Source: Streptomyces sp. NRRL S-337 (lineage in GTDB: Bacteria; Actinomycetota; Actinomycetes; Streptomycetales; Streptomycetaceae). From it: 64,000 nt of DNA. Made by a program: the position numbers and the translations under genes. The stretch lies in contig NZ_JOIX01000041.1 of the NCBI RefSeq assembly GCF_000720175.1, positions 1 through 64,000 on the forward strand, written 5' to 3'. Under the pieces are notes generated by a model. It ran no database searches. It was not told the origin of the DNA and saw nothing but the letters and a program-made list of their open reading frames with translations. Shown here in pieces: positions 1 to 64,000 of the stretch (its first letter is position 1; the number at the start of each line of letters is the position of its first letter).

Positions 1-304
1 CGCTGAACGGTCCTATCCAGGACGGCTCCGACGCCGTGATCACACCAGACACAGCCAGATCATCTCACCCATGACCAGCAGTTACGGGACAACCCTTAGT
101 GCCCTGCATCCAGTTCGAAAACATCTGGCTGCGGACCAAGCGTAAGAATGCCGACGGCATGATTGTCGGTGGCACGGGGCAGGGTCTGATACCTGTACTT
201 CCCGGCACGTCCCGGCTCGTCAAACGCTGGGCACTAGGGTCGGTCTCTGCGATCTTGGGCGTCGGGGGCAGGGTCCACTCCCGGCGGCCGCTTAGGATCG
301 GCTC
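1..304. other. no recognisable gene
   Basis: Short open frames exist on both strands, but none resembles a known family or has a convincing ribosome binding site. It probably holds the promoter of the VOC gene starting at 305. Confidence 0.5.
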
Positions 305-682
305 ATGATCGCTGACCTGCAGTGTGTGGTGCTGGACTGTTCCGATCCGTCGGAACTCGCCGAGTTCTACCAGTCGCTGCTCGGTGGGGCCGTGAATCAG
401 CAAGATCGGCGATGGTCACTCGGCGACGGCTGGGCGACGTTGCACACGCCGTCCGGCCTCGTTCTCGCCTTTCAGCAGGTAGCGGACTACCGGCCGCCCG
501 TGTGGCCCGAACCGTCCCGGCCCCAGCAGTTCCATCTGGACTTCGGTGTCCCGGACTTGGACCAGGCCCAAGAGGAGGTGCTGGCCCTGGGGGCGACGGT
601 ATTGGATGACGGTTCTGGCAGGCGGGGCTGGCGTATCTATGCCGACCCGGCAGGGCATCCGTTCTGCCTCGCCCGGCACTGA
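305..682 (+). CDS. VOC family (glyoxalase-like) protein
   Basis: A 125-residue protein with the layout of a single-unit vicinal oxygen chelate fold. It starts with a VLDCSDPSELAEFYQSLLG strand-helix segment, has a central HLDFGVPDLDQAQ segment that opens the second beta-alpha-beta-beta-beta module, and ends with YADPAGHPFCL, which is typical of this superfamily. VOC proteins bind a divalent metal and act as dioxygenases, isomerases or antibiotic-binding resistance proteins, but the substrate cannot be read from sequence. The ATG at 305 begins the conserved N-terminal strand. The gene stands alone beside IS debris, so context does not help assign a role. Confidence 0.8.
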   Translation: MIADLQCVVLDCSDPSELAEFYQSLLGGAVNQQDRRWSLGDGWATLHTPSGLVLAFQQVADYRPPVWPEPSRPQQFHLDFGVPDLDQAQEEVLALGATVLDDGSGRRGWRIYADPAGHPFCLARH

Positions 683-717
683 GGGCGGATCGCCCGCTCA
701 GCAGCTCACGTACGCGA

Positions 718-810
718 TCACGACCGGAGCCAGACCAGGAGGGCAGCAGCGGTCACGGTGCCGAGGTAGACGTATCCACGCTTGTCATAGCAAGTGGCGA
801 CGGCCCGGAT
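718..810 (-). pseudogene. IS5-type transposase C-terminal remnant
   Basis: Read on the minus strand, the last 29 codons give RAVATCYDKRGYVYLGTVT and end in WLRS, the usual C-terminus of Streptomyces IS5-family DDE transposases. Everything upstream is missing, and the reading frame runs straight into acetyltransferase sequence in another frame. This is an IS end left after deletion. Confidence 0.7.
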
Positions 811-847
811 CCTTCTGGCAGACCCCCGTGGAGGAAGGCGCCGCCCG

Positions 848-1147
848 CCGTCCAATACCGCGTCCTTGCACTTCGTCGGCGACGAACAGCAGGTCGAGCT
901 CCGGTGGAGCGAGGACGAGCGAGTAGAACCCGAGGACCCGGCCTCCGTGCTCGTCGGCGCCGACGGCCACAAAGGCGCGGTGGGCCTCGATGTCATCAGG
1001 ACCGACCCGTTAGCCCGCGACGGCGGCTGCGTACTTGCCCTCGTAGGCGCGTGAGCCACGCACGAGCCGCGTGAGCCGTTTGGCATCCCGCGCGACGGCC
1101 CTCCGTATCGTGATCGGCCGGCTGATCGGGGAAGTGCGTGAACTCAT
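848..1147 (-). pseudogene. GNAT acetyltransferase pseudogene
   Basis: The minus strand encodes an N-terminal beta-alpha unit (ITIRRAVARDAKRLTRLV) and, in the same frame, GRVLGFYSLVLAPPELDLLF followed by VADEVQGRGIGR. The last segment is the acetyl-CoA pyrophosphate-binding motif A (R/Q-x-x-G-x-G/A) of GNAT N-acetyltransferases. Two lesions are visible. There is an in-frame TAA near 1010-1012, where one base change would restore a Tyr codon. The end after motif A is also lost, replaced by the IS transposase tail at 718-810. The substrate is unknown and the gene is not functional. Confidence 0.7.
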
Positions 1148-1319
1148 CGGAAAAGTATGTCGCATCGAGGTCCCGTCAGTATGTTCCTCGGCGGGCCTCG
1201 CCGTCTCACCCGCTAGCAAGGTCATCCCGGCAGCCGCTGTGGGGTGCCCCGCTCCGTCGGGCGGAGAGATCACACACGCAATGGATCATCTCGTTCCGCT
1301 CTCCGGGTACCGTCAAGGT

Positions 1320-3005
1320 ATGAGTCATCCGCACCCCGAATTGAAAGCCGCGCCACCCCTTCCCGAAGGAGGGCTACGGGTCATCGCCCTGGGCGGCCTG
1401 GGCGAGATCGGCCGCAACATGACCGTCTTCGAGCACGCCGGCAAACTGCTCATCGTCGACTGCGGCGTGCTCTTCCCCGAGGAGACCCAACCCGGCGTGG
1501 ACGTCATCCTGCCGGACTTCACCTCCATCCGGGACCGGCTGGACGACATCGTGGCCGTCGTCCTCACCCACGGCCACGAGGACCACATCGGCGGCGTGCC
1601 GTACCTGCTGCGTGAGCGGTCCGACATTCCCGTCGTCGGCTCCAAGCTGACGCTGGCGTTCCTGGAGGCCAAGCTCAAGGAACACGGGATCCGGCCGCGC
1701 ACGGTGCGGGTGCGGGAGGACGACCGGCGCGGCTTCGGGCCCTTCGACTGCGAGTTCGTGGCGGTCAACCACTCCATCCCGGACAGCCTCGCGGTCGCGA
1801 TCCGCACCGGTGCCGGGATGGTGCTGCACACCGGCGACTTCAAGATGGACCAGTTTCCTCTTGACGATCGCATCACCGACCTGCGCGCCTTCGCCCGCCT
1901 CGGCGAGGAGGGCGTGGACCTGTTCCTGACCGACTCCACCAACGCCGAAGTGCCCGGCTTCACCACCTCCGAGCGGGAGTTGAACCCGGCGATCGAGCAG
2001 GTGTTGCGGACCGCGCCGCGCCGGGTCATCGTCTCCAGCTTCGCCAGCCATGTGCACCGCATCCAGCAGGTTTTGGACGCCGCCCATCAGCACGGCCGCA
2101 AGGTCGCCTTCGTCGGCCGGTCCATGGTCCGCAACATGGGCATCGCCCGTGACCTGGGCTATCTGAAGGTCCCGTCCGGTCTCGTCGTCAGCACGAAGGA
2201 GCTGGAGAAACTCCCCGATCACAAGATCACTCTGGTGTGCACCGGCTCCCAGGGCGAACCGATGGCCGCGCTGTCGCGGATGGCCACCCGCGACCACATG
2301 ATCCGCATCGGCAAGGGGGACACCGTCCTGCTCGCCAGCTCGCTCATCCCCGGCAACGAGAACGCCATCTACCGGGTGATCAACGGACTCACCCGATGGG
2401 GCGCCCACGTGGTCCACAAGGGCAACGCCAAGGTGCACGTATCCGGGCACGCCAGCGCCGGCGAACTCGTCTACTGCTACAACATCGTCAAGCCGCGTAA
2501 CGTCATGCCCGTGCACGGCGAATGGCGCCACCTGCGGGCCAACGCCGACCTCGCCATCCGCACCGGCGTCGACCCCGACCGGGTCGTCATCGCCGAGGAC
2601 GGCGTCGTCGTCGACCTCGTCGACGGGCGCGCGTCGATCACCGGCAAGGTCCCCGCCGGCAACGTCTACGTGGACGGCATGGAAGTCGGCGGCGCCACCG
2701 AAGCGTCCCTCAAGGACCGCCTCACCCTCGCGGAGGAAGGCGTGGTCACGGTGGTGGCGATCGTGGACGCGGACACCGGCGCCCTCGCCGAGGCCCCCGA
2801 CTTCCTGGCCCGCGGCTTCGTCCACGACGACACCACCTTCGAGCCGGTCATCCCCGTCATCGAGAAGACCCTGGCGACAGCGGCCGAGGAAGGCGTCGGG
2901 GACCCGCGCCAACTCGAACAGCTCCTCGCCCGCGCCGTGGCGAACTGGGCGTTCCGCACCTACCGCCGCAAGCCCCTCATCATCCCCGTCATCATCGACG
3001 CCTGA
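1320..3005 (+). CDS. rnj: ribonuclease J
   Basis: A 561-residue metallo-beta-lactamase/beta-CASP ribonuclease, the usual length for RNase J. It acts in the cytoplasm in mRNA decay and rRNA and sRNA 5' processing, with both 5'-3' exonuclease and endonuclease activity. The Zn-binding motif LTHGHEDHIGG (HxHxDH) lies near residue 83, followed by HTGDFK, the beta-CASP segment with SSFASHVHR, and the C-terminal motif VSGHAS. The open frame runs back to 1071, but the ATG at 1320 (MSHPHPE) gives the family's normal N-terminus, so the earlier start is rejected. The residues upstream overlap the GNAT pseudogene and look non-coding. Confidence 0.95.
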   Translation: MSHPHPELKAAPPLPEGGLRVIALGGLGEIGRNMTVFEHAGKLLIVDCGVLFPEETQPGVDVILPDFTSIRDRLDDIVAVVLTHGHEDHIGGVPYLLRERSDIPVVGSKLTLAFLEAKLKEHGIRPRTVRVREDDRRGFGPFDCEFVAVNHSIPDSLAVAIRTGAGMVLHTGDFKMDQFPLDDRITDLRAFARLGEEGVDLFLTDSTNAEVPGFTTSERELNPAIEQVLRTAPRRVIVSSFASHVHRIQQVLDAAHQHGRKVAFVGRSMVRNMGIARDLGYLKVPSGLVVSTKELEKLPDHKITLVCTGSQGEPMAALSRMATRDHMIRIGKGDTVLLASSLIPGNENAIYRVINGLTRWGAHVVHKGNAKVHVSGHASAGELVYCYNIVKPRNVMPVHGEWRHLRANADLAIRTGVDPDRVVIAEDGVVVDLVDGRASITGKVPAGNVYVDGMEVGGATEASLKDRLTLAEEGVVTVVAIVDADTGALAEAPDFLARGFVHDDTTFEPVIPVIEKTLATAAEEGVGDPRQLEQLLARAVANWAFRTYRRKPLIIPVIIDA

Positions 3006-3059
3006 GCCACGGCCCGGCAGCACGACCTCCGGTGCTCACCAGCACGCCACTGGGGCCCG

Positions 3060-3479
3060 TCAAAAGGGGCCCCGGCCGGCGAGCTGGCCGACCATGCCCT
3101 CGGACGCTCTCGCGGCGGACTGACCACCAAGATCCACCTCGCCGCCGACAGCCGCTGCACGCCGCTGGCCTTCGTCCTCACGCCCGGCCAGGCCGGTGAC
3201 GCACCCGCATTCGAGCAGGTCATGACCCGCTTACGGGCGCCCCGGCCAATCGGCCGGCCCCGAATCACGCCGGACGTGGTCCTGGCGGACAAGGCCTACT
3301 CGTCCCGGGCGATCCGCCGTCATCTGCGACGACGCGGAATCCGGGCGGTGATCCCGCAGCCCTCCGACCAGGCCGCCAACCGCAAGCGGCTTGGCCGGCT
3401 CGGCGGCCGACCACCGTCCTTCGACCGCGAGGCCTACAAGAAGCGGAACACTGCCGAGCGGTGCATCAACAAGCTCAAG
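3060..3479 (+). pseudogene. IS5-type transposase remnant (second half), interrupted by an intron
   Basis: In one frame the sequence reads ADHALGRSRGGLTTKIHLA, VLADKAYSSRAIRRHLRRRG and NTAERCINKLK, the central and C-terminal part of an IS5-family DDE transposase. It is close to the copy at 24960-25806. The N-terminal half is absent. At 3480 the homology stops exactly where a group II intron-like sequence begins, and the expected continuation QWRGIATRY is not found downstream. Confidence 0.8.
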
Positions 3480-3790
3480 GTGCGACACGAAGTCGCACAC
3501 GTTAAGCGGGAAAGCCACGAAGGAAGGAGGGATGTGCTGACCCCGGATTAGTGTCCGTATCCCTTCCCGCGCTCACATGCGTCGCCGGTAACGGCGGGGT
3601 GCGAAGCTGAGTGTTCAAGCCCACGAGTTTTCCGACCACCGGGGAACAACAGCCGAGGGAAAAGCTGGACGGGTGAACCGCGTGAACCCTCTATGGACCG
3701 GCGGCAAAAGAAAGCAGATCTGGCTGGAGGAAATCTCCGGGAGCGCAGATGCTGAAATGAGTGTCGCGATGGGGACTTGAGATCCGAGCG
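3480..3790 (+). mobile_element. 5' fragment of a group II intron (domain I)
   Basis: The transposase coding sequence breaks at ...CTCAAG and is followed by GTGCGACACGAAGTCGCAC, which fits the GUGYG 5' splice-site consensus of bacterial group II introns and folds back on itself. The next 300 bases are rich in short complementary stretches and have no coding character. The exon end CTCAAG (3474-3479) is perfectly complementary to CTTGAG at 3776-3781, as expected for an IBS1-EBS1 pairing. A possible EBS2 is GATGC at 3748-3752, facing GCATC upstream of the junction. No reverse transcriptase, domain V or 3' exon is present before the cold-shock gene, so the element is truncated and inactive. Confidence 0.6.
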
Positions 3791-3908
3791 TCGGCCGCGG
3801 TGCAGCTCTTCAGGATTCGCCTGGCTCCTCAAGGAGCAGCTGCGCGTGGTTGGACTGCGGATTCCTCCGCGTCGTCCCGCGGGTGAATCCGCTGCGGGAG
3901 ATGCGTGC

Positions 3909-3946
3909 AGCTGGGGCCCGCACCCCGAAGGATGCGGGCCCCAGCT
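3909..3946 (-). terminator. strong hairpin terminator downstream of the cold-shock gene
   Basis: A perfect 14-bp inverted repeat, AGCTGGGGCCCGCA and its complement, is separated by a 10-base loop and lies 18 bases beyond the csp stop codon. There is no U-run, as is common for actinobacterial terminators. Confidence 0.85.
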
Positions 3947-3964
3947 ACAGATTGTGCGTGAGCG

Positions 3965-4168
3965 TCAGGCGGGAACGATGTTCTCGGCCGTCGGGCCCTT
4001 CTGGCCCTGCGCGATGTCGAAGTTGACCTTCTGACCTTCGAGCAGCTCACGGAAGCCCTGCGCAGCAATGTTCGAGTAGTGGGCGAACACGTCCGCGCCG
4101 CCACCGTCCTGCTCGATAAAGCCGAAGCCCTTTTCCGCGTTGAACCACTTCACGGTACCAGCAGCCAT
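3965..4168 (-). CDS. csp: cold-shock protein
   Basis: A 67-residue cold-shock-domain protein with both RNA-binding motifs: KGFGFI (RNP1) preceded by VKWFNAEKG, and DVFAHYS (RNP2). It binds single-stranded RNA and DNA and acts as an RNA chaperone. The open frame extends upstream to 4417, but the ATG at 4168 gives the canonical MAAGTVKWF start and is preceded by AGGAG at good spacing. The upstream 4170-4400 stretch is AT-richer than its surroundings and probably holds the promoter and a long 5' leader, as is usual for csp genes. The hairpin at 3909-3946 ends the transcript. Confidence 0.96.
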
Positions 4169-4169
4169 G

Positions 4170-4920
4170 TCACATCTCCTTTGGGGCAGTACATCGGAAT
4201 CCGCACCGTACGGACACCGTGTCGCCGCGATGATTACCCCGCCCGGAAAATGACCGGATTCACAAAAGTGCTCCCGACCGACAGAAGCCGGGTCGGGGGC
4301 ACTCGAAGTTTTGGGAACCACAACTGCAACTGAGATCGACAGTAGCACGCTGGAACAGCCTGCGCACGTTACATAATTCCCCTCCGCCCATTGCAGCAAA
4401 AACTCTTCCTGCATCATCCGTCAAACTCTCACCTCGCGGGAACAGATATTGCTTCACTCAGGTGCGATGTTTCGGAAAGAGCGGTGTCGTCAGCCGCACC
4501 CCGGGCCGCGAGGGCGGAAATCACCTACGCGGCTGTGCGCAAGATCGCCTTCAGGAGGCGCCCCCATCAGTTCGTCCCGGCGTGCCGGCGCTGCATCACG
4601 ACTCCTCCCACTGACCGCCTGAGGACCTGCATCAGCGACGGGTTGCCACGTCGGGCCGTCCAATGGGCCGTTTTGGCCGCACGCTCCTGTTGAACCAGCA
4701 ATCACCGCAGCAGTCTCGACGGAATCATGCTTGCGCCCCCCGCCTATGGGCAGCTACCGAATCCCGTCTGTGTCGAAAGCGTGAACGTCCACGAACACAC
4801 CTCCCGGGCGACGAGCCACTGAGCCAGGTAGCGGCCCAAGCCGGTCGCCCGCTCAACAGCCAGCCCTGGACGCTGCGCGCCGTCGTAACCCACCGCGCAC
4901 AGAGGATTCGCCAGGCCATC
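4170..4920. other. csp upstream region, then no recognisable gene
   Basis: The first 200 bases are relatively AT-rich and likely carry the csp promoter and leader. From about 4400 to 4920 only short open frames without family resemblance are seen; the ALF pseudogene's 3' side ends abruptly near 4925. Confidence 0.5.
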
Positions 4921-4924
4921 CCGG

Positions 4925-5625
4925 CGGGCGCCTGTTCGGCCGCCTTGGCTGATTCACCGGCGTGCTTCGCTGCTTCTTCCGCGGCTGCCGCGGCGTTGTC
5001 GGCATGCGTGGCCGCAGAGTCCGCAGCTTCGCGTGCTTCGTCGGCGGCGTTGGCGGACCTGCTGGCCAGAGCCTCGGCGGCGTTGGCCGCGCGGTCCGCC
5101 TCGTTGGCGTGCCGGCGGGTCTCCGCGGCCGCCGCCTTCGCCTCACTGGAGTGGACGCCTGCGGCCTCTGCGTAGGAGTTGGCCTCATCGGCCGCGTCCG
5201 CCGCGGCGTTGGCGTTGCTGCTGGCGCTGCGAGAAGCCTTAGCGGCCGCGCCCGCGGCCAGCGAGGCGGCACCGGCCTGCTTGGCCGCCTGCGCGGAGTC
5301 CCGTTCCGGCCAGGGTGGCCTGCTCGGTCAGCTGGGCGATGGTGGCATGTTCCTGGTCGCGATTTCGCGCGACGAACTGCCCCACTTCGAGAAATTCGGC
5401 GATGTCGTCGGGCGTGCCCTTGAGCGCGACCTTGCCGGCCGCCTTGACCGCCGGGCCGCCCGAGTTGACGAGCTGCGAGACCTCGACCTCGTTGTCCGTC
5501 GCGCGCGCCGTGTACTGCCCCTCCGCGAGGAACTTCGCACGGTCCTCGGGGGTACCTTTCAAAGCTGCCTTGCCGGCGTCCTTGACCTCGTTGCCCTGCT
5601 GGCTCCGCTGGCCCCCGACTTTAGG
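4925..5625 (-). pseudogene. ALF-repeat, Ala-rich coiled-coil protein pseudogene
   Basis: On the minus strand two tandem repeats are seen, AGKAALKGTPEDRAKFLAEG and AGKVALKGTPDDIAEFLEVG, each followed by a Q-Y/F-x-A-R segment. They match the short ALF repeat of secreted Streptomyces proteins, many of which end in toxin-like domains. A one-base frameshift near 5297-5303 then leads into a long Ala-rich heptad region (for example SAATHADNAAAAAEEAAKHA). Both the N-terminus with its export signal and the C-terminal effector are missing. The homology ends near 4925, followed by unrelated frame. This is a fragment of a large exported protein. Confidence 0.7.
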
Positions 5626-5627
5626 TC

Positions 5628-5765
5628 GTGATCGAAGGCGTCCGGTACGAAGTCGAACCCGCCATAGCCAACAGTCCGGCCAGCGCGCTGTCACGCGCCT
5701 GGTGCGCCGGCTGTGTGAGACATCCCTCTCCCGGCGTCGTGGCGCTGGTGGCCTGGGAAGGTTGA
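5628..5765 (+). CDS. possible small protein with CxxC
   Basis: A 45-codon frame from GTG at 5628 reads VIEGVRYEVEPAIANSPASA and then contains WCAGCVRH, a possible metal-binding CxxC. It ends 10 bases before the methyltransferase start at 5776. The upstream AG-poor sequence gives no clear ribosome binding site, and no family is recognised. It may be real and co-transcribed with the methyltransferase, or a remnant. Confidence 0.25.
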   Translation: MIEGVRYEVEPAIANSPASALSRAWCAGCVRHPSPGVVALVAWEG

Positions 5766-5775
5766 CCATGTAGTC

Positions 5776-6669
5776 ATGACCTCCTCGCCCCGCCCGCCGC
5801 ACGTCGATGGCCGACCGGATCCGAGAGACGGGACTACCGCGCTCGGTGCAGAGTCCGCTCCCGCCCGCGGGTACCTGCTGGACAACGCGCGCGCCGAGGC
5901 GGGCGAGCGATTCGTTTGGCTGGCCGAGCTGTTCGACGGTATGACGCGCGGGCACTTCGATCGACTGGGGGTCAGGGCCGGCTCGCGGTGCTGGGAAGTG
6001 GGGGCCGGTGGCCCCGGCATCCCGGAGGCGCTCGCGGCGGCCGTCGGTCCGACCGGGCACGTGCTGGCCACGGACATCGACCCGTCGTGGCTGAAGGCAG
6101 GCGACGGGTACGAGGTGCGCCAGCACGACGTCGCCGCTGATCCGCCCCCGGAGCCGGGGACGTTCGATCTGGTGCACGCCCGGCTCGTGCTGGTCCATGT
6201 ACCCGACCGGGCTCGCGCGTTGGCCACGATGACGGCAGCCCTACGGCCCGGCGGCTGGCTGCTGATCGAGGACGCCGATACCGCTCTGCAGCCACTGGCA
6301 TGCCTGGACGACAGCGGCCCTGCGCAGCGGCGGGCCAACCGGCTGCGCGACGCGGTCCGGGAGCTGCTGGCACGCCGCGGCGCGGACCTGCGCTACGGCC
6401 GGACACTGCCGCGGGCCCTGCGTGAGGCCGGCTTGGTAGATGTCGCCGCGGCGGGCTCTTTCCCGGTTGGCGGGCCGGCCTGCGACCGGCTGGAGGCGGC
6501 GACCATCCGGCACGTGCGCGGCGAGCTGCTCGCGGCCGGCCTGACCAACGACGCCGAAATCGACGCACACCTGGCCGCCATCGACGCGGGCGAACTCGAC
6601 CTGACACTCGCGCCACTGATCTCGGCCTGGGGACGCCGTCCAGCCGAGCAGCCTCCGACACTCGGTTAG
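5776..6669 (+). CDS. class I SAM-dependent methyltransferase
   Basis: A 297-residue Rossmann-fold methyltransferase. SAM motif I is CWEVGAGGPGIPEAL near residue 75, the acidic ribose-binding residue lies in VLATDIDPSWL, motif II is FDLVHARLVLVHVPD, and motif III is LRPGGWLLIEDAD. The C-terminal third is a helical substrate cap. The overall form resembles UbiE/type-11 small-molecule methyltransferases of secondary metabolism. No biosynthetic partner lies beside it, so the substrate is unknown. Confidence 0.85.
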   Translation: MTSSPRPPHVDGRPDPRDGTTALGAESAPARGYLLDNARAEAGERFVWLAELFDGMTRGHFDRLGVRAGSRCWEVGAGGPGIPEALAAAVGPTGHVLATDIDPSWLKAGDGYEVRQHDVAADPPPEPGTFDLVHARLVLVHVPDRARALATMTAALRPGGWLLIEDADTALQPLACLDDSGPAQRRANRLRDAVRELLARRGADLRYGRTLPRALREAGLVDVAAAGSFPVGGPACDRLEAATIRHVRGELLAAGLTNDAEIDAHLAAIDAGELDLTLAPLISAWGRRPAEQPPTLG

Positions 6670-6944
6670 GTGCGAAGCGGTCAGCTCGGCCGCACCTCTC
6701 CGGAGAGCATCCAAGGGCCATCGTACGTGCGCCTCTGCCGACCGCGCCGCAGCCCATCTGGTACGGGCAGACCAGGTGAGCGGTGCGGCGGCACCGTATG
6801 GCAGCGGGTGGGGAAGTGATCAACCACCGGGCGGAGATTCGTGATCGACCTTGAGCGAGACGTCGGGACGCATTCCAGCCCGTAGCACAGCCCCCTCGTA
6901 CGCGCGCGGCAGACGCGACCACTTTGACCTCGGGGTGTACAACG

Positions 6945-7411
6945 GGCCCCCAGATTCTCGCGGATGGTCTGAAACATGGCCTCTTCCCGCTCATTCATCG
7001 GTGCTGGCGGCAGAGGCAGCGATCGGAACACGTCAGCGCTGACGGGCTGAGACCGCTCAGTCCGAATGTCGGCCACCATGGTATGTCCGGCCGTAACCCA
7101 TCCGTCGGCCGCCACAACCACCGGATCCCGTCCGGGGCCGATCCCGGCCGTGCAGTCGAACGAGCCGTCCATCGGCATCCAGCCGCCGTCTGTGGCAGCG
7201 TTCAACAGCTGGCTCAGAATCCGCTTCTTCGCCAAGAGCGCGCGCACAGCAGCTTCGTCCGTCGTTCTCTCGGTGGCGAACTGGCCACGACGTCCGCGAT
7301 CGTGGGCAGGAGACGCAACCGGTCTTCCGGGCCGGCGACATCCTTGTCCATCGGCGAGGGGAACGCTGCGCCATCCCCGAAGTCCTTGATGTTGGCGCTG
7401 ACGAAGTACAC
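6945..7411 (-). pseudogene. PIN-domain-like protein pseudogene
   Basis: The minus strand begins in mid-protein with [14 protein letters not shown] and [20 protein letters not shown], which resembles the end of the PIN nuclease domain in large Streptomyces PIN proteins. After a frameshift near 7280, the accessory C-terminal region continues with [20 protein letters not shown] and later [20 protein letters not shown]. The N-terminal nuclease half is missing, because the sequence upstream of 7411 is IS701 transposase. The family call is moderate; that the gene is broken is clear. Confidence 0.45.
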
Positions 7412-7960
7412 CGACTGGGCCTCCGCCCGCCTGCCGGCCATCGACGTCTTCGACGGCGACGCACCGACGCACGAGCGGTGGATGCTGGCCCGCCGCAGCC
7501 TGGCCAGGCCGGACGAGATCCCCTACTACATGGCTTACGCGCCCAACGGCACCACGGTCGGCGACTTGGTGCGGGTCGCCGGCTCACGATGGGCGATCGA
7601 GCAAGCCTTCCAGGCGGCAAAGAATGAATGCGGCCTGGACCAGTACGAAGTCCGCCGATATCCGGGCTGCTACCGGCACATCACCCTGGCCATGCTCGCC
7701 CATGCCTTCCTGGCCGCCCTTGCGGCCAGGGCCTCCGAAAAGGGGGCCGCAGAAATGACACCACCAGCACCATCCCCCTCACCATGGCAGAGGTCCGGCG
7801 ACTCCTGGACGTTCTCCTTCCCCGCCCCGAGCCCCGCAACGGCCCCACCGCACACGCCCTGAGCTGGTCTCACTGGCGCAGACGTCACCAGGCCGCCGCC
7901 CGGCACTGCCACTACCGAAGAAGAACCAGCTCAGGCAACGATTTCTCACTGGAGTGCTAG
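7412..7960 (+). pseudogene. IS701-family transposase C-terminal remnant
   Basis: The plus strand reads [20 protein letters not shown], then [20 protein letters not shown], then [20 protein letters not shown], typical of the C-terminal half of IS701-type DDE transposases. A frameshift near 7740 moves the end ([12 protein letters not shown] and SHWRRRHQAAARHCHYRRR) into the next frame. The N-terminal half is absent. The end overlaps the cupin stop codon by a few bases. Confidence 0.75.
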
Positions 7961-8346
7961 TTGCGGGTCCGCTCCTCAAGGCGGCTGCCTTGTGGCAGGG
8001 TGACGCTCAGGATGTCGCCGGGGGCGAGGAGTTCGATGCGGTGCCAGCGTCCGCGCGGCACGATGGCCGCCTTTCCGGCTGCCAACTCGACCTCCTCCTG
8101 CTCTGCTTCTGCCTCCAAGGGCCGGAAGCAGAGGCGTATCCGGCCGGTGAGGCAGGATACGACCTCGTCCGCATGGGGGTGGATTTCCCAATGATCGGCG
8201 TGGAGGTCGGCGTCGGTGGCCACGTGGAACGCCATCACCTGCCAGCTGTCCCGGTCGGGGTCGAAGGTCGGCTGCTCGGCGTGCACCTGGCCGTCGGGGC
8301 GAAGGTGCAGAAAGGACTCGAAGAGATCGATCGTGGTGATGGACAT
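7957..8346 (-). CDS. cupin domain protein
   Basis: A 129-residue single-domain cupin. Cupin motif 1 is visible as HADHWEIHPHADEVVSCLTG (metal-ligand His residues and Glu) and motif 2 as AAIVPRGRWHRI. The ATG at 8346 has AGGAG at ideal spacing, so the longer frame back to 8439 is rejected. The gene follows the esterase-like gene on the same strand with a 55-base gap and is likely co-transcribed with it under the TetR-type operators at 9419-9449. The role could be metal-dependent small-molecule modification; the substrate is unknown. Confidence 0.8.
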   Translation of the reverse strand: MSITTIDLFESFLHLRPDGQVHAEQPTFDPDRDSWQVMAFHVATDADLHADHWEIHPHADEVVSCLTGRIRLCFRPLEAEAEQEEVELAAGKAAIVPRGRWHRIELLAPGDILSVTLPQGSRLEERTRN

Positions 8347-8401
8347 GTTGGGTTTCTCCTTCACTCGGTAAACGTTTGTTCCTGGTTCCTGGCCGGTTGC
8401 T

Positions 8402-9382
8402 TCAGGCCAGGGCGCGGCGCAGGACTGCGGCGAGTTCATCGATCTGCCGCCGGGACACCTCGGCGGACACCGCCGCTTGTGACCCGTGGAAGGTGCCGGC
8501 CCACTGGTGCAGGTCGACGGGAACGCCTGCCTGAAGCAGCCGCAGCGCGTAGTCGATGGCTTCGTCGCGGTTGGGGTCGAACTGCGCGGTGGCGATGTGG
8601 GCGGCCGGCAGGCCGCACAGGTCCGTGGCCCGTGCTGGGGCGGCGTATGGCGAGACGGGCGCCGCGTTCGTTTTCGGGCCCAGGTAGTGCCGCCATGATG
8701 CGGCGACCTTCTCGCGCGTCATGAACGGAGTTGCGGTGAAGTGTCGGGCAGACCACGACTGCTGACGGTCGTCGAGCGCGGGCTGGTTGAGCAGTTGGAA
8801 GCGAATCGGTGGGCCCTGCCGGTCGCGTGCCTGCAGTGCGGCGGCGGCAGCAAGTGTCGCGCCGGCGCCGTGGCCGCCGACGGCGATCCGCGCCGGGTCG
8901 ATGCCCAGTTCGGCGGCGTGGTCTGTTGCCCAGGTCAGCGCGGTAAAGGTATCGTCCAGGGCAGCCGGATAGGGGTGCTCGGGGGCCCGGCGGTAGCCCA
9001 CTGAGATCACCACGGCGCCGGAGCCGTGGGCGATCCGGACGGCCCATGGGTGCTCGGTGTCCAGATCGCCCATGACGAATCCGCCGCCGTGCAGCCAGAG
9101 GATCGCACCCCGGGCCCCGCGCGGGCGGTAGATCCGCACCGGCACCGGCGGATCGCCGTCCACCGTGTGTTCTTCGATCTCCAAGCCGGTGGTGTCGGGG
9201 GCGGGCGCGGTTGCGGCCAGTCGGGCGAGGCTGTTGCGCGCGGCGACGGGATCGCTCAGGTCCGCCCGGGGGAATGCCGGGACAGCGGCTTCCAATTCGG
9301 GATCCAGGCCGGATAACCGTGCACTGGCCACTGCATCGGGATCGTCGGGCAGTCGGGTTCGACGCTCGATCGGCTGGTTCAT
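8402..9382 (-). CDS. alpha/beta hydrolase of the HSL family, nucleophile Ser missing
   Basis: A 326-residue protein with the hallmark of the hormone-sensitive-lipase/esterase family: the oxyanion motif HGGG at residues 98-101, followed by GYRRAPEHPYPAALDD. The nucleophile elbow, normally G-D-S-A-G, reads G-H-G-A-G at residues 170-174, so Gly172 replaces the catalytic Ser. Candidate acid and base residues remain at Asp269 (QFDPNRDEA) and His299 (GTFHGS). The protein is therefore either catalytically dead or uses different chemistry, for example as a ligand-binding protein. The start at 9382 has AAGGAGGGG just upstream. It is divergent from a TetR gene with shared operators. Confidence 0.85.
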   Translation of the reverse strand: MNQPIERRTRLPDDPDAVASARLSGLDPELEAAVPAFPRADLSDPVAARNSLARLAATAPAPDTTGLEIEEHTVDGDPPVPVRIYRPRGARGAILWLHGGGFVMGDLDTEHPWAVRIAHGSGAVVISVGYRRAPEHPYPAALDDTFTALTWATDHAAELGIDPARIAVGGHGAGATLAAAAALQARDRQGPPIRFQLLNQPALDDRQQSWSARHFTATPFMTREKVAASWRHYLGPKTNAAPVSPYAAPARATDLCGLPAAHIATAQFDPNRDEAIDYALRLLQAGVPVDLHQWAGTFHGSQAAVSAEVSRRQIDELAAVLRRALA

Positions 9383-9418
9383 TGGGGCCCCTCCTTGAAG
9401 AAGCTGACACACAAGAAA

Positions 9419-9449
9419 GTGAACGACGTTCACGGTGAACGATGTTCAC
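9419..9449. promoter_or_regulatory. tandem TetR-type operators
   Basis: Two 15-bp palindromes, GTGAACGACGTTCAC (9419-9433) and GTGAACGATGTTCAC (9435-9449), lie one base apart between the divergent esterase-like and TetR genes. Their symmetry and their position 37 bp upstream of the esterase start fit binding sites of the adjacent repressor. Confidence 0.8.
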
Positions 9450-9526
9450 GCTAGGGATAGGGTGGACCTCTGTCAAGCGGAAGGCGACCACCGAGCACCG
9501 GTAATCGCCTACGAGAAGAAGGGATC

Positions 9527-10201
9527 GTGCGCATGCTGCGCCGGGCCAATGTGGTAGCTGGAGCCCTCGACCTCCTCGATGCCGAGGGGCTCGACGGCCT
9601 GACCATGCGTAAGCTCGGCGTCGCGCTCGACGTCCAAGCTGGTGCGCTCTACCGCCACTTCCCCAACAAGGAGGCACTTCTGGACGCGATGGCCGACCAA
9701 CTGCTGGAACGGGTCGACGCGCCGCTACCGCCCCACCTGCCATGGGTCGATCAGCTGGAGCTTCTGGGTGAGCGGCTGCACACAGCGCTGCTGAGCCGCC
9801 GCGACGGCGCTCGGGTGGTCTCCGGAACCTTCGCCCCCGGACCGCACACGATGGCCGTGAGCCGGCGTGCGGCGCAGGTCCTCGCCGAGGCCGGATTCCC
9901 GCCGGAGCGTGCCTGGGAGATCACCTTCGCGGTGTTCTACTTCATCCTCGGCCACACCATCGAGGAACAGGCCCAGTACCGCATGCCGGCCGGTGACAAC
10001 TGGACGGCACGCCTGGCGGCCGCCGGGCTGGACACCCACGACCCACTGGCAACGGGACTAAGGACACTGGCCGCCGCTGACCCCGGCGAGCGGTTCTCCT
10101 ACGGCCTGCGCGTCTTCCTCGCCGGGATTCAGCAGCACGCGCCCGAGGATGCAGCCGGAGCGAGCACTGCAGAGAACTCCCCTGAATTCCCGCTCAGTTG
10201 A
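9527..10201 (+). CDS. TetR/AcrR family regulator
   Basis: A 224-residue regulator. The N-terminal helix-turn-helix spans about residues 8-52 (ALDLLDAEGLDGLTMRKLG and ALYRHFPNKEALL). The C-terminal ligand-binding domain is of the TetR_C type, with an APGPHTMAVSRRAAQVL segment and a FILGHTIEEQAQ helix. GTG at 9527 is preceded by GAAGAAGGG; an ATG two codons later is an alternative. It probably represses itself and the divergent esterase-cupin pair through the palindromes at 9419-9449. Confidence 0.9.
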   Translation: MRMLRRANVVAGALDLLDAEGLDGLTMRKLGVALDVQAGALYRHFPNKEALLDAMADQLLERVDAPLPPHLPWVDQLELLGERLHTALLSRRDGARVVSGTFAPGPHTMAVSRRAAQVLAEAGFPPERAWEITFAVFYFILGHTIEEQAQYRMPAGDNWTARLAAAGLDTHDPLATGLRTLAAADPGERFSYGLRVFLAGIQQHAPEDAAGASTAENSPEFPLS

Positions 10202-10289
10202 CAGACGTTCTTTGAGGCGGCACTGCTCGCGTACCTCTTCCTTGGCCATACGCCCCTACACCCGCGGTCGACCCGGCGTGGCGGCACGG

Positions 10290-10684
10290 GCTGGACCTGC
10301 ATCCACCACGAGTGGCTGCCCAAGCAGCGGTTCGACGACGCAGACACCCCATTCGCCTTCGACAACGGATACGAGGAGGTCCTGGCGTTGGAGACGATGC
10401 GTGACCGTTTGGACCAGCGCATCACCAGAGCGGCCGCCCGTCCCGAATGGTCCCCGACCGTCCGCCGACTGGCCTGCCTGCGCGGAATCGACACACTCTC
10501 CGCGTTCGGCCTGGCCGTTGAGGTCGGTGACTGGCACCGGTTCACCGGCGCGACCATCTGCGCCTGCCTCGGGCTGGTGCCCAGCGAGCACTCCTCCGGC
10601 CCGAACCGGTTCCAGGGGCCGATCACCAAGACCGGCAACAGCCACGCGAGGCGCCTGCTGGTGGAAGCATCCTGGCAGCGGTAA
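10290..10684 (+). pseudogene. IS110-family transposase remnant
   Basis: The frame reads HHEWLPKQRFDDADTPFAFD, then LACLRGIDTLSAFGLAVEVG, then GLVPSEHSSGPNRFQGPITK and GNSHARRLLVEASW. This is the central/C-terminal Transposase_20 domain of IS110 elements. The RuvC-like N-terminal catalytic domain and the last part of the C-terminus are missing. Confidence 0.8.
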
Positions 10685-10944
10685 CGTTCAGTAGCGCGCG
10701 AGGGCAGCAGGGCAGTGGGGATCTCGCGGCCGACGTCGGCCGGGAAGCTGGCGGAGCCGATCCCCGCACCCCTGACGTGAGCCACCGTTCCTCGGCAGCG
10801 GACGATTACCCGATTGTGCGCACGAGCTTCGGTTGCGACCCGTCTCGCCCGAGTGGGCGCCCCAGCAGTACGCCAGTATCAGCGTCTACGCAAGCGGCCG
10901 GGCGCTCTCCTCCTGCTCCTCGGACGCTCGTGCGAATCCGTCTG

Positions 10945-11934
10945 TCAGCCTTCCCGGATGAAGCCCTCCCGCACCAGCCAGTCCTTCGCCACCTCGTGCG
11001 GGTCCTCCCCGTCCACGTCCACCCGCGCGTTCAGCCGCTGGGCCTCCGCCCCCGTAAGCCGCTTGGTGATCGGGGTGAGGAGGTCGGCGATGGCGGGGTA
11101 CTTCCTCATTGTGGCGCTGTTCATCTCGGGTGCCGCGTTGTAGTTGGGGAAGAAGTGCCGGTCGTCCTCCAGCACCTTCAGCTTGAGTGCGGGAATGCGG
11201 CCGTCGGTGGTGGCCGCCACACCGAGAGCGCAGGCCGCGCCCTCGGCGACCTGGGTGTAGACGACGCCGTCGTCCATCTTTTTGAAGTTCCCGCGCCGGA
11301 GGGCGAACCCGTACGTCTTCGCCACGCCCGGCAGGCCGTCCTCGCGCACCGAGAACTCGCTTCCGCCGCAGATCGTCGCCGCGCCCGGGTCTTTCTTCGT
11401 CAGACGTGCCACGTCGGAGAGTGTGCGCAGCCGGTACTTCTGCGCATTCGCCTGGTTCGCGACCAGCGCGTAGGTGTTGTTGAGCGGGGCGGCGGGCAGC
11501 CAGGTGATGCCGTTGCGGCGGTCCTCCTCGCGTACGGCCTCCCACTGCTCGTGCGGGTCGACGACCCGCTTGGTGTGACCGAGGTAGGTGATCCAGGCCG
11601 TGCCGGTGTACTCGTACATCCCGTCCGCCGCACCGGACTTGACCGCCTCGCGGGCACCGATCGAGCCCTGGATGTTCGTCCGGTCCAGGACTTCCGCGCC
11701 GGCCGCTTTGAAGACCAGTCCCATGATCTGGCCAAGGATGATCTGCTCGGTGAACTCCTTTGAGGTCACGGTCAGTTGGGCGCCCTTAAGCGGTCGGCCC
11801 TTCCCGATGGAGCCGGGCTGCACCGAGTCGGCCAGCGGGCTGCCGCTGGTCAGTCCGCAGCCGCTCAGCCCTGCGGCGGCGAGCAGCAGGGCGCCCGCGC
11901 CCGCAACGGCCGTCCGTACCTGGGCCAGGCGCAT
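10945..11934 (-). CDS. osmoprotectant (glycine betaine/choline) ABC transporter substrate-binding lipoprotein
   Basis: A 329-residue OpuAC/ProX-type binding protein. The signal peptide ends in a lipobox, LSGC at about residue 27, so it is predicted to be lipid-anchored outside the membrane. The mature part contains LTVTSKEFTEQIILGQIMGL, GMYEYTGTAWITYLG and GVAATTDGRIPALKLKVLED, characteristic of quaternary-amine binding proteins of the OpuC/OsmF group. The start at 11934 overlaps the permease stop as TGATG. This is the only complete gene of the operon; the ATPase and both permeases are broken, so transport by this locus is probably lost. Confidence 0.85.
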   Translation of the reverse strand: MRLAQVRTAVAGAGALLLAAAGLSGCGLTSGSPLADSVQPGSIGKGRPLKGAQLTVTSKEFTEQIILGQIMGLVFKAAGAEVLDRTNIQGSIGAREAVKSGAADGMYEYTGTAWITYLGHTKRVVDPHEQWEAVREEDRRNGITWLPAAPLNNTYALVANQANAQKYRLRTLSDVARLTKKDPGAATICGGSEFSVREDGLPGVAKTYGFALRRGNFKKMDDGVVYTQVAEGAACALGVAATTDGRIPALKLKVLEDDRHFFPNYNAAPEMNSATMRKYPAIADLLTPITKRLTGAEAQRLNARVDVDGEDPHEVAKDWLVREGFIREG

Positions 11935-12275
11935 CAGTCCACCTCCAGGCCGCGTGGGCGTTGCAGCAACTCGACGAGCGTCCCCAGCCAGTCCGTGATC
12001 AGCGCCATGGCTACCGTCAGTACGGAGCCGAGCACCAGCACCGGCATGCGCTGGACGGTGAAGCCGGAGGAACCCAGGTCCCGGAGTCCTCCTCCTACGC
12101 CGAAGGTGGCCGCCGTCGTGGTGCCGACGTTCAGCACGAGCGCGGTCCGTACGCCCGCCAGGATCAGCGGGACGGCCAGGGGCAGTTCGCCCCGGAACAG
12201 CATCAGCAGTGGTGACATCCCGATGCCGCGCGCCGCCTCCACGAGTGCCGGGCCGGTGGCCTGCCACGGTGTTGC
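11934..12275 (-). pseudogene. osmoprotectant ABC permease, C-terminal remnant
   Basis: The remaining part reads PALVEAARGIGMSPLLMLFR, then LAVPLILAGVRTALVLNVGT, ending in TLVELLQRPRGLEVD. This is the C-terminal half of an OpuCB-type binding-protein-dependent permease, including its EAA loop. The N-terminal half has been removed together with the end of the ATPase gene. A small frameshift lies at the joint around 12265-12290. Confidence 0.8.
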
Positions 12276-12753
12276 TCATCTCCTCGACCCGGTCCCGCGC
12301 CCTCGCGCGGGGCTGGCCGGCCATCTTCGGTACGAGCCCGATGTTCTCGGTGACGGTCATGTTCGGGAAGAGCCCCGTGGCCTGGATGGCGTAGCCGATG
12401 GTGCGGCGGAGCGCCACGGGTTTGATGCCGGTGACGTCCTCACCGCCGATGGTGGGCTGCCCCGAGGTCGGCTCGACCAGCCAGTTGATCATCTTCAGGG
12501 TGGTGCTCTTGCCGCAGCCCGAGGGCCCCACAGGGATCACGGTTTCGTCGGCCGCGTCGTCCCGGGTCACGCCCTCCACGGCCGGGGCTTGGCTGTCCGG
12601 ATAGTTTTTAGTGAGGTTGTCCAGCCGGATACGCGCGCTGGCGGCGGCCGGCCGGTCGGGCCCGGCCGATCGGGCGGATCGGGTGGATCCGCCGGGGCCC
12701 GCGGTGCCGGACGTTGGGGAGGTCGGTTCGACGATTTCGGCAGAGTCAGCCAC
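12276..12753 (-). pseudogene. osmoprotectant ABC transporter ATP-binding protein, truncated
   Basis: From the GTG at 12753 the protein shows Walker A (GPSGCGKSTTLKMIN) and the Q-loop region (IGYAIQATGLFPNMTVTENI), then PKMAGQPRARARDRVEEM. There it breaks before the signature motif and Walker B. Downstream frame is out-of-phase permease sequence. Its start overlaps the stop of the preceding permease fragment, as in intact OpuC operons. The deletion removed the ABC signature, so the product cannot hydrolyse ATP normally. Confidence 0.8.
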
Positions 12754-12935
12754 GGATCCCCCGTGAGATGGTGAGCCGTCCGATCAATACCTACCCGGCG
12801 TCGAACGGCTGGGCTGGGACGACGATTCCGAGTGTCCCCGACAGTACTTCGTTGAGCGTGTTCGCACTGCCCAGGCTGGAGATCCCGCGGAAGATCTGGT
12901 TGCCGAGCCCGGGCCCTGAGACAAAGGGCACTCGT
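12754..12935 (-). pseudogene. second osmoprotectant ABC permease, C-terminal remnant
   Basis: Minus-strand sequence reads PGLGNQIFRGISSLGSANTL, NEVLSGTLGIVVPA and FDAG, then after a lesion VLIGRLTISRGIRG and a stop overlapping the ATPase start. This is the end of an OpuCD-type permease. Its N-terminal part is replaced near 12935 by unrelated DUF6086-like sequence, marking another deletion joint. Confidence 0.65.
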
Positions 12936-13071
12936 CAGCCTGCATGGCTCCGATGCCGGACGGCATACGCAGTTCGGCTTGATAGACGCCCACCTGGCTC
13001 ATAAACAACCGGGAGACCCCGTTGGACGGGTTCCACAGGGTCTGGTCATCCAGGTCGTAGTACTGAATCAA
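12936..13071 (-). pseudogene. DUF6086-like protein, N-terminal fragment
   Basis: From a TTG at 13071, preceded by AGGAGGAGG, the minus strand reads IQYYDLDDQTLWNPSNGVSR and LFMSQVGVYQAELRMPSGIG, then AMQADEC. This pattern fits the N-terminal part of the Streptomyces DUF6086 family, of unknown function. It is cut after about 45 residues where it joins the permease remnant. Confidence 0.5.
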
Positions 13072-13299
13072 TGAGGCCTCCTCCTGCTGGTCATACCCCG
13101 GCCAGCGCCGTGAGCACATGACATTATGGTCAGTCAGCCCTGCACGGAAGCGGGCCAGAACAGTCAGGTTCTGGCTCAACTTCTACGGAGCGCGAACCCC
13201 GTGTGACGGTTGCTCTTGGTGATGGCTCTGAGGGGTCGCCCGAAAACAGCCGTCCGCGGCCAGGTCGTGGCTGGCAGTTCTGCGCGGTGAACGAGGTCA

Positions 13300-13640
13300 T
13301 GCTCCGCCTGGAGGAACTGCTGTTTCTGTCCGCCCCAGAGACCGCGGTGGCGTCGGGGGAAGACCACGACGAGGCGATCCGCATGAGGCGATCCGCATGG
13401 GGATCAGATGCCGGACCGCCGGCGCTCTGTGTCCTGGATGTGCTGCCTGGTCGAGCCGCGTGCACGGCTCCTATCTGCGGTTTCCCGCTGATCGGCCCAG
13501 TGCGGGGCGGCGCGTGGTGCTGTGCCTGCACATCCGGTGGTTCGCCTGCGCGGATCCCTCGTGCGAACGGCGAACCTTCGCCGAACAGGTCCCGGTGTCG
13601 GCGTATGAGCTGAAGTGCAGAGCCGCGTACAGATGAATGT
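13300..13640 (+). pseudogene. ISL3-family transposase N-terminal remnant
   Basis: The plus strand shows MLRLEELLFLSAPET and, after a frame change near 13400, CPGCAAWSSRVHGSYLRFPA, then RRVVLCLHIRWFACADPSCE and RRTFAEQVP. This is the N-terminal zinc-finger and DNA-binding region of ISL3 transposases. The DDE catalytic part is missing, and the end runs into the methyltransferase leader. Confidence 0.75.
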
Positions 13641-13698
13641 GCAGAGCTGTTACGGCCTGTCCCCGGCACGGGGCCGGAGAAGCTGCGAACGTGCGCGG

Positions 13699-14346
13699 AT
13701 GCTAGCTTCCTTCCCCGTGACGGAGTACCAGGACGAGTCCAGGGTGGCCTACGACGGGGTCGTTGAGCTGTATGCGTCGCTGTTCGCTGATCGGTTGGAG
13801 ACGCAGCCGTTCTCACGGAACATGATCGGCACCTTCGCCGAGCTGGTGCGCGGGACGGGGAACCCGCGGGCAGCGGACGTTGGGTGCGGTCCTGGACATC
13901 TCACGGCCATGCTGCACGACCTGGGGCTGGACGCCTTCGGGCTCGACCTCTCCCCCGGCATGGTCGACCACGCCCGGCGGGCCCATCCGGCGCTGCGGTT
14001 CGACGAGGCGCGGATGGAGGACCTGCCGGTCGAGGACGGCGCGCTCGGCGGCGTGCTGGCCCACTACTCGATGATCCATACCCCGCCTGAAGAATTGCCC
14101 GCGCTGCTCGCCGAGCAGGTGCGTGTCCTGGCACCGGGCGGCCTGCTGCTGGTCTCGTTCTTCGCGACCGACGGACCGGAGCCGGTCCGCTTCGACCACA
14201 AGGTGACTCCCGCCTATAGCTGGCCGGCGGACCGGTTCGCCGAGTTGCTGGCCGAGGCCGGGCTCGCCACATTCGCCCGGCTGCTCCACGACCCGGCCTC
14301 CGAGCGGGGTTTCCTCGACGCCCACTTGCTGGCCCGCCGCCACTAG
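13699..14346 (+). CDS. class I SAM-dependent methyltransferase
   Basis: A 215-residue methyltransferase with motif I ADVGCGPGHLTAML, the acidic residue in FGLDLSPGMVDHARR, EDLPVEDGALGGVLAHYSMI (motif II) and VLAPGGLLLVSFF (motif III). It is of the type-11/UbiE-like kind acting on small molecules. The open frame continues upstream into IS sequence, so ATG 13699 or GTG 13717 (VTEYQDES) are the likely starts; the latter matches how homologues usually begin. There are no functional neighbours. Confidence 0.85.
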   Translation: MLASFPVTEYQDESRVAYDGVVELYASLFADRLETQPFSRNMIGTFAELVRGTGNPRAADVGCGPGHLTAMLHDLGLDAFGLDLSPGMVDHARRAHPALRFDEARMEDLPVEDGALGGVLAHYSMIHTPPEELPALLAEQVRVLAPGGLLLVSFFATDGPEPVRFDHKVTPAYSWPADRFAELLAEAGLATFARLLHDPASERGFLDAHLLARRH

Positions 14347-14377
14347 AGAGTGCCCCGTGGTCTTTGGGCGGCAGCGC

Positions 14378-14880
14378 CTAAGCGACTTCGGTCTCTCGCT
14401 CGATGGCCTTGAGGCGGTTCTTCAGGCGGTAGCTGGGGCCGTTGATGGAGATCACGTCGCAGTGGCGCACGAGGCGGTCGAGGATGGCGGTGGCCAGGAC
14501 CTCGTCGCCGAACGCCTGTCCCCATTCGCTGAAGGCTCTTGTTCGAGGTCAGGATGATCGAGCCCTTCTCGTAACGCTTCCAGATCACCTGGAAGTCAGG
14601 TTCGCCTCGGTTCGTTCCAGCGGCCGACCGCCCGCGGATGCCTCGCCAGCAGCGTCCCGCCGTCCGTGCCAGGGCAGTGGAGTGCAGCATGGCCTGCGAC
14701 TTCGTGGCACGGATCTCGACCAGCTGGCGGGGACGAACCTTGCGGGCGGACACCGAGTAGAAGTTGCCGCCGAAGGCGACCAGGCCGTCCTTGCCGACCG
14801 GCCGCAAGTGCCGCTCGGCGGCAGTCGGGCACCGGAGTCGACCGCTGGGCTCGCTGGCGCACCACCCACCAGCCGACCAG
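14378..14880 (-). pseudogene. IS21-family remnants (IstA C-terminus joined to IstB C-terminus)
   Basis: On the minus strand, RHLRPVGKDGLVAFGGNFYS and VRPRQLVEIRATKS are the C-terminal domain of IstA transposase. They are fused to YEKGSIILTSNKS followed, after a one-base shift, by WGQAFGDEVLATAILDRLVR and GPSYRLKNRLKAIERE, the end of the IstB ATPase helper. The deletion between them removed the end of istA and most of istB. Confidence 0.75.
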
Positions 14881-15452
14881 ACGTCTTTCGCAGCCCCTGC
14901 CAGGACTGGCCAACGGCCAGCCCACAGGGCCCGAAGTGCACGCTCAACGGACGTCTCACCCCGAAAGCGAGCGTCTGCCCAGGCTGTGCCGCGTCGAGGA
15001 ATTGATTCGGCTCACATTCCGCACCCTCAAAGAGGGAGGGCCGTAGCGTTCGTACATCACTCTCCTAGCATCCCGTCGACTATGGCAGCTGACTGCTGAC
15101 ACCACCGCCGAGGCGACAGGCGGCCGGTTGCACGGGACGATCGCGTACGCCGTAGGCGATGTGGTGCGCCTTCCAATGAAGTGGTGACTGAGTGATAACG
15201 GACCCGGACCGTTGCCGCTCTCAGTCGACAAGATCAGCCTTGTCGTCCAGCGACACGACCGACATCAGATGGCGTGAAACCACATTCTCGATGTGCCGCT
15301 GGAGGGGGCCCTAATAGGGCGACACAGCCTGAGCTCAAGGGCAGTTCGCTCGGCGGCACCTTGGGTGAACCGGTGGCACGTTGCGCGTACGCGTGCCAAC
15401 CTTCTGTAATCAGCCAGCGCTCATGGCGCTGGCCGGAACAGGGGGATGAGCC
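14881..15452. other. intergenic, no recognisable gene
   Basis: Only weak open frames are seen. The 200 bases before 15453 presumably contain the promoter of the AAA ATPase gene; a short hairpin GGGCCC-TAATA-GGGC lies near 15307. Confidence 0.4.
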
Positions 15453-17447
15453 GTGGCGGAGCGTCCGTTGGGCATTCAGGGGATCGAGGCCCTCTACGAG
15501 GAGTGCCGCACCCGCGTACAGGACAACAGGACTACGCCGACGGGGCCCGGGCTCCCCGCGGTCGTCCTGGTCGGACCGCACGGCAGCGGCAAGACCAGCA
15601 CCCTGAAATGGCTCGGCTACCTCGGCTCGCGGCGTCCCCATGTGTACTTCGACTTCGGCTCCGCCGCGCGCCGCCCCCATGAGGTCGCCGGCCGCCTCGC
15701 CTACGGGCTGTCCCACCGTCTTCCTCGGCAGGCCCCGCTGCTCTTCCCGCGGCTGACGCTCGGCCTGTTCGTGGTGGCGCCCGAGCTGTTCCTCAACCCG
15801 ACGGACCCCGAGCGGGCCAGGAAGCAGCTGCGCCAGGCGCTGCGCGGGCCCCAGGAACCCCAGCCCGCGGCCGAGCGGGTCGTCGCGGTCGCCGGGCTGC
15901 TGCAGGACCTCAACCTCCTCCGGATCCCCGGCATCAGCCTGCTGGCCAGCCTCATCCGGCAGCCGCCCAGCATGCCGCTGCGGGTGACCCGGCACACCGG
16001 ATTCGCCTGGTACGCCGGTCCGCTGGCCGCGATGGACGCCCTGGTCGAACTCAACCAGCTCAGCAAGAGCGAGGATCCGGTGGACCGGGCCGAGGTGGAC
16101 CGGCGGCTGTGCCAGGCGTTCCTGGCCGATCTGCGCGGCGAGTACGCACGACGCCAACGCGACCGCAACTGCGTCGCGTTGCTGGACAACATCGATGCTC
16201 CCGGCGGGCGGGAGTTTCTCGACCTGCTGATGGAACTCCGGGACGCCGCCGGCGAGCCTGATCCGCTGCTCGCCGTGGCCGCGGCCTCGAACGTCGGCCG
16301 GGTGCCGGGAATGTTCGCGAACGGACCGGCGGGCGTTCAGCTCCGCTTCCCCGAACAGGCCGGCTACACCGACTGGTCACGGTCCGTCCCCGACCCGCCG
16401 CCGAACCGCTCCTGGCGCTGGTACTGCGTCCAGCTGCGCGGTCTCACGGCCGGGGAGACCGCCCAGCTCGGTACGAACATCACCGCGCGGCTGCCGGATG
16501 CACCACTGCTCGCCCACCGGTTGACCGACGGGCATCCCTGGAGCGTCCGGCAGCTGCTGACCGCCTCGGCCCGCATCGTGGGCCGCGAGCGGCCGGAGGC
16601 GCTGTTGCGCGCGGTGCTCTCCAGCACCACACCGGCCGCGGCGGACGCCGACGAGGGACCGTCGCTGGAGGCGGAGGCGCGGGAGTATCTGCTCCGCGAT
16701 CTGACCGACGACCAGCGTCGTGCGCTCGTCGAGTGCTGTGCCGCCCGCGAGTTCGACGCGGCGTGCGACGCGGGGCTCCTCGAGCGCTTCCAGCTGCACA
16801 CCCGCGATTCGCTGGCCCGGGTCGTCGCGACCCGATTATGGCTGACCGACCCCGTCTCCCAGGATGCCGAGACCCGTGGCGGCCGCGGCTCCGGATATCT
16901 GGAACGGGTCCACCCGAACCCGTTGCGGGGCAGCTCGGTGCTGCACCCGTGGCTCCGCCTGCTGCTGTTGCGGGAGCTCGCCGCCAGCCCGGACCGCTGG
17001 AACGCCGTCCACGGAAAGCTGCGGACCTGGCACATCGAGCACGGCCACCCGCTGGAAGTGCTGTACCACTCACTGGCGCTGCACCGGGTGGACGATGCCA
17101 TCGAGCACCTCGCCCAGCGCCTGGTCGAACTCTCCGACACCAATGTCTGGCTGTACGAGCTGTACACCATCACCGCCGCACCGCTGCGGGAACCGGTGCT
17201 GCCGGAGCAGTCCGCCACGCTGCGGGCGGAGGAACTGGCCGCGGAGCTCGCGCCGCGCGCGTTCGCGGCGCACACGCCCCTGACCCTGCTGGTGCTCTCG
17301 CTGTGGCTGGCGGCCGATCCACGCAATCGGCTGCCCGGCGCGAACCCCGAGCTCAACCGCACCATCAACGCGATGTTCCAGGACCTGGCCATGCGCTCCG
17401 TTCCCACCCGGATCGGGCTCATGCACGAGGCCGCGAAGTACGTGTGA
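15453..17447 (+). CDS. AAA/STAND-type ATPase of unknown function
   Basis: A 664-residue protein with an early Walker A, GPHGSGKTS at residues 41-49, and a Walker-B-like strand RNCVALLDNIDAPGGREF near residue 244. The rest is predicted helical, with many Leu/Arg/Glu repeats and no recognised catalytic effector. The first 200 residues place the P-loop as in AAA_16/STAND modules. It starts with GTG at 15453 and is followed 37 bases later by a membrane-anchored binding-protein-like gene, and then by a broken NUDIX gene. The pairing suggests an ATPase that reads a signal from that partner. No transmembrane segment is evident, so it is likely cytoplasmic. Confidence 0.7.
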   Translation: MAERPLGIQGIEALYEECRTRVQDNRTTPTGPGLPAVVLVGPHGSGKTSTLKWLGYLGSRRPHVYFDFGSAARRPHEVAGRLAYGLSHRLPRQAPLLFPRLTLGLFVVAPELFLNPTDPERARKQLRQALRGPQEPQPAAERVVAVAGLLQDLNLLRIPGISLLASLIRQPPSMPLRVTRHTGFAWYAGPLAAMDALVELNQLSKSEDPVDRAEVDRRLCQAFLADLRGEYARRQRDRNCVALLDNIDAPGGREFLDLLMELRDAAGEPDPLLAVAAASNVGRVPGMFANGPAGVQLRFPEQAGYTDWSRSVPDPPPNRSWRWYCVQLRGLTAGETAQLGTNITARLPDAPLLAHRLTDGHPWSVRQLLTASARIVGRERPEALLRAVLSSTTPAAADADEGPSLEAEAREYLLRDLTDDQRRALVECCAAREFDAACDAGLLERFQLHTRDSLARVVATRLWLTDPVSQDAETRGGRGSGYLERVHPNPLRGSSVLHPWLRLLLLRELAASPDRWNAVHGKLRTWHIEHGHPLEVLYHSLALHRVDDAIEHLAQRLVELSDTNVWLYELYTITAAPLREPVLPEQSATLRAEELAAELAPRAFAAHTPLTLLVLSLWLAADPRNRLPGANPELNRTINAMFQDLAMRSVPTRIGLMHEAAKYV

Positions 17448-17484
17448 GCGCACCGGAGCATTTCCTCCCCTAGGAGCTGGCACC

Positions 17485-19032
17485 ATGCATCTGACCCCGC
17501 AACCGGCCGACCCACTGCCCCCGTGGTGGAAGGGGTGGCAGGGTCTCGGCGCCCTGGCGCTCTCCCTCATCCTCCTCGCCGGCGGACTGTGGTACTTCTG
17601 GCCCGCCGAGGAGGACACCAGCTGCGCGGCGGGCGTTCCCGGGCTGCACTGGGCCGGCGAGGGCACGCAGCGCGAGTGCGTCGGCCTCATGGACGAGACG
17701 GCGTACACCTTCGATCCGCAGCTCAAGGGGATCACCGACCGGATCGTGCAGGAGAACCAACGGGTCCGTCAGCAGTGGGAGAAGCCCGACAAGGGCAAGA
17801 GCCGCGTCCCCTACGTCAAGGTCGCCGTCCTGACGCCCATGACGGACAGCGACACCAGCGCGCTGCCCATGAAGGAAATACTCACCAGCCTGGAAGGCTC
17901 CTTCATCGCGCAGTGCCGGGCGAACGGCTGCCCTCAGCTGCCCGCGGCCAGGTCCCTCGGCATCCAGGGCAAGACCCCGCAGATCGAGCTTGTCCTGGCC
18001 AACGAGGGCCGCGACGAAACCCATTGGCAGCCGGTGGTGAAACAGCTGTCCGAGCTGACCAAGGGCGAGCATCCGCTGGTCGCGGTCACGGGTATGGGCG
18101 TCAGCATCCCGGAGACCCAGGCGGCGGCCGACGAACTCAGCCGACTGAAGATCCCCACGATCGGCGCGGTGCTGACCGCCACCGATCTCAACTCGCCACG
18201 TCTGTTCAAGGTGTCCCCGTCCAACGTCGACTACGCCAAGGCACTCCGGCGCTTCCTGACCGGATCCCCGCTGGCGAAGCAGCGCGGCTACCTCGTCTTC
18301 GACAGCCGGGACGACAACTACGTAAAAACCCTGCGCAAGGCGTTCGACGACGTATTCGGCGACTACATCGGACGGCGGCGCGCTTCGTTCGTCGGCACGA
18401 CGGGGCACAAAGCCGCCGGCATTCCGAAGCTCTTCCAACGTGCCGTCAACAACATCTGTCTGACCAAGACGCAATTGATCTTCTACGCCGGGCGCGACCG
18501 CGATCTCGCCGACTTCGTCCGCGCCCTGTCCACGCGCAGCCAATGCGGTCACGACAAGCCGATCACCGTCATGACCGGGGCGACCGGCACGTTCGCCCAG
18601 GGCTCGTCGGTGCGGGGTCTGCTCCATGCCAACAAGATCACCGTTGTCGACGTCTCGGCGACCAGTCCCGACCAGTGGACCAGCGGCGTCCACGCCCCAG
18701 CCGGCTTCAAGCCCTTCCTCCAGGCCCTGCGGGATTTGAAGTTCGATGACTCGGTGATGGACGATGGATACGCGATCATGCACCACGACGCCGTACTGAC
18801 CGCGGTCTGGGCCACCCGCAATGTCACCGGTCAGACGGCCAGCGAGGCGCCCGACGTCCAGGACGTGTACAACGAACTCACGAACCTGCACGACGCGAGC
18901 ACCGTCCCTGCGGCGAGCGGAGAGCTCAGCTTCGACGACGCGTCCAACGGCTGGCCGCACAACAAGCCGATTCCCGTGATCCAACTCCCCGATCCCCTCA
19001 AGGATCCCGAGCCGCCCTACCTGGTGCCGTGA
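17485..19032 (+). CDS. membrane-anchored periplasmic-binding-protein-like protein
   Basis: A 515-residue protein with a short cytoplasmic N-terminus, one transmembrane helix (about residues 20-42, GALALSLILLAGGLWYFW), and a large exterior domain. The exterior part looks like a type I periplasmic binding fold: VKVAVLTPMTDSD, PLVAVTGMGVSIPETQAAAD, LKIPTIGAVLTATDLN, YLVFDSRDDNYVKTLRKAF and QLIFYAGRDRDLADFVRAL. This is the order of Leu/Ile/Val-receptor proteins, but the protein is not a lipoprotein and no permease is nearby. ATG 17485 has AGGAG 8 bases upstream. The gene follows the ATPase at 15453 and is probably its co-transcribed sensor partner. Confidence 0.65.
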   Translation: MHLTPQPADPLPPWWKGWQGLGALALSLILLAGGLWYFWPAEEDTSCAAGVPGLHWAGEGTQRECVGLMDETAYTFDPQLKGITDRIVQENQRVRQQWEKPDKGKSRVPYVKVAVLTPMTDSDTSALPMKEILTSLEGSFIAQCRANGCPQLPAARSLGIQGKTPQIELVLANEGRDETHWQPVVKQLSELTKGEHPLVAVTGMGVSIPETQAAADELSRLKIPTIGAVLTATDLNSPRLFKVSPSNVDYAKALRRFLTGSPLAKQRGYLVFDSRDDNYVKTLRKAFDDVFGDYIGRRRASFVGTTGHKAAGIPKLFQRAVNNICLTKTQLIFYAGRDRDLADFVRALSTRSQCGHDKPITVMTGATGTFAQGSSVRGLLHANKITVVDVSATSPDQWTSGVHAPAGFKPFLQALRDLKFDDSVMDDGYAIMHHDAVLTAVWATRNVTGQTASEAPDVQDVYNELTNLHDASTVPAASGELSFDDASNGWPHNKPIPVIQLPDPLKDPEPPYLVP

Positions 19033-19047
19033 CGGGCGGGGTGGTCG

Positions 19048-19625
19048 ATGAACAGCGAGGTGCCGGGCCGGGTGGCGGCCTCGGCCCCGGAGCTGCTGGC
19101 GGTTGCCCAGCGCTTCCATGCCGAGAGGCTCCCCGGCCGGATGTCCATCCGGATCACCCGGCAGCTGCCCACCTGCTACCTGAGCTTGGTCGACGCCGAT
19201 ACCGAGACCGGAGTCTGTCGCACGGCCCCGTTCGGCTTGCCCGTCACCTGGGGGTGCACGCAGCTGTTCGCCCTGGCCTCGGGACGCGCCGCGGTGTTGC
19301 GCGCCCGGTTCCGACGGATGGAGAGGGGTGGGTCCTTGCCCCAGAGGGTCACCAAGGACGAGGTGCTCTGTTACGTCGTGCGCGACGGAAAGCTGCTGGT
19401 GTTCCGGCACACCGACTTCAGCTACGAGGAGGTGGGCATCCAGGTTCCGGCCGGCAGCCTCCGGGAGGGCGAGACGCCCGAGGCGGCGGCGCTGCGCGAG
19501 GCTGGCGAGACCGGCCTAATGGCATCAGCCCGTACCGGTTCGACCTCCGGCGCCGCCACGTCTTCCACCCGGAGCTGAACGAGAGTCTGTGTCGCGTCAC
19601 CGACCACTTTGTGTTAGCCTCAAAC
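19048..19625 (+). pseudogene. NUDIX hydrolase, frameshifted
   Basis: From ATG 19048 (15 bases after the previous stop) the protein runs to a Nudix box, GSLREGETPEAAALREAGET, one residue short of the canonical GX5EX7REUXEEXGU. The continuing frame then becomes meaningless. The expected downstream sequence, GISPYRFDLRRRHVFHPELN, is in another frame from about 19520. A deletion within the Nudix box therefore breaks the gene, and the last catalytic Glu pair is incomplete. The original activity would have been hydrolysis of a nucleoside-diphosphate derivative; the N-terminal 100 residues are a less conserved accessory part. Confidence 0.65.
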
Positions 19626-19737
19626 TTTTGGACGGCTGTGACGGCTGGCAAGTCCGCCAGTCCGGTTCCCATTGTTCGTCGGCTGCTCATTTCCTGCCGG
19701 GCCTTCCTCGGTACGTTCCGCATACGGAAGGCTCTTC

Positions 19738-21153
19738 ATGAACCACCCGGACCACCTCGCCACCTCGCACGGCGACCTCGACCAGCCCGTGCCCCTTCCC
19801 CCGACGGTGCCCCCGGTCGCCTCCTTCGCTGACCTGAAGTTGCCGGCCGAGGTGCTGCGAACGCTCACCGAGCGCGGCGTGCGTGAGCCCTTCCCGATCC
19901 AGGCAGCCACCTTGCCCAACGCCCTCGCGGGACGCGACGTCCTGGGGCGCGGGCGCACCGGATCGGGCAAAACCCTCGCCTTCGGCCTGCCACTGCTGGC
20001 ACGGACGGCCGGGCGGCGCGCCGAGCCGAAGCAGCCCCTCGCCCTGATCCTGGTGCCAACCCGGGAGCTGGCCCAACAGGTCACCGAAGCACTCGCCCCG
20101 TATGCCGAGGCGCTCCGGCTGCGGATGGCCACGGTCGTCGGCGGCATGTCGATCGGCCGGCAGGCCGCTGCGCTGCGCGCCGGAGCCGAGGTCGTCGTCG
20201 CCACCCCCGGCCGCCTGCACGACCTCATCGAGCGCAAGGCCTGTCACCTGGGGCGGGTTCGGATCACCGTCCTCGACGAGGCTGACCAGATGTGCGACAT
20301 GGGCTTCCTGCCACAAGTCACCGAGGTGCTCGACCAGGTGCTCCGCGACGGCCAGCGGATGCTGTTCTCCGCCACCCTGGACCGCGACGTCGAGCACCTG
20401 GTCCGGCGCTACCTCCATGACCCCGTCGTCCACTCGGTCGACGCGTCCGCGGGCGCGGTCACGACCATGGACCACCATGTGCTGATCGTCCATGGCCCCG
20501 ACCGGTATGCCGTCGTCACGGAGATCGCCGCCCGCGACGGCCGCGTACTGCTGTTCCTGGATACCAAGCACGCGGTTGACCAGCTCACCCGGCACCTGCG
20601 GGTCAGCGGGGTGCATGCCGCGGCCCTGCACAGCGGGAAGTCCCAGCCGCAGCGCACCCGGACCCTCGCGCAGTTCAAGAACGGCCAGATCACCGTCCTG
20701 GTGGCGACCAATGTCGCGGCCCGTGGCCTGCACGTCGACGACCTCGATCTCGTGGTCAACGTCGATCCGCCCACCGATCCCAAGGACTATGTGCACCGCG
20801 CGGGCCGCACCGCCCGGGCCGGTGAGTCCGGCCGCGTCGTCACCCTGGTCCTCTCGGGCCAGCGCAGCGAGATGAGCCGCCTGATGGCCGAGGCCGGCAT
20901 CGAGCCGACGACCACCAAGGTGCGCTCGGGTGAGGCGGAGCTGAGCCGGATCACCGGGGCCAAGGCCCCCTCCGGCACCCCGCTCGACGGTGGGCCCGCC
21001 GCACGCCGGGTCAAGAACACCAATGCCCCTTTCCGCGGCCTGGGCACCAGCAAGGACGCCTCCCGCGGCACCGGCGGCAAGTCCCGCAAGGCCAGCGAGG
21101 CCCGTAAGCTCGCCGAGGCCCGCAAGGCGGCCCGGGTGCGCCGCGGCGGCTGA
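19738..21153 (+). CDS. DEAD-box ATP-dependent RNA helicase
   Basis: A 471-residue helicase with all core motifs in order: FPIQAATLPNALAGRDVL (Q motif), GRTGSGKT (Walker A), PTRELAQQ, TPGRLHDL, VLDEADQM, SATLD, then in domain 2 RVLLFLDTK, TNVAARGLHVDDLDLVVN and HRAGRTARAGESG. It unwinds RNA duplexes in cold adaptation or ribosome assembly. The C-terminus is a short basic tail rich in Arg/Lys/Ala that probably binds RNA. The start is set at 19738 (MNHPDHLA) with GGAAGG upstream; the frame extends back to 19672 without homology. A 100-base leader of mixed composition precedes it. Confidence 0.93.
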   Translation: MNHPDHLATSHGDLDQPVPLPPTVPPVASFADLKLPAEVLRTLTERGVREPFPIQAATLPNALAGRDVLGRGRTGSGKTLAFGLPLLARTAGRRAEPKQPLALILVPTRELAQQVTEALAPYAEALRLRMATVVGGMSIGRQAAALRAGAEVVVATPGRLHDLIERKACHLGRVRITVLDEADQMCDMGFLPQVTEVLDQVLRDGQRMLFSATLDRDVEHLVRRYLHDPVVHSVDASAGAVTTMDHHVLIVHGPDRYAVVTEIAARDGRVLLFLDTKHAVDQLTRHLRVSGVHAAALHSGKSQPQRTRTLAQFKNGQITVLVATNVAARGLHVDDLDLVVNVDPPTDPKDYVHRAGRTARAGESGRVVTLVLSGQRSEMSRLMAEAGIEPTTTKVRSGEAELSRITGAKAPSGTPLDGGPAARRVKNTNAPFRGLGTSKDASRGTGGKSRKASEARKLAEARKAARVRRGG

Positions 21154-21299
21154 GAGCCGGCCCTGATAGCCGGATATTCCTGATCACATGATCGATAGCC
21201 ACCAGCCCTGCCTGCAGCCCTCCTGTGAGTACGCCTACGAGAGGAACGCCCTCGGGGCGTGCCCGGTCGCGAGTGGGTACCCGCCGAGGCAAGAGCCGA

Positions 21300-21535
21300 G
21301 AAGGGACTGCGCCCAGGAGTGCGTGGTCAAGGACCCAGAACTCTCGCGCGACCGCGTGTGGGCACTGGGGATCGTGCCCGCCATCCGCCCGGCGCAGCAC
21401 TCGCCGCGGAACCGGACCAGACACCTACAGGTGGGGCTGTTGAGCGCACCTTCGCTTGGCTCCCGGATTCCCACGCTCCGCATCCGCCGAGCAACAGGAG
21501 CCGACCGCCGAACCGCGCGACAGCGCCCCTGACGC
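21300..21535 (+). pseudogene. IS5-type transposase C-terminal remnant
   Basis: Across two frames the plus strand gives LGIVPAIRPAQHSPRNRTRH, then GAVERTFAWL, then SRIPTLRIRRATGADRRTA. This corresponds to the C-terminal VVERTFAWLHRFRRLRIRWE region of IS5-family transposases, heavily decayed by frameshifts. Confidence 0.55.
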
Positions 21536-22192
21536 ACGGTGCCCGCCCACCACGTGGGACACCTCCTTCCGAGGCGGTGTCTCCCACCCGTGCCATTGAC
21601 GTACCAGATACAGCGGCAAACAACGGCCAGCAAGGGACAGAGAGGCGACCAGGCGCACCCGCCCCACATGCGATGTCTTCCCTGGCCAGGAAGGCCCAGT
21701 CCCCGAAACCGCGCTCACTGGTGCGGAATTCCGTGCCCATTAGGTCGGCGGGAAGGACTCCGCTGAGAACCGCGCCCGTGACCGGCGAGGCTTCCGCAAC
21801 ACCTTTATGTTCGGCGTCGGAGAGCTGACGACGCACACGGCCGGTCTGCCTCGCGGTCTCCGCAGTTCGGCGAGTTTCACCTGGTTCGCCCCGCGGTGCC
21901 GACCGCGCTGGTGCATGCACCGCAGGGCGTCGTCGCCGGGTCGGCATCGGCGGCGACGCCGTACGGGCTGTTGGGGCGCGTCGGCGCTGCGGACAGGGTC
22001 GTGGTCGGCATCGAGCAGCGGGCTCTTATCGAGGTCGATGGTCAGATGTGACTGGGCGTTTTGATCGGCCAGTTGAGCGCGTGGGCGGGAGGGGCTGCAC
22101 GGATCGGAAGCGCGCAGATCACGCTGCGGTGACGGCCGCCCAGGTGCCGCTCTGCTCACGGCGATGCTCGGGCTTACCGCCGCTTTGGCGGA
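21536..22192. other. degenerate region without recognisable gene
   Basis: Several overlapping open frames exist on the minus strand, but none gives a coherent family match. The frames change every 100-200 bases, as in decayed IS DNA. Confidence 0.4.
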
Positions 22193-22654
22193 TCAGTCCT
22201 CCAGGGCTACGGCGATTCGGTCGAGATCGGTGAGGAGCGCCGTGACGCGCTGGGGTGGGATCGCCTCGACCATGCGCTGTTCGACGGCGTACACAGCGTC
22301 CTGGACCGCGGCGAGACGTGCCTGGCCCTCTTCGGTGAGGCGAGCGGGCCGGGCCCGGCCGTGGTCGGCGGTGGCGGGGCGGGTGATCAGCCCTGCTTCC
22401 TGCAGGCCCCGCAGGACGACGTTCCCGGACTGTCGGGTGACGAACGTCGCGCGGGCGAGGTCGGCGTTCGACATGCCGGGGTGCTGGGCCAGGAGTTCGA
22501 GGGTGGCGTACTGCGGCACGGTCAGTCCGTGCTCGCGCAGCACTTTGTCCATGGCGCCGCGCAGGGCGGCCTGGGCGCGTTTGAGCAGGTACCCCACATG
22601 GTGGGTGACATCGTCCGCCGGGCGGAACGGCTCCGTCGAGACACTCTTCTTCAT
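22193..22654 (-). CDS. MarR family regulator
   Basis: A 153-residue winged-helix regulator. The DNA-binding region runs from LTVPQYATLELLAQHPGMSN through DLARATFVTRQSGNVVLRGL and the wing DHGRARPARLTEEG; N- and C-terminal helices form the dimer interface. The start codon at 22654 sits inside the first of two CATGTCA-N6-TGACATG palindromes, so binding would block both its own transcription and the divergent VOC gene. The longer frame to 22816 is rejected because it crosses the operators. The VOC partner suggests a response to a toxic small molecule. Confidence 0.88.
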   Translation of the reverse strand: MKKSVSTEPFRPADDVTHHVGYLLKRAQAALRGAMDKVLREHGLTVPQYATLELLAQHPGMSNADLARATFVTRQSGNVVLRGLQEAGLITRPATADHGRARPARLTEEGQARLAAVQDAVYAVEQRMVEAIPPQRVTALLTDLDRIAVALED

Positions 22655-22714
22655 GTCAGCATTTTGACATGAAGGACGCGGCGCCCTAACCTTCCATGTC
22701 AAAGTCCTGACATC
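22652..22714. promoter_or_regulatory. two MarR operators in the divergent promoter
   Basis: CATGTCA-N6-TGACATG at 22652-22671 and CATGTCA-N6-TGACATC at 22695-22714 are near-identical dyads with centres 43 bp apart, about four helical turns. The first overlaps the marR start codon; the second lies just upstream of the VOC gene's ribosome binding site. Confidence 0.82.
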
Positions 22715-22732
22715 AAACAGTGAGGGAAGCTC

Positions 22733-23104
22733 ATGCCTGTTGCCATCGACGGCCCCGACTTCATCGCCCTGCAGGTCCACGACGTGGAAGCTGCCGCGGC
22801 CTTCTGCGAGCAGCACCTGGGGCTGCGTCGAGCCGCGGTCTCACCCCCGCACGCGATCGTGTTCGACACCGAGCCGATCCCGTTCGCCGTCCGCGCGCTC
22901 CTCCCGGGCGTCAGCCTCGCCGACACCGCGCAACCGGGCCTCGGCGTGGTGCTCTGGTTCCGCACCCCCGACGCCCGTCAGCTCCACGACCAGCTGGTTG
23001 CCGCCGGCATCAAGATCGTCGAACCCATAACCAACAGCCCCTTCGGGCCGAAGTTCTCCTTCGAGGGCCCCGAGGGCTACACACTCACCGCACACGGAGG
23101 CTGA
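22733..23104 (+). CDS. VOC family (glyoxalase-like) protein
   Basis: A 123-residue single-module VOC protein: FIALQVHDVEAAAAFCEQHL at the start, LGVVLWFRTPDARQLHDQLV in the middle, and GPKFSFEGPEGYTLTAH at the end. It may be a metal-dependent lyase or dioxygenase, or a resistance-type binding protein. AGGGAAGC precedes the ATG. It is divergent from marR and likely derepressed when MarR binds its ligand. Confidence 0.85.
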   Translation: MPVAIDGPDFIALQVHDVEAAAAFCEQHLGLRRAAVSPPHAIVFDTEPIPFAVRALLPGVSLADTAQPGLGVVLWFRTPDARQLHDQLVAAGIKIVEPITNSPFGPKFSFEGPEGYTLTAHGG

Positions 23105-23375
23105 TCGAAACCGCCGATCCTGCCGAACTCCCCCGCCCAGGCGGCACCCGACGCGGCGGCGGACGCCGTTCGCGGGGGCGACTTTTCGCGCCAGACGACA
23201 CCAACACCGCGAGTAGTCCGAACTCTCGGCACACGCACCTGATGTCGCGCCACTCATTCAGGCACCACCTGGCACGAAAAGTCGCACGAGGCGCCCATGA
23301 GCCATGCCCAACCAGCCCAACACAACGCTCACCAGCCAACCAAAACGCGTCAGCCCATGTCCGCGCGCCTGTGTC

Positions 23376-23789
23376 TCAGTTCCGTGGCACGTCCTCAGAA
23401 ACGACATCAGCAGCCATCCGTTCTGCCCACTCGCGCTGAGTCACGGCGTGCTCCATGCGGCTGGCGATGTCCTTCTTGGAATCCGGGCCCAGGGTCTCCG
23501 GGATCTTGTCGAAGGTGTCGGGAAGGACGTCGAGCAGGCCCCAGACCTGTTCGCCGGTCCTGACCCGTAGCAACACCGGGCATCTCCACTGTGGCGACAC
23601 CTCGGGACGGTGGCGGAGCTGATGCACGACTGTGGGGAACAGGTAGTGGGTCGCCTCTGCGGCCAGATGCTCCTGGAGCCAGTCGACCGGGAGCCGCTGG
23701 CTGAAGCCGCATGTGGCGGCCTCTTGTTCCAGGGCGAGGAGCTGGTCGGTGTCGACAGCGCGGACCGTGCGGGGAAGAGCTGGGGCCAT
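23376..23789 (-). CDS. hypothetical protein
   Basis: A 137-residue protein from ATG 23789 (MAPALPRTV), with WLQEHLAAEATHYLFPTVVH, CPVLLRVRTGEQVWGLLDVL and a helical, charged C-terminus. No family is recognised. There are no membrane segments and no signal. The frame extends back to 23894 and overlaps the next gene, but those residues look non-coding. It is downstream of and on the same strand as the small gene at 23825, so the two probably form one unit. Confidence 0.55.
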   Translation of the reverse strand: MAPALPRTVRAVDTDQLLALEQEAATCGFSQRLPVDWLQEHLAAEATHYLFPTVVHQLRHRPEVSPQWRCPVLLRVRTGEQVWGLLDVLPDTFDKIPETLGPDSKKDIASRMEHAVTQREWAERMAADVVSEDVPRN

Positions 23790-23824
23790 CCCGAGATGAT
23801 GGCAGGCGGGTGCCTTGCCACTGC

Positions 23825-24154
23825 TCAAGGGCTGGATACGAAGCCAGTGGAGAGGTCCAGCTCGAAGGGTGAACCGGGGTGCGTCGGTCTCCATCCTCGG
23901 GCCAGGGCGATGCGGAGGTGGTTCGCGACGTCAGCAGGCCGGACCGGGGCGGCCTGCCTGCTGAGCCAGTTACCGGGGTGTGGTTGATCAGTGATGACCA
24001 CCAGAATTGCCCCGTGTTGCTCAGCGCGCTCGGCGGCGTAGGTGCAAGGCGACCAGCACAGTGCCTGACTGTAGGTCGGCCGCCGACGGAGTCGCCACCG
24101 GTAGGTCACCCCGTCCACGACGATGCGTCGGCTCCCCCTCTTCCCCAGTGCCAC
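23825..24154 (-). CDS. conserved small Streptomyces protein of unknown function
   Basis: A 109-residue protein. RRIVVDGVTYRWRLRRRPTY, then GAILVVITDQPHPGNWLSRQ, then VRPADVANHLRIALARGWRP, is a pattern that recurs in Streptomyces small hypothetical proteins, often beside toxin-immunity or SMI1-type genes. No catalytic motif is visible. It precedes the gene ending at 23376 by 35 bases. Confidence 0.6.
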   Translation of the reverse strand: MALGKRGSRRIVVDGVTYRWRLRRRPTYSQALCWSPCTYAAERAEQHGAILVVITDQPHPGNWLSRQAAPVRPADVANHLRIALARGWRPTHPGSPFELDLSTGFVSSP

Positions 24155-24437
24155 TGCCCCTCCTCGGCTCCAGTTGGAGGTTAGCGCCCTGGTGATGTCG
24201 GCTGCCGGGCATCTTGATCACACTGGACTGCCGGGACGGACTTCCGGATGTTCAGCGACCATGCGTTTGCCGGGACATCGCACTCATGCATCCAGGGCCT
24301 GTCCGGCGGATCATGCCGGGCAGGCCACCGGTGCTGAATCGGTGTGCGACCCGCTGGAGAAGGAGCTGGGCGGAGCAGGTTGGGTCCGTCGATAAATACC
24401 TCGACATCGGTCGCGGTGATCGGGGACGCTTCGCGCG

Positions 24438-24944
24438 ATGACCAGAATCGACGACACGCCGCCCTCGTGGGACGAACGCACCCAGCTCACCACGTTTCTC
24501 GACTACGCACGTGACACCGCCCGCGCCAAATGCGATGGCGTCTCTGCGGAGAACGCACGCAAGGCGCTCCTGCCGGGCTCACCACTGATGACCATGAGCG
24601 GAGTGATCAACCACCTCCGCTGGGTCGAGTACTACTGGTTCCAAGTGGTCTTCCTCGGCGAGGAGGACCGGGGCCCTTGGACCAAGGAGGACCCCGATCG
24701 CGAGATGCGTATCGCCGTCGACTTCCCGCTCACCCAGTTGCTCGACGAATACGCCGAACAGAGCGCCCACTACCGCGAACTGGTCGCCGGGAGCGGCCTG
24801 GACAAGCAGGCCCGGCGAGCCGTCCGCAACGGCCTCCACGTCGACCTGCGCTGGATCCTCCTCCACCTCACCGAGGAGACGGCCCGCCACAACGGCCACC
24901 TGGACATCCTGCGCGAGATGCTCGACGGCACGACCGGCGACTAG
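24438..24944 (+). CDS. DinB/DUF664 family protein
   Basis: A 168-residue four-helix-bundle protein. The three metal-ligand His positions of the DinB superfamily are seen in GVINHLRWVEYYWF and HLTEETARHNGHLDILREML. In actinobacteria such DUF664 proteins are usually mycothiol-dependent S-transferases for detoxification. The start ATG 24438 is preceded by a purine-poor leader. Its TAG stop forms part of the CTAG that flanks the mobile element beginning at 24945. Confidence 0.85.
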   Translation: MTRIDDTPPSWDERTQLTTFLDYARDTARAKCDGVSAENARKALLPGSPLMTMSGVINHLRWVEYYWFQVVFLGEEDRGPWTKEDPDREMRIAVDFPLTQLLDEYAEQSAHYRELVAGSGLDKQARRAVRNGLHVDLRWILLHLTEETARHNGHLDILREMLDGTTGD

Positions 24945-24959
24945 GCCGTTTCGTTTGGA

Positions 24960-25806
24960 TCACCGGGCGGACCAGAGGAAGATACCTGCGATGTGGAGTC
25001 CGGCCAGGTAGATGGTCGCGGTCTTCTCGTAGCGGGTGGCGATGCCTCGCCACTGTTTCAGACGGTTGATGCACCGTTCGACGGTGTTGCGCTGCTTGTA
25101 TGCCTCGCGGTCGAAGGCGGGTGGCCTGCCGCCGCGGCTTCCGCGACGAAGCCGATTACCCTTCTGGTCGGCCGGAATGGGGATCACCGCGCGGATCCCG
25201 CGCTTGCGCAAGTGCTCGCGGTTCGCGCGGGAGGAGTACGCCTTGTCGGCCAGGACCAGTTCCGGCCTGGTGCGGGGCCGTCCTCGTCGTCGAGGAATGC
25301 GCAGGCGGGCCATCACCTGCGTGAAGGCGGGTGCGTCGCCGGCCTGTCCGGCGGTGAGATGGAAGGCCAGAGGCCGGCACTGGGCATCGGACGCGAGATG
25401 GATCTTCGTGGTCAGTCCGCCGCGGGACCTGCCGATGGCGTGGTCGTCCGGCTCGCCGGCCGGGGCCCCTTTTTGCGGGCTCCGGCCGCGTGCTGGTGAG
25501 CGCGCACAATGGTGGAGTCCACCGAGACGGCCCAGGTGAGGTCGTCATCGGCATCCGCCTGCGCCATCAGCGTGGTGAACACGCGCTCCCACGTGCCGTC
25601 GATGGCCCACCTCCGCAGTCGGTTATAGACCCCGCGCCAGTTGCCGTACTTCTCCGGCAGATGGACCCACTGCGATCCGGTCTGGAACTTCCAGGCGATT
25701 GCGTCGATCACTTCACGGTGATCCCGCCATCGGCCCCCACGCCTCGGCGTGTCCGGTCCGGGGGCAACGGCTCGATCCGCGCCCACTGCGCTTCAGTCAA
25801 CGGCAC
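24960..25806 (-). pseudogene. IS5-family transposase (OrfA/OrfB type), frameshifted
   Basis: OrfA reads VPLTEAQWARIEP, then REVIDAIAWKFQTGSQWVHL and GNWRGVYNRLRRWAIDGTWE, including the first catalytic Asp region (VSVDSTIVRAHQHAAG). OrfB continues one frame back from an A5G4 run (about 25460), reading RSRGGLTTKIHLASDAQCRP, VLADKAYSSRANREHL and NTVERCINRLKQWRGIATRY. The A/G run fits a programmed -1 frameshift. An additional one-base loss near 25765 after EPLPPDRT separates the extreme N-terminus, so this copy is probably inactive. Confidence 0.8.
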
Positions 25807-25843
25807 ACCCAAACCAATGAAAGAGGCAGCCCCGCCGTCATGC

Positions 25844-26629
25844 CTAATCCCACCAGAACGACCAGGAAGCCTGGTTCACAAGGTCCGTCGCGTACTCGGG
25901 GAACGGCGTGGGCGGGTCATCGACGATGTTGTCCGCAGTCGACAGCACGTGCTCCAAAGCGAGCAGGTTCGCGTGATGTGCTTCAACAGGGGGTCTCGCG
26001 ACAGAGACATGCAGCTCACTGCGGAACACCGCAACGATCTGGGCACCGAAGCGGTCCTCCCAGCTCCGCAGGAGAGCACACAGTAGGGGGAGCGGTGCCT
26101 CCGCAGACCAGCCGATCAATGCCAGAGCATCGCTGCCACGATCGGCAGGGACGAGCACGAGGCGGCACTCGTCCAGCCCGAACTGCCCGGTCTCAATGAG
26201 CCAGGTGAGCAGGCTTGCCGCGGCCTCGTCTGGCGTGGGGGCTGCGGACGTAGCTGGCATCTGCGGTGCCAGGCCCGGCCACTGTTCGAAGGGCGGTCCG
26301 GGGTCGTGTGGCCACGGCTCACTTCCTTCGGGCACCGGCGCCGGCGTCGGGTCCGTCCAGAACGGCAGCCGCCTACGGCGGTACTCGGCGAAGTCCGCAG
26401 CCAGCACCTCCTCCAGGCGGACGGCGTCGACATGTTCCAGGCTGACCGGTCTTCCCATGGCGTCGGGCCAGCACAGGAGCGGAACCAGGCCGTGTTCGCT
26501 CTGATCACTGAGCAGGCGGGGCCATAGCTGTTGAACGTTCTGCGGGAATTCGTCAGAGACCCACATACGCGCAGGACCACGAGACAGGAACCGGCCGGGA
26601 GGCAGACCATCGGGTAGGGCAAAAGACAT
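25844..26629 (-). CDS. DUF4253 domain protein
   Basis: A 261-residue protein. The C-terminal half matches DUF4253: ECRLVLVPADRGSDALALIG, LLRSWEDRFGAQIVAVFRSE, and the terminal Trp-rich SWSFWWD. The N-terminal half is variable, with PFWTDPTPAPVPEG. DUF4253 proteins are common in Streptomyces and have no established biochemical role; some lie near toxin-immunity genes. It starts at ATG 26629 and sits inside the inverted repeats of the IS5-type element, with its promoter presumably in the right-end 90 bp. Confidence 0.8.
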   Translation of the reverse strand: MSFALPDGLPPGRFLSRGPARMWVSDEFPQNVQQLWPRLLSDQSEHGLVPLLCWPDAMGRPVSLEHVDAVRLEEVLAADFAEYRRRRLPFWTDPTPAPVPEGSEPWPHDPGPPFEQWPGLAPQMPATSAAPTPDEAAASLLTWLIETGQFGLDECRLVLVPADRGSDALALIGWSAEAPLPLLCALLRSWEDRFGAQIVAVFRSELHVSVARPPVEAHHANLLALEHVLSTADNIVDDPPTPFPEYATDLVNQASWSFWWD

Positions 26630-26721
26630 GGTCGCACCATAGACCGCGGTACCGACAATGCAGCCGTCCGCAGCATCGAGGGACGTCTCCGCTATCAGTG
26701 ATCCAAACGAAACTGCCTAGA

Positions 26722-26930
26722 TCCGGCGGAGACCATGGGCGGAGCCAGAGTCGGATCGCGGCGACGGCGACGGTGGTCGTGGAAGATGCAGCCGCACCTG
26801 TCGAACCTCGTGGCCACGGCCCGGGAGTTCTTCAACGCGTTGATCGTCCGCTCGACTTCGTTCCTTCACTTGTAGATCGTCTTGTCGAAGCCTGCGGGTC
26901 GGCCGCCCTTGCTGCTCCTTCGTTGGCGGT
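26722..26930 (-). pseudogene. IS5-type transposase C-terminal remnant
   Basis: The minus strand reads GRPAGFDKTIYK, a stop, then RNEVERTINALKNSRAVATR and FDRCGCIFHD. This is the end of a different IS5-family transposase subgroup (normal form RRRNEVERTINALK). It is interrupted by an in-frame stop and truncated upstream. The neighbouring DUF4253-carrying element inserted at its 3' end. Confidence 0.65.
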
Positions 26931-27670
26931 TGGCCCGCTGGTTCTTCGGTTCGGTCCGAGGTCGTCGTGAACGCACAGGCGCCGCCGACCCGAGCGGCGG
27001 CAACCGCTTCCGTGTGGGGGCAGCAGCACCCGTACCGCTGGAACGGCGCCAACGTGATGCTGACCGCGCTGGACCTGACCCGCCGCCTCTACCTGATCAA
27101 GCCGCCGCCGAAGCACTGACGTACCAAGCCTGGTCACCGGGGGCAGCCGCGTGCTCCACCTCTCGCTGAAGGAGGCGCCACTGCACCAGTACCTCGGCGC
27201 GGTCGCCCCCGGTGCCCTCGGCGGCACGCGATCCCGCGGGGCTTGCACATAATTGCGAAGTCGCAGGTCAGAGCCTCGATTGAGTGACTCCCTGGAACGC
27301 CTCGCCTCTTCCCGAATTCGGGAACAAGTGGGCCGTCCTCGCAGGTCGGCGAAGTAGCAGTGCGTTCCTGATGACGTAGCACCTTCTGATCTCAACGCTG
27401 GGCCAATTGCCAAGAGCACCGCGCAGAGAGGCGGCGTGGAGGAAAGCCTCAGTATCACCTGGCTCGGCGAACCGGCCCCCACGTATAGCCAAGGGCCAAC
27501 AAGGTGAACCTGGTCAACCTGACGGCAGGAAAGGCGCCGGACGTCGCAGAGGGGAGGTCTGATTGTGCGCGACCCCATCGGACGGTCGGTTCGGCACAGA
27601 GCTGCCCTGATGCTGCCGAAAGGCCGTCCCGCCTCCGCACCGGCGAAACATCCAAGGAGCAGGAACGACG
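26931..27670. other. degenerate region; one unidentified coding fragment
   Basis: At 27015-27118 the plus strand reads QQHPYRWNGANVMLTALDLT followed by RRLYLIKPPPKH and a stop, which looks like the C-terminus of a real protein but is not recognised. Further fragments on the minus strand between 27130 and 27490 are not assignable. The last 70 bases contain the lipase ribosome binding site (AAGGAGCAGG). Confidence 0.4.
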
Positions 27671-29176
27671 ATGGCACCCGATCCGACAATCGCCCAGGTG
27701 ACCATGACCCTGGCCGCCTTTGCAGCCACCGGAGCCACCCCGCGTCCGTCCGGGGAAACCCTGGAGCAGCAGACCCAACGAATCATCACCGGCATCGACG
27801 CGCAACTGAGCGATCGCAGCCTTGCGACGCAGGGCGCGTGGGAGCTGGTGTGGCTCGCCCTGAGCCAGGCCAACGCCAATATGGCCTACCTCGCACGGAG
27901 CACCAACGGCTCGAACGAGTTCGCCGTGGTCGCTCGCGGAACGGACGCCGATCTGACCGACATCCTCGAGGACCTCGACGTCGGCACGGTCGTCCCGTTC
28001 CCCGAAAGCGGATCGCCGAAGCCCATCACCGTTTCCAAGGGAGCGATGGATGCTTTCCAACGGGTTGTCAAAGCCCGCTCGATCGCCTCGCCCTCCCCGA
28101 ACGTCACGCTCGCTCAGGCGCTGGCCGTCGCGCTCAAGGCGGCGCCCTCCTCGCCGCAGCCGACCGTCTATCTGACCGGTCACAGCCTGGGCGGTTGCAT
28201 CGCCACCATGCTCGCGCCGTACCTGCAGGCACAGACCTTGCCGAAGCAGCCGAGGTTCGCGGTGATCACCTATGCCGCTCCCACCGCCGGCACGCAGAGC
28301 TTCGTCAACTACTTCAACTCCGTGCCGTGGATCCTCAACGAGCGCCAGAACAACGCCTACGACCTGGTACCGCACGCGTGGGCCGATCTCGACACCACCG
28401 CCGGCTGGTACCCGAGCCCGGGACCGCAGGCGACCGACGAAGTGAAGCTGCTCATCGGGACGATCTCCAAGCGCACCAAGGGCAACGTCTACGTCCAGCC
28501 CGGCACGCTCTACCCGATGAACACCGGTTACACGAGCCTTGCCAAGAACCTGGTCAACAAGACCACCCAGGACTTCCTCGGCCAGGTCGCCTTCCAGCAC
28601 GCCAACTCCACCTACCTGGACCTGGTGGGGGCGCCTGCCGTCCCCTCGCCGCCGGTGGTGACCGACATGAGCCCCACCTTCGGCGCCGCAGGCGACACGG
28701 TGACCATCAACGGCAAGGATTTCAGTCAGGACAGCAAGGTCGACTTCGGCCACTTCGCCTGCGCCGACCGCGACACCGTCATCGACCCCTCCGGCCTCAA
28801 GATCACCACCAAGGTCCCCAACGGAACGGGCGTCGTCCCCGTCCGCGTCACCAACACCCTCGGCACCTCCCCGGCCGTCGCCATGGGGCAGTTCGCCTAC
28901 GGCGGACCCGCACCGGTGGTGGTCAGTTCGGTCAGCCCGACCAGCGGAAAGGTCGGCACCCCGGTCACCATCAACGGCTCGGGCTTCGCCAAGGGCGCCA
29001 CCGTGCACTTCAAGGACAAGGCATCCGACTCGGTCACGTTCGTCTCGACCGGCCAGATCACCGCAACCGCGCCCGGTCAGCTCGACGTCCAACAGACCGT
29101 GAACGTCACCGTGACGGTCGGCAAGGCCACCTCTCCCACCAGTCCGGACGACGAGTTCACCTACACCGGACGGTAG
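27671..29176 (+). CDS. class 3 lipase-like hydrolase with two IPT/TIG domains
   Basis: A 501-residue protein. The N-terminal 320 residues form a fungal-type class 3 lipase domain with the nucleophile elbow GHSLGG (near residue 171), preceded by FAVVARGTDADLTDILEDLD and followed by AVITYAAPTAGTQSFVNYF. Two immunoglobulin-like IPT/TIG domains follow: VTDMSPTFGAAGDTVTINGK (about 335-415) and VSSVSPTSGKVGTPVTINGS (about 420-500). Such repeats usually act in surface binding. No classical signal peptide is visible, so the export route is unclear. ATG 27671 has AAGGAG upstream. It is divergent in function from the lasso cluster downstream, which is on the opposite strand. Confidence 0.85.
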   Translation: MAPDPTIAQVTMTLAAFAATGATPRPSGETLEQQTQRIITGIDAQLSDRSLATQGAWELVWLALSQANANMAYLARSTNGSNEFAVVARGTDADLTDILEDLDVGTVVPFPESGSPKPITVSKGAMDAFQRVVKARSIASPSPNVTLAQALAVALKAAPSSPQPTVYLTGHSLGGCIATMLAPYLQAQTLPKQPRFAVITYAAPTAGTQSFVNYFNSVPWILNERQNNAYDLVPHAWADLDTTAGWYPSPGPQATDEVKLLIGTISKRTKGNVYVQPGTLYPMNTGYTSLAKNLVNKTTQDFLGQVAFQHANSTYLDLVGAPAVPSPPVVTDMSPTFGAAGDTVTINGKDFSQDSKVDFGHFACADRDTVIDPSGLKITTKVPNGTGVVPVRVTNTLGTSPAVAMGQFAYGGPAPVVVSSVSPTSGKVGTPVTINGSGFAKGATVHFKDKASDSVTFVSTGQITATAPGQLDVQQTVNVTVTVGKATSPTSPDDEFTYTGR

Positions 29177-29418
29177 CGCCCGCACGCCCCGTTCCCGTAG
29201 TGACCCTTCGAGCAGCCCAGGCCCTGGCCGCCGACCGGTCGAACCGTGCCCGGGCGAGGGATCGTCGCAGGGCCGTTCGCCCTGCGGCGATCAGGCCACG
29301 GAGCTGTGCGGCACGGCGAGCAGCGCCCGGCGACCAGGCGCCCGGAGCCCCCGGAGAGACGTGCTTGTGCCGGCCGCGCGCCATCGGTGTGGGGCACGCG
29401 AAGCCGCACCCCCTGCCG

Positions 29419-31305
29419 TCACCGTGGGCCGGGCGGGGCAGGGGGTACGGCCACGGCGGGCGGCGTCGCGCCGGTCGTGCGCAGCATCTGGCCGGCGGCC
29501 AGGCGGCGGTAGACAGGGCTGGTGGTGAGCAGCTCCTCGTGGTGCCCGGCGGCAGCGGTACGGCCGTCTTCGAGCACCACGATCCGGTCGGCGTGCTGCA
29601 CCGTGGAGAGCCGGTGCGCGATCACCAGCACTGCGCACTCCTGGGCGACGTCCTTCATCACCCGGGTCAGCGCGGCCTCGTTGAGGGCGTCCAGGTGCGC
29701 GGTCGGCTCGTCGAGCAGGAGCAGTGACGGCCGTGCGAGCAGGGCACGGGCCAGGGCGACCCGTTGCCGTTCACCGCCCGACAGGGTGTTGCCGCGTTCA
29801 CCGAGCACGCCGGACAGCCCTCCGGGCAGCCGTGCCACCACTTCCTCCAACTGGGTGAGTTCGACGACCCACCGCACCTCGTCGTCGTCGGCACCAGGGA
29901 CCGCGTAGGTGAGGTTGTCCCGCAGGGTCCCGTGCACGACGTGGGTGTTCTGGTCGACGACGGCGATACGGGCCCGGCACTCCGCGCGGCCGAGGTCGGA
30001 GGCGGGCCGGCCGTCGAACAGCAGGGTCCCGGCGTCCGGTTCGTAGAACCTGGCCACCAGCGCGAAGAGCGTGCTCTTGCCCGCCCCCGACCGGCCGACC
30101 AGGGCGACCTGCCGGCGGTGCGGGACGTCGAAGGAGACCCCACGCAGCACCGGGCGGTGCGGGTGGTAGCCGAAGTGGACGTCACGCAGGACGAGCGCGG
30201 GCGCCGCGTCGCTCCCGGATCGCTCCGCCCGCCGCGATGCACGCGCACCCACGGCCGTCTCCTCCCGCTCAACGGGTTCCACGGGCAAGGTCAGCACCTG
30301 CTCGATCCGCTGGTAGGCCCCCATGCCACGTTGGATCTGGCCGACCGCCCGAAACGCCGAGGACAGTGGCAGGACCAGATAGGACGCGTACAGGAGAAAG
30401 GCCACCAGGTCGCCGAGCGAGTTGGCCCGGCCGTTCACCCGCAGACCGCCGATGACCAGGACGAGCAGGAACGAACCCTGGACGGCGAGTTCGACCGCCG
30501 GACTCATCATCGACGCCAGTTTCGCGGTCCGCACGCCCGCGCGGTACGCCGATTCGACCCGCTCCCCGATGCGCCGCGCCTCGCGGTCCTCGGCGCGGTG
30601 CACCCGCACCATCGGCAGGGCGCCGAGTGCGCGCTCCAGGTCGGCGCAGATCGCGCCGACGGAGTTCTGCATGCGCTCCGAGGCCGCCCGGATGCCCTTC
30701 AACAGCGAGGCCACCACGCCCGACGCGGCGGCGATGGTCACTGCGACCAGGAGCAGCAACAACGGGTCGAGCCACACCATGAGCACGAGCGCGCCCGTCC
30801 CGACGAGCGCACCGGACACCAGGTCCGACAGCGCCTGGGCCACCACCTCCCGCAGCAGGGTGGTGTCGGCGGTGACCCGGGAGATCAGATCACCACTGCG
30901 GTGCCGGTCGTACTCCCTCATCTCCAGCCGCAGCAGCCGCGCCACCAGGCCGTGGCGCAGTCCGCGCACCACGCCCTCCCCGGTGCGTTCCAGCAGGAAG
31001 CGTCCCACCGCGCCGGTCGCGGCTTCGGCCCCGAAGAGCGCGGTGAGCAGCACCAACAGCGGCCAGGGGACGGACCCTTGACCGCTCCCGTCCACGATGT
31101 GCTTCGCGACGAGCGGCTGGACCAGCCCGAGTCCGGAGCCGACCATGGTGAGCGCGGTCGCGACGGCGATCGAGGATCGGTGGCCCGCGGTGAGCCGGAC
31201 CAGGGTGACCACCGCGGCCCGCGTGGACCCGCCGCCGCCGGGCGGGGCAGGCATCTCCCCGCTGCGGACCTCCTCGCTGGTTCCCTCTCCGCTGGTTCCG
31301 GTCAT
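29419..31305 (-). CDS. lasD: lasso peptide ABC transporter, fused permease/ATPase
   Basis: A 628-residue half-transporter, the last gene of the lasso cluster. Residues 30-330 are the six-helix exporter domain, and the ATPase follows with Walker A VGRSGAGKST, signature LSGGERQRVALARALLA, Walker B LLLLDEPTAHLD and the H-loop IAHRLSTVQHADRI. Its probable role is export of the mature lasso peptide and self-immunity. The ATG at 31305 overlaps the B2 stop as ATGA. The extended frame to 31542 is antisense to B2's other frame and is rejected. An inverted repeat ACCCCCTGCC/GGCAGGGGGT spans the stop codon (29408-29446) and may terminate the operon. Confidence 0.92.
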   Translation of the reverse strand: MTGTSGEGTSEEVRSGEMPAPPGGGGSTRAAVVTLVRLTAGHRSSIAVATALTMVGSGLGLVQPLVAKHIVDGSGQGSVPWPLLVLLTALFGAEAATGAVGRFLLERTGEGVVRGLRHGLVARLLRLEMREYDRHRSGDLISRVTADTTLLREVVAQALSDLVSGALVGTGALVLMVWLDPLLLLLVAVTIAAASGVVASLLKGIRAASERMQNSVGAICADLERALGALPMVRVHRAEDREARRIGERVESAYRAGVRTAKLASMMSPAVELAVQGSFLLVLVIGGLRVNGRANSLGDLVAFLLYASYLVLPLSSAFRAVGQIQRGMGAYQRIEQVLTLPVEPVEREETAVGARASRRAERSGSDAAPALVLRDVHFGYHPHRPVLRGVSFDVPHRRQVALVGRSGAGKSTLFALVARFYEPDAGTLLFDGRPASDLGRAECRARIAVVDQNTHVVHGTLRDNLTYAVPGADDDEVRWVVELTQLEEVVARLPGGLSGVLGERGNTLSGGERQRVALARALLARPSLLLLDEPTAHLDALNEAALTRVMKDVAQECAVLVIAHRLSTVQHADRIVVLEDGRTAAAGHHEELLTTSPVYRRLAAGQMLRTTGATPPAVAVPPAPPGPR

Positions 31306-31736
31306 GCGTCCGTCCGGCTCACCGGCCCGACGGCCATGAGGCGGGTGAAGTAGCCGTCCGGTACCCCCTCGGCCACCGGGCGGCCCTCCGCCTCGATCCA
31401 GGCGTGCGCGGTGAACGGGGGCACCACCCGCACTCCGGTGCACCACGTGGGCCAGGTTCCGCGCAGTCGGCAGAGCAGGGCGGCACCCAGCGAGCGCGGC
31501 AGACAGCCGCGAGGGCCGGCGCACCGCAGGCTCGCCGCACACATCGCGTCCCGCGCCTCCACCGCCTGGGCGGTGGAGGCCGGAGTTGCGCCGCGGCGGA
31601 CGAGGGCGAGGACCACCCGGAGCCGGCGCGGCGGCAGGAGGGTCAGTGCCAGGGCGGGCAGCAGGACGGTGCGAGCGGCCAGCCGTCGGGTCAAGGGGAC
31701 GCCGGCCGGCCGGTCCAGTGCGCTCGGGGTCGTCAT
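31302..31736 (-). CDS. lasB2: lasso peptide leader peptidase (B2, transglutaminase-like)
   Basis: A 144-residue protein of the lasso B2 family, which removes the leader peptide. The papain/transglutaminase-like core is visible as CAGPRGCLPRSLGAALLCRL with the catalytic Cys, and FTAHAWIEAEGRPVAEGV with the catalytic His. A hydrophobic N-terminal segment (VLLPALALTLLPP) is usual for B2. It overlaps B1 and D by ATGA at both ends, so B1-B2-D are translationally coupled. Confidence 0.93.
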   Translation of the reverse strand: MTTPSALDRPAGVPLTRRLAARTVLLPALALTLLPPRRLRVVLALVRRGATPASTAQAVEARDAMCAASLRCAGPRGCLPRSLGAALLCRLRGTWPTWCTGVRVVPPFTAHAWIEAEGRPVAEGVPDGYFTRLMAVGPVSRTDA

Positions 31737-31987
31737 GCGGCCAGCCCGGACGCCCGCAGTTCCTGCACCAGGGCCGCGACGTCCTGTGCCGCCTGTGCCC
31801 GGTCGATGTCGAACCGCGCGACCAGTGCGTCGACGGCGTCCCCTTCCTCGCCGCCGTCCAGCAGGGACCTGATCACCAACGTGCCGGTGGGGTTGAGCTC
31901 CCAGTAGTCCCCGCTGCGCTCGTCGAGAAGTACGGTGCCGTAGTCGGTCTCCGCCGTGGAGACATCGGCGTTGAACCGCAGTGCCAT
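31733..31987 (-). CDS. lasB1: lasso peptide precursor recognition protein (B1, PqqD-like RRE)
   Basis: An 84-residue stand-alone RiPP recognition element. TDYGTVLLDERSGDYWELNP, then GTLVIRSLLDGG and DAVDALVARFDIDRAQAAQD, is the PqqD winged-helix pattern that binds the precursor leader (YxxP region). GGAAAGG precedes the ATG at 31987. Together with B2 it forms the split protease complex typical of actinobacterial lasso clusters. Confidence 0.93.
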   Translation of the reverse strand: MALRFNADVSTAETDYGTVLLDERSGDYWELNPTGTLVIRSLLDGGEEGDAVDALVARFDIDRAQAAQDVAALVQELRASGLAA

Positions 31988-32026
31988 GGTGAGAACCTTT
32001 CCGTCGTGGCCCGGTGAGAAGGCGCA

Positions 32027-33904
32027 CTAAGAGGCGGGCGAGACCGCGTCGTTGAGGGGGCGTGTTCCGGCGGTACGGGCGAGACCGCGCAGCCACACTT
32101 CGCAGGCGATGGTCGAGTACAGGATCGCGTCGCGCAGTCCGGGTGCGGAGGGGCGTCGGGCCAACTGCCGCAGCGCGTCGCCGTCCACCAGACCGAGCTG
32201 TTCCAGTCGGGAGTCCTCCCAGAGCGCCATCAGGTCGCCGCGGTGTTCCCGCAGCCCGTTCGAGGCGTCCATCGAGGCCTCGGCCTTGTTGCCGCGGCGC
32301 AGGCACACCTCAGGTACGACGCCCTGCATGGCGGCGGCCAGCAGGGGTTTGTAGCGCCAGGGCGTTACGCGCTCGGCGGGGCGGACCGCAAGGCATGCCT
32401 CGATCACCCGGTCGTCGAAGAAGGGCGACGCCATGGGAACCCCGGCTCTTGCGGCCATCCGGTCCCACTGCCGGATGATGCGGGTGCAGGAACGGATTTG
32501 TTCCAGGTCGGTGTGCAGCCCACGGTCCCGGTGCAGGGGCGTGGCCTGCCCGGCCGCCGCGCGCAACGCCTCCCCGGCCATCCGTTCCGCGTCAGGACTC
32601 ACCCAGTCGAACAGCCGGGGCGCCATGCCCCACCCCAGACTGCTGGCCACGGACGGCGGTTGGGGACCACGCAGCCGACTGCCGGCGTCGGCCAGCCACT
32701 TTCCGTACGGCCGGGAATCGGCCAGCGCGCGTACCGTGCCGCCGAGTGGCCACTCCCACAGGGCCCGGAACCCGCGCAGCTGGCGCAGGGCGAAGAGCGG
32801 CCGTGTCCGCAGCAACCGGTGGTAGTAGGCCTCGGAGCACCACGCCACGTGGTCGCCGCCGATACCGGTCAGATGCAGCCGGCTGCCCCGTTCGGCCAGC
32901 CCCGGCAGGTGGTGCAGTACCCGGGACCGGTCCATCACGCCGATGGTCGGTTCGTCCAGCAGATCGTCGATGTCGAGCAGGCCGGTGTAGACCAGCGGTG
33001 AGTCATCGGCGTCCCAGATGACGTGTTCGAGGTCGGGGAGAAAGCCGGCGGCCTGTTCCGCCCAGTGCAGGTCGGTGTCTGCGGGATCGCGTCCGGGCCA
33101 GGTACTGGCCACCACCCGGGCCGACGACCGTGCGGCCAGGAAACAGATGGAGGTGGAGTCCAGCCCGCCGGAAAGATCGCAACTGACCACGCCACCCTGC
33201 CGGGTGCGGGCATCCACGGCCGTGGCCAGCGCTTCCCGTACGGCGGGTGCGCCGTCGGCGAGCGAGCGCGTGGGCTCGGGCGGCGTCCACCAGCGGGACC
33301 GCCGTACGGTCCGCCCGTCCGCCGCGACGATCAACGCGTCCTGTGGCGATACGGCCGTGACCCCCGGAAACATCGGCGCCTCGAACAACGGATGAGGAAC
33401 CGGCCACAACAGCCGAACGGCCAGTTGTGCCGCGTCCGGACCGGAGCCGAGCGCGTCCGCGAGGACGTCCGCGCTGGTGGCCGCGACCTGGATGCCGTCG
33501 ACGGCGGCGTGGAACACCAGCCGGAGACCCGACGCCGTGCCCTGCACCCTGAGCTGCCCGTCGAGCGCGCCGACGAGATGGAAGCTTCCGGGAAGTGTGC
33601 GCGCCAGTTGGTCCAGCTCGGCAAGGTCCCTCAACTTGCCGGCGTGCCACCGAAGTTCGGCGGAATCGATCGGGCAGCATCCGACGACGGCGAGTGCCGC
33701 ACGGCCGGCGCGTGCGGTGACGATCTCGTCGTCATGCCAGTGACCGACCAGCCAGGGCCGGCCCGAGTCATGGGTCAGGATGCGCGTTCCTGGACGGGAG
33801 AAGGAGCAGGAGCGGGCCACGGCGGCCGCATCCGCGCGGTCGGGAAAGACCGCGAAATGCGCGTCGCCGGGGCCCGGTCCCTTGCTCTGGTGCGAGTCAG
33901 CCAT
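32027..33904 (-). CDS. lasC: lasso cyclase (asparagine synthetase homologue)
   Basis: A 625-residue protein that adenylates the Asp side chain of the core and forms the macrolactam ring. The PP-loop ATP-pyrophosphatase signature is SCDLSGGLDSTSICFLAA near residue 240, followed by LTGIGGDHVAWCSEAYYHRL and, near the end, SPFFDDRVIEACLAVRPAE. The N-terminal 200 residues resemble the class II glutaminase domain but lack the N-terminal nucleophile Cys, as in all lasso cyclases. It starts 35 bases after the precursor stop. No clear Shine-Dalgarno precedes the ATG at 33904. Confidence 0.93.
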   Translation of the reverse strand: MADSHQSKGPGPGDAHFAVFPDRADAAAVARSCSFSRPGTRILTHDSGRPWLVGHWHDDEIVTARAGRAALAVVGCCPIDSAELRWHAGKLRDLAELDQLARTLPGSFHLVGALDGQLRVQGTASGLRLVFHAAVDGIQVAATSADVLADALGSGPDAAQLAVRLLWPVPHPLFEAPMFPGVTAVSPQDALIVAADGRTVRRSRWWTPPEPTRSLADGAPAVREALATAVDARTRQGGVVSCDLSGGLDSTSICFLAARSSARVVASTWPGRDPADTDLHWAEQAAGFLPDLEHVIWDADDSPLVYTGLLDIDDLLDEPTIGVMDRSRVLHHLPGLAERGSRLHLTGIGGDHVAWCSEAYYHRLLRTRPLFALRQLRGFRALWEWPLGGTVRALADSRPYGKWLADAGSRLRGPQPPSVASSLGWGMAPRLFDWVSPDAERMAGEALRAAAGQATPLHRDRGLHTDLEQIRSCTRIIRQWDRMAARAGVPMASPFFDDRVIEACLAVRPAERVTPWRYKPLLAAAMQGVVPEVCLRRGNKAEASMDASNGLREHRGDLMALWEDSRLEQLGLVDGDALRQLARRPSAPGLRDAILYSTIACEVWLRGLARTAGTRPLNDAVSPAS

Positions 33905-33938
33905 GGATTCGATGCAACGATCCGTCAGCTGTCCGCGG

Positions 33939-34049
33939 TCAGTTCTTGCTCAGGATCAGCCGGTCGTTTCCGGAGCTGCTGAGGAGTCCGGTCTTCTTCC
34001 GGAACGTCCCCAGCCGGACGAGGGTCGGTGCTTCGTATGCCTTCTTCAT
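33939..34049 (-). CDS. lasA: lasso peptide precursor, citrulassin-like
   Basis: A 36-residue precursor with GGAGGAG ahead of the ATG. The leader (residues 1-21) carries the recognition pattern Y5-x-x-P8-x-L10-x3-G14-x5-T20, with the penultimate leader Thr required by lasso proteases. The predicted core is LLSSSGNDRLILSKN (22-36). It closely resembles the citrulassin core LLGLAGNDRLVLSKN, so the ring should join Leu1 to Asp8, and Arg9 is the residue that becomes citrulline in citrulassin A. The deiminase known for that step is encoded outside the lasso cluster, and none is seen in this window. Residues 3-5 (SSS) and Ile11 differ from citrulassin A. Confidence 0.92.
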   Translation of the reverse strand: MKKAYEAPTLVRLGTFRKKTGLLSSSGNDRLILSKN

Positions 34050-35000
34050 GACGTCTCCTCCGTCTTGCTTGCGGCCGCCTCCCTGGTACGGCCGTGAACC
34101 GGACACGCCGGCCCACGGCCGTCCCGGCGTCCAGGCCCATCGGGAGCCTGGACGAGGAGGCGGGGCGTTCGCAGACGAAGCTAGTTGCGGGCCGGTGGCC
34201 CTCTGCAACCCCCGAAAGGTAAGTATGATTTTCGGCTTAACGACAAGATGGTGGGTGCATCGAACCGCCCTGTTCATCGCTTCGTAAAAAGTGAATCCAA
34301 GTCAGCGAGTAAATTCCGCGGCAACGAAACGTTTTGAACTGGCTTCCGGAACCCGACCCTCGATCCGGTCGGAGAGAGGGCGCACGGTAGCCAAAGGTGC
34401 GCCGGCGGCCGCGCCCTCCTCGATCTCCACCGTGAAAAAGTGGCCAACGGACACCGGTGCAGTTCTCTCTCGGCCGAGGCAACTTGGTGGCTCAAGCGGG
34501 GCAGAGATGACCTCAACCGCCGGACGTATCGGCAAAGCTCAGCCCCACAGGACGAGTTGAGGCCTTTCCGTAGCGGCTCTCGGCGGTGGGACGCCGCAGC
34601 GCCGCTGCGCACCCATGATCTGCGCGACGCGGCGGAGGTGCCTGCCCCGCCTCTGGCCCTCACACATGCGCTGCACCGGCGCATGCAGGGTCTTCCCTGA
34701 AGCTCGTTCATTGAGCTGTTGACTCGCCGGCCCCGACGACACCCCTAAGACCCGGCGACCACACGCGGAAGTGTGGGTTCGGTGGAGGGATGTCCCACTG
34801 CCTTGATCACCTGTGGTGGCCAAGGTGGCGCGGCGGACCCGCAACACGTTCGATCCCGGTGTCGTTGGACCCGTGTGACGATCACCGCGATGACCGATGC
34901 GCTGGAGCGCGACCCCCGCGTGCTCGTCGCCGCATACAAGGCCGCGTCGCACCGGAACGACCGACGCCCGGGGAGGAGTGGGAGGGAGCGCCTCTCTCTG
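34050..35000. other. lasso promoter region, then no recognisable gene
   Basis: The lasA promoter should lie in 34060-34280. From 34300 to 35000 open frames exist on both strands without family resemblance. A short stretch at 34895-34970 (TDALERDPRVLVAAYKAASH) has coding-like codon use and could be a gene fragment. Confidence 0.4.
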
Positions 35001-38000
35001 TCACGCCATGCCCTGCCAGGCATCTGGGCCGAAGCTGCCCTTGATGTCAGAGGCGATCGTGGTCGCATTCACAGTGGATCGCAGTTGGTAGACGATGGTC
35101 TTCTGCACCCCTCGCACCGACAGGTGGACCGGATTCTCCCCCGGGTGTGCCCCCACGATCCGCCTGAGTTCCTTGAGCGCGGGCTCGTTGATGCGGTGGT
35201 AGGGGAACTTGAGCAGGACGGGCGCTGCGCCAGTTCGCTCCGCCGAGGCGACGTCGAGCACCTGCATCTCCTGACCGAAGATGCTGATCGTGCCGTCACG
35301 GTCGTTGATGCGGCCCTGCACGGACACCACGCTGTCTTCGACCAGAGCGCCCATGACGAGCTGGTAGGCAGCGGGGAAGAACAGGACCTCCATCGTGCCG
35401 TCACGGTCGGCGAGGTTGACGATCGCCCACGCACTGCCTTGTTTGGTCATCTTCTGTTGGACGCTGGTGATCAGACCCGACAGGCGCACGATGCCCTCGG
35501 TGCGGCCGGAGGCCAGTAGCTCAGGAATGGTGATGTCCCGGTTGGCCGAGAGGATGTGCTCGGTGCCATCCAGAGGATGCGCAGAGACGTACATCCCGAG
35601 CATCTCACGCTCGGTGGAGAGCAGCTGCTTGCGCGGCCACTCGCTGTCGTCGATGCTGAGGTCGATGCCGAACCCGGCCGAGTCATCACCGCCTTCCCCA
35701 CCAAGCCCCGCGAACAGGTCGTCCTGCCCGTAGGCGGCAGCCTTCTTCAACGGCACCACCGCGTCGATGGCCGTCTCGTGGATCGCAGTCAAGCCCTTGC
35801 GGGTGTTGCCGAGCGAATCGAAGGCTCCGGCCTTGATGAGCGATTCGACCGCCCGCTTGTTGAGCGCCGGCAGATCGGCCTTGTCGAGGAAGTCGGCGAA
35901 CGAACTGAACTTCCCCTTGGTCTTGCGGGCCGAGACGATCGCCTCGATGACGTTGTCGCCGACGTTGCGGACCGACCTCAGGCCGAAGCGCACGTCGTCG
36001 CCGACGGCCGCGAACTCCGCGACGGACTCGTTGGCGTCGGGCTGAAGGACGGTGACGCCGAGCTTGCGGGCGTCTGCCAGGTAGATGCCGGCCTTGTCCT
36101 TGTCGTCTCCGACGGATGTCAGGAGGGCGGCCATGTACTCGGCCGGGTAGTTCGCCTTTAGGTAGGCGGTCCAGTAGCTGACCAAGCCGTATCCGGCGGT
36201 GTGACTTTTGTTGAAGGCGTACCCGGAGAAGGGCAACATGACGTCCCAGATGGCCTTGATGGCCTCTTCCGAGTAGTCGTTGGCCTTCATGCCGCCGTGG
36301 AACTTCTCCCACTCCGCGGCCAGCACCTCGGGCTTCTTCTTGCCCATCGCGCGGCGCAGCATGTCGGCGCCGCCGAGCGTGTACCCGGCGAGGGTCCGGG
36401 CGATGGCCATGATCTGCTCTTGGAAGATGAGCAGGTGGTGGGTGGAGCCCAGGATCGGGTCGAGGACTTCCTTCAACTCCGGGTGGATCGGGTCGGGCTC
36501 CTGCTTACCGTTCTGCCTCAACGCGTAGTTGGTGTGCGCGTTGGCGGCCATCGGGCCGGGCCGGTACAGGGCGAGGGCCGCCGCGATGTCCTCGAACCGG
36601 GACGGCTCCATGAGCTTCAGCAGGGCGCGCATGCCGCCGCCGTCGAGCTGGAAGACACCGAAGGTGTCGCCCCGGCCGAGGAGTTCGAAGGTCTTCTTGT
36701 CATCGAGGGGGATGACGACCGTTTCTGTGTCGCCGTCCATCGGATCGACGCAGGCGAGCTTGACCCCGCGGTTCTCGCGGATGTTGTGGATGGCGTGGTC
36801 GATGACGCCCAGGTTCCGCAGGCCCAGGAAGTCCATCTTGACCAACCCCATGTTTTCGCAACTGGGGTAGTCAAATCCGGTGATCTTGACGCCGTCCTTG
36901 GCCCGCATGTGCAGCGGGATGCGCTCGGTCAGCTTGGTCTTGGACAGGATGACCGCGGCTGCGTGCACACCGGTACCACGCGTCAGGCCCTCGACACCTT
37001 TGGCGGTGTCGATGACCTTCTGGACGTCCGGCTCGTTCTCGTACATCTGCCGGATCTCGCCGCACTCGCCGTACCGCGGGTGCTCGGGATCGAAGATTCC
37101 ATCCAGAGGGATCGACTTGCCCATGATGTCTTCGGGCAGGGCCTTCGTGATCCGCTCCCCGTGCTGGAACGGGTAGCCGAGGATGCGCGAGCTGTCCTTG
37201 ATCGCGTTCTTGGCCTTGATCTTGCCGAACGTGTTCACCATGGCGGTGTAGGCATCACCGTATTTCTCGGTGACGTAGCGCACCATCTTGTCGCGCTGGC
37301 GGTCGTCGAAGTCGAGGTCGACATCCGGCGGGTTGATGCGCTCAGGGTTGAGGAACCGCTCGAAAAGCAAGCCGTGCTCCAGCGGGCACAGCTCCGTGAT
37401 GCGGGTCGCGTACGCCACGATCGAGCCGGTGGCCGAGCCACGGCCCGGACCGACCGGCACTCCGTTCTCGCGTGCGTACTTGCAGATATCCGCGACGACG
37501 AGGAAGTAGGAGGAGAAACCCATCGGACCGATGACCGACATCTCGGTCTCGAACCGCTCCATGACCTCGGCCGGGGTCGGGGCGCCGTAGCGCCTGGCGA
37601 GACCCTTCAGGCACTCCTTGCGCAGCCATGACTCCTGTGTCTCCCCCTCCGGCACGTCGGGGAACTGCGGCATCTCATCGACGTTGTCGAAGACCTCGTC
37701 GTACGACTCGACGCGCTCCGCGATCAGCAGCGTGTTGTCGCACGCCTCAGCCAACTCGGAGAACAGCCCGCGCATCTCGGTAGCGGTCTTGAGGTAGTAG
37801 TCGTTGCCCGAGAAGCGGAACCGTTTCTCGTCGGCCTTGTTCTTGCCGACACCGATGCACAGCAGATTGTCGTGCGCGTCTGCCTGGTCCGCGTGGATGT
37901 AGTGCGCGTCATTGGTGGCCAGGAGCGGGATGCTCAGCTCGTTGGCCAGTCGCATCAGGCCGTCCCGGACCTGCCGCTCGATGGACAGGCCGTGGTCCAT

Positions 38001-38600
38001 CAGCTCCAGGAAGTAGTTCGCCCGGCCGAAAATGTCCTGGTAGGCGGAGGCGACCTCGCGCGCCTTGTCGTACTGGTTCAGGCGCAGCCGGGTCTGGATC
38101 GCGCCGGAGGGGCATCCGGTCGTCGCGATGATGCCCTCGGCGTGCTCGCTGATCAGTTCCATGTCCATCCGCGGCTTGCCGGCCGGGAACTGGCCGGTGT
38201 ACGACGCCTCGGTGGACAGGTAGAAGAGATTGCGCAGACCCTGGACGTTCTCGGCCCACATGGTCATGTGGGTGAAGCGGCCCCCACCCGAGACGTCCTT
38301 CGATCCCTCTCCGTCGTCGGACATGGCGCGCTGCCCGCCAGGGCCCCAGAACTCCTGCTTGCGGTTGCGGCGCGAGGAAGGAGCGACGTACGCCTCGATC
38401 CCGATGATCGGCTTGACGTTCTCGAAGCCCTTGGACACCTGGTGGAACTCATACGCACCGAACATGTTGCCGTGGTCGGACATCGCCACTGCCGGCATGC
38501 CCTGACGGTCCACTTCAGCGAACATCGGCTTCAGCTTCTGGGCACCATCGAGCATCGAGTATTCGGTGTGATTGTGCAGGTGAACAAAGCTGTCGGACAC
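35001..38600 (-). CDS. dnaE: DNA polymerase III alpha subunit
   Basis: A 1199-residue DnaE1-type replicative polymerase. The N-terminal PHP domain begins with FVHLHNHTEYSMLDGAQKLK. The polymerase core has GPGRGSATGSIVAYA and the catalytic PDVDLDFDD near residue 425, plus KIKAKNAIKD and FNKSHTAGYGLVSYWTAYLK. It ends with the helix-hairpin-helix (IKAGAFDSLGNTRKGL), an OB-fold (VRLSGLITSVQQKMTKQG) and a short C-terminal domain. The start is GTG at 38600 with GGAGGT upstream. The protein looks intact. It lies alone between IS debris and a plasmid-type ParA module instead of in a core-gene setting, so it may be a second dnaE copy. Confidence 0.95.
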   Translation of the reverse strand: MSDSFVHLHNHTEYSMLDGAQKLKPMFAEVDRQGMPAVAMSDHGNMFGAYEFHQVSKGFENVKPIIGIEAYVAPSSRRNRKQEFWGPGGQRAMSDDGEGSKDVSGGGRFTHMTMWAENVQGLRNLFYLSTEASYTGQFPAGKPRMDMELISEHAEGIIATTGCPSGAIQTRLRLNQYDKAREVASAYQDIFGRANYFLELMDHGLSIERQVRDGLMRLANELSIPLLATNDAHYIHADQADAHDNLLCIGVGKNKADEKRFRFSGNDYYLKTATEMRGLFSELAEACDNTLLIAERVESYDEVFDNVDEMPQFPDVPEGETQESWLRKECLKGLARRYGAPTPAEVMERFETEMSVIGPMGFSSYFLVVADICKYARENGVPVGPGRGSATGSIVAYATRITELCPLEHGLLFERFLNPERINPPDVDLDFDDRQRDKMVRYVTEKYGDAYTAMVNTFGKIKAKNAIKDSSRILGYPFQHGERITKALPEDIMGKSIPLDGIFDPEHPRYGECGEIRQMYENEPDVQKVIDTAKGVEGLTRGTGVHAAAVILSKTKLTERIPLHMRAKDGVKITGFDYPSCENMGLVKMDFLGLRNLGVIDHAIHNIRENRGVKLACVDPMDGDTETVVIPLDDKKTFELLGRGDTFGVFQLDGGGMRALLKLMEPSRFEDIAAALALYRPGPMAANAHTNYALRQNGKQEPDPIHPELKEVLDPILGSTHHLLIFQEQIMAIARTLAGYTLGGADMLRRAMGKKKPEVLAAEWEKFHGGMKANDYSEEAIKAIWDVMLPFSGYAFNKSHTAGYGLVSYWTAYLKANYPAEYMAALLTSVGDDKDKAGIYLADARKLGVTVLQPDANESVAEFAAVGDDVRFGLRSVRNVGDNVIEAIVSARKTKGKFSSFADFLDKADLPALNKRAVESLIKAGAFDSLGNTRKGLTAIHETAIDAVVPLKKAAAYGQDDLFAGLGGEGGDDSAGFGIDLSIDDSEWPRKQLLSTEREMLGMYVSAHPLDGTEHILSANRDITIPELLASGRTEGIVRLSGLITSVQQKMTKQGSAWAIVNLADRDGTMEVLFFPAAYQLVMGALVEDSVVSVQGRINDRDGTISIFGQEMQVLDVASAERTGAAPVLLKFPYHRINEPALKELRRIVGAHPGENPVHLSVRGVQKTIVYQLRSTVNATTIASDIKGSFGPDAWQGMA

Positions 38601-38990
38601 CGGTCAGGCACCTCCGAGGCAGGTCACGGGAAGCCCCTCACCCTACCCCTCCGCCCCATCTCAAACGCCGAGGCGAGGAACTCAACGCACCGACGACAAA
38701 GGCCAGTTGGTGGCCCTTTGGGGCGTCCAGCGACCCCCATAATCGTTTCTGTGTCTCTTCATACGTGAGGTCGCCGACGCCTCGGACGGGCTGCCGCGCT
38801 CCACACGAGGATGGCGCTGTCGTCTGCGGCTGGAGCCCACTTGGAACCCGGGCCGGATCCTTCCTGGCGGGAAACCTGTATGCGGACGACTGCCCCGAGG
38901 GCTGGCGGCCTGGAGGGCGCGGTAGCGAGTGCCCTGCCCCGGCGCATGGACAGCCACGCACGACAGCGCCTCGCAGTCTTCGCCGGTACA
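38601..38990. other. dnaE upstream region, no recognisable gene
   Basis: It holds the dnaE promoter near 38610-38700. The rest merges into decayed WD40 sequence. Confidence 0.4.
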
Positions 38991-39240
38991 CCACGCGATA
39001 TCAGCGGTCCCCCAGAGCCCGTCTCGGCGCTCTCCTTCTCCCCCGACGCCCACACGCCGGCAGTAGTCGGAACACGCGGCACAACTCAACTGTGGGATGT
39101 CACTTCCAATGCCCAACACGGTCACGTCGCACCCGGCGCTGGCGACACCATCCTCGCGCCGGCCCTCAGCCCCGACAACCAGACTCTGTACTCGGCCGGA
39201 GACCACGTCACACTGCAGAAAGCCGACGAGATCCTCGACA
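38990..39240 (+). pseudogene. WD40-repeat protein remnant
   Basis: The plus strand reads PVSALSFSPDAHTPAVVGTR, then GTTQLWDVTSNAQHGHV, then TILAPALSPDNQTLYSAGDH and VTLQK. This is one WD40 blade and the start of a second, as found at the end of Streptomyces NB-ARC/WD40 proteins. The usual C-terminal Trp-Lys-x-Tyr tail is replaced by unrelated frame. The rest of the propeller and the NTPase part are gone. Confidence 0.6.
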
Positions 39241-39407
39241 AAGTCGCCGCATACCGCCACCGAATCTCCGGCTCAGATCACGAACTCATTCACCGGAGGT
39301 CCGAGGGGTCTTTGCATGACGTCGATGTGTGACACCTCGGCGGGACACCGTCCACCACGGCGTGAGCTGTGGCGGGGCGAACCAACGGTTCACCCTGAGC
39401 CACTTGG

Positions 39408-39698
39408 TCAGCGGCCCGAATCCGGGTCCTCACGCGGGACGGACGCAGCCCGGTCTCCGGGCCGAGAGATACAGCCGGCGGTGACGGCCATGGTACGCAG
39501 GAGGGTCGTGCCGGCGAGTACGACCGAGGTGACCGGCCGTCCCAGCCATCGCATCAGATCGCCTCGCAGGTGGGGATCGACCTCGACGGTCACCCGGAGG
39601 TATCTGTTCTGCAGCGTGGTGACATTGGCGGAACGGGGCGACGAGACGTCCTGCCCGCGCCGCAATGCAGCACGGTAGCTCTCCTTGCGCTGGCTCAT
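39408..39698 (-). CDS. small partner of ParA, plasmid partition type
   Basis: A 96-residue protein overlapping the parA stop by ATGA. RYLRVTVEVDPHLRGDLMRW resembles the ribbon-helix-helix segment of small DNA-binding partners that follow ParA in Streptomyces plasmids. The C-terminal third (SRPGDRAASVPREDPDSGR) looks out of character and may reflect a frameshift. It probably binds the partition site or represses the operon. Confidence 0.55.
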   Translation of the reverse strand: MSQRKESYRAALRRGQDVSSPRSANVTTLQNRYLRVTVEVDPHLRGDLMRWLGRPVTSVVLAGTTLLRTMAVTAGCISRPGDRAASVPREDPDSGR

Positions 39699-40342
39699 AC
39701 CTCATCCTGACGCTTGATCAGTTCCTCTGCGAAGTCCATGTATGCCGAGCCCTTGGCCTGGACCGGGTTCCCGAAGGACTGGGCGTACAGGTCGAGCCGA
39801 GCAATGTGGGTGTTCAGCACCTCGAAACCCCGCTCGGTCAGCGCCTCGCGAGCGTCCGCATCGGGCCCGGTGCGCGTGGCATCGGGTCGGTTGGTGCGAT
39901 TGAGCAGGACCGCCGTACGGGCCGGCTCGGCGCGCAGGGACTGCACGTCCGCCATCTCGCCGAGGATGGGCGCCATCCGGTCCAGTTCGATGGGGGCAGG
40001 AGTCACGGGCACGATCCACTCACTGGCGTACCTCATGATGCTGCGGGCGATGCGGGGATGGTCCTCCAGCTGAGGCGCATCGAGCACGACGGCCTGCCGG
40101 TTTCCGAGGAAGTCGTTCACGCGACGGTGGACGTCCCCCACCGGCAAGGCGATCACCGGAAACGGAAAGCCATCGGCCAGCTCGCTCCAGCGCAGCGCGG
40201 AGGCGGCCGGGTCGCCATCGACCAGCAGCGGCGACAGTCCCGACTCATGAAGCGCGTGGGCCAGCCACACAGCACTCGTCGTCTTTCCGACGCCCGGCTT
40301 GAGGTTCACAAAAGCGCAGCTCAAAGACACAAGAACCGACAA
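39695..40342 (-). CDS. parA: ParA family partition ATPase
   Basis: A 215-residue deviant-Walker ATPase. The P-loop is NLKPGVGKTTSAVWLAHAL, with Lys and Pro in place of the usual K-G-G, as in a known group of Streptomyces plasmid ParA proteins. The switch region reads VVLDAPQLEDHPRIARSIMR, followed by WIVPVTPAPIELDRMAPILG. It should segregate a plasmid or integrated element in concert with the small downstream protein. Its presence suggests that part of this window came from a linear or circular plasmid, or an integrative element. The start ATG 40342 gives a slightly long N-terminus. Confidence 0.85.
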   Translation of the reverse strand: MSVLVSLSCAFVNLKPGVGKTTSAVWLAHALHESGLSPLLVDGDPAASALRWSELADGFPFPVIALPVGDVHRRVNDFLGNRQAVVLDAPQLEDHPRIARSIMRYASEWIVPVTPAPIELDRMAPILGEMADVQSLRAEPARTAVLLNRTNRPDATRTGPDADAREALTERGFEVLNTHIARLDLYAQSFGNPVQAKGSAYMDFAEELIKRQDEV

Positions 40343-40847
40343 TAAGGGGCACTATTGCTCATTCTCGGTCGGCGCGAGGGTGTGGCTTCGTGGTTCACCC
40401 GCAAGCAGTGAGAAACGTCGGCCCCCCGTGGCGCTCGCGGCTGACCGTGTGCACCACCGGTTGCATCTCGTCGGAATGGTTGCAGACGCCGTGGGGGGCT
40501 CCGTCTCAGTCCGGGATGGCGGCACCAACAAGGTCGGCTGTGACGAAGCACGCCGTTACCGCACAGTCCTGACGGTCCTCGCGGTGTTGGTCGCTGCCAC
40601 CGGACTCGAGTGGGTCTCTTCCAGCCTGGAAGGCGTTCACCGGCACAAAGGCGAATGAGGCGCAGCCGGCATTCCTCCTCCCCCGCGCCCCGGACCAAGC
40701 CCTCAATGAAGGACTCGGCCGTGTCTCCCCGACCCGCCGGGAAAGTATCCGCTCCCCGGCGCGAGGCCCTGGCCCTGCCGCCAGCGGCTGCGCCTGCAGG
40801 CCCGGCGAGCGACGACATCGCCGACGACCTCAAAGAGGCGTACTGTC
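40343..40847. other. parA upstream region, no recognisable gene
   Basis: Contains the probable parA promoter and perhaps partition sites, but no clear iterons were seen. Open frames here lack family resemblance. Confidence 0.4.
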
Positions 40848-41010
40848 GCGCCACAAGATGTCAGCTACACCTCCCCCGGCAAGGACGCCCCAGCGCTCGA
40901 TGGCATCTCCTTGAGCCTGAGTGCCGGCGAGACCGTTGCCTTCGTCGGCCGCAACCGGTCGGGGAAGAGCACCTGTTCACGGTTGCTCGCCGGTCCTGGC
41001 GTGGAGCAGG
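40848..41010 (+). pseudogene. ABC transporter ATP-binding domain fragment
   Basis: The plus strand reads QDVSYTSPGKDAPALDGISL, SLSAGETVAFVGRNRSGKST and SRLLAGPGVEQG, which is the beginning of an ABC ATPase up to Walker A (GRNRSGKST, altered from GxxGSGKST). The homology ends after about 55 residues. Confidence 0.7.
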
Positions 41011-41406
41011 GCCCCAATGTCCTGGAAGGGGCGGAGCCGCCAAGGGGCGCGGGCCCATGCGCCGCACGGAAGGCGGCTCCGCAAAATCCCTCGGACACGC
41101 CAGCCGCGGCCGTCCCGCAGCACTGCAGCCACGGCAGCCCCAAGGAAATCACTCCGTGTGGCGGCTGCTCTACGGCCCTCAAAGGGCTGGTGGGCTTCGC
41201 GTGCCGCGGAAGATATGGGCGGATGCCCTACGTCCCGGGCTGATCCGTGCTACGCAGTCCCAGGGCCGCACCACGTCGGTGCCTTCCCGAGCCGGGGCAG
41301 CACCACCGCTCCACCACCCGCCACCCCTTCACGTATCTTCCCATCGGGCCGCGGCGTTCGGTGACTGCGTGCCCACGCTACGGCCCACGAACCTCGGAGG
41401 GACCCT
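41011..41406. other. no recognisable gene; cellulase upstream region
   Basis: Weak open frames only. GGAGG at 41395-41399 serves the cellulase start at 41407. Confidence 0.4.
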
Positions 41407-43311
41407 ATGAGAAGACCCCTGCTGCCGGCGATACTCGTCGGGGCGCTGTTACTCGGAGTGCTCGGCGCGTCCGAAGCAGGCGCGTCGACGGCCCCGCGCC
41501 CCGCCCCGCCGTCGGTCGGCAAGCCGAAAGCCCTCATCGATTCGTGGCGTCCACCCCTCAGCACCCGGGGCCGCTACATCGTCGACGCCGACGGCAATCG
41601 CTTCAAGCTCAAGTCGGCCAACTGGCATGGTGCCCAGGGCTCCTGGAACGGATCCGGAGACATCACCGACCCGGCGAACCACCACGACGGCGAGAAGTCC
41701 GACCAGATGCCGCTCGGCCTGGACCGCGCTCCGATACCGAAGATCCTCGCTGGATTCCACGAACTCGGCATCAACAGCATCCGGCTGCCGTTCTCGAACG
41801 AGATGCTGCACGACAAGCGCCCCGTCCCCGACTCCTCAGTCGCCGCCAACCCTCAACTGCGCGGCAAGACCCCGCTCCAGGTCCTCGACGCGGTGGTCGA
41901 CGCCACCACCGCGGAAGGCTTCGCGGTGGTGCTCAACAACCACACCAACACGTCGCGTTTCTGCTGCGGCCTGGACGGCAACGAACGCTGGAACACCAGT
42001 CAGTCCACCGCTCGATGGGAGGACGACTGGATCTCGCTCGCCCGCCGCTATAAGGGCAACAAGCGCGTCGTCGGAGCCGACCTCTACAACGAGGTCCGCC
42101 GGACCGTCACTGACGACGCCAACTGGAACTGGGGTGACAGCCACGACTGGTGGGCTGCCTCCCAGCACCTCGGCGACCGTCTGCTCATCGAGGCCAATCC
42201 CGATCTGCTGGTGGTCGTCGAGGGAATCAACTGGCAAGGAATCCCGGCCGACGGACTGTTCCACTGGCGGCCGACGCTCGAACCGGTACGCACTCTGTCG
42301 CACACCCTCGTCGCCTCGAACAAGCTGGTGTACTCGGCGCATTTCTACGGCTACACGGGACCGAACCACACCGGCGCGACCGGAATGGGCGAGACCCACG
42401 ACCCGCGCTACCAGGAACTCTCCCGCGAGGATCTCTTCGCGACCCTGCAGCGCCAGGCGTTCTACGTCACCGAGGCCGGACGCCACTACACCGCGCCTCT
42501 GTGGATCAGCGAGTTCGGCATCGGCAGGGAAGAGACGAACCCGCAGGCCCGAGCCTGGTTCGGTAACTTCGTCGACTACCTGATCGACCAGGACACCGAC
42601 TTCGCCTTCTGGCCCCTGGTCGGATGGACCGGCCACGGAACCTGGCCGCTGATCAACTTCGACACCGCCGGACGGCGTTCCGGCATCCTGGACGGCGGTG
42701 ACTGGCGCACGGCCGACTGGAAGCGTCTGGTGGGCGCGCCCCAGAAGACGGGGCAGATCGCCGACTCCGACACCTGGGACATGCTGAACCTCGACCACGC
42801 CGACGCGGTCCAGTCGGCGCGGGTACGGAAGCATGGGGACTGGGACCCGGGAGCACGCAAGGGGGTCTGCCCCGACGGACAGCGCCTCATCGGTCTGGCA
42901 CACCGTGACGGGCGTGGCCTGTGTACCGACGCCGGAGCCGCCGGGCTCGCCGGGCCCGACCCGGTGCTGAGCGTCGTGCACGACGAACGCCATGTCCAGC
43001 AGGGCGACTGGGCGCGTGGCTACACCAAGTACCAGTGCGGGCCCGGCCAGTTCATGATCGGCTACAGCGTGCGCGGCCAAGCGGTCTCGGGCGTGTTGTG
43101 CGCCGAGGCGAGCAGTGCACTCAGCACGGACGGCCGTACCGTCTGGTTCGACCGAAGCGACGACCGCCCGGCCGGGGGCCCGGGCGGCGAGTTCGCGCAG
43201 GGCACCTACAAGGGTCAGTGCCGAACCGACGAGTTCGCGGCTGGCATCGCCTTCACCCACGCGTGGGTGAAGGGCGGGACACCGGACGCCCTGCTGTGCC
43301 GCAAGCTCTGA
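41407..43311 (+). CDS. secreted GH5 cellulase-like glycoside hydrolase
   Basis: A 634-residue protein with a Sec signal peptide (LPAILVGALLLGVLGASEAG, cleavage near residue 26). The (beta/alpha)8 GH5 domain spans about 45-450: KSANWHG, INSIRLPFSNEML, VVLNNHTNTS, VGADLYNEV with the acid/base Glu229, and LWISEFGIG with the nucleophile Glu369. The residues after 450 form a domain containing repeated CPDGQRLIGLAH, CGPGQFMIGYSV and CRTDEFAAGIAF segments. These are three related Cys-containing units, perhaps a carbohydrate-binding module. It degrades a beta-1,4-glucan outside the cell. Confidence 0.9.
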   Translation: MRRPLLPAILVGALLLGVLGASEAGASTAPRPAPPSVGKPKALIDSWRPPLSTRGRYIVDADGNRFKLKSANWHGAQGSWNGSGDITDPANHHDGEKSDQMPLGLDRAPIPKILAGFHELGINSIRLPFSNEMLHDKRPVPDSSVAANPQLRGKTPLQVLDAVVDATTAEGFAVVLNNHTNTSRFCCGLDGNERWNTSQSTARWEDDWISLARRYKGNKRVVGADLYNEVRRTVTDDANWNWGDSHDWWAASQHLGDRLLIEANPDLLVVVEGINWQGIPADGLFHWRPTLEPVRTLSHTLVASNKLVYSAHFYGYTGPNHTGATGMGETHDPRYQELSREDLFATLQRQAFYVTEAGRHYTAPLWISEFGIGREETNPQARAWFGNFVDYLIDQDTDFAFWPLVGWTGHGTWPLINFDTAGRRSGILDGGDWRTADWKRLVGAPQKTGQIADSDTWDMLNLDHADAVQSARVRKHGDWDPGARKGVCPDGQRLIGLAHRDGRGLCTDAGAAGLAGPDPVLSVVHDERHVQQGDWARGYTKYQCGPGQFMIGYSVRGQAVSGVLCAEASSALSTDGRTVWFDRSDDRPAGGPGGEFAQGTYKGQCRTDEFAAGIAFTHAWVKGGTPDALLCRKL

Positions 43312-43734
43312 CCGATACCACTACCACCCGCGGGCGATTCGAGCACCTCGGACCCGCTTCACCCGGATGCAGAGGACCGTCTGCTCTCCGACCACCGGCG
43401 TGAGGCGGGTCGACCGGCGTGAGGCGGGTCGACCGGTCAGGGATCGTGGACGGCGCCTTGGTCCCGGTCCAGGACGGGCCACCTGGGCGGCGACCTCGTC
43501 ATCCCGGGTGAGGTCAGCGACGGCCTGGATCTTCTCATCCGACTGTGCCGGGACGGCCCACCCGCTGCCCGACGACCCGCTTCGCGGCGTCCGCCGCCGG
43601 GCGCACGACGAAGCTGCGGCACCTCGCAGCGTCGTCGGTCGCTCGCATACGCCCGGTATGACGACGCCCCTCCGCCTTGCGTTGCACCGCAGCTCACTTC
43701 GCGCGCTGATCCACCGGGGATGGCAGTACAGCCC
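43312..43734. other. intergenic; no recognisable gene
   Basis: Holds a 19-bp tandem duplication at 43395-43432 and decayed open frames, between converging genes. Confidence 0.4.
43395..43436. repeat. 19-bp direct tandem repeat
   Basis: CCGGCGTGAGGCGGGTCGA occurs twice head to tail (43395-43413, 43414-43432) followed by a partial CCGG; probably a slippage duplication. Confidence 0.9.
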
Positions 43735-44853
43735 TTAGCCCAGAGCGCATGTCCAGATCACGGGGTGCGGAGCGCCGGCGCCGTCGTATGGATCGCCGTC
43801 GTAGGCCCAACCTCCGGCCCTGGCCTCGTCATTGATGGCCTCGGCGCCGGCCGGGCCATCGGGGGCGAGGCTGGGGAGGGCTCGAACGGGGCCGGAGCCC
43901 GGCCAGATCTGGGCCTGGTCGATGGGGGTGGTCGGCGGGATGCCGTGCGGGAACATCGCGGTGCCGACGGCCACGCCGCTGCTGGGGCTGATGTCGTTGA
44001 GCCAGCCCTTGCCTTCGTGAGCGGGGAGCCCCCGTATCTGGACGCCTTCCTTGGTGTAGGGGGCGTCCCAGTAGGTCTCGGCAGCCAGGTCCTGGTGGTG
44101 GTAGGTGCGTTCACCGACGACGCGTCCGTGGTTGTCGATGGCGGACGGGTACCAGTCCGTGTCGGTGTTGATCTCGATGGGCTTGAGATCCCGTCCCGGA
44201 CCTGTGGTGCCACCGGGCCAGACCAGCCCGACGCTGCCGCTCACCTCGCTCACGCCGTCCCAGTACCAGGAGTATCCGATCACCGTGCCACGGGAGTTGA
44301 TGCCGCGTATACGTACATGGGTGTGCCCGGGTTTGACGGTGAGGGTCCGGGTGAGGGTGGCGCCGGTCCAGAGATAGGCGGTGTCCGAACTGTCGTTGCC
44401 GCCCGCGACGGTCCCGAGGTCGTTGACGTCGGCGGCATAGGTCCCGCCGGGGAGGATGCGTACAGCCGAGGCACCGGCACGGTAGCTGAAGGCGGCGACA
44501 CCCACCGGGCCCCGGATGCTGCCCACCATGAGGCCGCGGTGGTTGACGGCGGCGACCGAGCCGCTGTCGTACCCGGACGGGAGCGGGACGCGGTGCACGG
44601 CGCTTCCCGTCCAGTAGGCGGGCAGCCCCGCGGACTGCCCGACGGACAGGCCGCCGGTGCCGAAGTCGTTGACGCTCTCGCTGCCCCAGGATCCGGCGCC
44701 GGTGCCCGGCAGCCGGTCGAGGACATGAAGGGCAGGGGTACAGCGGGATGCCGGACCGGGGCCTTCCGCGGCGGTCGCCGGGAGCACCGTGGTGAGCAGC
44801 GCTCCCAGTGCGAGTGCGGTGGCGGCCATGGCTCGGCTGCGGCCTGGTCTCAT
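43735..44853 (-). CDS. secreted HAF-repeat protein
   Basis: A 372-residue protein with a signal peptide (MAATALALGALLTTVLPATA, cut near residue 28). The mature part contains at least seven repeats of the form [V/I]N-x-x-G-x-x-V-G: SVNDFGTGGLSVGQS, AVNHRGLMVGSI, DVNDLGTVAGG, GINSRGTVIGYS, AIDNHGRVVGER, AINDEARAGG. This is the extracellular HAF repeat family, likely a beta-propeller. The function is unknown. The start was set at ATG 44853, because the upstream extension to 44904 would put charged residues before the signal. Confidence 0.75.
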   Translation of the reverse strand: MRPGRSRAMAATALALGALLTTVLPATAAEGPGPASRCTPALHVLDRLPGTGAGSWGSESVNDFGTGGLSVGQSAGLPAYWTGSAVHRVPLPSGYDSGSVAAVNHRGLMVGSIRGPVGVAAFSYRAGASAVRILPGGTYAADVNDLGTVAGGNDSSDTAYLWTGATLTRTLTVKPGHTHVRIRGINSRGTVIGYSWYWDGVSEVSGSVGLVWPGGTTGPGRDLKPIEINTDTDWYPSAIDNHGRVVGERTYHHQDLAAETYWDAPYTKEGVQIRGLPAHEGKGWLNDISPSSGVAVGTAMFPHGIPPTTPIDQAQIWPGSGPVRALPSLAPDGPAGAEAINDEARAGGWAYDGDPYDGAGAPHPVIWTCALG

Positions 44854-45169
44854 GGAGGAGCCCCCTTCGTCACGACGGGTTCGGTCCCGCCGGCCGCTCA
44901 TCATCGGCTGCCGGTACCGGCGGACGAGGATGTTCCATGCGCAATGGCCTGATCACGCCGAAGTGAGAGGTCGTTTCCCTTGGTGAGCGTCCAAGCGCGT
45001 TTCCGGAAGTTCTGGAAGTTCTGTCGGTAACTGGGCAGGAACCAGGGGCTGGTCAGTCGGCTCCTCAGCTCGACCGGCCGGCCGCGGTGGGGCCTTGACG
45101 CTGACGCAGCGGCAGCTTGGACGATGACGCCGTACGGCAGACACAGTCACCCCGCTGGAGGCATTCGTC

Positions 45170-46189
45170 ATGTTGCGCGGCAAGGGCATCCATTACGACA
45201 CCGGCACCTTTCCCAACGGCGACACGTCGCGCCCCGTCTTCGACGTGCGGGACGTCGAACGGGACATGCGTGTCGTCGCGGAGGATCTGCACTGCACCGC
45301 TGTCCGTATCACCGGGGGCGATCCGGACCGTATCGAGACCACGGCGCGGTCCGCGGCGGAGGCGGGCCTGGAGGTCTGGTTCTCGCCGTTTCCCTGCGAG
45401 CTGTCGAACGCCGAGATGCTGCCGCTGTTCACCGACTGCGCCGAGCGGGCGGAGCGGCTGCGGCGCGACGGCGCCGAGGTCGTCCTCGTCACTGGCTGCG
45501 AACTCAGCGTGTTCGCCCGCGGCTACCTGCCCGGGGACACACTGAACGAGCGCATTCCGGTCCTGGCGGGCCCCGGCCGCGAAGCCGCGCTCCAGGGCAT
45601 CCCCGACAAGGTCAACGCCTTCCTGGGGCAGGTCGTCGACACCGTGCGGCCCCTCTTCGGCGGCCATGTGAGCTACGCCTCCTGCCCTCTGGACGGCGTG
45701 GCCTGGGCCCCGTTCGACATCGTCGGCCTGGACGCCTTCCGTAGCCTGCGCAACGCGGCCACCTTCCGCACCGACCTGCGCAAGGAATGCGGCCACGGCA
45801 AGCCCGTCGCCATCATGGAGGCCGGCTGCTGCACCTACCGGGGAGCGGGAGAGCACGGCGGCGCCGGCTGGTACATGGCGAGGGAGGCCGACGGCGTCAC
45901 CCTCAAACCCGGCCTGGTACGCGACGAGGGCGAGCAGGTCCGCTACCTCGACGATCTCATGACCGTCTTCGAGGGTGAGGGCGTCGATTCCGTCTTCTGG
46001 TTCAGCTTCGCCGGATTCAGCACACCCCACCGGACATCCGGACCGGACGAGGACCTCGCCTCCTACGGCATCGTCAAAGTCCTGGACGAGCACAGCGGCT
46101 ATCCCACCGACCAGCGCGCCTACCCCGACATGCCCTGGGAACCGAAGCAAGCGTTCCACGCACTCGCCACCCGCTACAGGGCCCACTGA
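45170..46189 (+). CDS. TIM-barrel protein related to the family often labelled abortive infection protein
   Basis: A 339-residue protein, MLRGKGIHYDTGTFPNGD at the start, with DLHCTAVRITGGDPDRIETT, GLEVWFSPFPCELSNAEMLP, EVVLVTGCELSVFARGYLPG, PFDIVGLDAFRSLRNAATF, and KPVAIMEAGCCTYRGAGEHG near the end. This layout is a glycosidase-like (beta/alpha)8 barrel, with candidate acidic residues in the CELS and MEAG strands. In Streptomyces genomes this family is frequently annotated as abortive infection protein without biochemical proof. GGAGG lies 8 bases before ATG 45170. No signal peptide, so it is probably intracellular. Confidence 0.6.
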   Translation: MLRGKGIHYDTGTFPNGDTSRPVFDVRDVERDMRVVAEDLHCTAVRITGGDPDRIETTARSAAEAGLEVWFSPFPCELSNAEMLPLFTDCAERAERLRRDGAEVVLVTGCELSVFARGYLPGDTLNERIPVLAGPGREAALQGIPDKVNAFLGQVVDTVRPLFGGHVSYASCPLDGVAWAPFDIVGLDAFRSLRNAATFRTDLRKECGHGKPVAIMEAGCCTYRGAGEHGGAGWYMAREADGVTLKPGLVRDEGEQVRYLDDLMTVFEGEGVDSVFWFSFAGFSTPHRTSGPDEDLASYGIVKVLDEHSGYPTDQRAYPDMPWEPKQAFHALATRYRAH

Positions 46190-46210
46190 GCTTCTTCGAA
46201 GTGGTCACCG

Positions 46211-46550
46211 ATACTGGTGGAGTACGACCCGGCCACGGTGCGCCGCTGGATCGGCCGCTTCCATGCCTGCGGGCTGACCGGTCTGGCCGACCGGCCCCGC
46301 AGCGGGCGGCCGAGGCCGGGCGGCCGGCGGCTGCCCGCGCGGACCGCCGCGATGCTCGCACGGCCGGGGCCCTGGACGGTGTCCCGCCTGCACGTCCTGC
46401 ACCGGCCTGCACCGGCATCTGCGGCGGCCGCGTGTCAGCCGACGCACGCTGTACCGGCGGGTGCGGCAGGTGGCCGTCGGGCGGCGGCCCAAGCTCGTTG
46501 CTCGCAGATGCCCCGCCTGCCGCTGCCCGGTCCCCGACCTCGTTGAGGAG
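46211..46550 (+). pseudogene. IS630-type transposase N-terminal remnant
   Basis: The plus strand reads EYDPATVRRWIGRFHACGLT and GLADRPRSGRPRPGGRRLPA, then LARPGPWTVSRLHVL, the helix-turn-helix DNA-binding part of IS630-like transposases. It continues frameshifted (RVRQVAVGRRPKLVARR) and stops. The DDE domain is missing. Confidence 0.7.
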
Positions 46551-46559
46551 CGCCCTCTG

Positions 46560-47123
46560 TCAGCCCTGCATGCTCCAGATCTGCCAGTCGTCGGTGTGCC
46601 AGGGACAGGTGACAGTGCCGCGGCCGTAGCCGAACATCAGGTTTCCCTGACCGGCGTCGAGACACGCGGGATTGTTGCTCACCCCGTATGGGTTGAAGAA
46701 CTGGAAGCTGTTGCCGGGGTTGGGGGCAGTGTTGCCGACCCAGGTCAAGTTCCACTGGTCATCGGGTTTCGTGTAGTCACAGGAGCCAGTCCGGAGCTGG
46801 TCCCACTGTCCGTCCCACACCGTGTAGTGGTCCCACCTCATGCACTGGCCGGTCGCTACGGACTGGATCTGCACCCGCGCGTAGTAGTTGTTCACGTCGG
46901 AGTCGTAGGAGAGCACGTTCCATCGCTGGTTCGAGCTGCCGTTGCAGGACCCGAGATTGACGGCGACGTTGGCGCCGTTACCTTGCAGGCACAGACCGGT
47001 GTGGTGGTTGATGAGCTGGACATTGCGCTGGTAGGTGTTCGCGTGCGCGGTGCCGGTGCTTGCGGCCAAGGCTATGGTCGCGACGACCGCTGCGGTGAGC
47101 GCGGACTTGATCTTGGTCTTCAC
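46560..47123 (-). CDS. secreted ricin-type beta-trefoil lectin
   Basis: A 187-residue protein from a GTG at 47123, preceded by AGGAGAAGC. A signal peptide (LTAAVVATIALAASTGTAHA) is followed by a single ricin B-type domain: VQLINHHTGLCLQGNGANVA and GSCNGSSNQRWNV (the QxW-type repeat), QSVATGQCMRWD and TKPDDQWNLTWVG. It should bind galactose-type or other glycans outside the cell. The longer frame to 47357 is rejected because it would bury the signal peptide. Confidence 0.82.
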   Translation of the reverse strand: MKTKIKSALTAAVVATIALAASTGTAHANTYQRNVQLINHHTGLCLQGNGANVAVNLGSCNGSSNQRWNVLSYDSDVNNYYARVQIQSVATGQCMRWDHYTVWDGQWDQLRTGSCDYTKPDDQWNLTWVGNTAPNPGNSFQFFNPYGVSNNPACLDAGQGNLMFGYGRGTVTCPWHTDDWQIWSMQG

Positions 47124-47283
47124 GGGAGCTTCTCCTATCGACCGACTGTCCGTCAGGTCCTGGGATGCTGGTGCCCGTGGTCCGCCGAGTGGCATCGGGC
47201 ACGGAATCCAGGGAATCGGATGACATGTCCGCGGTCGAATGATTCGATTTTTTTCGAAGACGATCCCGTTACGGGGGCTGTTC

Positions 47284-48285
47284 ATGATCCGGATCAATCT
47301 GGGCGCGCATGGTTTGGGCAGAGTCCGGTTCGCCATGTCGCCTCTGGACGCGGCCAAGGATCTGCTCTTCGCCCTCGCCCGGTCCCCACGTGTGCTCAGG
47401 GCGGGCTGGCGGAAACAGGCGGTAGAGGCCCTGTCGGAACGACAGTTAGGGCTCCTGGCTGTTGTCGCCGGCGGGGGGCCGGGCGGTTACGCTCCCGACT
47501 TCCTGCGGCCAGAGCCCGCGGGATTTCAGGCGGACCTGGACACTGCCTTGCACCAGGTGGCTACTACTCCGAGCGAGCGGATCCGTTACGAGTTGACGGC
47601 GGCCATCGGCGGCCACTCATGGGGCCAGACCGTGGGCCAGAGGCCGCCTCAGCTGCTCCTGACGGCTATGGACCGGGGCGAGGAGTATGTGGCGCAGCGT
47701 ATCGCTGTGGAGCTGGAGCAGTTCTGGTGTGCCGTCCTGGCGCCCCACTGGCCCAGCATGCGGGCCCGGTTGGAAGGCGATGTCGCCGCCTGGGCCTCCG
47801 TGATCGCCCGGCACGGAATCGCGGACACCGTCAACCGGTTGGCCCCCAACCTGGAGTGGCACGACGGCACCCTGAAAGTCCATTCACTCGCCACCAGTTC
47901 CCACCGTCTGAGTCTCGATGCCGACGCCGCGATCCTCGTACCCAGCGTCTTCGCGGGGCGGGCGATCTTCTGTGCCGCCGAGCCCCCGGGCGCGCCGGCT
48001 CCCCGCACACCACTGATCGTCTATCCGGCTGCGCAGAACGACTGTCTGCCGCCCTCGCGCGGTGACGAGCTGATCGGCACGACACGCATAAAGTTGCTGG
48101 CCGAGCTCGCCCAGCCCCGCACCACGGGAGAGCTCGCCCAGCGTCTTTACCTCAGTCCTGCGACCATCTCCTACCACCTGCAGATCCTCCACCGCGCAGG
48201 GCTCGTGCAACGCACCCGCCGATCCCGAACCGTCCTCTACCAGAGGCTCGCGACGAAGCCTCGCCTCGCCGACGGTCTCGAATGA
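47284..48285 (+). CDS. ArsR-type winged-helix regulator with large N-terminal domain
   Basis: A 333-residue protein. The C-terminal 70 residues form an ArsR winged helix (TRIKLLAELAQPRTTGELAQ, RLYLSPATISYHLQILHRAG, LVQRTRRSRTVLYQ). The 260-residue N-terminal domain, SPLDAAKDLLFALARSPRVL onward, is of the DUF5937 type common in actinobacteria and presumably senses a ligand. The ATG at 47284 is preferred over 47239, whose leader is AT-rich and non-conserved. It is divergent from the lectin gene, which it may regulate. Confidence 0.8.
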   Translation: MIRINLGAHGLGRVRFAMSPLDAAKDLLFALARSPRVLRAGWRKQAVEALSERQLGLLAVVAGGGPGGYAPDFLRPEPAGFQADLDTALHQVATTPSERIRYELTAAIGGHSWGQTVGQRPPQLLLTAMDRGEEYVAQRIAVELEQFWCAVLAPHWPSMRARLEGDVAAWASVIARHGIADTVNRLAPNLEWHDGTLKVHSLATSSHRLSLDADAAILVPSVFAGRAIFCAAEPPGAPAPRTPLIVYPAAQNDCLPPSRGDELIGTTRIKLLAELAQPRTTGELAQRLYLSPATISYHLQILHRAGLVQRTRRSRTVLYQRLATKPRLADGLE

Positions 48286-48439
48286 CCACGATGGGGTCAT
48301 CGGGTGTCGAGTCGGCCACAGCGGGCGCGCCGGAGTGGCACCAGTCGGCGAAGCCCTCGGCCACGCGCCTCACACCCGACCAGGCCGCCCGGCAGATCGC
48401 AGAGACTGTCCAAGAGGGCAAGCCCGCGGGCTCTGGGAC

Positions 48440-48747
48440 GCGGTCACCACCCGCCGGCTCGCCGAGCGCATCGAATACAGCCAGCCCGTCCTCTACAGCC
48501 ACTTCCGCGGCAAGCGCGAGATCATCGGCGCCAGGAGGACACCCCGGAACCTCTCAAGGACGCCTTCGCCGCGCTGCTGGAGAGCCTGGGCGAGGTCGCC
48601 GGGGACGGCGTCCACCCGGCGCTGTTCACCGAGGTGTTCTGGGCTTCCCTGCACGGCCTGGCGACCCTGACCCGGGCGGGACGGCTGCCGCCGGAGGACA
48701 TCGAGCCGAGGGTGGAACTGCTGGTGGACCGGCTCGCCATGGTCTGA
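48440..48747 (+). pseudogene. TetR-family regulator remnant
   Basis: The plus strand has WDAVTTRRLAERIEYSQPVL and YSHFRGKREIIGA, the TetR helix-turn-helix without its first helix. After a frameshift and deletion it continues with LKDAFAALLESLGEVAGDGV and LFTEVFWASLHGLATLTRAG, the end of the C-terminal domain. It is not functional. Confidence 0.7.
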
Positions 48748-48794
48748 CACACCATCCCAGCGGGCACGCAGCCGGGGCCCTCGGGCCCCGCCGC

Positions 48795-48837
48795 TGCCTG
48801 CCTACCTGCCTTCCTGCCTGCCTGCCTGCCTGCCTGC
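48795..48837. repeat. (TGCC)n microsatellite
   Basis: Ten TGCC units, two of them changed to TACC and TTCC, in the gap after the TetR remnant. A short GGGGCCC-TC-GGGCCCC hairpin lies just before it (48774-48789). Confidence 0.9.
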
Positions 48838-48967
48838 GGCAACGCTTCCGGTCACTCGCGTGCACACGGCGCAGCCGCAGATCGCCGGGCCCGTACCCCA
48901 GACGGGCACCCACCCCGGAAGCTGCAATGCTCATTGCTCACGACCCGATACGCGCCCTAACGCCGCG

Positions 48968-49189
48968 TCATTCGCCGGTGCCCTCGCCGTCCTCGCCGTC
49001 CTCGTCGTCGGCGGCGAGCACGACGGCCGCCGAGGAGTCCAGCCCGCTGGACAGGTCAGCCCCCACCGCCCCGCCAGCGGAGCGGACACAGAGCTGGACG
49101 GCGTCGGTGAGCGCCCCCCGAACCGCTCGGCACCTTCCGCCGTTGCTGTCGCTCGTCCTGGTGGTCCCGAGGGGCGGGCAGGGGGACAC
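48968..49189 (-). pseudogene. asparagine synthetase/lasso cyclase-like fragment
   Basis: The minus strand reads VRGALTDAVQLCVRSAGGAV then GADLSSGLDSSAAVVLAA, the PP-loop of asparagine synthetase-like enzymes with one Gly changed to Ser, followed by a low-complexity DDEDGEDGEGTGE end. Upstream and downstream parts are missing. The form resembles lasso cyclases, but it is too short to be sure. Confidence 0.5.
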
Positions 49190-49218
49190 GCTCAGGTTGT
49201 TGATCCCGGTTCGGTTGG

Positions 49219-49797
49219 CTATTTGATGTGGTCGAGGAAGCCAAGCACTCGGTGGGTGGCCTGCGTTGCAGCGTGCTTGTCGTGCGACGGCAAGCTGCTG
49301 TCGGTGAACAGATGCCTGTCGCCGGAGTAGAGGAACAGCTCAGCAGCCGCCGCCGTATCGACGAGCGCGCGGGCCGCGTCCACATCACCCTCGCCGGAGA
49401 AGAACGGGTCTGCCTCCATGCCGTGGACCTGGACTGGGACGTCCTGGGGCCAGGCAGCGCCGAACTCCGAGACCGGGACGCATGCCTCCAGCAACAACGC
49501 GCCCTTCGCGCCCGGGCGGGTCTGGGCCAGCTTCTGCGCCGGCAGGACGCCAAGTGAGAACCCGAGGTAGACGAGCTCCGCAGGTAGTCCCTCGGCGACG
49601 GCGGTTCCGCGCGCGATGACCGTGCCGAACCCGACCCTCTCGGCGTAGTCGATGCCCTCCTCAAGGCTGTCGAATACCTGCCCCTCGAAGAGGTCTGGGG
49701 CATGGACGGTGTGTCCGGCCCGTCGCAGCTGCTCGGCGAACTCTCGGACGCCAGCGGTCAGTCCGTGCCCGTGGTGGAAAACCAGCACCTCAGCCAT
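49219..49797 (-). CDS. dienelactone-hydrolase-family protein
   Basis: A 192-residue alpha/beta hydrolase. EVLVFHHGHGLTAGVREFAE opens the fold, LVYLGFSLGVLPAQKLAQTR contains the nucleophile elbow G-F-S-L-G, and VQVHGMEADPFFSGEGDV with GDRHLFTDSSLPSHD carries the acid and His. Dienelactone hydrolases normally have Cys at the elbow; here Ser is present, as in many actinobacterial relatives. The ATG at 49797 has GAGGGGAG upstream. The long frame to 50934 is a shadow. Confidence 0.8.
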   Translation of the reverse strand: MAEVLVFHHGHGLTAGVREFAEQLRRAGHTVHAPDLFEGQVFDSLEEGIDYAERVGFGTVIARGTAVAEGLPAELVYLGFSLGVLPAQKLAQTRPGAKGALLLEACVPVSEFGAAWPQDVPVQVHGMEADPFFSGEGDVDAARALVDTAAAAELFLYSGDRHLFTDSSLPSHDKHAATQATHRVLGFLDHIK

Positions 49798-49879
49798 GTC
49801 GCTCCCCTCGTGCCGCGGTGCCCGGGCGGCGCCGCAGTCCGAGTATGACCCGCAGCACTGACAACCACGGATCCCCGGC

Positions 49880-50030
49880 CTGGCAGGGTCAGGTCGTTGA
49901 TCCAGGATCAGCGATCTGCGCTTCGAGGTCGACCATGCGGCGGTCCTGAAAGCACAGGTTGGCGCGGGCGACCTTGAGCCGCTCGTCGAGGATGCGGATA
50001 TCGGCGGTGACCTGGCGGACCGTTTGTTTT
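49880..50030 (-). other. unidentified coiled-coil coding fragment
   Basis: The minus strand reads QTVRQVTADIRILDERLKVA then RANLCFQDRRMVDLEAQIAD and ends soon after. It is helical and coiled-coil-like and could be the C-terminus of a recombination-associated protein, but no start is present. The rest of the gap from 49798 to 50205 shows nothing. Confidence 0.35.
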
Positions 50031-50205
50031 TGTTTGAGTGGGCGTTAAGTCCGATTCTCGTTGCAGCGGTAGGCACGCCTGAGCAGCCCACCGCCAACGG
50101 AGTGCGGACCCCGGCCCGCCGTCCGACCGTTCGATCCGATCGCGAGCGGCAGCGGCCTTCTCGAACCGTGGTGCGGCGGTCGGGCGCGCACGTTACCGTG
50201 CCCGG

Positions 50206-50880
50206 ATGACATTCGGCGATCATGCCCAGTCGGCCCCCCGCACGAACGACGCCTGGGCCGACGCGCTGGCCCGCGCGGTGCAGCTCGCGGTCGCCACGCT
50301 GCGGTCGGCTCCCTCGGAGGCGGAGGTGTGGGACGCGAAGGCCGGTTCGCTGGAGTGGACGTGCTGGGAGACGGCCGAGCACCTGGCGGACGACCTGTTC
50401 TTCTACGGCATGCAGATCGCGACGCCCGGACTGCCTGCCGGCACCTATGTCCCCCTCGCGATGCGCCGCCGACGGCCCGAAGGGCCGGTCAAGATACTCC
50501 AGGCCGAGCGGGAGCCGGGCCCGTCCGGGCTGCTGACGGTCCTGGAGGCGTGCGGTGCGATGCAGGTCTCCCTGACTCGCACCACTCCCCCGTCGGCCCG
50601 CGCCCACCACGCCATGGGTGCCTCGGACCCGGCCGGTTTCGCGGCGATGGGCATCGTCGAGACCCTTCTCCACACGTACGACATCGCAGCCGGTCTCGGC
50701 TTGGAGTTCACCGCCCCCGACGACCTGTGTGTGCTGGTCCTCGGACGGCTCTTCCCGCATGTGGAGCGCGACGAGGAGCCGTGGCCGACGTTGCTGTGGG
50801 CGACCGGGCGGGGTGAACTCGCGGGGCGGGAGCGGCTGGAGAAGTGGCGCTGGTACGGGGAGGTGCGTGAGGCGGAGTGA
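50206..50880 (+). CDS. DinB/maleylpyruvate isomerase N-terminal domain protein
   Basis: A 224-residue four-helix-bundle protein. WETAEHLADDLFFYGMQIA carries the first His of the metal site, and GIVETLLHTYDIAAGLGLEF the later one. The C-terminal helices complete the mycothiol-S-transferase-like fold common in actinobacteria. It is likely to act in thiol-dependent isomerisation or detoxification, with unknown substrate. ATG 50206 follows a weak ribosome site; the neighbours are unrelated. Confidence 0.8.
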   Translation: MTFGDHAQSAPRTNDAWADALARAVQLAVATLRSAPSEAEVWDAKAGSLEWTCWETAEHLADDLFFYGMQIATPGLPAGTYVPLAMRRRRPEGPVKILQAEREPGPSGLLTVLEACGAMQVSLTRTTPPSARAHHAMGASDPAGFAAMGIVETLLHTYDIAAGLGLEFTAPDDLCVLVLGRLFPHVERDEEPWPTLLWATGRGELAGRERLEKWRWYGEVREAE

Positions 50881-51016
50881 AGCTCGCTCCCGATCAGAGC
50901 CCCGCCTGGCTGGGCCCTCCTCAGCGGACGCCAAGTCCGATCTTCCTCGGTTCGTGATCGCTCGATCGTGGTACTGATCGTCACGTCGGCAACCTGTTGG
51001 ACATGTTCATGCCGAG

Positions 51017-51325
51017 ATGCGAGGCGTGGAGCGACAGCCGTACCCCAGCGACATGTCGGACCAGCAATGGGTGTTGATCGCGCCGATGATCACAGCCTGG
51101 AAGCAGGACCGGGTGAAGCGGTCGGCGACCGGCGACCCCGGGGCGGCATGGTCCGGGCACGCCTCGGCCGTTGAGATCAGCATGTGGACTTCGAACGGAC
51201 CATGGCCTGGCTCGCCGGCTGCTGCCGCCTCACCGCCGCTACGAACAGAGAGCCGAGCACTTCCTCGCATTCACCAGGATCGCTTGCACTCTCCTCTGCT
51301 ACCGCAGACTCACCAAAACGAGACG
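51017..51325 (+). pseudogene. IS5-type transposase remnant with internal deletion
   Basis: The N-terminal part YPSDMSDQQWVLIAPMITAW is joined, after about 80 bases and a frame change, to DFERTMAWLAGCCRL and YEQRAEHFLAFTRIACTLLC, the C-terminal end of the same transposase type. The catalytic middle is missing. Confidence 0.75.
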
Positions 51326-51334
51326 ACTTCTCAG

Positions 51335-51572
51335 CTTGAGCTTTCACCTCCACCCGGTTACCAGGAGGCGCTGGGTGTTCAAACACTTCCACCACCCGAT
51401 CGTCGGCCCGCTCACCCTCAACTACGAATCCCTCACCCTGCCCGCCGACCCGGACCAGCGGCTGAGTGTCTACACCGCCGAGGCAGGCTCCAGCTCCGAA
51501 GAGGCGCTTCAGCTACTGGCCGCGTGGATACGACAGCCCGAGACCTCGCACGGGCAAGACCCAGATCATTAG
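51335..51572 (+). pseudogene. MmyB-type regulator C-terminal fragment
   Basis: The frame shows RWVFKHFHHPIVGPLTLNYE, then SLTLPADPDQRLSVYTAEAG and SSSEEALQLLAAW, the ligand-binding end of XRE/MmyB-like regulators of Streptomyces. The helix-turn-helix half is absent, replaced by the IS5 remnant. Confidence 0.7.
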
Positions 51573-51749
51573 ACGCCCGCTGGTCCGCGAGGAGCGGGCG
51601 GCCATAGTGGCTGCGCCACATGAGCCGGGATGGCGTTGGAGCAGTGCGACCTCCCCATTCGTGCCGCGCAGGCAACTCCCAACACGCAGTCAGAGGTTAA
51701 GACCTGAGCTGAGCTTGGCGTTCATCCGCGGCGGGTTTGGTGTTCTTTG

Positions 51750-52270
51750 ATCGACCCGGCGCGATGGACCGTCTTGCCGACGTCGTGGCGCTTGGCCTGA
51801 TGCTTGTTCTTCGATCCGAGAGGCCGGCCCGGGCCCGGCGTGGACGGTTGCGGTGCGGCCGCCGGACGGGCCGCCGTCGCGTGAGTGTTGCGAAACCCTC
51901 GGCGGACGCGGGCGGGAGTGAGGCGGCGGGGTCCGACGGGGCGTTCCCAGGGGCGGCGCAGGTCCTCGCGAGGGGACGGGCGAGGTGGAGCTGAGTAACG
52001 CTCGTCCCGTAGGCGCAGCGCCCGCTTGCCGAGGCCACCGCAGTCCACCTCACCGCGGAGGAACAGGAGTCCGTACACGACGACCTTGAGCGCCTCAGGC
52101 AGCTGCTGGGCTGAGGGTTGGGAAGGTGCTGGTCGCAGCCGCTCGTTGAGGACTGCGACCAACACGGTCGCCTCCTGGCGGACGGCGAGCTTGTTGTATC
52201 GCGTCGCCACGGCTCGGTGGCGCTTGAGACGACTGATCCCGCACTCGACGGCATGGGTCGGGCGCCGGGG
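51750..52270 (-). pseudogene. transposase mosaic (two families)
   Basis: The first part on the minus strand, AVECGISRLKRHRAVATRYN and VRQEATVLVAVLNERL, is an IS5-type transposase end. It runs into PRRLTPARVRRGFRNTHATA and PSTPGPGRPLGSKNKHQAKR, the C-terminal tail of a different large transposase. These are two decayed IS ends fused in tandem. Confidence 0.65.
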
Positions 52271-52457
52271 CAGTCGCGGCTCGGGGAACCTGCCCGGCGG
52301 CCCCCTACCGGCTATGGGCGACCACGTACGTCGCCTGCCTGAGCGACCACCGAGGAACACAGCCCCGGCCCGCTCCCCCGGGCCATTCCGCCGCAGAGGA
52401 GCATTGAATTAGCCGGATCACGGTGTCGAATCCCGTACGTGGAGTCAAGATGGGGTC

Positions 52458-52844
52458 ATGGCAGGGTGGCGGCGCTACTTGTGGTGGGCATCGGCAGTTC
52501 TGGGCGGGGCGGTGGCAGTGGGCCTGACCGTACTGGCGGTGGTGGGTGATCTGGACACTGCGGGTCAGGTGGCGAGTGTCGTGGGTGCGATGACGGGTCT
52601 GGCCGCGCTGGGCCTGTCAGTACATGCCGCGCTCCGGCCCGCGCCGTCGCCCGGCCCGCCCGTGCGCGCACAGGGCGGTTCGAACGCCGCCGGTGGCAGC
52701 ATCCGCAGCGCCTCGGCACGGGACACCGGTACGGTCCCGGCCGGGCCGGACGCGGGTGGCGGTAATGGCGGGATCTCGGCGAGCGGCGGCTCGAACGCGG
52801 CCGGTGGTGACATCGACGGCTCGACCGCACACAGAGGTGGGTGA
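52458..52844 (+). CDS. small membrane protein with GSNAAGG repeats, partner of a STAND NTPase
   Basis: A 128-residue protein with two transmembrane helices (about 9-30 and 37-57) and a C-terminal tail that should be cytoplasmic. The tail contains two similar units, GGSNAAGGSIRSAS (73-86) and GGSNAAGGDIDGST (110-123), separated by Gly-rich linkers. The next gene, overlapping by TGATG, encodes a STAND NTPase with a related unit near its own N-terminus. No enzyme domain is present. The probable role is a membrane anchor or adaptor for the NTPase; this is inference from shared repeats and gene coupling. Confidence 0.65.
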   Translation: MAGWRRYLWWASAVLGGAVAVGLTVLAVVGDLDTAGQVASVVGAMTGLAALGLSVHAALRPAPSPGPPVRAQGGSNAAGGSIRSASARDTGTVPAGPDAGGGNGGISASGGSNAAGGDIDGSTAHRGG

Positions 52845-54883
52845 TGATGCTCTTCGGTCGCCGCAGACGCGGCGCGGCAGGGCAGGGGAAGCCGGACGCG
52901 ACTGCGGACCCGGGTCAGTCCCCGGCCCCGGACCCGACAGGGGTCACGGCAAGCTTGGGCTCGAACGCCGCGGGCCGGGACGTCGTCAACTCCGTCGCCC
53001 AGAACATCTTCATGGAGAACGGCGTCGTACTGCCGCCCGAGGCGTGCGGCCCGATCACGGAGGTGCAGGCTCCGGCAGGCCTGTGCAATGTGCCAAGAAC
53101 GGGACTGTTCGTCGGCCGCACCGACGCCCTCGACCGCCTGGACACTGAATTCGCCGCCCCGGGCGGCGTTGTGGTCCAGGCCGTGCACGGGCTCGGCGGC
53201 ATCGGCAAGTCGGCCCTCGCCGCGCAGTGGGCCGTCCACCACCACACCGGCAACCCGCGCTGGTGGATCACCGCCGACAGCAGGGCGGCCGTCGACTCCG
53301 GCCTCGCCGACCTGGCCCGCGCCCTGCAACCGGCTCTCGCGGGCCTGCCCGGCCTGCCCGCGCAGATGCTCACGGAGCGGGCGGTGCAGTGGCTGACGTC
53401 CCACGACGACTGGCTCCTCGTCCTGGACAACGTCGAACAGCCCGACGACATCCGCCCGTTGCTGGACCGGGTCGCGACGGGCCGATTTCTGATCACCACC
53501 CGTCGCGCCACCGGCTGGCACGGCCTGGCCGCGCCTGTACGGCTGGATGTCCTCTCCGACGAGGAGGCCACGGAGCTGTTTCTCCGCGTCCTGCACCACG
53601 CGGGCCGCACGGAGACCGACGGCAGCGCCGAACTCTGCGCAGAACTCGGTCACTTGCCCCTGGCCGTGGAACAGGCCGCCGCGTACTGCGCCGAAACCGG
53701 CACCGCACCCCGCGCCTACGCGGAGATGCTCGCCTCCTGGCCGGCGGAGATGTTCGCGTCCACCGCCGAGGGTGGTGACTCCGCGCGCACGGTGGCGCGG
53801 ATCTGGCGCCTCACCTTGGACCGTCTGGCGGACACCCCGCTCGCGGCGGAGATCCTCCGCATCCTCGCCTGGTACGCCCCGCATGGCATCCCCCGCGCGC
53901 TCCTCGACGGCCTGGCCCCGCCTCCCTTACTCACCAGGGCTCTCGGCCGTTTGATCGCGTACAGCATGGTCACGGACAACGGCGACGGCACCCTCACCGT
54001 CCACCGCCTGGTCCAGGCCTTGGCCCGTACACCGGATCCGGACGATCCACACCGGCTGGCCGACGACGTGGAGAGCGCACGCGACCGGGCAGCCACCGGT
54101 CTCAAGAAGGCGTTCCCCAGCGACATCCGGTCCGCCGAGACGTGGCTGTCGTACCGGACGCTGATGCCCCACGTCGAAGCACTCGCCGAAAACGTGGCCA
54201 TCAAGGACGACAGCGAAGCGACGGCCGGTCTCTTCGGGAAGGCCGGAATGGTTGCCGGGGCTCAGTCGGGGCCCACCGGACGTTCCGAGTGGTGGCTGCG
54301 GCGTGCCGTCATCCACTTCGCGCGGCAGTCGGGTGAGGAGTACCCGGACCTGGGCCGGGCCGGTGCCCGCATGGCGGCGGGTGATCTGATCGGGGCGATC
54401 CCACTCCTCGAAAAAGTGACGAGCCACCGGATACGAAGCCTGGGCGAGGACCACCCCGCTGCGCTGAACCTCCGCACCAAACAAGCCCTCGCCTACGCGG
54501 TGAAGGGTGACATGGACAGGGCGGTACAACTCTTCGAGAGCGTGCTGTCCGATCGTGTGCGGCTCGTGGGCGAGAGCCATCCCGACACTCTGAAGTCCCG
54601 CAACAACCTCGCCGTCGCCCACCTGCAGGCCGGGGACACGGCGCGGGCCATCCCACTCCTCGAGAGCCTGCTGGCCGACAGGATGCGGGAACTGGGTGAG
54701 GACCATGCCGACACCGTGAGCACCCTCAGTAATCTGGGGTACGCCTATCTGGAGGCCGGTGACACGGACCGGGCTGTCCCGCTCCTGGAGAGTGCGGTGG
54801 CGGCGCTCACACAGATGCTGGGTGAGGACCACCCAAGGACGGAACTCGCACGGGAGGACCTGCTACGCGCCCGAGCCGGCTGA
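52844..54883 (+). CDS. STAND (NB-ARC-like) NTPase with tetratricopeptide repeats
   Basis: A 679-residue protein. Its N-terminal 60 residues include LGSNAAGRDVVNSV, similar to the repeats of the preceding membrane protein. The NTPase follows: Walker A HGLGGIGKSA (about 115-124), WWITADSR, Walker B DWLLVLDNVE, TGRFLITTRR and LPLAVEQAAAYC, then a winged-helix part. From about 480 to the end lie at least four 42-residue TPR units, for example AIPLLESLLADRMRELGEDH. STAND proteins act as signal-triggered switches in defence and development. No fused effector such as TIR or protease is seen, so the output may lie in another protein. ATG 52844 is preferred (GTG at 52841 is an alternative). Confidence 0.85.
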   Translation: MMLFGRRRRGAAGQGKPDATADPGQSPAPDPTGVTASLGSNAAGRDVVNSVAQNIFMENGVVLPPEACGPITEVQAPAGLCNVPRTGLFVGRTDALDRLDTEFAAPGGVVVQAVHGLGGIGKSALAAQWAVHHHTGNPRWWITADSRAAVDSGLADLARALQPALAGLPGLPAQMLTERAVQWLTSHDDWLLVLDNVEQPDDIRPLLDRVATGRFLITTRRATGWHGLAAPVRLDVLSDEEATELFLRVLHHAGRTETDGSAELCAELGHLPLAVEQAAAYCAETGTAPRAYAEMLASWPAEMFASTAEGGDSARTVARIWRLTLDRLADTPLAAEILRILAWYAPHGIPRALLDGLAPPPLLTRALGRLIAYSMVTDNGDGTLTVHRLVQALARTPDPDDPHRLADDVESARDRAATGLKKAFPSDIRSAETWLSYRTLMPHVEALAENVAIKDDSEATAGLFGKAGMVAGAQSGPTGRSEWWLRRAVIHFARQSGEEYPDLGRAGARMAAGDLIGAIPLLEKVTSHRIRSLGEDHPAALNLRTKQALAYAVKGDMDRAVQLFESVLSDRVRLVGESHPDTLKSRNNLAVAHLQAGDTARAIPLLESLLADRMRELGEDHADTVSTLSNLGYAYLEAGDTDRAVPLLESAVAALTQMLGEDHPRTELAREDLLRARAG

Positions 54884-55332
54884 ATCCCCCGCCCGGTGAA
54901 GCCGGCGGCCGTCCAGATGTGGCCCCGGGTGAACCATCGTGCCCTCCCACCGCCATGGCGCCGCACGCCCGTTACGGATCCCACGCGTGGCCTCGCTCAA
55001 AGCACCGGTGGACCGCGACGCCTACAAGAGCGTCCACCCCTACTGCACCGCCTTCCTCGCCGATAACGTGCGCACCGCCGGGGTGCGGGTGCGGCCGGGG
55101 GCTCACCGGTGGGTGGCCGATGTCGAGACGGGGGTGAGGGTGAGGGAAGGTCGATACGACTCCACGCGTAGCCGATGAGCATGTGCCGGCATCCATCGCC
55201 CGAACCATTCATCGACGTTGATTGTCGACGCGAGTTGTCGACAGTGCTCACCTGCGGGTTCGTGAACACCAGGGTGAGTGTCGGCAGACGTTGCCGACAC
55301 TGAGCGTCGGAGGTGAGGTACCAGGCAAGCGC
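54884..55332. other. intergenic; possible gene fragment
   Basis: At 54990-55180 a plus-strand frame (DRDAYKSVHPYCTAFLADNV, RTAGVRVRPGAHRWVADVET) looks coding but is not recognised. No promoter or terminator stands out apart from short inverted repeats around 55215-55245. Confidence 0.35.
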
Positions 55333-56706
55333 TCAGCCTGGAATGAGTGCCTCCCACTGCTCGCGAGTCGGGCCGTCGTGCGTTGGCGAGAAGTCCGGGT
55401 GGTCGGCCAGCCAGTCGGTAACGGCTCGGTCCACTTCGTCGGTGCCGTAGGCATCGTCGGCCGGTTGCAGGAGATGGCGTACCTGGGCACGGGCTCGCAT
55501 GACGACGGGATCATCGAAGGCGCAGGCAGCCAGGGCGGCAGCCCGTCGATCCGACGGTGGCGAACTCTCTCCCAGGCGTTGCTCGTTGGCGCGGTCGGCC
55601 GTCACCTGCGCGTCGAACAACGGGCGGAGGGTCTGTGCTGTCCAGGCGTGGTAGCCGATGGGATCCGCGGCGACCTGGTCGACATGGGCAGCAAGGTGCT
55701 GGGCGGCGCGCAGGCCGAGGGCAGCGCCATGGCCCGAGGTGGGGTTGGTGTGGATGAGGCTGTCCCCGGCGTTGACCAGGCCAGTGACGACAGGTCCGTC
55801 ATCGTCGACGAGGGAAGTCCAGCGATTGTCCAGGCCGGCCATCGCCAGGACGTCTGACTCTGGTTCGGGCGCCAGGCCGAGCCAGGCAGCGGTGGCGGGG
55901 AAGCGGCGGGCGACGGCCTCGAACACGGCAGGGTTGGTGAGCGCCCCTCGGGTCGGATCACCCGTGGAGAGCACCAGGTGCGCCGCGAAGATGTCGTTGT
56001 CGGAAGGGAAGACGCCGGCCAGCGCGAACGGTGCGGCCGAGCCGGTCTTCACCCGCCCGGGGTCACGCGGGCCGTCGGCACGCAGGCGGTACCAGCGGCA
56101 CAGATAAGCGATCCCGGTGCGGTGGCTGTCGACCACGGGCGGGCGGCAGCCGGCCGCGGTCAGCCAGGCGGGCACGGGCGAGCGGCGGCCGGCCGCGTCG
56201 ACGACGAGGTCCGCCCGGTGGACTTCCGCGCCCACCTGCACGCCGGTGACCCTGGGTGGACGGCCCTCCCGGAGGGTGAGGGCGCGTACCCGGCAGCCTT
56301 GCCGCACTTCGATGGTGGGTTCCCGCCGAATGGCCGCGGTCAGGGCGGACTCCAACACGATGCGGCGGGTGCGCAGGGTCACCAAGTCCTCATCGCCGGC
56401 CCGGTGCGGCGGATGCTCATCGAACCAGTCGAAATCGTGGTGTTCCCGGGCTCCGCGTGCCAGCAGGTCCATGTAGACATCAGGGGTCTCGTTGCGCAAC
56501 ACGGTGCGGACGGGCGCGAGAAGCGAGTGGGGATGGTTGGCCTGCGGGACTCGGGGCCTGTCCCAGTGGAAGAAGTCCCGGTTCAGGTCGTCTCCGGCCT
56601 GCCGTGCGTCCTGCTCGAACAACGTGACCGTATGGCCCCGTCGGCCAAGCATGAGCGCCGTCCCCAGCCCGCTGATACCCCCACCGATCACCGCAACCCG
56701 CGCCAC
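55333..56706 (-). CDS. FAD-dependent oxidoreductase
   Basis: A 457-residue flavoprotein with GGGISGLGTALMLGRRGHTV (dinucleotide-binding GxGxxG) at the very start, VTLFEQDARQ, DLVVDAAGRRSP in the middle and VNAGDSLIHTNPTSGHGAAL (the GD motif contacting FAD) near residue 330. It is of the p-hydroxybenzoate-hydroxylase-like class used in catabolism and antibiotic tailoring. The start is GTG at 56706 with AAGGGGAG upstream; longer frames to 57222 are rejected because they run through the Tn3 remnant. Confidence 0.85.
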   Translation of the reverse strand: MARVAVIGGGISGLGTALMLGRRGHTVTLFEQDARQAGDDLNRDFFHWDRPRVPQANHPHSLLAPVRTVLRNETPDVYMDLLARGAREHHDFDWFDEHPPHRAGDEDLVTLRTRRIVLESALTAAIRREPTIEVRQGCRVRALTLREGRPPRVTGVQVGAEVHRADLVVDAAGRRSPVPAWLTAAGCRPPVVDSHRTGIAYLCRWYRLRADGPRDPGRVKTGSAAPFALAGVFPSDNDIFAAHLVLSTGDPTRGALTNPAVFEAVARRFPATAAWLGLAPEPESDVLAMAGLDNRWTSLVDDDGPVVTGLVNAGDSLIHTNPTSGHGAALGLRAAQHLAAHVDQVAADPIGYHAWTAQTLRPLFDAQVTADRANEQRLGESSPPSDRRAAALAACAFDDPVVMRARAQVRHLLQPADDAYGTDEVDRAVTDWLADHPDFSPTHDGPTREQWEALIPG

Positions 56707-56768
56707 CGATCTCCCCTTCGCGTCGTGTTGCGGAATGAGCCTACTGCTGGACCATCTGCAGTTCGAAG

Positions 56769-57020
56769 TCAGCGTCGTCCGTCGCAGTGCGGGGGGCGGG
56801 GCACGGCGGTGGCCGGTACCAGGTCCAGCCGCTTGTCCATGTCCAGGCGGAAGGTGCCGTACGGGTGGACGTTGGACCAGAACATAGCGGTCAGCCCGCG
56901 CCGGTCCTCGTCGGTGAGCTTCTTTGCCCATACTGGTTCGGCCAGCACCTGCTGGAGCAGCGGTGTGCTGACGTGCACGAGTGCGGACTGCAGCAGGCGC
57001 AGCGCGAGCATCGACCACCG
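56769..57020 (-). pseudogene. Tn3-family transposase C-terminal remnant
   Basis: The minus strand reads LRLLQSALVHVSTPLLQQVL, then EDRRGLTAMFWSNVHPYGTF and RLDMDKRLDLV. This is the well-conserved end of Tn3 transposases. Nothing of the catalytic domain is left upstream. Confidence 0.85.
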
Positions 57021-57248
57021 CCACCCGCGGCCGCCACCACCTGAGCGCCCGGGCGCCGAGCTGGACAGCGCAGAAGAACCTCTTTATCCGCATGCTGGGC
57101 CAGCTCCACCACTGCCTCCTGCAGCGAAAGCTGTTCGATGAAGGCACAGCCTTCCCCGTCGCGCTCGCGGTTGCTGCTTGACGAGTTGAAGCCCTGAGGC
57201 GTCTACGATGGCCGCCAGACAACCCCCGCCGACAGAAAGGAAGTTGTG

Positions 57249-58067
57249 ATGGCCGAGGGTTTTCCCGACGTGGACCAGTCGAAGCCGAGCATCGCCCGGG
57301 TCTACGACTATCTCCTCGGCGGCAAGGACAACTATGCCGTGGACCGCGTCATCGGGGACACCTTCACACACGACCTGCCTGGCTCAGTGGCCATCGCGCA
57401 CGCCAACCGGCAGAACCTCATCCGCGCCGTGCGGGAGATCGCCCTCGCGGGCATCGAGCAGTTCGTCGACATGGGCAGCGGGCTACCGACCGCAGACAAC
57501 GTCCACCAGGTCGCCCAGCACCACGCCCCCGGCGCCCGAGTGATCTACGTCGACAGCGACCCCATCGTCCTCGCCCATGGCCGCGCCCTACTTGAGGACA
57601 ACGGGCACACCCGCGTCATCCAGGCCGACGTCCGCGACCCGCAGAGCATCCGGGAGCACCCGGAGATCACCAGCCTGATTGACTTCGATCGACCCGTGGC
57701 CGTGATCCACAGCGCCGTCTTGCACCACATCAACGACGATGAGGGCCCCCACTCGATCGTCCGCTACTGGCAGGAGCAAGTCGCCTCAGGCAGTTACTTT
57801 TTCATCTCCCACTTCCGCAGCGGCGGCAATCCGGAGACCGCCGAGGCCGAGGCGTTGCTCCAAGCCACCTTCGGCCGCGGACGGTGGCGGACAGACGAGG
57901 AGATCCGCGACCTCTTCGGCGATCTGGAGATACTGGAGCCAGGTATCGTGCCGAGCTCCCTGTGGCGGCCCGATACGGCGGAGCATCAGAGCCGCATCGG
58001 GCCGGCAGAGCACGAGCTGACGGTCTGGGAACGGCTCATCGTGGGGGGCCTGGCAAGGAAGCCCTGA
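57249..58067 (+). CDS. DUF574 SAM-dependent methyltransferase
   Basis: A 272-residue member of the Streptomyces-specific S-adenosyl methyltransferase family (DUF574). The diagnostic start is KPSIARVYDYLLGGKDNYAV, followed by IEQFVDMGSGLPTADNVHQV (SAM motif), RVIYVDSDPIVLAHGRALLE and AVIHSAVLHHINDDEGP. The targets are unknown; members are often near developmental regulators. ATG 57249 is preceded by AAGGAAG (GTG at 57246 is an alternative). It lies 69 bases before the HEAT-repeat gene on the same strand. Confidence 0.9.
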   Translation: MAEGFPDVDQSKPSIARVYDYLLGGKDNYAVDRVIGDTFTHDLPGSVAIAHANRQNLIRAVREIALAGIEQFVDMGSGLPTADNVHQVAQHHAPGARVIYVDSDPIVLAHGRALLEDNGHTRVIQADVRDPQSIREHPEITSLIDFDRPVAVIHSAVLHHINDDEGPHSIVRYWQEQVASGSYFFISHFRSGGNPETAEAEALLQATFGRGRWRTDEEIRDLFGDLEILEPGIVPSSLWRPDTAEHQSRIGPAEHELTVWERLIVGGLARKP

Positions 58068-58136
58068 CAGAGCGCCGCGCGGTACTACGGGAAAGGGCGG
58101 GCAGAGGAAGGATCGGACACCCCCTAAGGTGCGTCC

Positions 58137-59918
58137 ATGGGGGAAATCGATCAGGAGACCGTGGGGTTCGACTGGCATTCGGTGGTCTACCGGGATTTCG
58201 ACGTCGAACTCGACGCTCCGGGGGACCGCAGCAGTGCTGCGCTCGAGGTACTGGAAGATGACCTGGGGGTGCCCGACGCCGCGGAGGGCTTCCACCTGTG
58301 CGGCGAGTGGGCGCAGCGGCTGTCCAACGTGATCGGCATGGGCCTGTCCGCACTGTTGGAACGGCTCTCCCACCCGGACCTGACGGTGCGCCGGATTCTG
58401 CCGGTGGTCCTGGCCTACGCGGACGCGCTGCCCGACGACGTGGTGCCGGCGCTGCTCCACCACAGCGAGAGCGACCCGGACGCGCCGGTCCGGCTCGGGC
58501 TGCTGCTGGCTTCGGGCCGGTACGCCGACGACCCTCGGGTGGGCGACCACCTGCGGCGCCGTATGCGGGAGGGAGACCCGGCCGAGGCGCTGGGGGCCGC
58601 CCTCGGTCTGGCCCTGCCGCCGGTCCCGGTCACCGACGACGAGGTGGTCGAAGCGCTGACCCTGTGCGCCGATGAACAGGCCGGTGCGGCCCTGGCGGAG
58701 CTGGCCTGGTGCGACCCGCAGTGGAACCGCGAACCGTTGCCGCGCAGCGCCGTGGACCGGATCGACGGCTGGCTGTGGCGCACCCCTTATGTGCGGGGCC
58801 GCTGGCTGGCGCGCATGCTGCCGAGGCTGCGGGAGGGGCGGCTCGACGCCTCGGTCGCACCGGTGCTGATCAAGGCGGCGGACCGGCTGTTCAAGGAAGA
58901 CAGCTGCTACGCGGACCACGCGGCCGCCGTCGCGGACCTACTCGGGCATCCCGACGCCGCGGTGCGGCGGGCAGCCGTGCGCACCCGCCACCTCTTCGCC
59001 CACGACGGCTACGCCGGCGCCCTGCTGGGCGTCTTGGACGACCCGGACCTGTACACCCAGGCCCTGATCTCGCTGCTCCGGCGCGAGGACCCCAGATGCC
59101 TGCCGAGCCTGCGGGAGAGGATCCGGCAGGGCACCCTCGACTGCGGGCTGCTGCACTATGCGGAAAACTTCGCCGACGAGCTGTGGCCCGCCATCGGGGC
59201 GCGCATCGCGGAGGAGGACATTCCGGCCGCCGAAATCACCGCGTTGCTGACCCGGGTCCGCCGCTGGTACGCGGTCGGAGACCGGATCGCCATGCCGGTG
59301 GCCACCGCGCTGGAGCGGCTGAACGCCCGCATCGAAGCCGGGAAGGACCCCGAGTCCGACGATCACGCTGCTGCCCGCGAGGCCGCCGCGTTCCTGCGCG
59401 ACTGGCGCGCCCGGGCGGCCGACGAGCAGAGCTTGGAGGGCAGACTCGCGCGCATGCGCCACATCGTCGGGCTCTCCCACGCGAAGGACCACGACGTCGT
59501 ACGCAGGGAGCTGGACGCCCTGACGCGCCGACTCGGCCCCGACCACACCCCGCACCCCAACGATCCGCGCTACGACATCAGGGCCTGCGAGTGGATTGGC
59601 GCACGGCCGCACGCGGCCCAGCCCGCCGTCCCCACACTGCGCGAGCTGCGGGACAGTGCGGCGGCGCCCGGCGCGCTGCGGGCCGCCGCCGCCCACGCAC
59701 TGTGGAAGATCACCGGCGACGCCGACGGCGCACTGCCCGTCCTGGTCGAGCAGATCCGCCACGCCCCCTTGCTCGTACTGGACTATCTCGGGTCCTTCGG
59801 GGCGGCGGCCCGACCCGCGCTGCCCGCGCTCCGCCTGTGTGCCGACGACGGCGACAGCAACTTCGCCCTCCTCGCCCGGAACGCGGTCCGGAGGATCGAA
59901 GAGGCCTCCGTGCACTGA
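58137..59918 (+). CDS. HEAT-repeat protein
   Basis: A 593-residue, almost entirely helical protein. Repeated units such as LLGHPDAAVRRAAVRTRHLF, DSAAAPGALRAAAAHALWKI and HAPLLVLDYLGSFGAAARPA fit HEAT/PBS-lyase-type repeats spread over the whole length. No catalytic domain, membrane segment or signal is present. Such proteins are scaffolds. It may be co-transcribed with the DUF574 methyltransferase upstream, but the two have no known functional link. Confidence 0.75.
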   Translation: MGEIDQETVGFDWHSVVYRDFDVELDAPGDRSSAALEVLEDDLGVPDAAEGFHLCGEWAQRLSNVIGMGLSALLERLSHPDLTVRRILPVVLAYADALPDDVVPALLHHSESDPDAPVRLGLLLASGRYADDPRVGDHLRRRMREGDPAEALGAALGLALPPVPVTDDEVVEALTLCADEQAGAALAELAWCDPQWNREPLPRSAVDRIDGWLWRTPYVRGRWLARMLPRLREGRLDASVAPVLIKAADRLFKEDSCYADHAAAVADLLGHPDAAVRRAAVRTRHLFAHDGYAGALLGVLDDPDLYTQALISLLRREDPRCLPSLRERIRQGTLDCGLLHYAENFADELWPAIGARIAEEDIPAAEITALLTRVRRWYAVGDRIAMPVATALERLNARIEAGKDPESDDHAAAREAAAFLRDWRARAADEQSLEGRLARMRHIVGLSHAKDHDVVRRELDALTRRLGPDHTPHPNDPRYDIRACEWIGARPHAAQPAVPTLRELRDSAAAPGALRAAAAHALWKITGDADGALPVLVEQIRHAPLLVLDYLGSFGAAARPALPALRLCADDGDSNFALLARNAVRRIEEASVH

Positions 59919-60629
59919 ACACAAGCCCTTGCACCGGCGGCGTCTGCTGGGCGAGTTCGCGACGGGTCGCCTCGGACGGCACCGTCGTGGAGAGGTGCTT
60001 TCCGTGCTCGGTGAAGGTCCTGGGTGAGGGTGTCGATCCGATGCCGCGCACCCCCTGGCCAGATACGCAAAGGCACCTGGCACCTGGCACCTGGCACCTG
60101 GCCAGAAACCTGCCTGACAAGCAGTGCTGCCGCTGCCCCCTCCTCCCCAGCGAGGGAGGAGGGAATTTCTTCACCAGTTCGGGAGAAGGTTCGAGCAGAG
60201 CACAGCGAGCGTGGGCAACACGCGCAGCAGCAAGCTAGGCGATCAGGTGCCTGATCCGGCTGCCGATTCCTGGCAGTCGCTGCGCTGGGATGCGCAGCAC
60301 GAGAGAGCCCCGCGGCGAGTGAGCGGCACCGCCGGCCCTCGGCGAGCGTCAGGTAACACAGTGGGACCTTGCCACTCACCGAAAGGTGGCTTCCTACAAA
60401 GGACTGGGCATGTATGGGGACGACTACCCCGAGGTCAGCGTTGAGTCACGTGTGGAGAGCGCGTGCTGCCGGGCCCGACGGCGCCGCTGTTTCTCCTCCG
60501 GCACCGCCGCGTAGCCACCGTCCGGCGGCCCGATGGTTCGGTAATTTCCTGATGAAGAGTCAAACACCCTACACGCGGGGCGCGTCGGTGCCATCGTGGA
60601 CAGGGACATGAGCCGGCCGGAATTGGGGG
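59919..60629. other. intergenic, decayed DNA with a heptamer repeat
   Basis: The minus strand around 59940-60030 reads HGKHLSTTVPSEATRRELAQ, which looks coding but is not recognised. A 7-bp tandem repeat lies at 60072-60102. No promoter is obvious; the start at 60630 has only a G-rich AATTGGGG upstream. Confidence 0.4.
60072..60102. repeat. heptamer tandem repeat
   Basis: GGCACCT occurs four times head to tail (60072-60099), followed by a partial unit. Confidence 0.92.
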
Positions 60630-61097
60630 GTGGCCGTGGATCGGTTCGGTAGGTGGCTGGTGGCGGTCACCGTGACGGCAGTTGCTTTCGCAGCGGGCAC
60701 GGGGCTCTGCGGAGCGCTGCTGCTGCCGGTGGTGCAGGACCCGGCTGTGCGGTGGACGGTGGCGTGCGGGGCAGGAGCGGCGCTGGCCGCACTGGCGGCC
60801 ATGTGGGGCTACGGCTACGCCGGCAGCGCAGGTGCCACCCCGGGTCCGGGCGGGCAGCCGACCGTGCAGGCGTCCGGGGCACGCGCGGTGGCCATCCACG
60901 GCAGCAACGCCGGTGCCGTCACCACCGGCGACGTGCATGTTCCGCCCGCCCCTGGGCCGCCCGGCCACTCGACCCCGGCGTCGCAGGGAATGCCCGGGGC
61001 CGCTCCCATCGCCTCGGGAGAGCGGGCCATCGCCATCGGCGGCGACAACGACGGTCCGCTGTCAACGGGCGACACCCGGAACGAAACGCCAAGATGA
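60630..61097 (+). CDS. small membrane protein with repeats of the form RAVAIxGxNxGxxxTGD
   Basis: A 155-residue protein from GTG 60630. Two transmembrane helices (about 9-31 and 43-66) are followed by a cytoplasmic tail with two related 20-residue units: SGARAVAIHGSNAGAVTTGD (82-101) and SGERAIAIGGDNDGPLSTGD (129-148). A Pro/Gly linker lies between them. The next gene overlaps by ATGA and its N-terminus carries a third unit. The arrangement copies that of the small protein at 52458. No catalytic motif. Likely an adaptor that assembles with the downstream membrane proteins through the repeats; this is inference. Confidence 0.65.
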   Translation: MAVDRFGRWLVAVTVTAVAFAAGTGLCGALLLPVVQDPAVRWTVACGAGAALAALAAMWGYGYAGSAGATPGPGGQPTVQASGARAVAIHGSNAGAVTTGDVHVPPAPGPPGHSTPASQGMPGAAPIASGERAIAIGGDNDGPLSTGDTRNETPR

Positions 61098-62278
61098 GAC
61101 CGCTGTTTCGCAAGCGGCGGCGGTCCGGCAAGCGGTCCGTCTTCATCGGCGGCAACAACTCCGGCTACATCACCACCGGGGACACCAGAGTCGAGATGCC
61201 TCCCGTCGTGCGCATGCCGTTGGTCGTGCTGCTCGTCTCCGTCCTGGGTGTCGGTGCGGGCTGGCTCTACTTCGACTGGCTCTCACCGAAGCTCGCGCCG
61301 AATTACCGCACCCAGTTCCTGATCGACACGGCGGACGGCCCCGACCCCAAGGGCATCGCGGCGATCTCCACGTCACTGCGTAAGACGGTCGGGAACTCGG
61401 GCGATCATGACGCGCTCGCCCTGCGCACTTTCGGCGGCGAGTGCGGTGCCTCCGACAACACGTCGCAGGTGGTCGGCTTCGACGTCGGCAACCAGCAGAA
61501 GATCACCCAGGAAGCGGGCCGGGTCCGGGCGGACGGCAAGCCGACGCTGATGCGCGGAATCGTCCAAGCCGTCGAGGACTTCTCCCAGCCGTTCGATCGC
61601 AAGGCCCGCCAGGTCAACCGGATTATTGTGGTGACGCGGCACGGTGTCGACGCCTGCGAGGACGACGTCTCCTTCGTCGAGAAGGAGATTCGCGAGCGGG
61701 TCGGTGCGGCCGGACTGTCCCTGCAATTCCGGGTGATCGGTTACCAGGTGCCGGAGGGGCAGCACCGCACTCTCGACCGGATGGCCACGGCCGCCAAAGC
61801 TCCGCCGCCGGTGTACGTGAAGAACGCGCCCGACCTCACCAGGACCCTCGACGGGTTCTCCAACGTGGAACCGGTCCTCAAGGGAGCCCAGCGGATCGTC
61901 AGCACGCTCAACTCCACAGTCAACCAGGTCAACACGGCCGTCCGGGCGACCGAGGAGGGGCATCTGGACGCCGCCGACAGCACTCTGCGGCAGGCTCGGC
62001 AAGCGGTCAACAGCACCGGCCCGGAGTTCGACGACCTGACCGGCCGGACCAAGAGCGCGGATGCCCAGCACGTGCACGACAGGGTAGTCCGGCTGCGGGA
62101 GAAACAGAGGCAGGTCGTTGACGCAGCCTTCCAGCTGCTCAGCACCGCGCGGGCCGGCACGCCGCTGGATCCGCGGAGGAAAGCGTTCCAGCGGGCCGCC
62201 GCACACTACAACGACGAGGTGAACGGCATGAACAAGCTCCTCGCCACCCTTCGCCGAAAGCTGGCCGAGCCCTCATGA
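61094..62278 (+). CDS. membrane protein with cytoplasmic repeat and VWA-like ectodomain
   Basis: A 394-residue type II membrane protein. Residues 1-35 carry the repeat SGKRSVFIGGNNSGYITTGD (11-30). One transmembrane helix covers about 41-60, and the rest is outside. The ectodomain from FLIDTADGPD resembles a degenerate von Willebrand factor A fold: DTA in place of DxSxS, GKPTLMRGIVQAVEDF at the Thr position, and NRIIVVTRHGVDACEDD at the final Asp strand. It ends in a helical, coiled-coil-like region (about 270-394). It overlaps both neighbours by ATGA, so the three genes form one translational unit. Confidence 0.65.
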   Translation: MRPLFRKRRRSGKRSVFIGGNNSGYITTGDTRVEMPPVVRMPLVVLLVSVLGVGAGWLYFDWLSPKLAPNYRTQFLIDTADGPDPKGIAAISTSLRKTVGNSGDHDALALRTFGGECGASDNTSQVVGFDVGNQQKITQEAGRVRADGKPTLMRGIVQAVEDFSQPFDRKARQVNRIIVVTRHGVDACEDDVSFVEKEIRERVGAAGLSLQFRVIGYQVPEGQHRTLDRMATAAKAPPPVYVKNAPDLTRTLDGFSNVEPVLKGAQRIVSTLNSTVNQVNTAVRATEEGHLDAADSTLRQARQAVNSTGPEFDDLTGRTKSADAQHVHDRVVRLREKQRQVVDAAFQLLSTARAGTPLDPRRKAFQRAAAHYNDEVNGMNKLLATLRRKLAEPS

Positions 62279-63973
62279 GGGGCAGCTCCCTCCCGGGGCG
62301 CAGGCGATGGCCTCGCGTGCTGCTGATCGGGGGCGCCGTTGTCACGCTGCTGACCGGCGTCGCCGCCTTCCTGGTCCTCCGGGCCGTCCCGGACTACCGG
62401 ACCGCCTTCCTCGTCGACACCTCACTGGCCAAGAACGACACGGACCTTCCCGATACCGCGGACGCCGTCGGCTCGGCCGCGCAGAACGCCGCCGACGAAG
62501 ACTCCCTGTCGTTGCGCCGCTTCGGCGGCAGCTGCGGCGACCAGGGGAACACCGCGTCGGTCGTAGGCCCGGGCACGGGACATGCGCAGAAGATCAACAC
62601 GTCCGTGCACGCGCTGTCGGCGTCCGGGAAGCCCACCCTGGAGAGCGGACTCCTCGCCGGGATCGACGACTTCTCCGGCTACTACCCGTTCCGCGGGAGA
62701 AAGCGGAATCGAATCATCGTGGTGACCTCGCACGGCATCGATGCCTGCACGGCAGATCAGACCGCGCTCAAGCAGGCAGTCGGCCGGCGGGCCAAGGACA
62801 GCGGAGTGCAGCTGGACTTCCGGTTTGTCGGCTACAAGGTCCCACGGAAGGAACAGCAGCCGCTCGCCCAGCTGGCCGAGGCCACGAAGGCCCCCAAGGT
62901 CCAGTTCGTCTCCACACCGACGGAGCTCACCGCAACCCTCAACAAACTCGCCCTGCCCGAGTCCCCAGAGGTCCAGCCCGTCGACGTCCCCTCCCCGACG
63001 GCAACGTCGCCGTCCAGTCCCGCCGCGTGGCTCCGTTTGTCCACCTCGACATTGAAGGCGGGCGGCACCTGCACGGCGAAGGCAGGCGGGATGGAGCCGG
63101 GCGAGCCGGTTGTTCTCACCTGGACCGGCCCGTCGAGTGGCAGCATCGGGACGTTCACCGCGGGACGGTCCGGGGAAATCACGACCCGGTTCCACCAGCC
63201 GGGCAAGCCGGGTTCCTACACCCTCCGGGCCCAGGGGACACGTTCCGGCCGGAAGGCGTCGGCGCCGTTGCGGGTCCTCCCGGCCGACCTCACCACGCCT
63301 CACACCACACCCCAGCTGACCCTCAACCCCTCCACCCTCAAGGCCGGCCAGCCCACCACAGCCACGGCTTCCGGCTTCCAGCCGGGGGAAACCGTCGATA
63401 TCTACCTGGGCCCCTGGGGGCACAGCGGCAGCTACGCCCACGAGCGGGCAAACAGCTCAGGAGTCGCGGTCGGCCGCGTGGGAGAGGGGTGGGGGCTCGC
63501 GGAACCCGGTGGCACCTACGGCGTCACCGCTGTGGGCGCCGCGTCCGGCCGCCAGGCCCATGCCGAGCTTCGGTACGAGAAAGAGAAGCAGAGCGGCCCT
63601 GTGAGCGCGCACGCCAGCCCCGACCCGGCCACGCCCGGCCGGACGGTCACGGTGACCGGCACCGGCTTCGCACCGCACCGTGCAGTACCGCTCCACGCTG
63701 TTCGCCGACGCGACTACCGCAGCAGACGACGGTTCCATCGAGTTCACCGCCTCCATCCCTCAGGGCACCGCTGCAGGCAGGTACACCATCCGCGTCTACC
63801 AGATCGCCTCGGGAACCGACCTCGTGATCCCCCTCGAAGTGCAGCCGGCCACCCCAAGTCATCCGCCCACTCCCCCACCGACCGACGCCTCGCCGTCAGG
63901 AACTCCTCCCGGAACGATCAGTCAGCCCCGCGCGAGGGTCAGGTCCCGGCTTCGGTCGCCGCGCACCCGGTAG
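62275..63973 (+). CDS. membrane protein with VWA-like ectodomain and Ig-like repeats (frameshift near the end)
   Basis: The third gene starts at ATG 62275 within the previous stop. One transmembrane helix (about 14-36) precedes an ectodomain similar to that of the second protein: FLVDTSLAKNDT (DTS, closer to a MIDAS), SLSLRRFGGSCGD, GKPTLESGLLAGIDDF and RNRIIVVTSHGIDACTADQ. Three Ig-like units follow: LSTSTLKAGGTCTAKAGGME, LNPSTLKAGQPTTATASGFQ and PDPATPGRTVTVTGTGFAPH. Near 63676 the frame changes: the sensible continuation (YRSTLFADATTAADDGSIEF) is one frame away and ends with a stop at 63973. Either a real frameshift mutation or a sequencing error. It lacks the cytoplasmic repeat of its neighbour. 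Confidence 0.6.
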
Positions 63974-64000
63974 ACGCTCTCCTGCACACTCCGGTAGTGG

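What the first reader, a model, noticed from the sequence alone, without database searches (positions are those of the whole stretch)
29419..34049. Complete lasso peptide cluster predicting a new citrulassin-type core
Seen: genes in the order precursor, cyclase, RRE, protease, ABC exporter with ATGA coupling of B1-B2-D. The predicted core LLSSSGNDRLILSKN shares GNDRL and LSKN with citrulassin A (LLGLAGNDRLVLSKN), while loop residues 3-5 are SSS. Known: Arg9 of citrulassin is converted to citrulline by a deiminase encoded elsewhere in the genome. Inference: the strain makes a citrulassin variant with an unusually polar ring. No deiminase is seen in this window.
Basis: partly seen in the sequence, partly recalled or inferred. 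Interest (0 to 1): 0.85.

Follow-up and report, generated by a model that had tools for sequence, protein, structure and literature searches.

The report
Citrulassin-type lasso cluster, already catalogued core
The stretch encodes a complete and ordinary set of genes for making a knotted "lasso" peptide of the citrulassin type; its peptide sequence is already listed in a 2026 paper, this genome appears to lack the enzyme that would give it the unusual citrulline, and the gene set seems to have arrived by horizontal transfer onto a plasmid-like contig.

Summary
A polar ring is not rare: 11 of 81 loci have only S/T/N/Q at positions 3-5. PF03068 (PAD) has no match in the window's genome; it rings in 49 of 295 Streptomyces genomes, in the citrulassin A strain B-3066, and not in the des-citrulassin D strain NRRL B-16271. 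The likeliest product is therefore an Arg9 des-citrulassin. The host's chromosomal dnaE region is 96% identical to S. nigrescens, whose operon is at most 89.5% identical to this one. This points to horizontal acquisition as a cassette. Overall: a known kind with a catalogued core; modest interest.

The parts
33939..34049 (-). precursor peptide A: leader MKKAYEAPTLVRLGTFRKKTG + core LLSSSGNDRLILSKN
   Evidence: PF19397 and NF033521 over cut-off; precursors 60-97% identical in 34 other Streptomyces genomes
32027..33904 (-). lasso cyclase C (asparagine-synthetase-like, SGGLDS motif)
   Evidence: PF00733 163.6 bits; 96% aa to the S. lydicus copy
31733..31987 (-). B1, PqqD-like leader-recognition element (RRE)
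   Evidence: NF033530 116.1 bits over cut-off 70
31302..31736 (-). B2, leader peptidase (transglutaminase-like; CLPRS, AHAW)
   Evidence: NF033537 110.4 bits over cut-off 33; ATGA overlap with B1
29419..31305 (-). D, ABC exporter (fused membrane and ATPase domains)
   Evidence: PF00664 and PF00005 over cut-off; ATGA overlap with B2
34178..34208 (-). promoter-like element TTGCAG-N19-TAGCTT
   Evidence: position checked; TAGCT aligned at this place in 16 of 22 upstream regions, counted by eye (output partly cut); promoter role inferred, not tested, promoter scan not run
29358..34570 (.). whole cassette: block 95.0% identical to S. lydicus ISP-5461 with no similarity directly beyond either end

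Best explanation
An intact citrulassin-type class II lasso peptide operon, acquired as a unit of about 5.2 kb by horizontal transfer. B1 binds the leader and B2 cuts after Gly21. C activates Asp8 and joins it to the Leu1 amine around the tail (8-residue ring). D exports the product. This genome has no PF03068 peptidyl arginine deiminase, so the product is most likely the Arg9 form (des-citrulassin; computed [M+2H]2+ 799.9467) and not the citrulline form (800.4387). Gene content, PAD absence from the assembly and homology are shown; the enzymatic steps are inferred from the family; production is untested.
For: Families and motifs. Related clusters: of 80 named loci, tblastn finds C in 80, B1 in 79, B2 in 78 and D in 68 (two of these partial; some contigs end early); a citrulassin-type precursor in 80 of 80, among them strain B-3066 with LLGLAGNDRLVLSKN (L102). 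PAD: 0 of 1 in the own genome, with the profile shown to work: 49 of 295 Streptomyces (own included in the 295); B-3066 positive (G332) and S. katrae NRRL B-16271 negative (G309), the latter a native des-citrulassin D producer per PMC9266682 (passage). Published Table 1 marks the same core PAD-negative. Horizontal acquisition: cluster 95.0% identical to S. lydicus, and 89.5% (4.1 kb) and 86.6% (0.8 kb) to S. nigrescens, while the own chromosomal dnaE region is 96.5% and 96.4% to S. nigrescens and 88.4% and 86.9% to S. lydicus. Each of the five genes is nearer to S. lydicus. The mass script reproduces the published calculated citrulassin N ion 820.9519.
Against: The genome is a 227-contig draft, so a PAD gene could sit in a gap, though completeness is given as 100. 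One published citrulassin producer lacked pad (passage). Two agmatine-deiminase-family proteins and an arginine deiminase are present and could in principle act. Expression is unknown. The chromosomal yardstick is one region in three genomes. No significant terminal repeat was found at the ends. S. lydicus and S. nigrescens copies also lack shared flanks although their clusters differ about as much as their dnaE regions, so lost flanks alone do not prove transfer.
Confidence: 0.85

Rival explanations
1. The strain makes the citrulline form, using another deiminase (for example the agmatine-deiminase-family protein L124) or a PAD missed by the draft assembly.
For: Own genome holds two PF04371 proteins and one ADI; one published producer had no pad (passage).
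Against: Both PF04371 proteins match only agmatine deiminase models in NCBIfam, below cut-off (best 325.3 of 483 and 293.3 of 483). L125 scores over cut-off as arginine deiminase (520.7, cut-off 414) and lies beside an ornithine-carbamoyltransferase-like ORF (recognised by eye). Assembly completeness 100.
Confidence: 0.1
2. The cluster was inherited vertically with its chromosome and only the neighbours were rearranged or lost.
For: S. lydicus and S. nigrescens copies differ (89.6% and 89.2% identity) about as much as their dnaE regions (88.0%), although their flanks are not shared either.
Against: The own copy is nearer to S. lydicus although the own dnaE region is much nearer to S. nigrescens; no shared flanks with either.
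Confidence: 0.12
3. The operon is silent or non-functional in this strain.
Against: All five ORFs intact with motifs, a promoter-like element shared with relatives and a GGAGGAG ribosome-binding-type site before the precursor.
Confidence: 0.2

Closest known systems
Streptomyces sp. NRRL S-337 predicted core (PMC12971885, Table 1)
   Same: identical core LLSSSGNDRLILSKN; PAD marked absent
   Different: nothing seen; whether it is the same strain as the window could not be determined
Citrulassin N, Streptomyces sp. NAX00255 (PMC12971885)
   Same: same ring size, Asp8, genetically encoded Arg9, same tail; polar ring residues QSS
   Different: Gln3 instead of Ser3; that strain has PAD and its product carries citrulline
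S. lydicus NRRL ISP-5461 locus (L043) and S. nigrescens HEK616 locus (L044)
   Same: operon 95.0% and 86.6-89.5% identical; both genomes PAD-negative
   Different: Asn3 instead of Ser3 (AAC against AGC in the gene); unrelated flanks
Citrulassin A, strain B-3066 (L102; equated by strain number and core)
   Same: GNDRL and LSKN; cyclase 76% aa
   Different: ring residues GLA, Val11; PAD present (G332); no relative of D found within the locus

Membership tests
class II lasso peptide cluster | precursor + cyclase (C) + RRE (B1) + peptidase (B2) | tested here: met
   C by PF00733 only, its NCBIfam model is below cut-off
citrulassin-type precursor family | MKKAYEAP-type leader, ring-closing Asp8, Arg9, GNDRL...SKN | tested here: met
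   81 of 81 loci share Asp8 and Arg9
citrulassin (citrulline-bearing product) | PF03068 PAD elsewhere in the genome | tested here: not met
   0 of 1 own genome; positive controls
citrulassin (citrulline-bearing product) | citrulline at position 9 of the product | not testable with these tools
   needs mass spectrometry; masses
lasso topology | tail threaded through the Leu1-Asp8 ring | not testable with these tools
   needs NMR or protease and heat tests on the product
plasmid-borne cluster | contig belongs to a plasmid | tested here: inconclusive
   window dnaE 81.6-86.2% identical to dnaE regions of the 15 plasmid records listed and 55% aa to the dnaE on own contig C40; no PLSDB record covers 80% of any queried stretch; replication and partition genes were not sought
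transposon or integrative element | terminal repeats or target duplication at the cassette ends | tested here: not met
   best inverted match equalled by 19 of 395 random pairs, best direct match by 197 of 599; genes for an integrase or transposase next to the ends were not sought separately

The most novel reading that the evidence does not exclude
The citrulassin operon behaves as a mobile 'promoter-to-exporter' cassette of about 5 kb that moves repeatedly between unrelated sites, chromosomes and large plasmids, apart from the PAD gene; whether a strain makes a citrulassin or a des-citrulassin would then depend on which genome the cassette lands in.
Probability: 0.45. Interest if true: 0.45.

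Novelty: already known. Interest (0 to 1): 0.27.

Why it matters
The core adds nothing new to the catalogue. The useful part is a natural test case: a PAD-negative host whose operon seems to come from another lineage. Together with PAD-positive strains carrying near-identical cores (citrulassin N), it would let one ask what the citrulline is for. It also suggests why cluster and PAD are unlinked: the cluster may move without it.

Tried and rejected
Rejected: the core as new; the ring as unusually polar; a link between PAD presence and ring residues 3-5 (looked at by eye, no clear difference, no statistical test).

Not readable: the primary papers Harris 2020 and Tietz 2017, so the catalogue check rests on PMC12971885 (parts 1-3 of 4), passages of PMC9266682 and of PMC8498205, and the string search. 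Cores printed only in supplements or unheld papers were not seen.

Full report
What is there. On the minus strand, in order, lie precursor (33939-34049), cyclase (32027-33904), PqqD-like RRE (31733-31987), transglutaminase-like peptidase (31302-31736) and ABC exporter (29419-31305). The start codons of B2 and D overlap the preceding stop codons as ATGA. Precursor, B1, B2 and D reach curated cut-offs in Pfam or NCBIfam. The cyclase does so for PF00733 but not for its nearest NCBIfam model, NF033561 (243.1 of 300 bits). Motifs SGGLDS (C), CLPRS and AHAW (B2), GRSGAGKS and LSGGE (D) are present.

Relatives. One scan of genome contigs with the cyclase gave 108 relatives, of which the best 80 loci were kept. 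In these 80, tblastn with the window's proteins finds C in 80, B1 in 79, B2 in 78 and D in 68 (L050 and L085 partial); some of the gaps are contig ends, others, such as L102, are not. A citrulassin-type precursor lies upstream of the cyclase in 81 of 81 loci, the window included, all with Asp8 and Arg9. One search, with a stricter pattern, had missed 22 of the loci L013-L122; one search recovered the 22. The window's core occurs once among the 81 and in no other locus. Of the 37 precursor matches in the 295-genome panel, 7 were given no locus and their cores were not read; none of the matches outside the own genome is 100% identical. Positions 3-5 consist only of S, T, N or Q in 11 of 81 loci, so the polar ring is a minority form and not an oddity.

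The core is in print. PMC12971885 (Front Microbiol, 24 Feb 2026; parts 1-3 of 4 read) lists LLSSSGNDRLILSKN in Table 1 for Streptomyces sp. NRRL S-337, with the PAD column 'N'. It is the one paper in the held library that contains the string. That paper reports 34 clusters and 15 strains with PAD, and isolated citrulassin N (LLQSSGNDRLILSKN, citrulline at 9; MIC 40 ug/ml on S. aureus, above 50 on the other three strains). Whether the window comes from NRRL S-337 cannot be told from these tools.

Deiminase. PMC9266682 (passages) reports that PAD, encoded far from the cluster, makes the citrulline; that strains lacking pad correlate with Arg-bearing des-citrulassins; that pad was found in the citrulassin producers with one exception; and that S. 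katrae NRRL B-16271 is a native des-citrulassin D producer. PF03068 finds nothing in the window's genome (9.06 Mb, 227 contigs, completeness 100). That search alone proves little, as its 14 control genomes were silent too. The profile is sound, though: it rings in 49 of 295 genomes of the genus, own included, in strain B-3066, which carries the citrulassin A core (L102 in G332), and not in NRRL B-16271 (L058 in G309). Among the genomes of the named loci, 15 of 39 and 8 of 37 are positive; L094, L100 and L101 lay in genomes not held and were not searched. In the 295-genome panel, 12 of 35 genomes with a precursor match and 37 of 260 without have a PAD match (odds ratio 3.1, Fisher p = 0.006); counting only the stronger PAD class, 11 of 35 and 31 of 260 (odds ratio 3.4, p = 0.0075) (not corrected for relatedness). 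So PAD is commoner in genomes with the cluster, but 23 of these 35 lack it. The own genome has two PF04371 proteins (NCBIfam matches: agmatine deiminase models, below cut-off) and one arginine deiminase. The likeliest product is the Arg9 form. Computed [M+2H]2+ are 799.9467 (Arg9) and 800.4387 (Cit9); the same script gives 820.9519 for citrulassin N, as published.

Where the cluster came from. The block 29358-34570 is 95.0% identical to S. lydicus NRRL ISP-5461 and stops sharply at both ends. Against S. nigrescens HEK616 it is 89.5% over 4.1 kb and 86.6% over a further 0.8 kb. The tested flanks of the three copies share nothing. In S. nigrescens the cluster lies on the chromosome near 4.03 Mb, whereas the best matches to the window's neighbouring dnaE (80%) and lipase gene (71%) lie on its 1.07-Mb second replicon (listed as plasmid NZ_AP026074.1). 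The window's dnaE is 55% aa identical to the dnaE on own contig C40, and 81.6-86.2% identical in DNA to the dnaE regions of the 15 plasmid records listed. Around the dnaE on C40 the own genome is 96.5% and 96.4% identical to the S. nigrescens chromosome and 88.4% and 86.9% to S. lydicus, in long colinear stretches. Gene by gene, the five cluster genes are nearer to S. lydicus (95.3-96.4%) than to S. nigrescens (89.4-93.3%). This conflict, the plasmid-like surroundings and the sharp edges make horizontal acquisition the best reading. The yardstick is one chromosomal region in three genomes. Against over-reading: no PLSDB plasmid holds 80% of the cluster (0 of 210 matching records), and records near the window's genome may be left out of that collection.

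A family-wide hint. Among pairs of the 81 loci with cyclase-region DNA identity of 85% or more and both flanks measurable, 114 of 137 share under 10% of both flanks (2 of 3 at 95% or more, 3 of 6 at 90-95%, 109 of 128 at 85-90%), while 17 of 137 share at least half of the upstream and 22 of 137 at least half of the downstream flank. Pairs are not independent, and pairs with a short flank were left out. In many pairs without shared flanks similarity ends about 320-400 bases before the precursor start and about 4.5-4.7 kb after it (over 151 of 183 pairs the deciles run from -388 to -18 and from 2954 to 4630, so the left edge is not one fixed point). No terminal repeats or target duplications were found at the window's edges. 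The edges may therefore be set by selection for promoter plus operon and not by a dedicated element. Searches listed no paper on this, but the primary citrulassin papers are not held.

Verdict. A real, intact, well-understood kind of cluster. The core is already catalogued, the citrulline is unlikely, and the mobile-cassette pattern is the part worth a follow-up.

Noticed in passing
window 35001-38600 (-): A second dnaE (DNA polymerase III alpha), 55% aa to the dnaE on own contig C40 and 81.6-86.2% DNA identity to dnaE regions of the 15 plasmid records listed; in 7 of these 15 a DUF6300 gene is named under the same match. Its role on plasmids is unclear to me.
   Followed up: partly
window 1071-3005 (+): Ribonuclease J-like protein (PF22505 over cut-off); matching ribonuclease J genes are annotated on plasmids of Arthrobacter, Georgenia, Cellulosimicrobium and Tsukamurella.
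   Followed up: no
window 27671-29176 (+): Class 3 lipase with TIG domains directly beside the cassette; 71% identical DNA on the S. nigrescens second replicon.
   Followed up: partly
window 41407-43311 (+): Glycosyl hydrolase family 5 (cellulase) protein.
   Followed up: no
G000 C1:279594-281520 and C31:161-403: Two further lasso B2-like (PF13471) matches in the same genome; just before the one on C1 lie DNA matches to parts of the cyclase and B1, so a second, different lasso cluster is likely there.
   Followed up: no
L124:21-1316 (G000 C50 start): Agmatine-deiminase-family protein with what looks like a Tat signal (RRGFM); the ORF begins with MGSEMCIRDS near the contig end, which I recall as a sequencing-adapter artefact.
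   Followed up: no
L048 and L049 (S. ficellus AS11); G006, G250: Some genomes carry two citrulassin-type clusters (S. ficellus, different cores) or two precursor matches (G006, G250).
   Followed up: no
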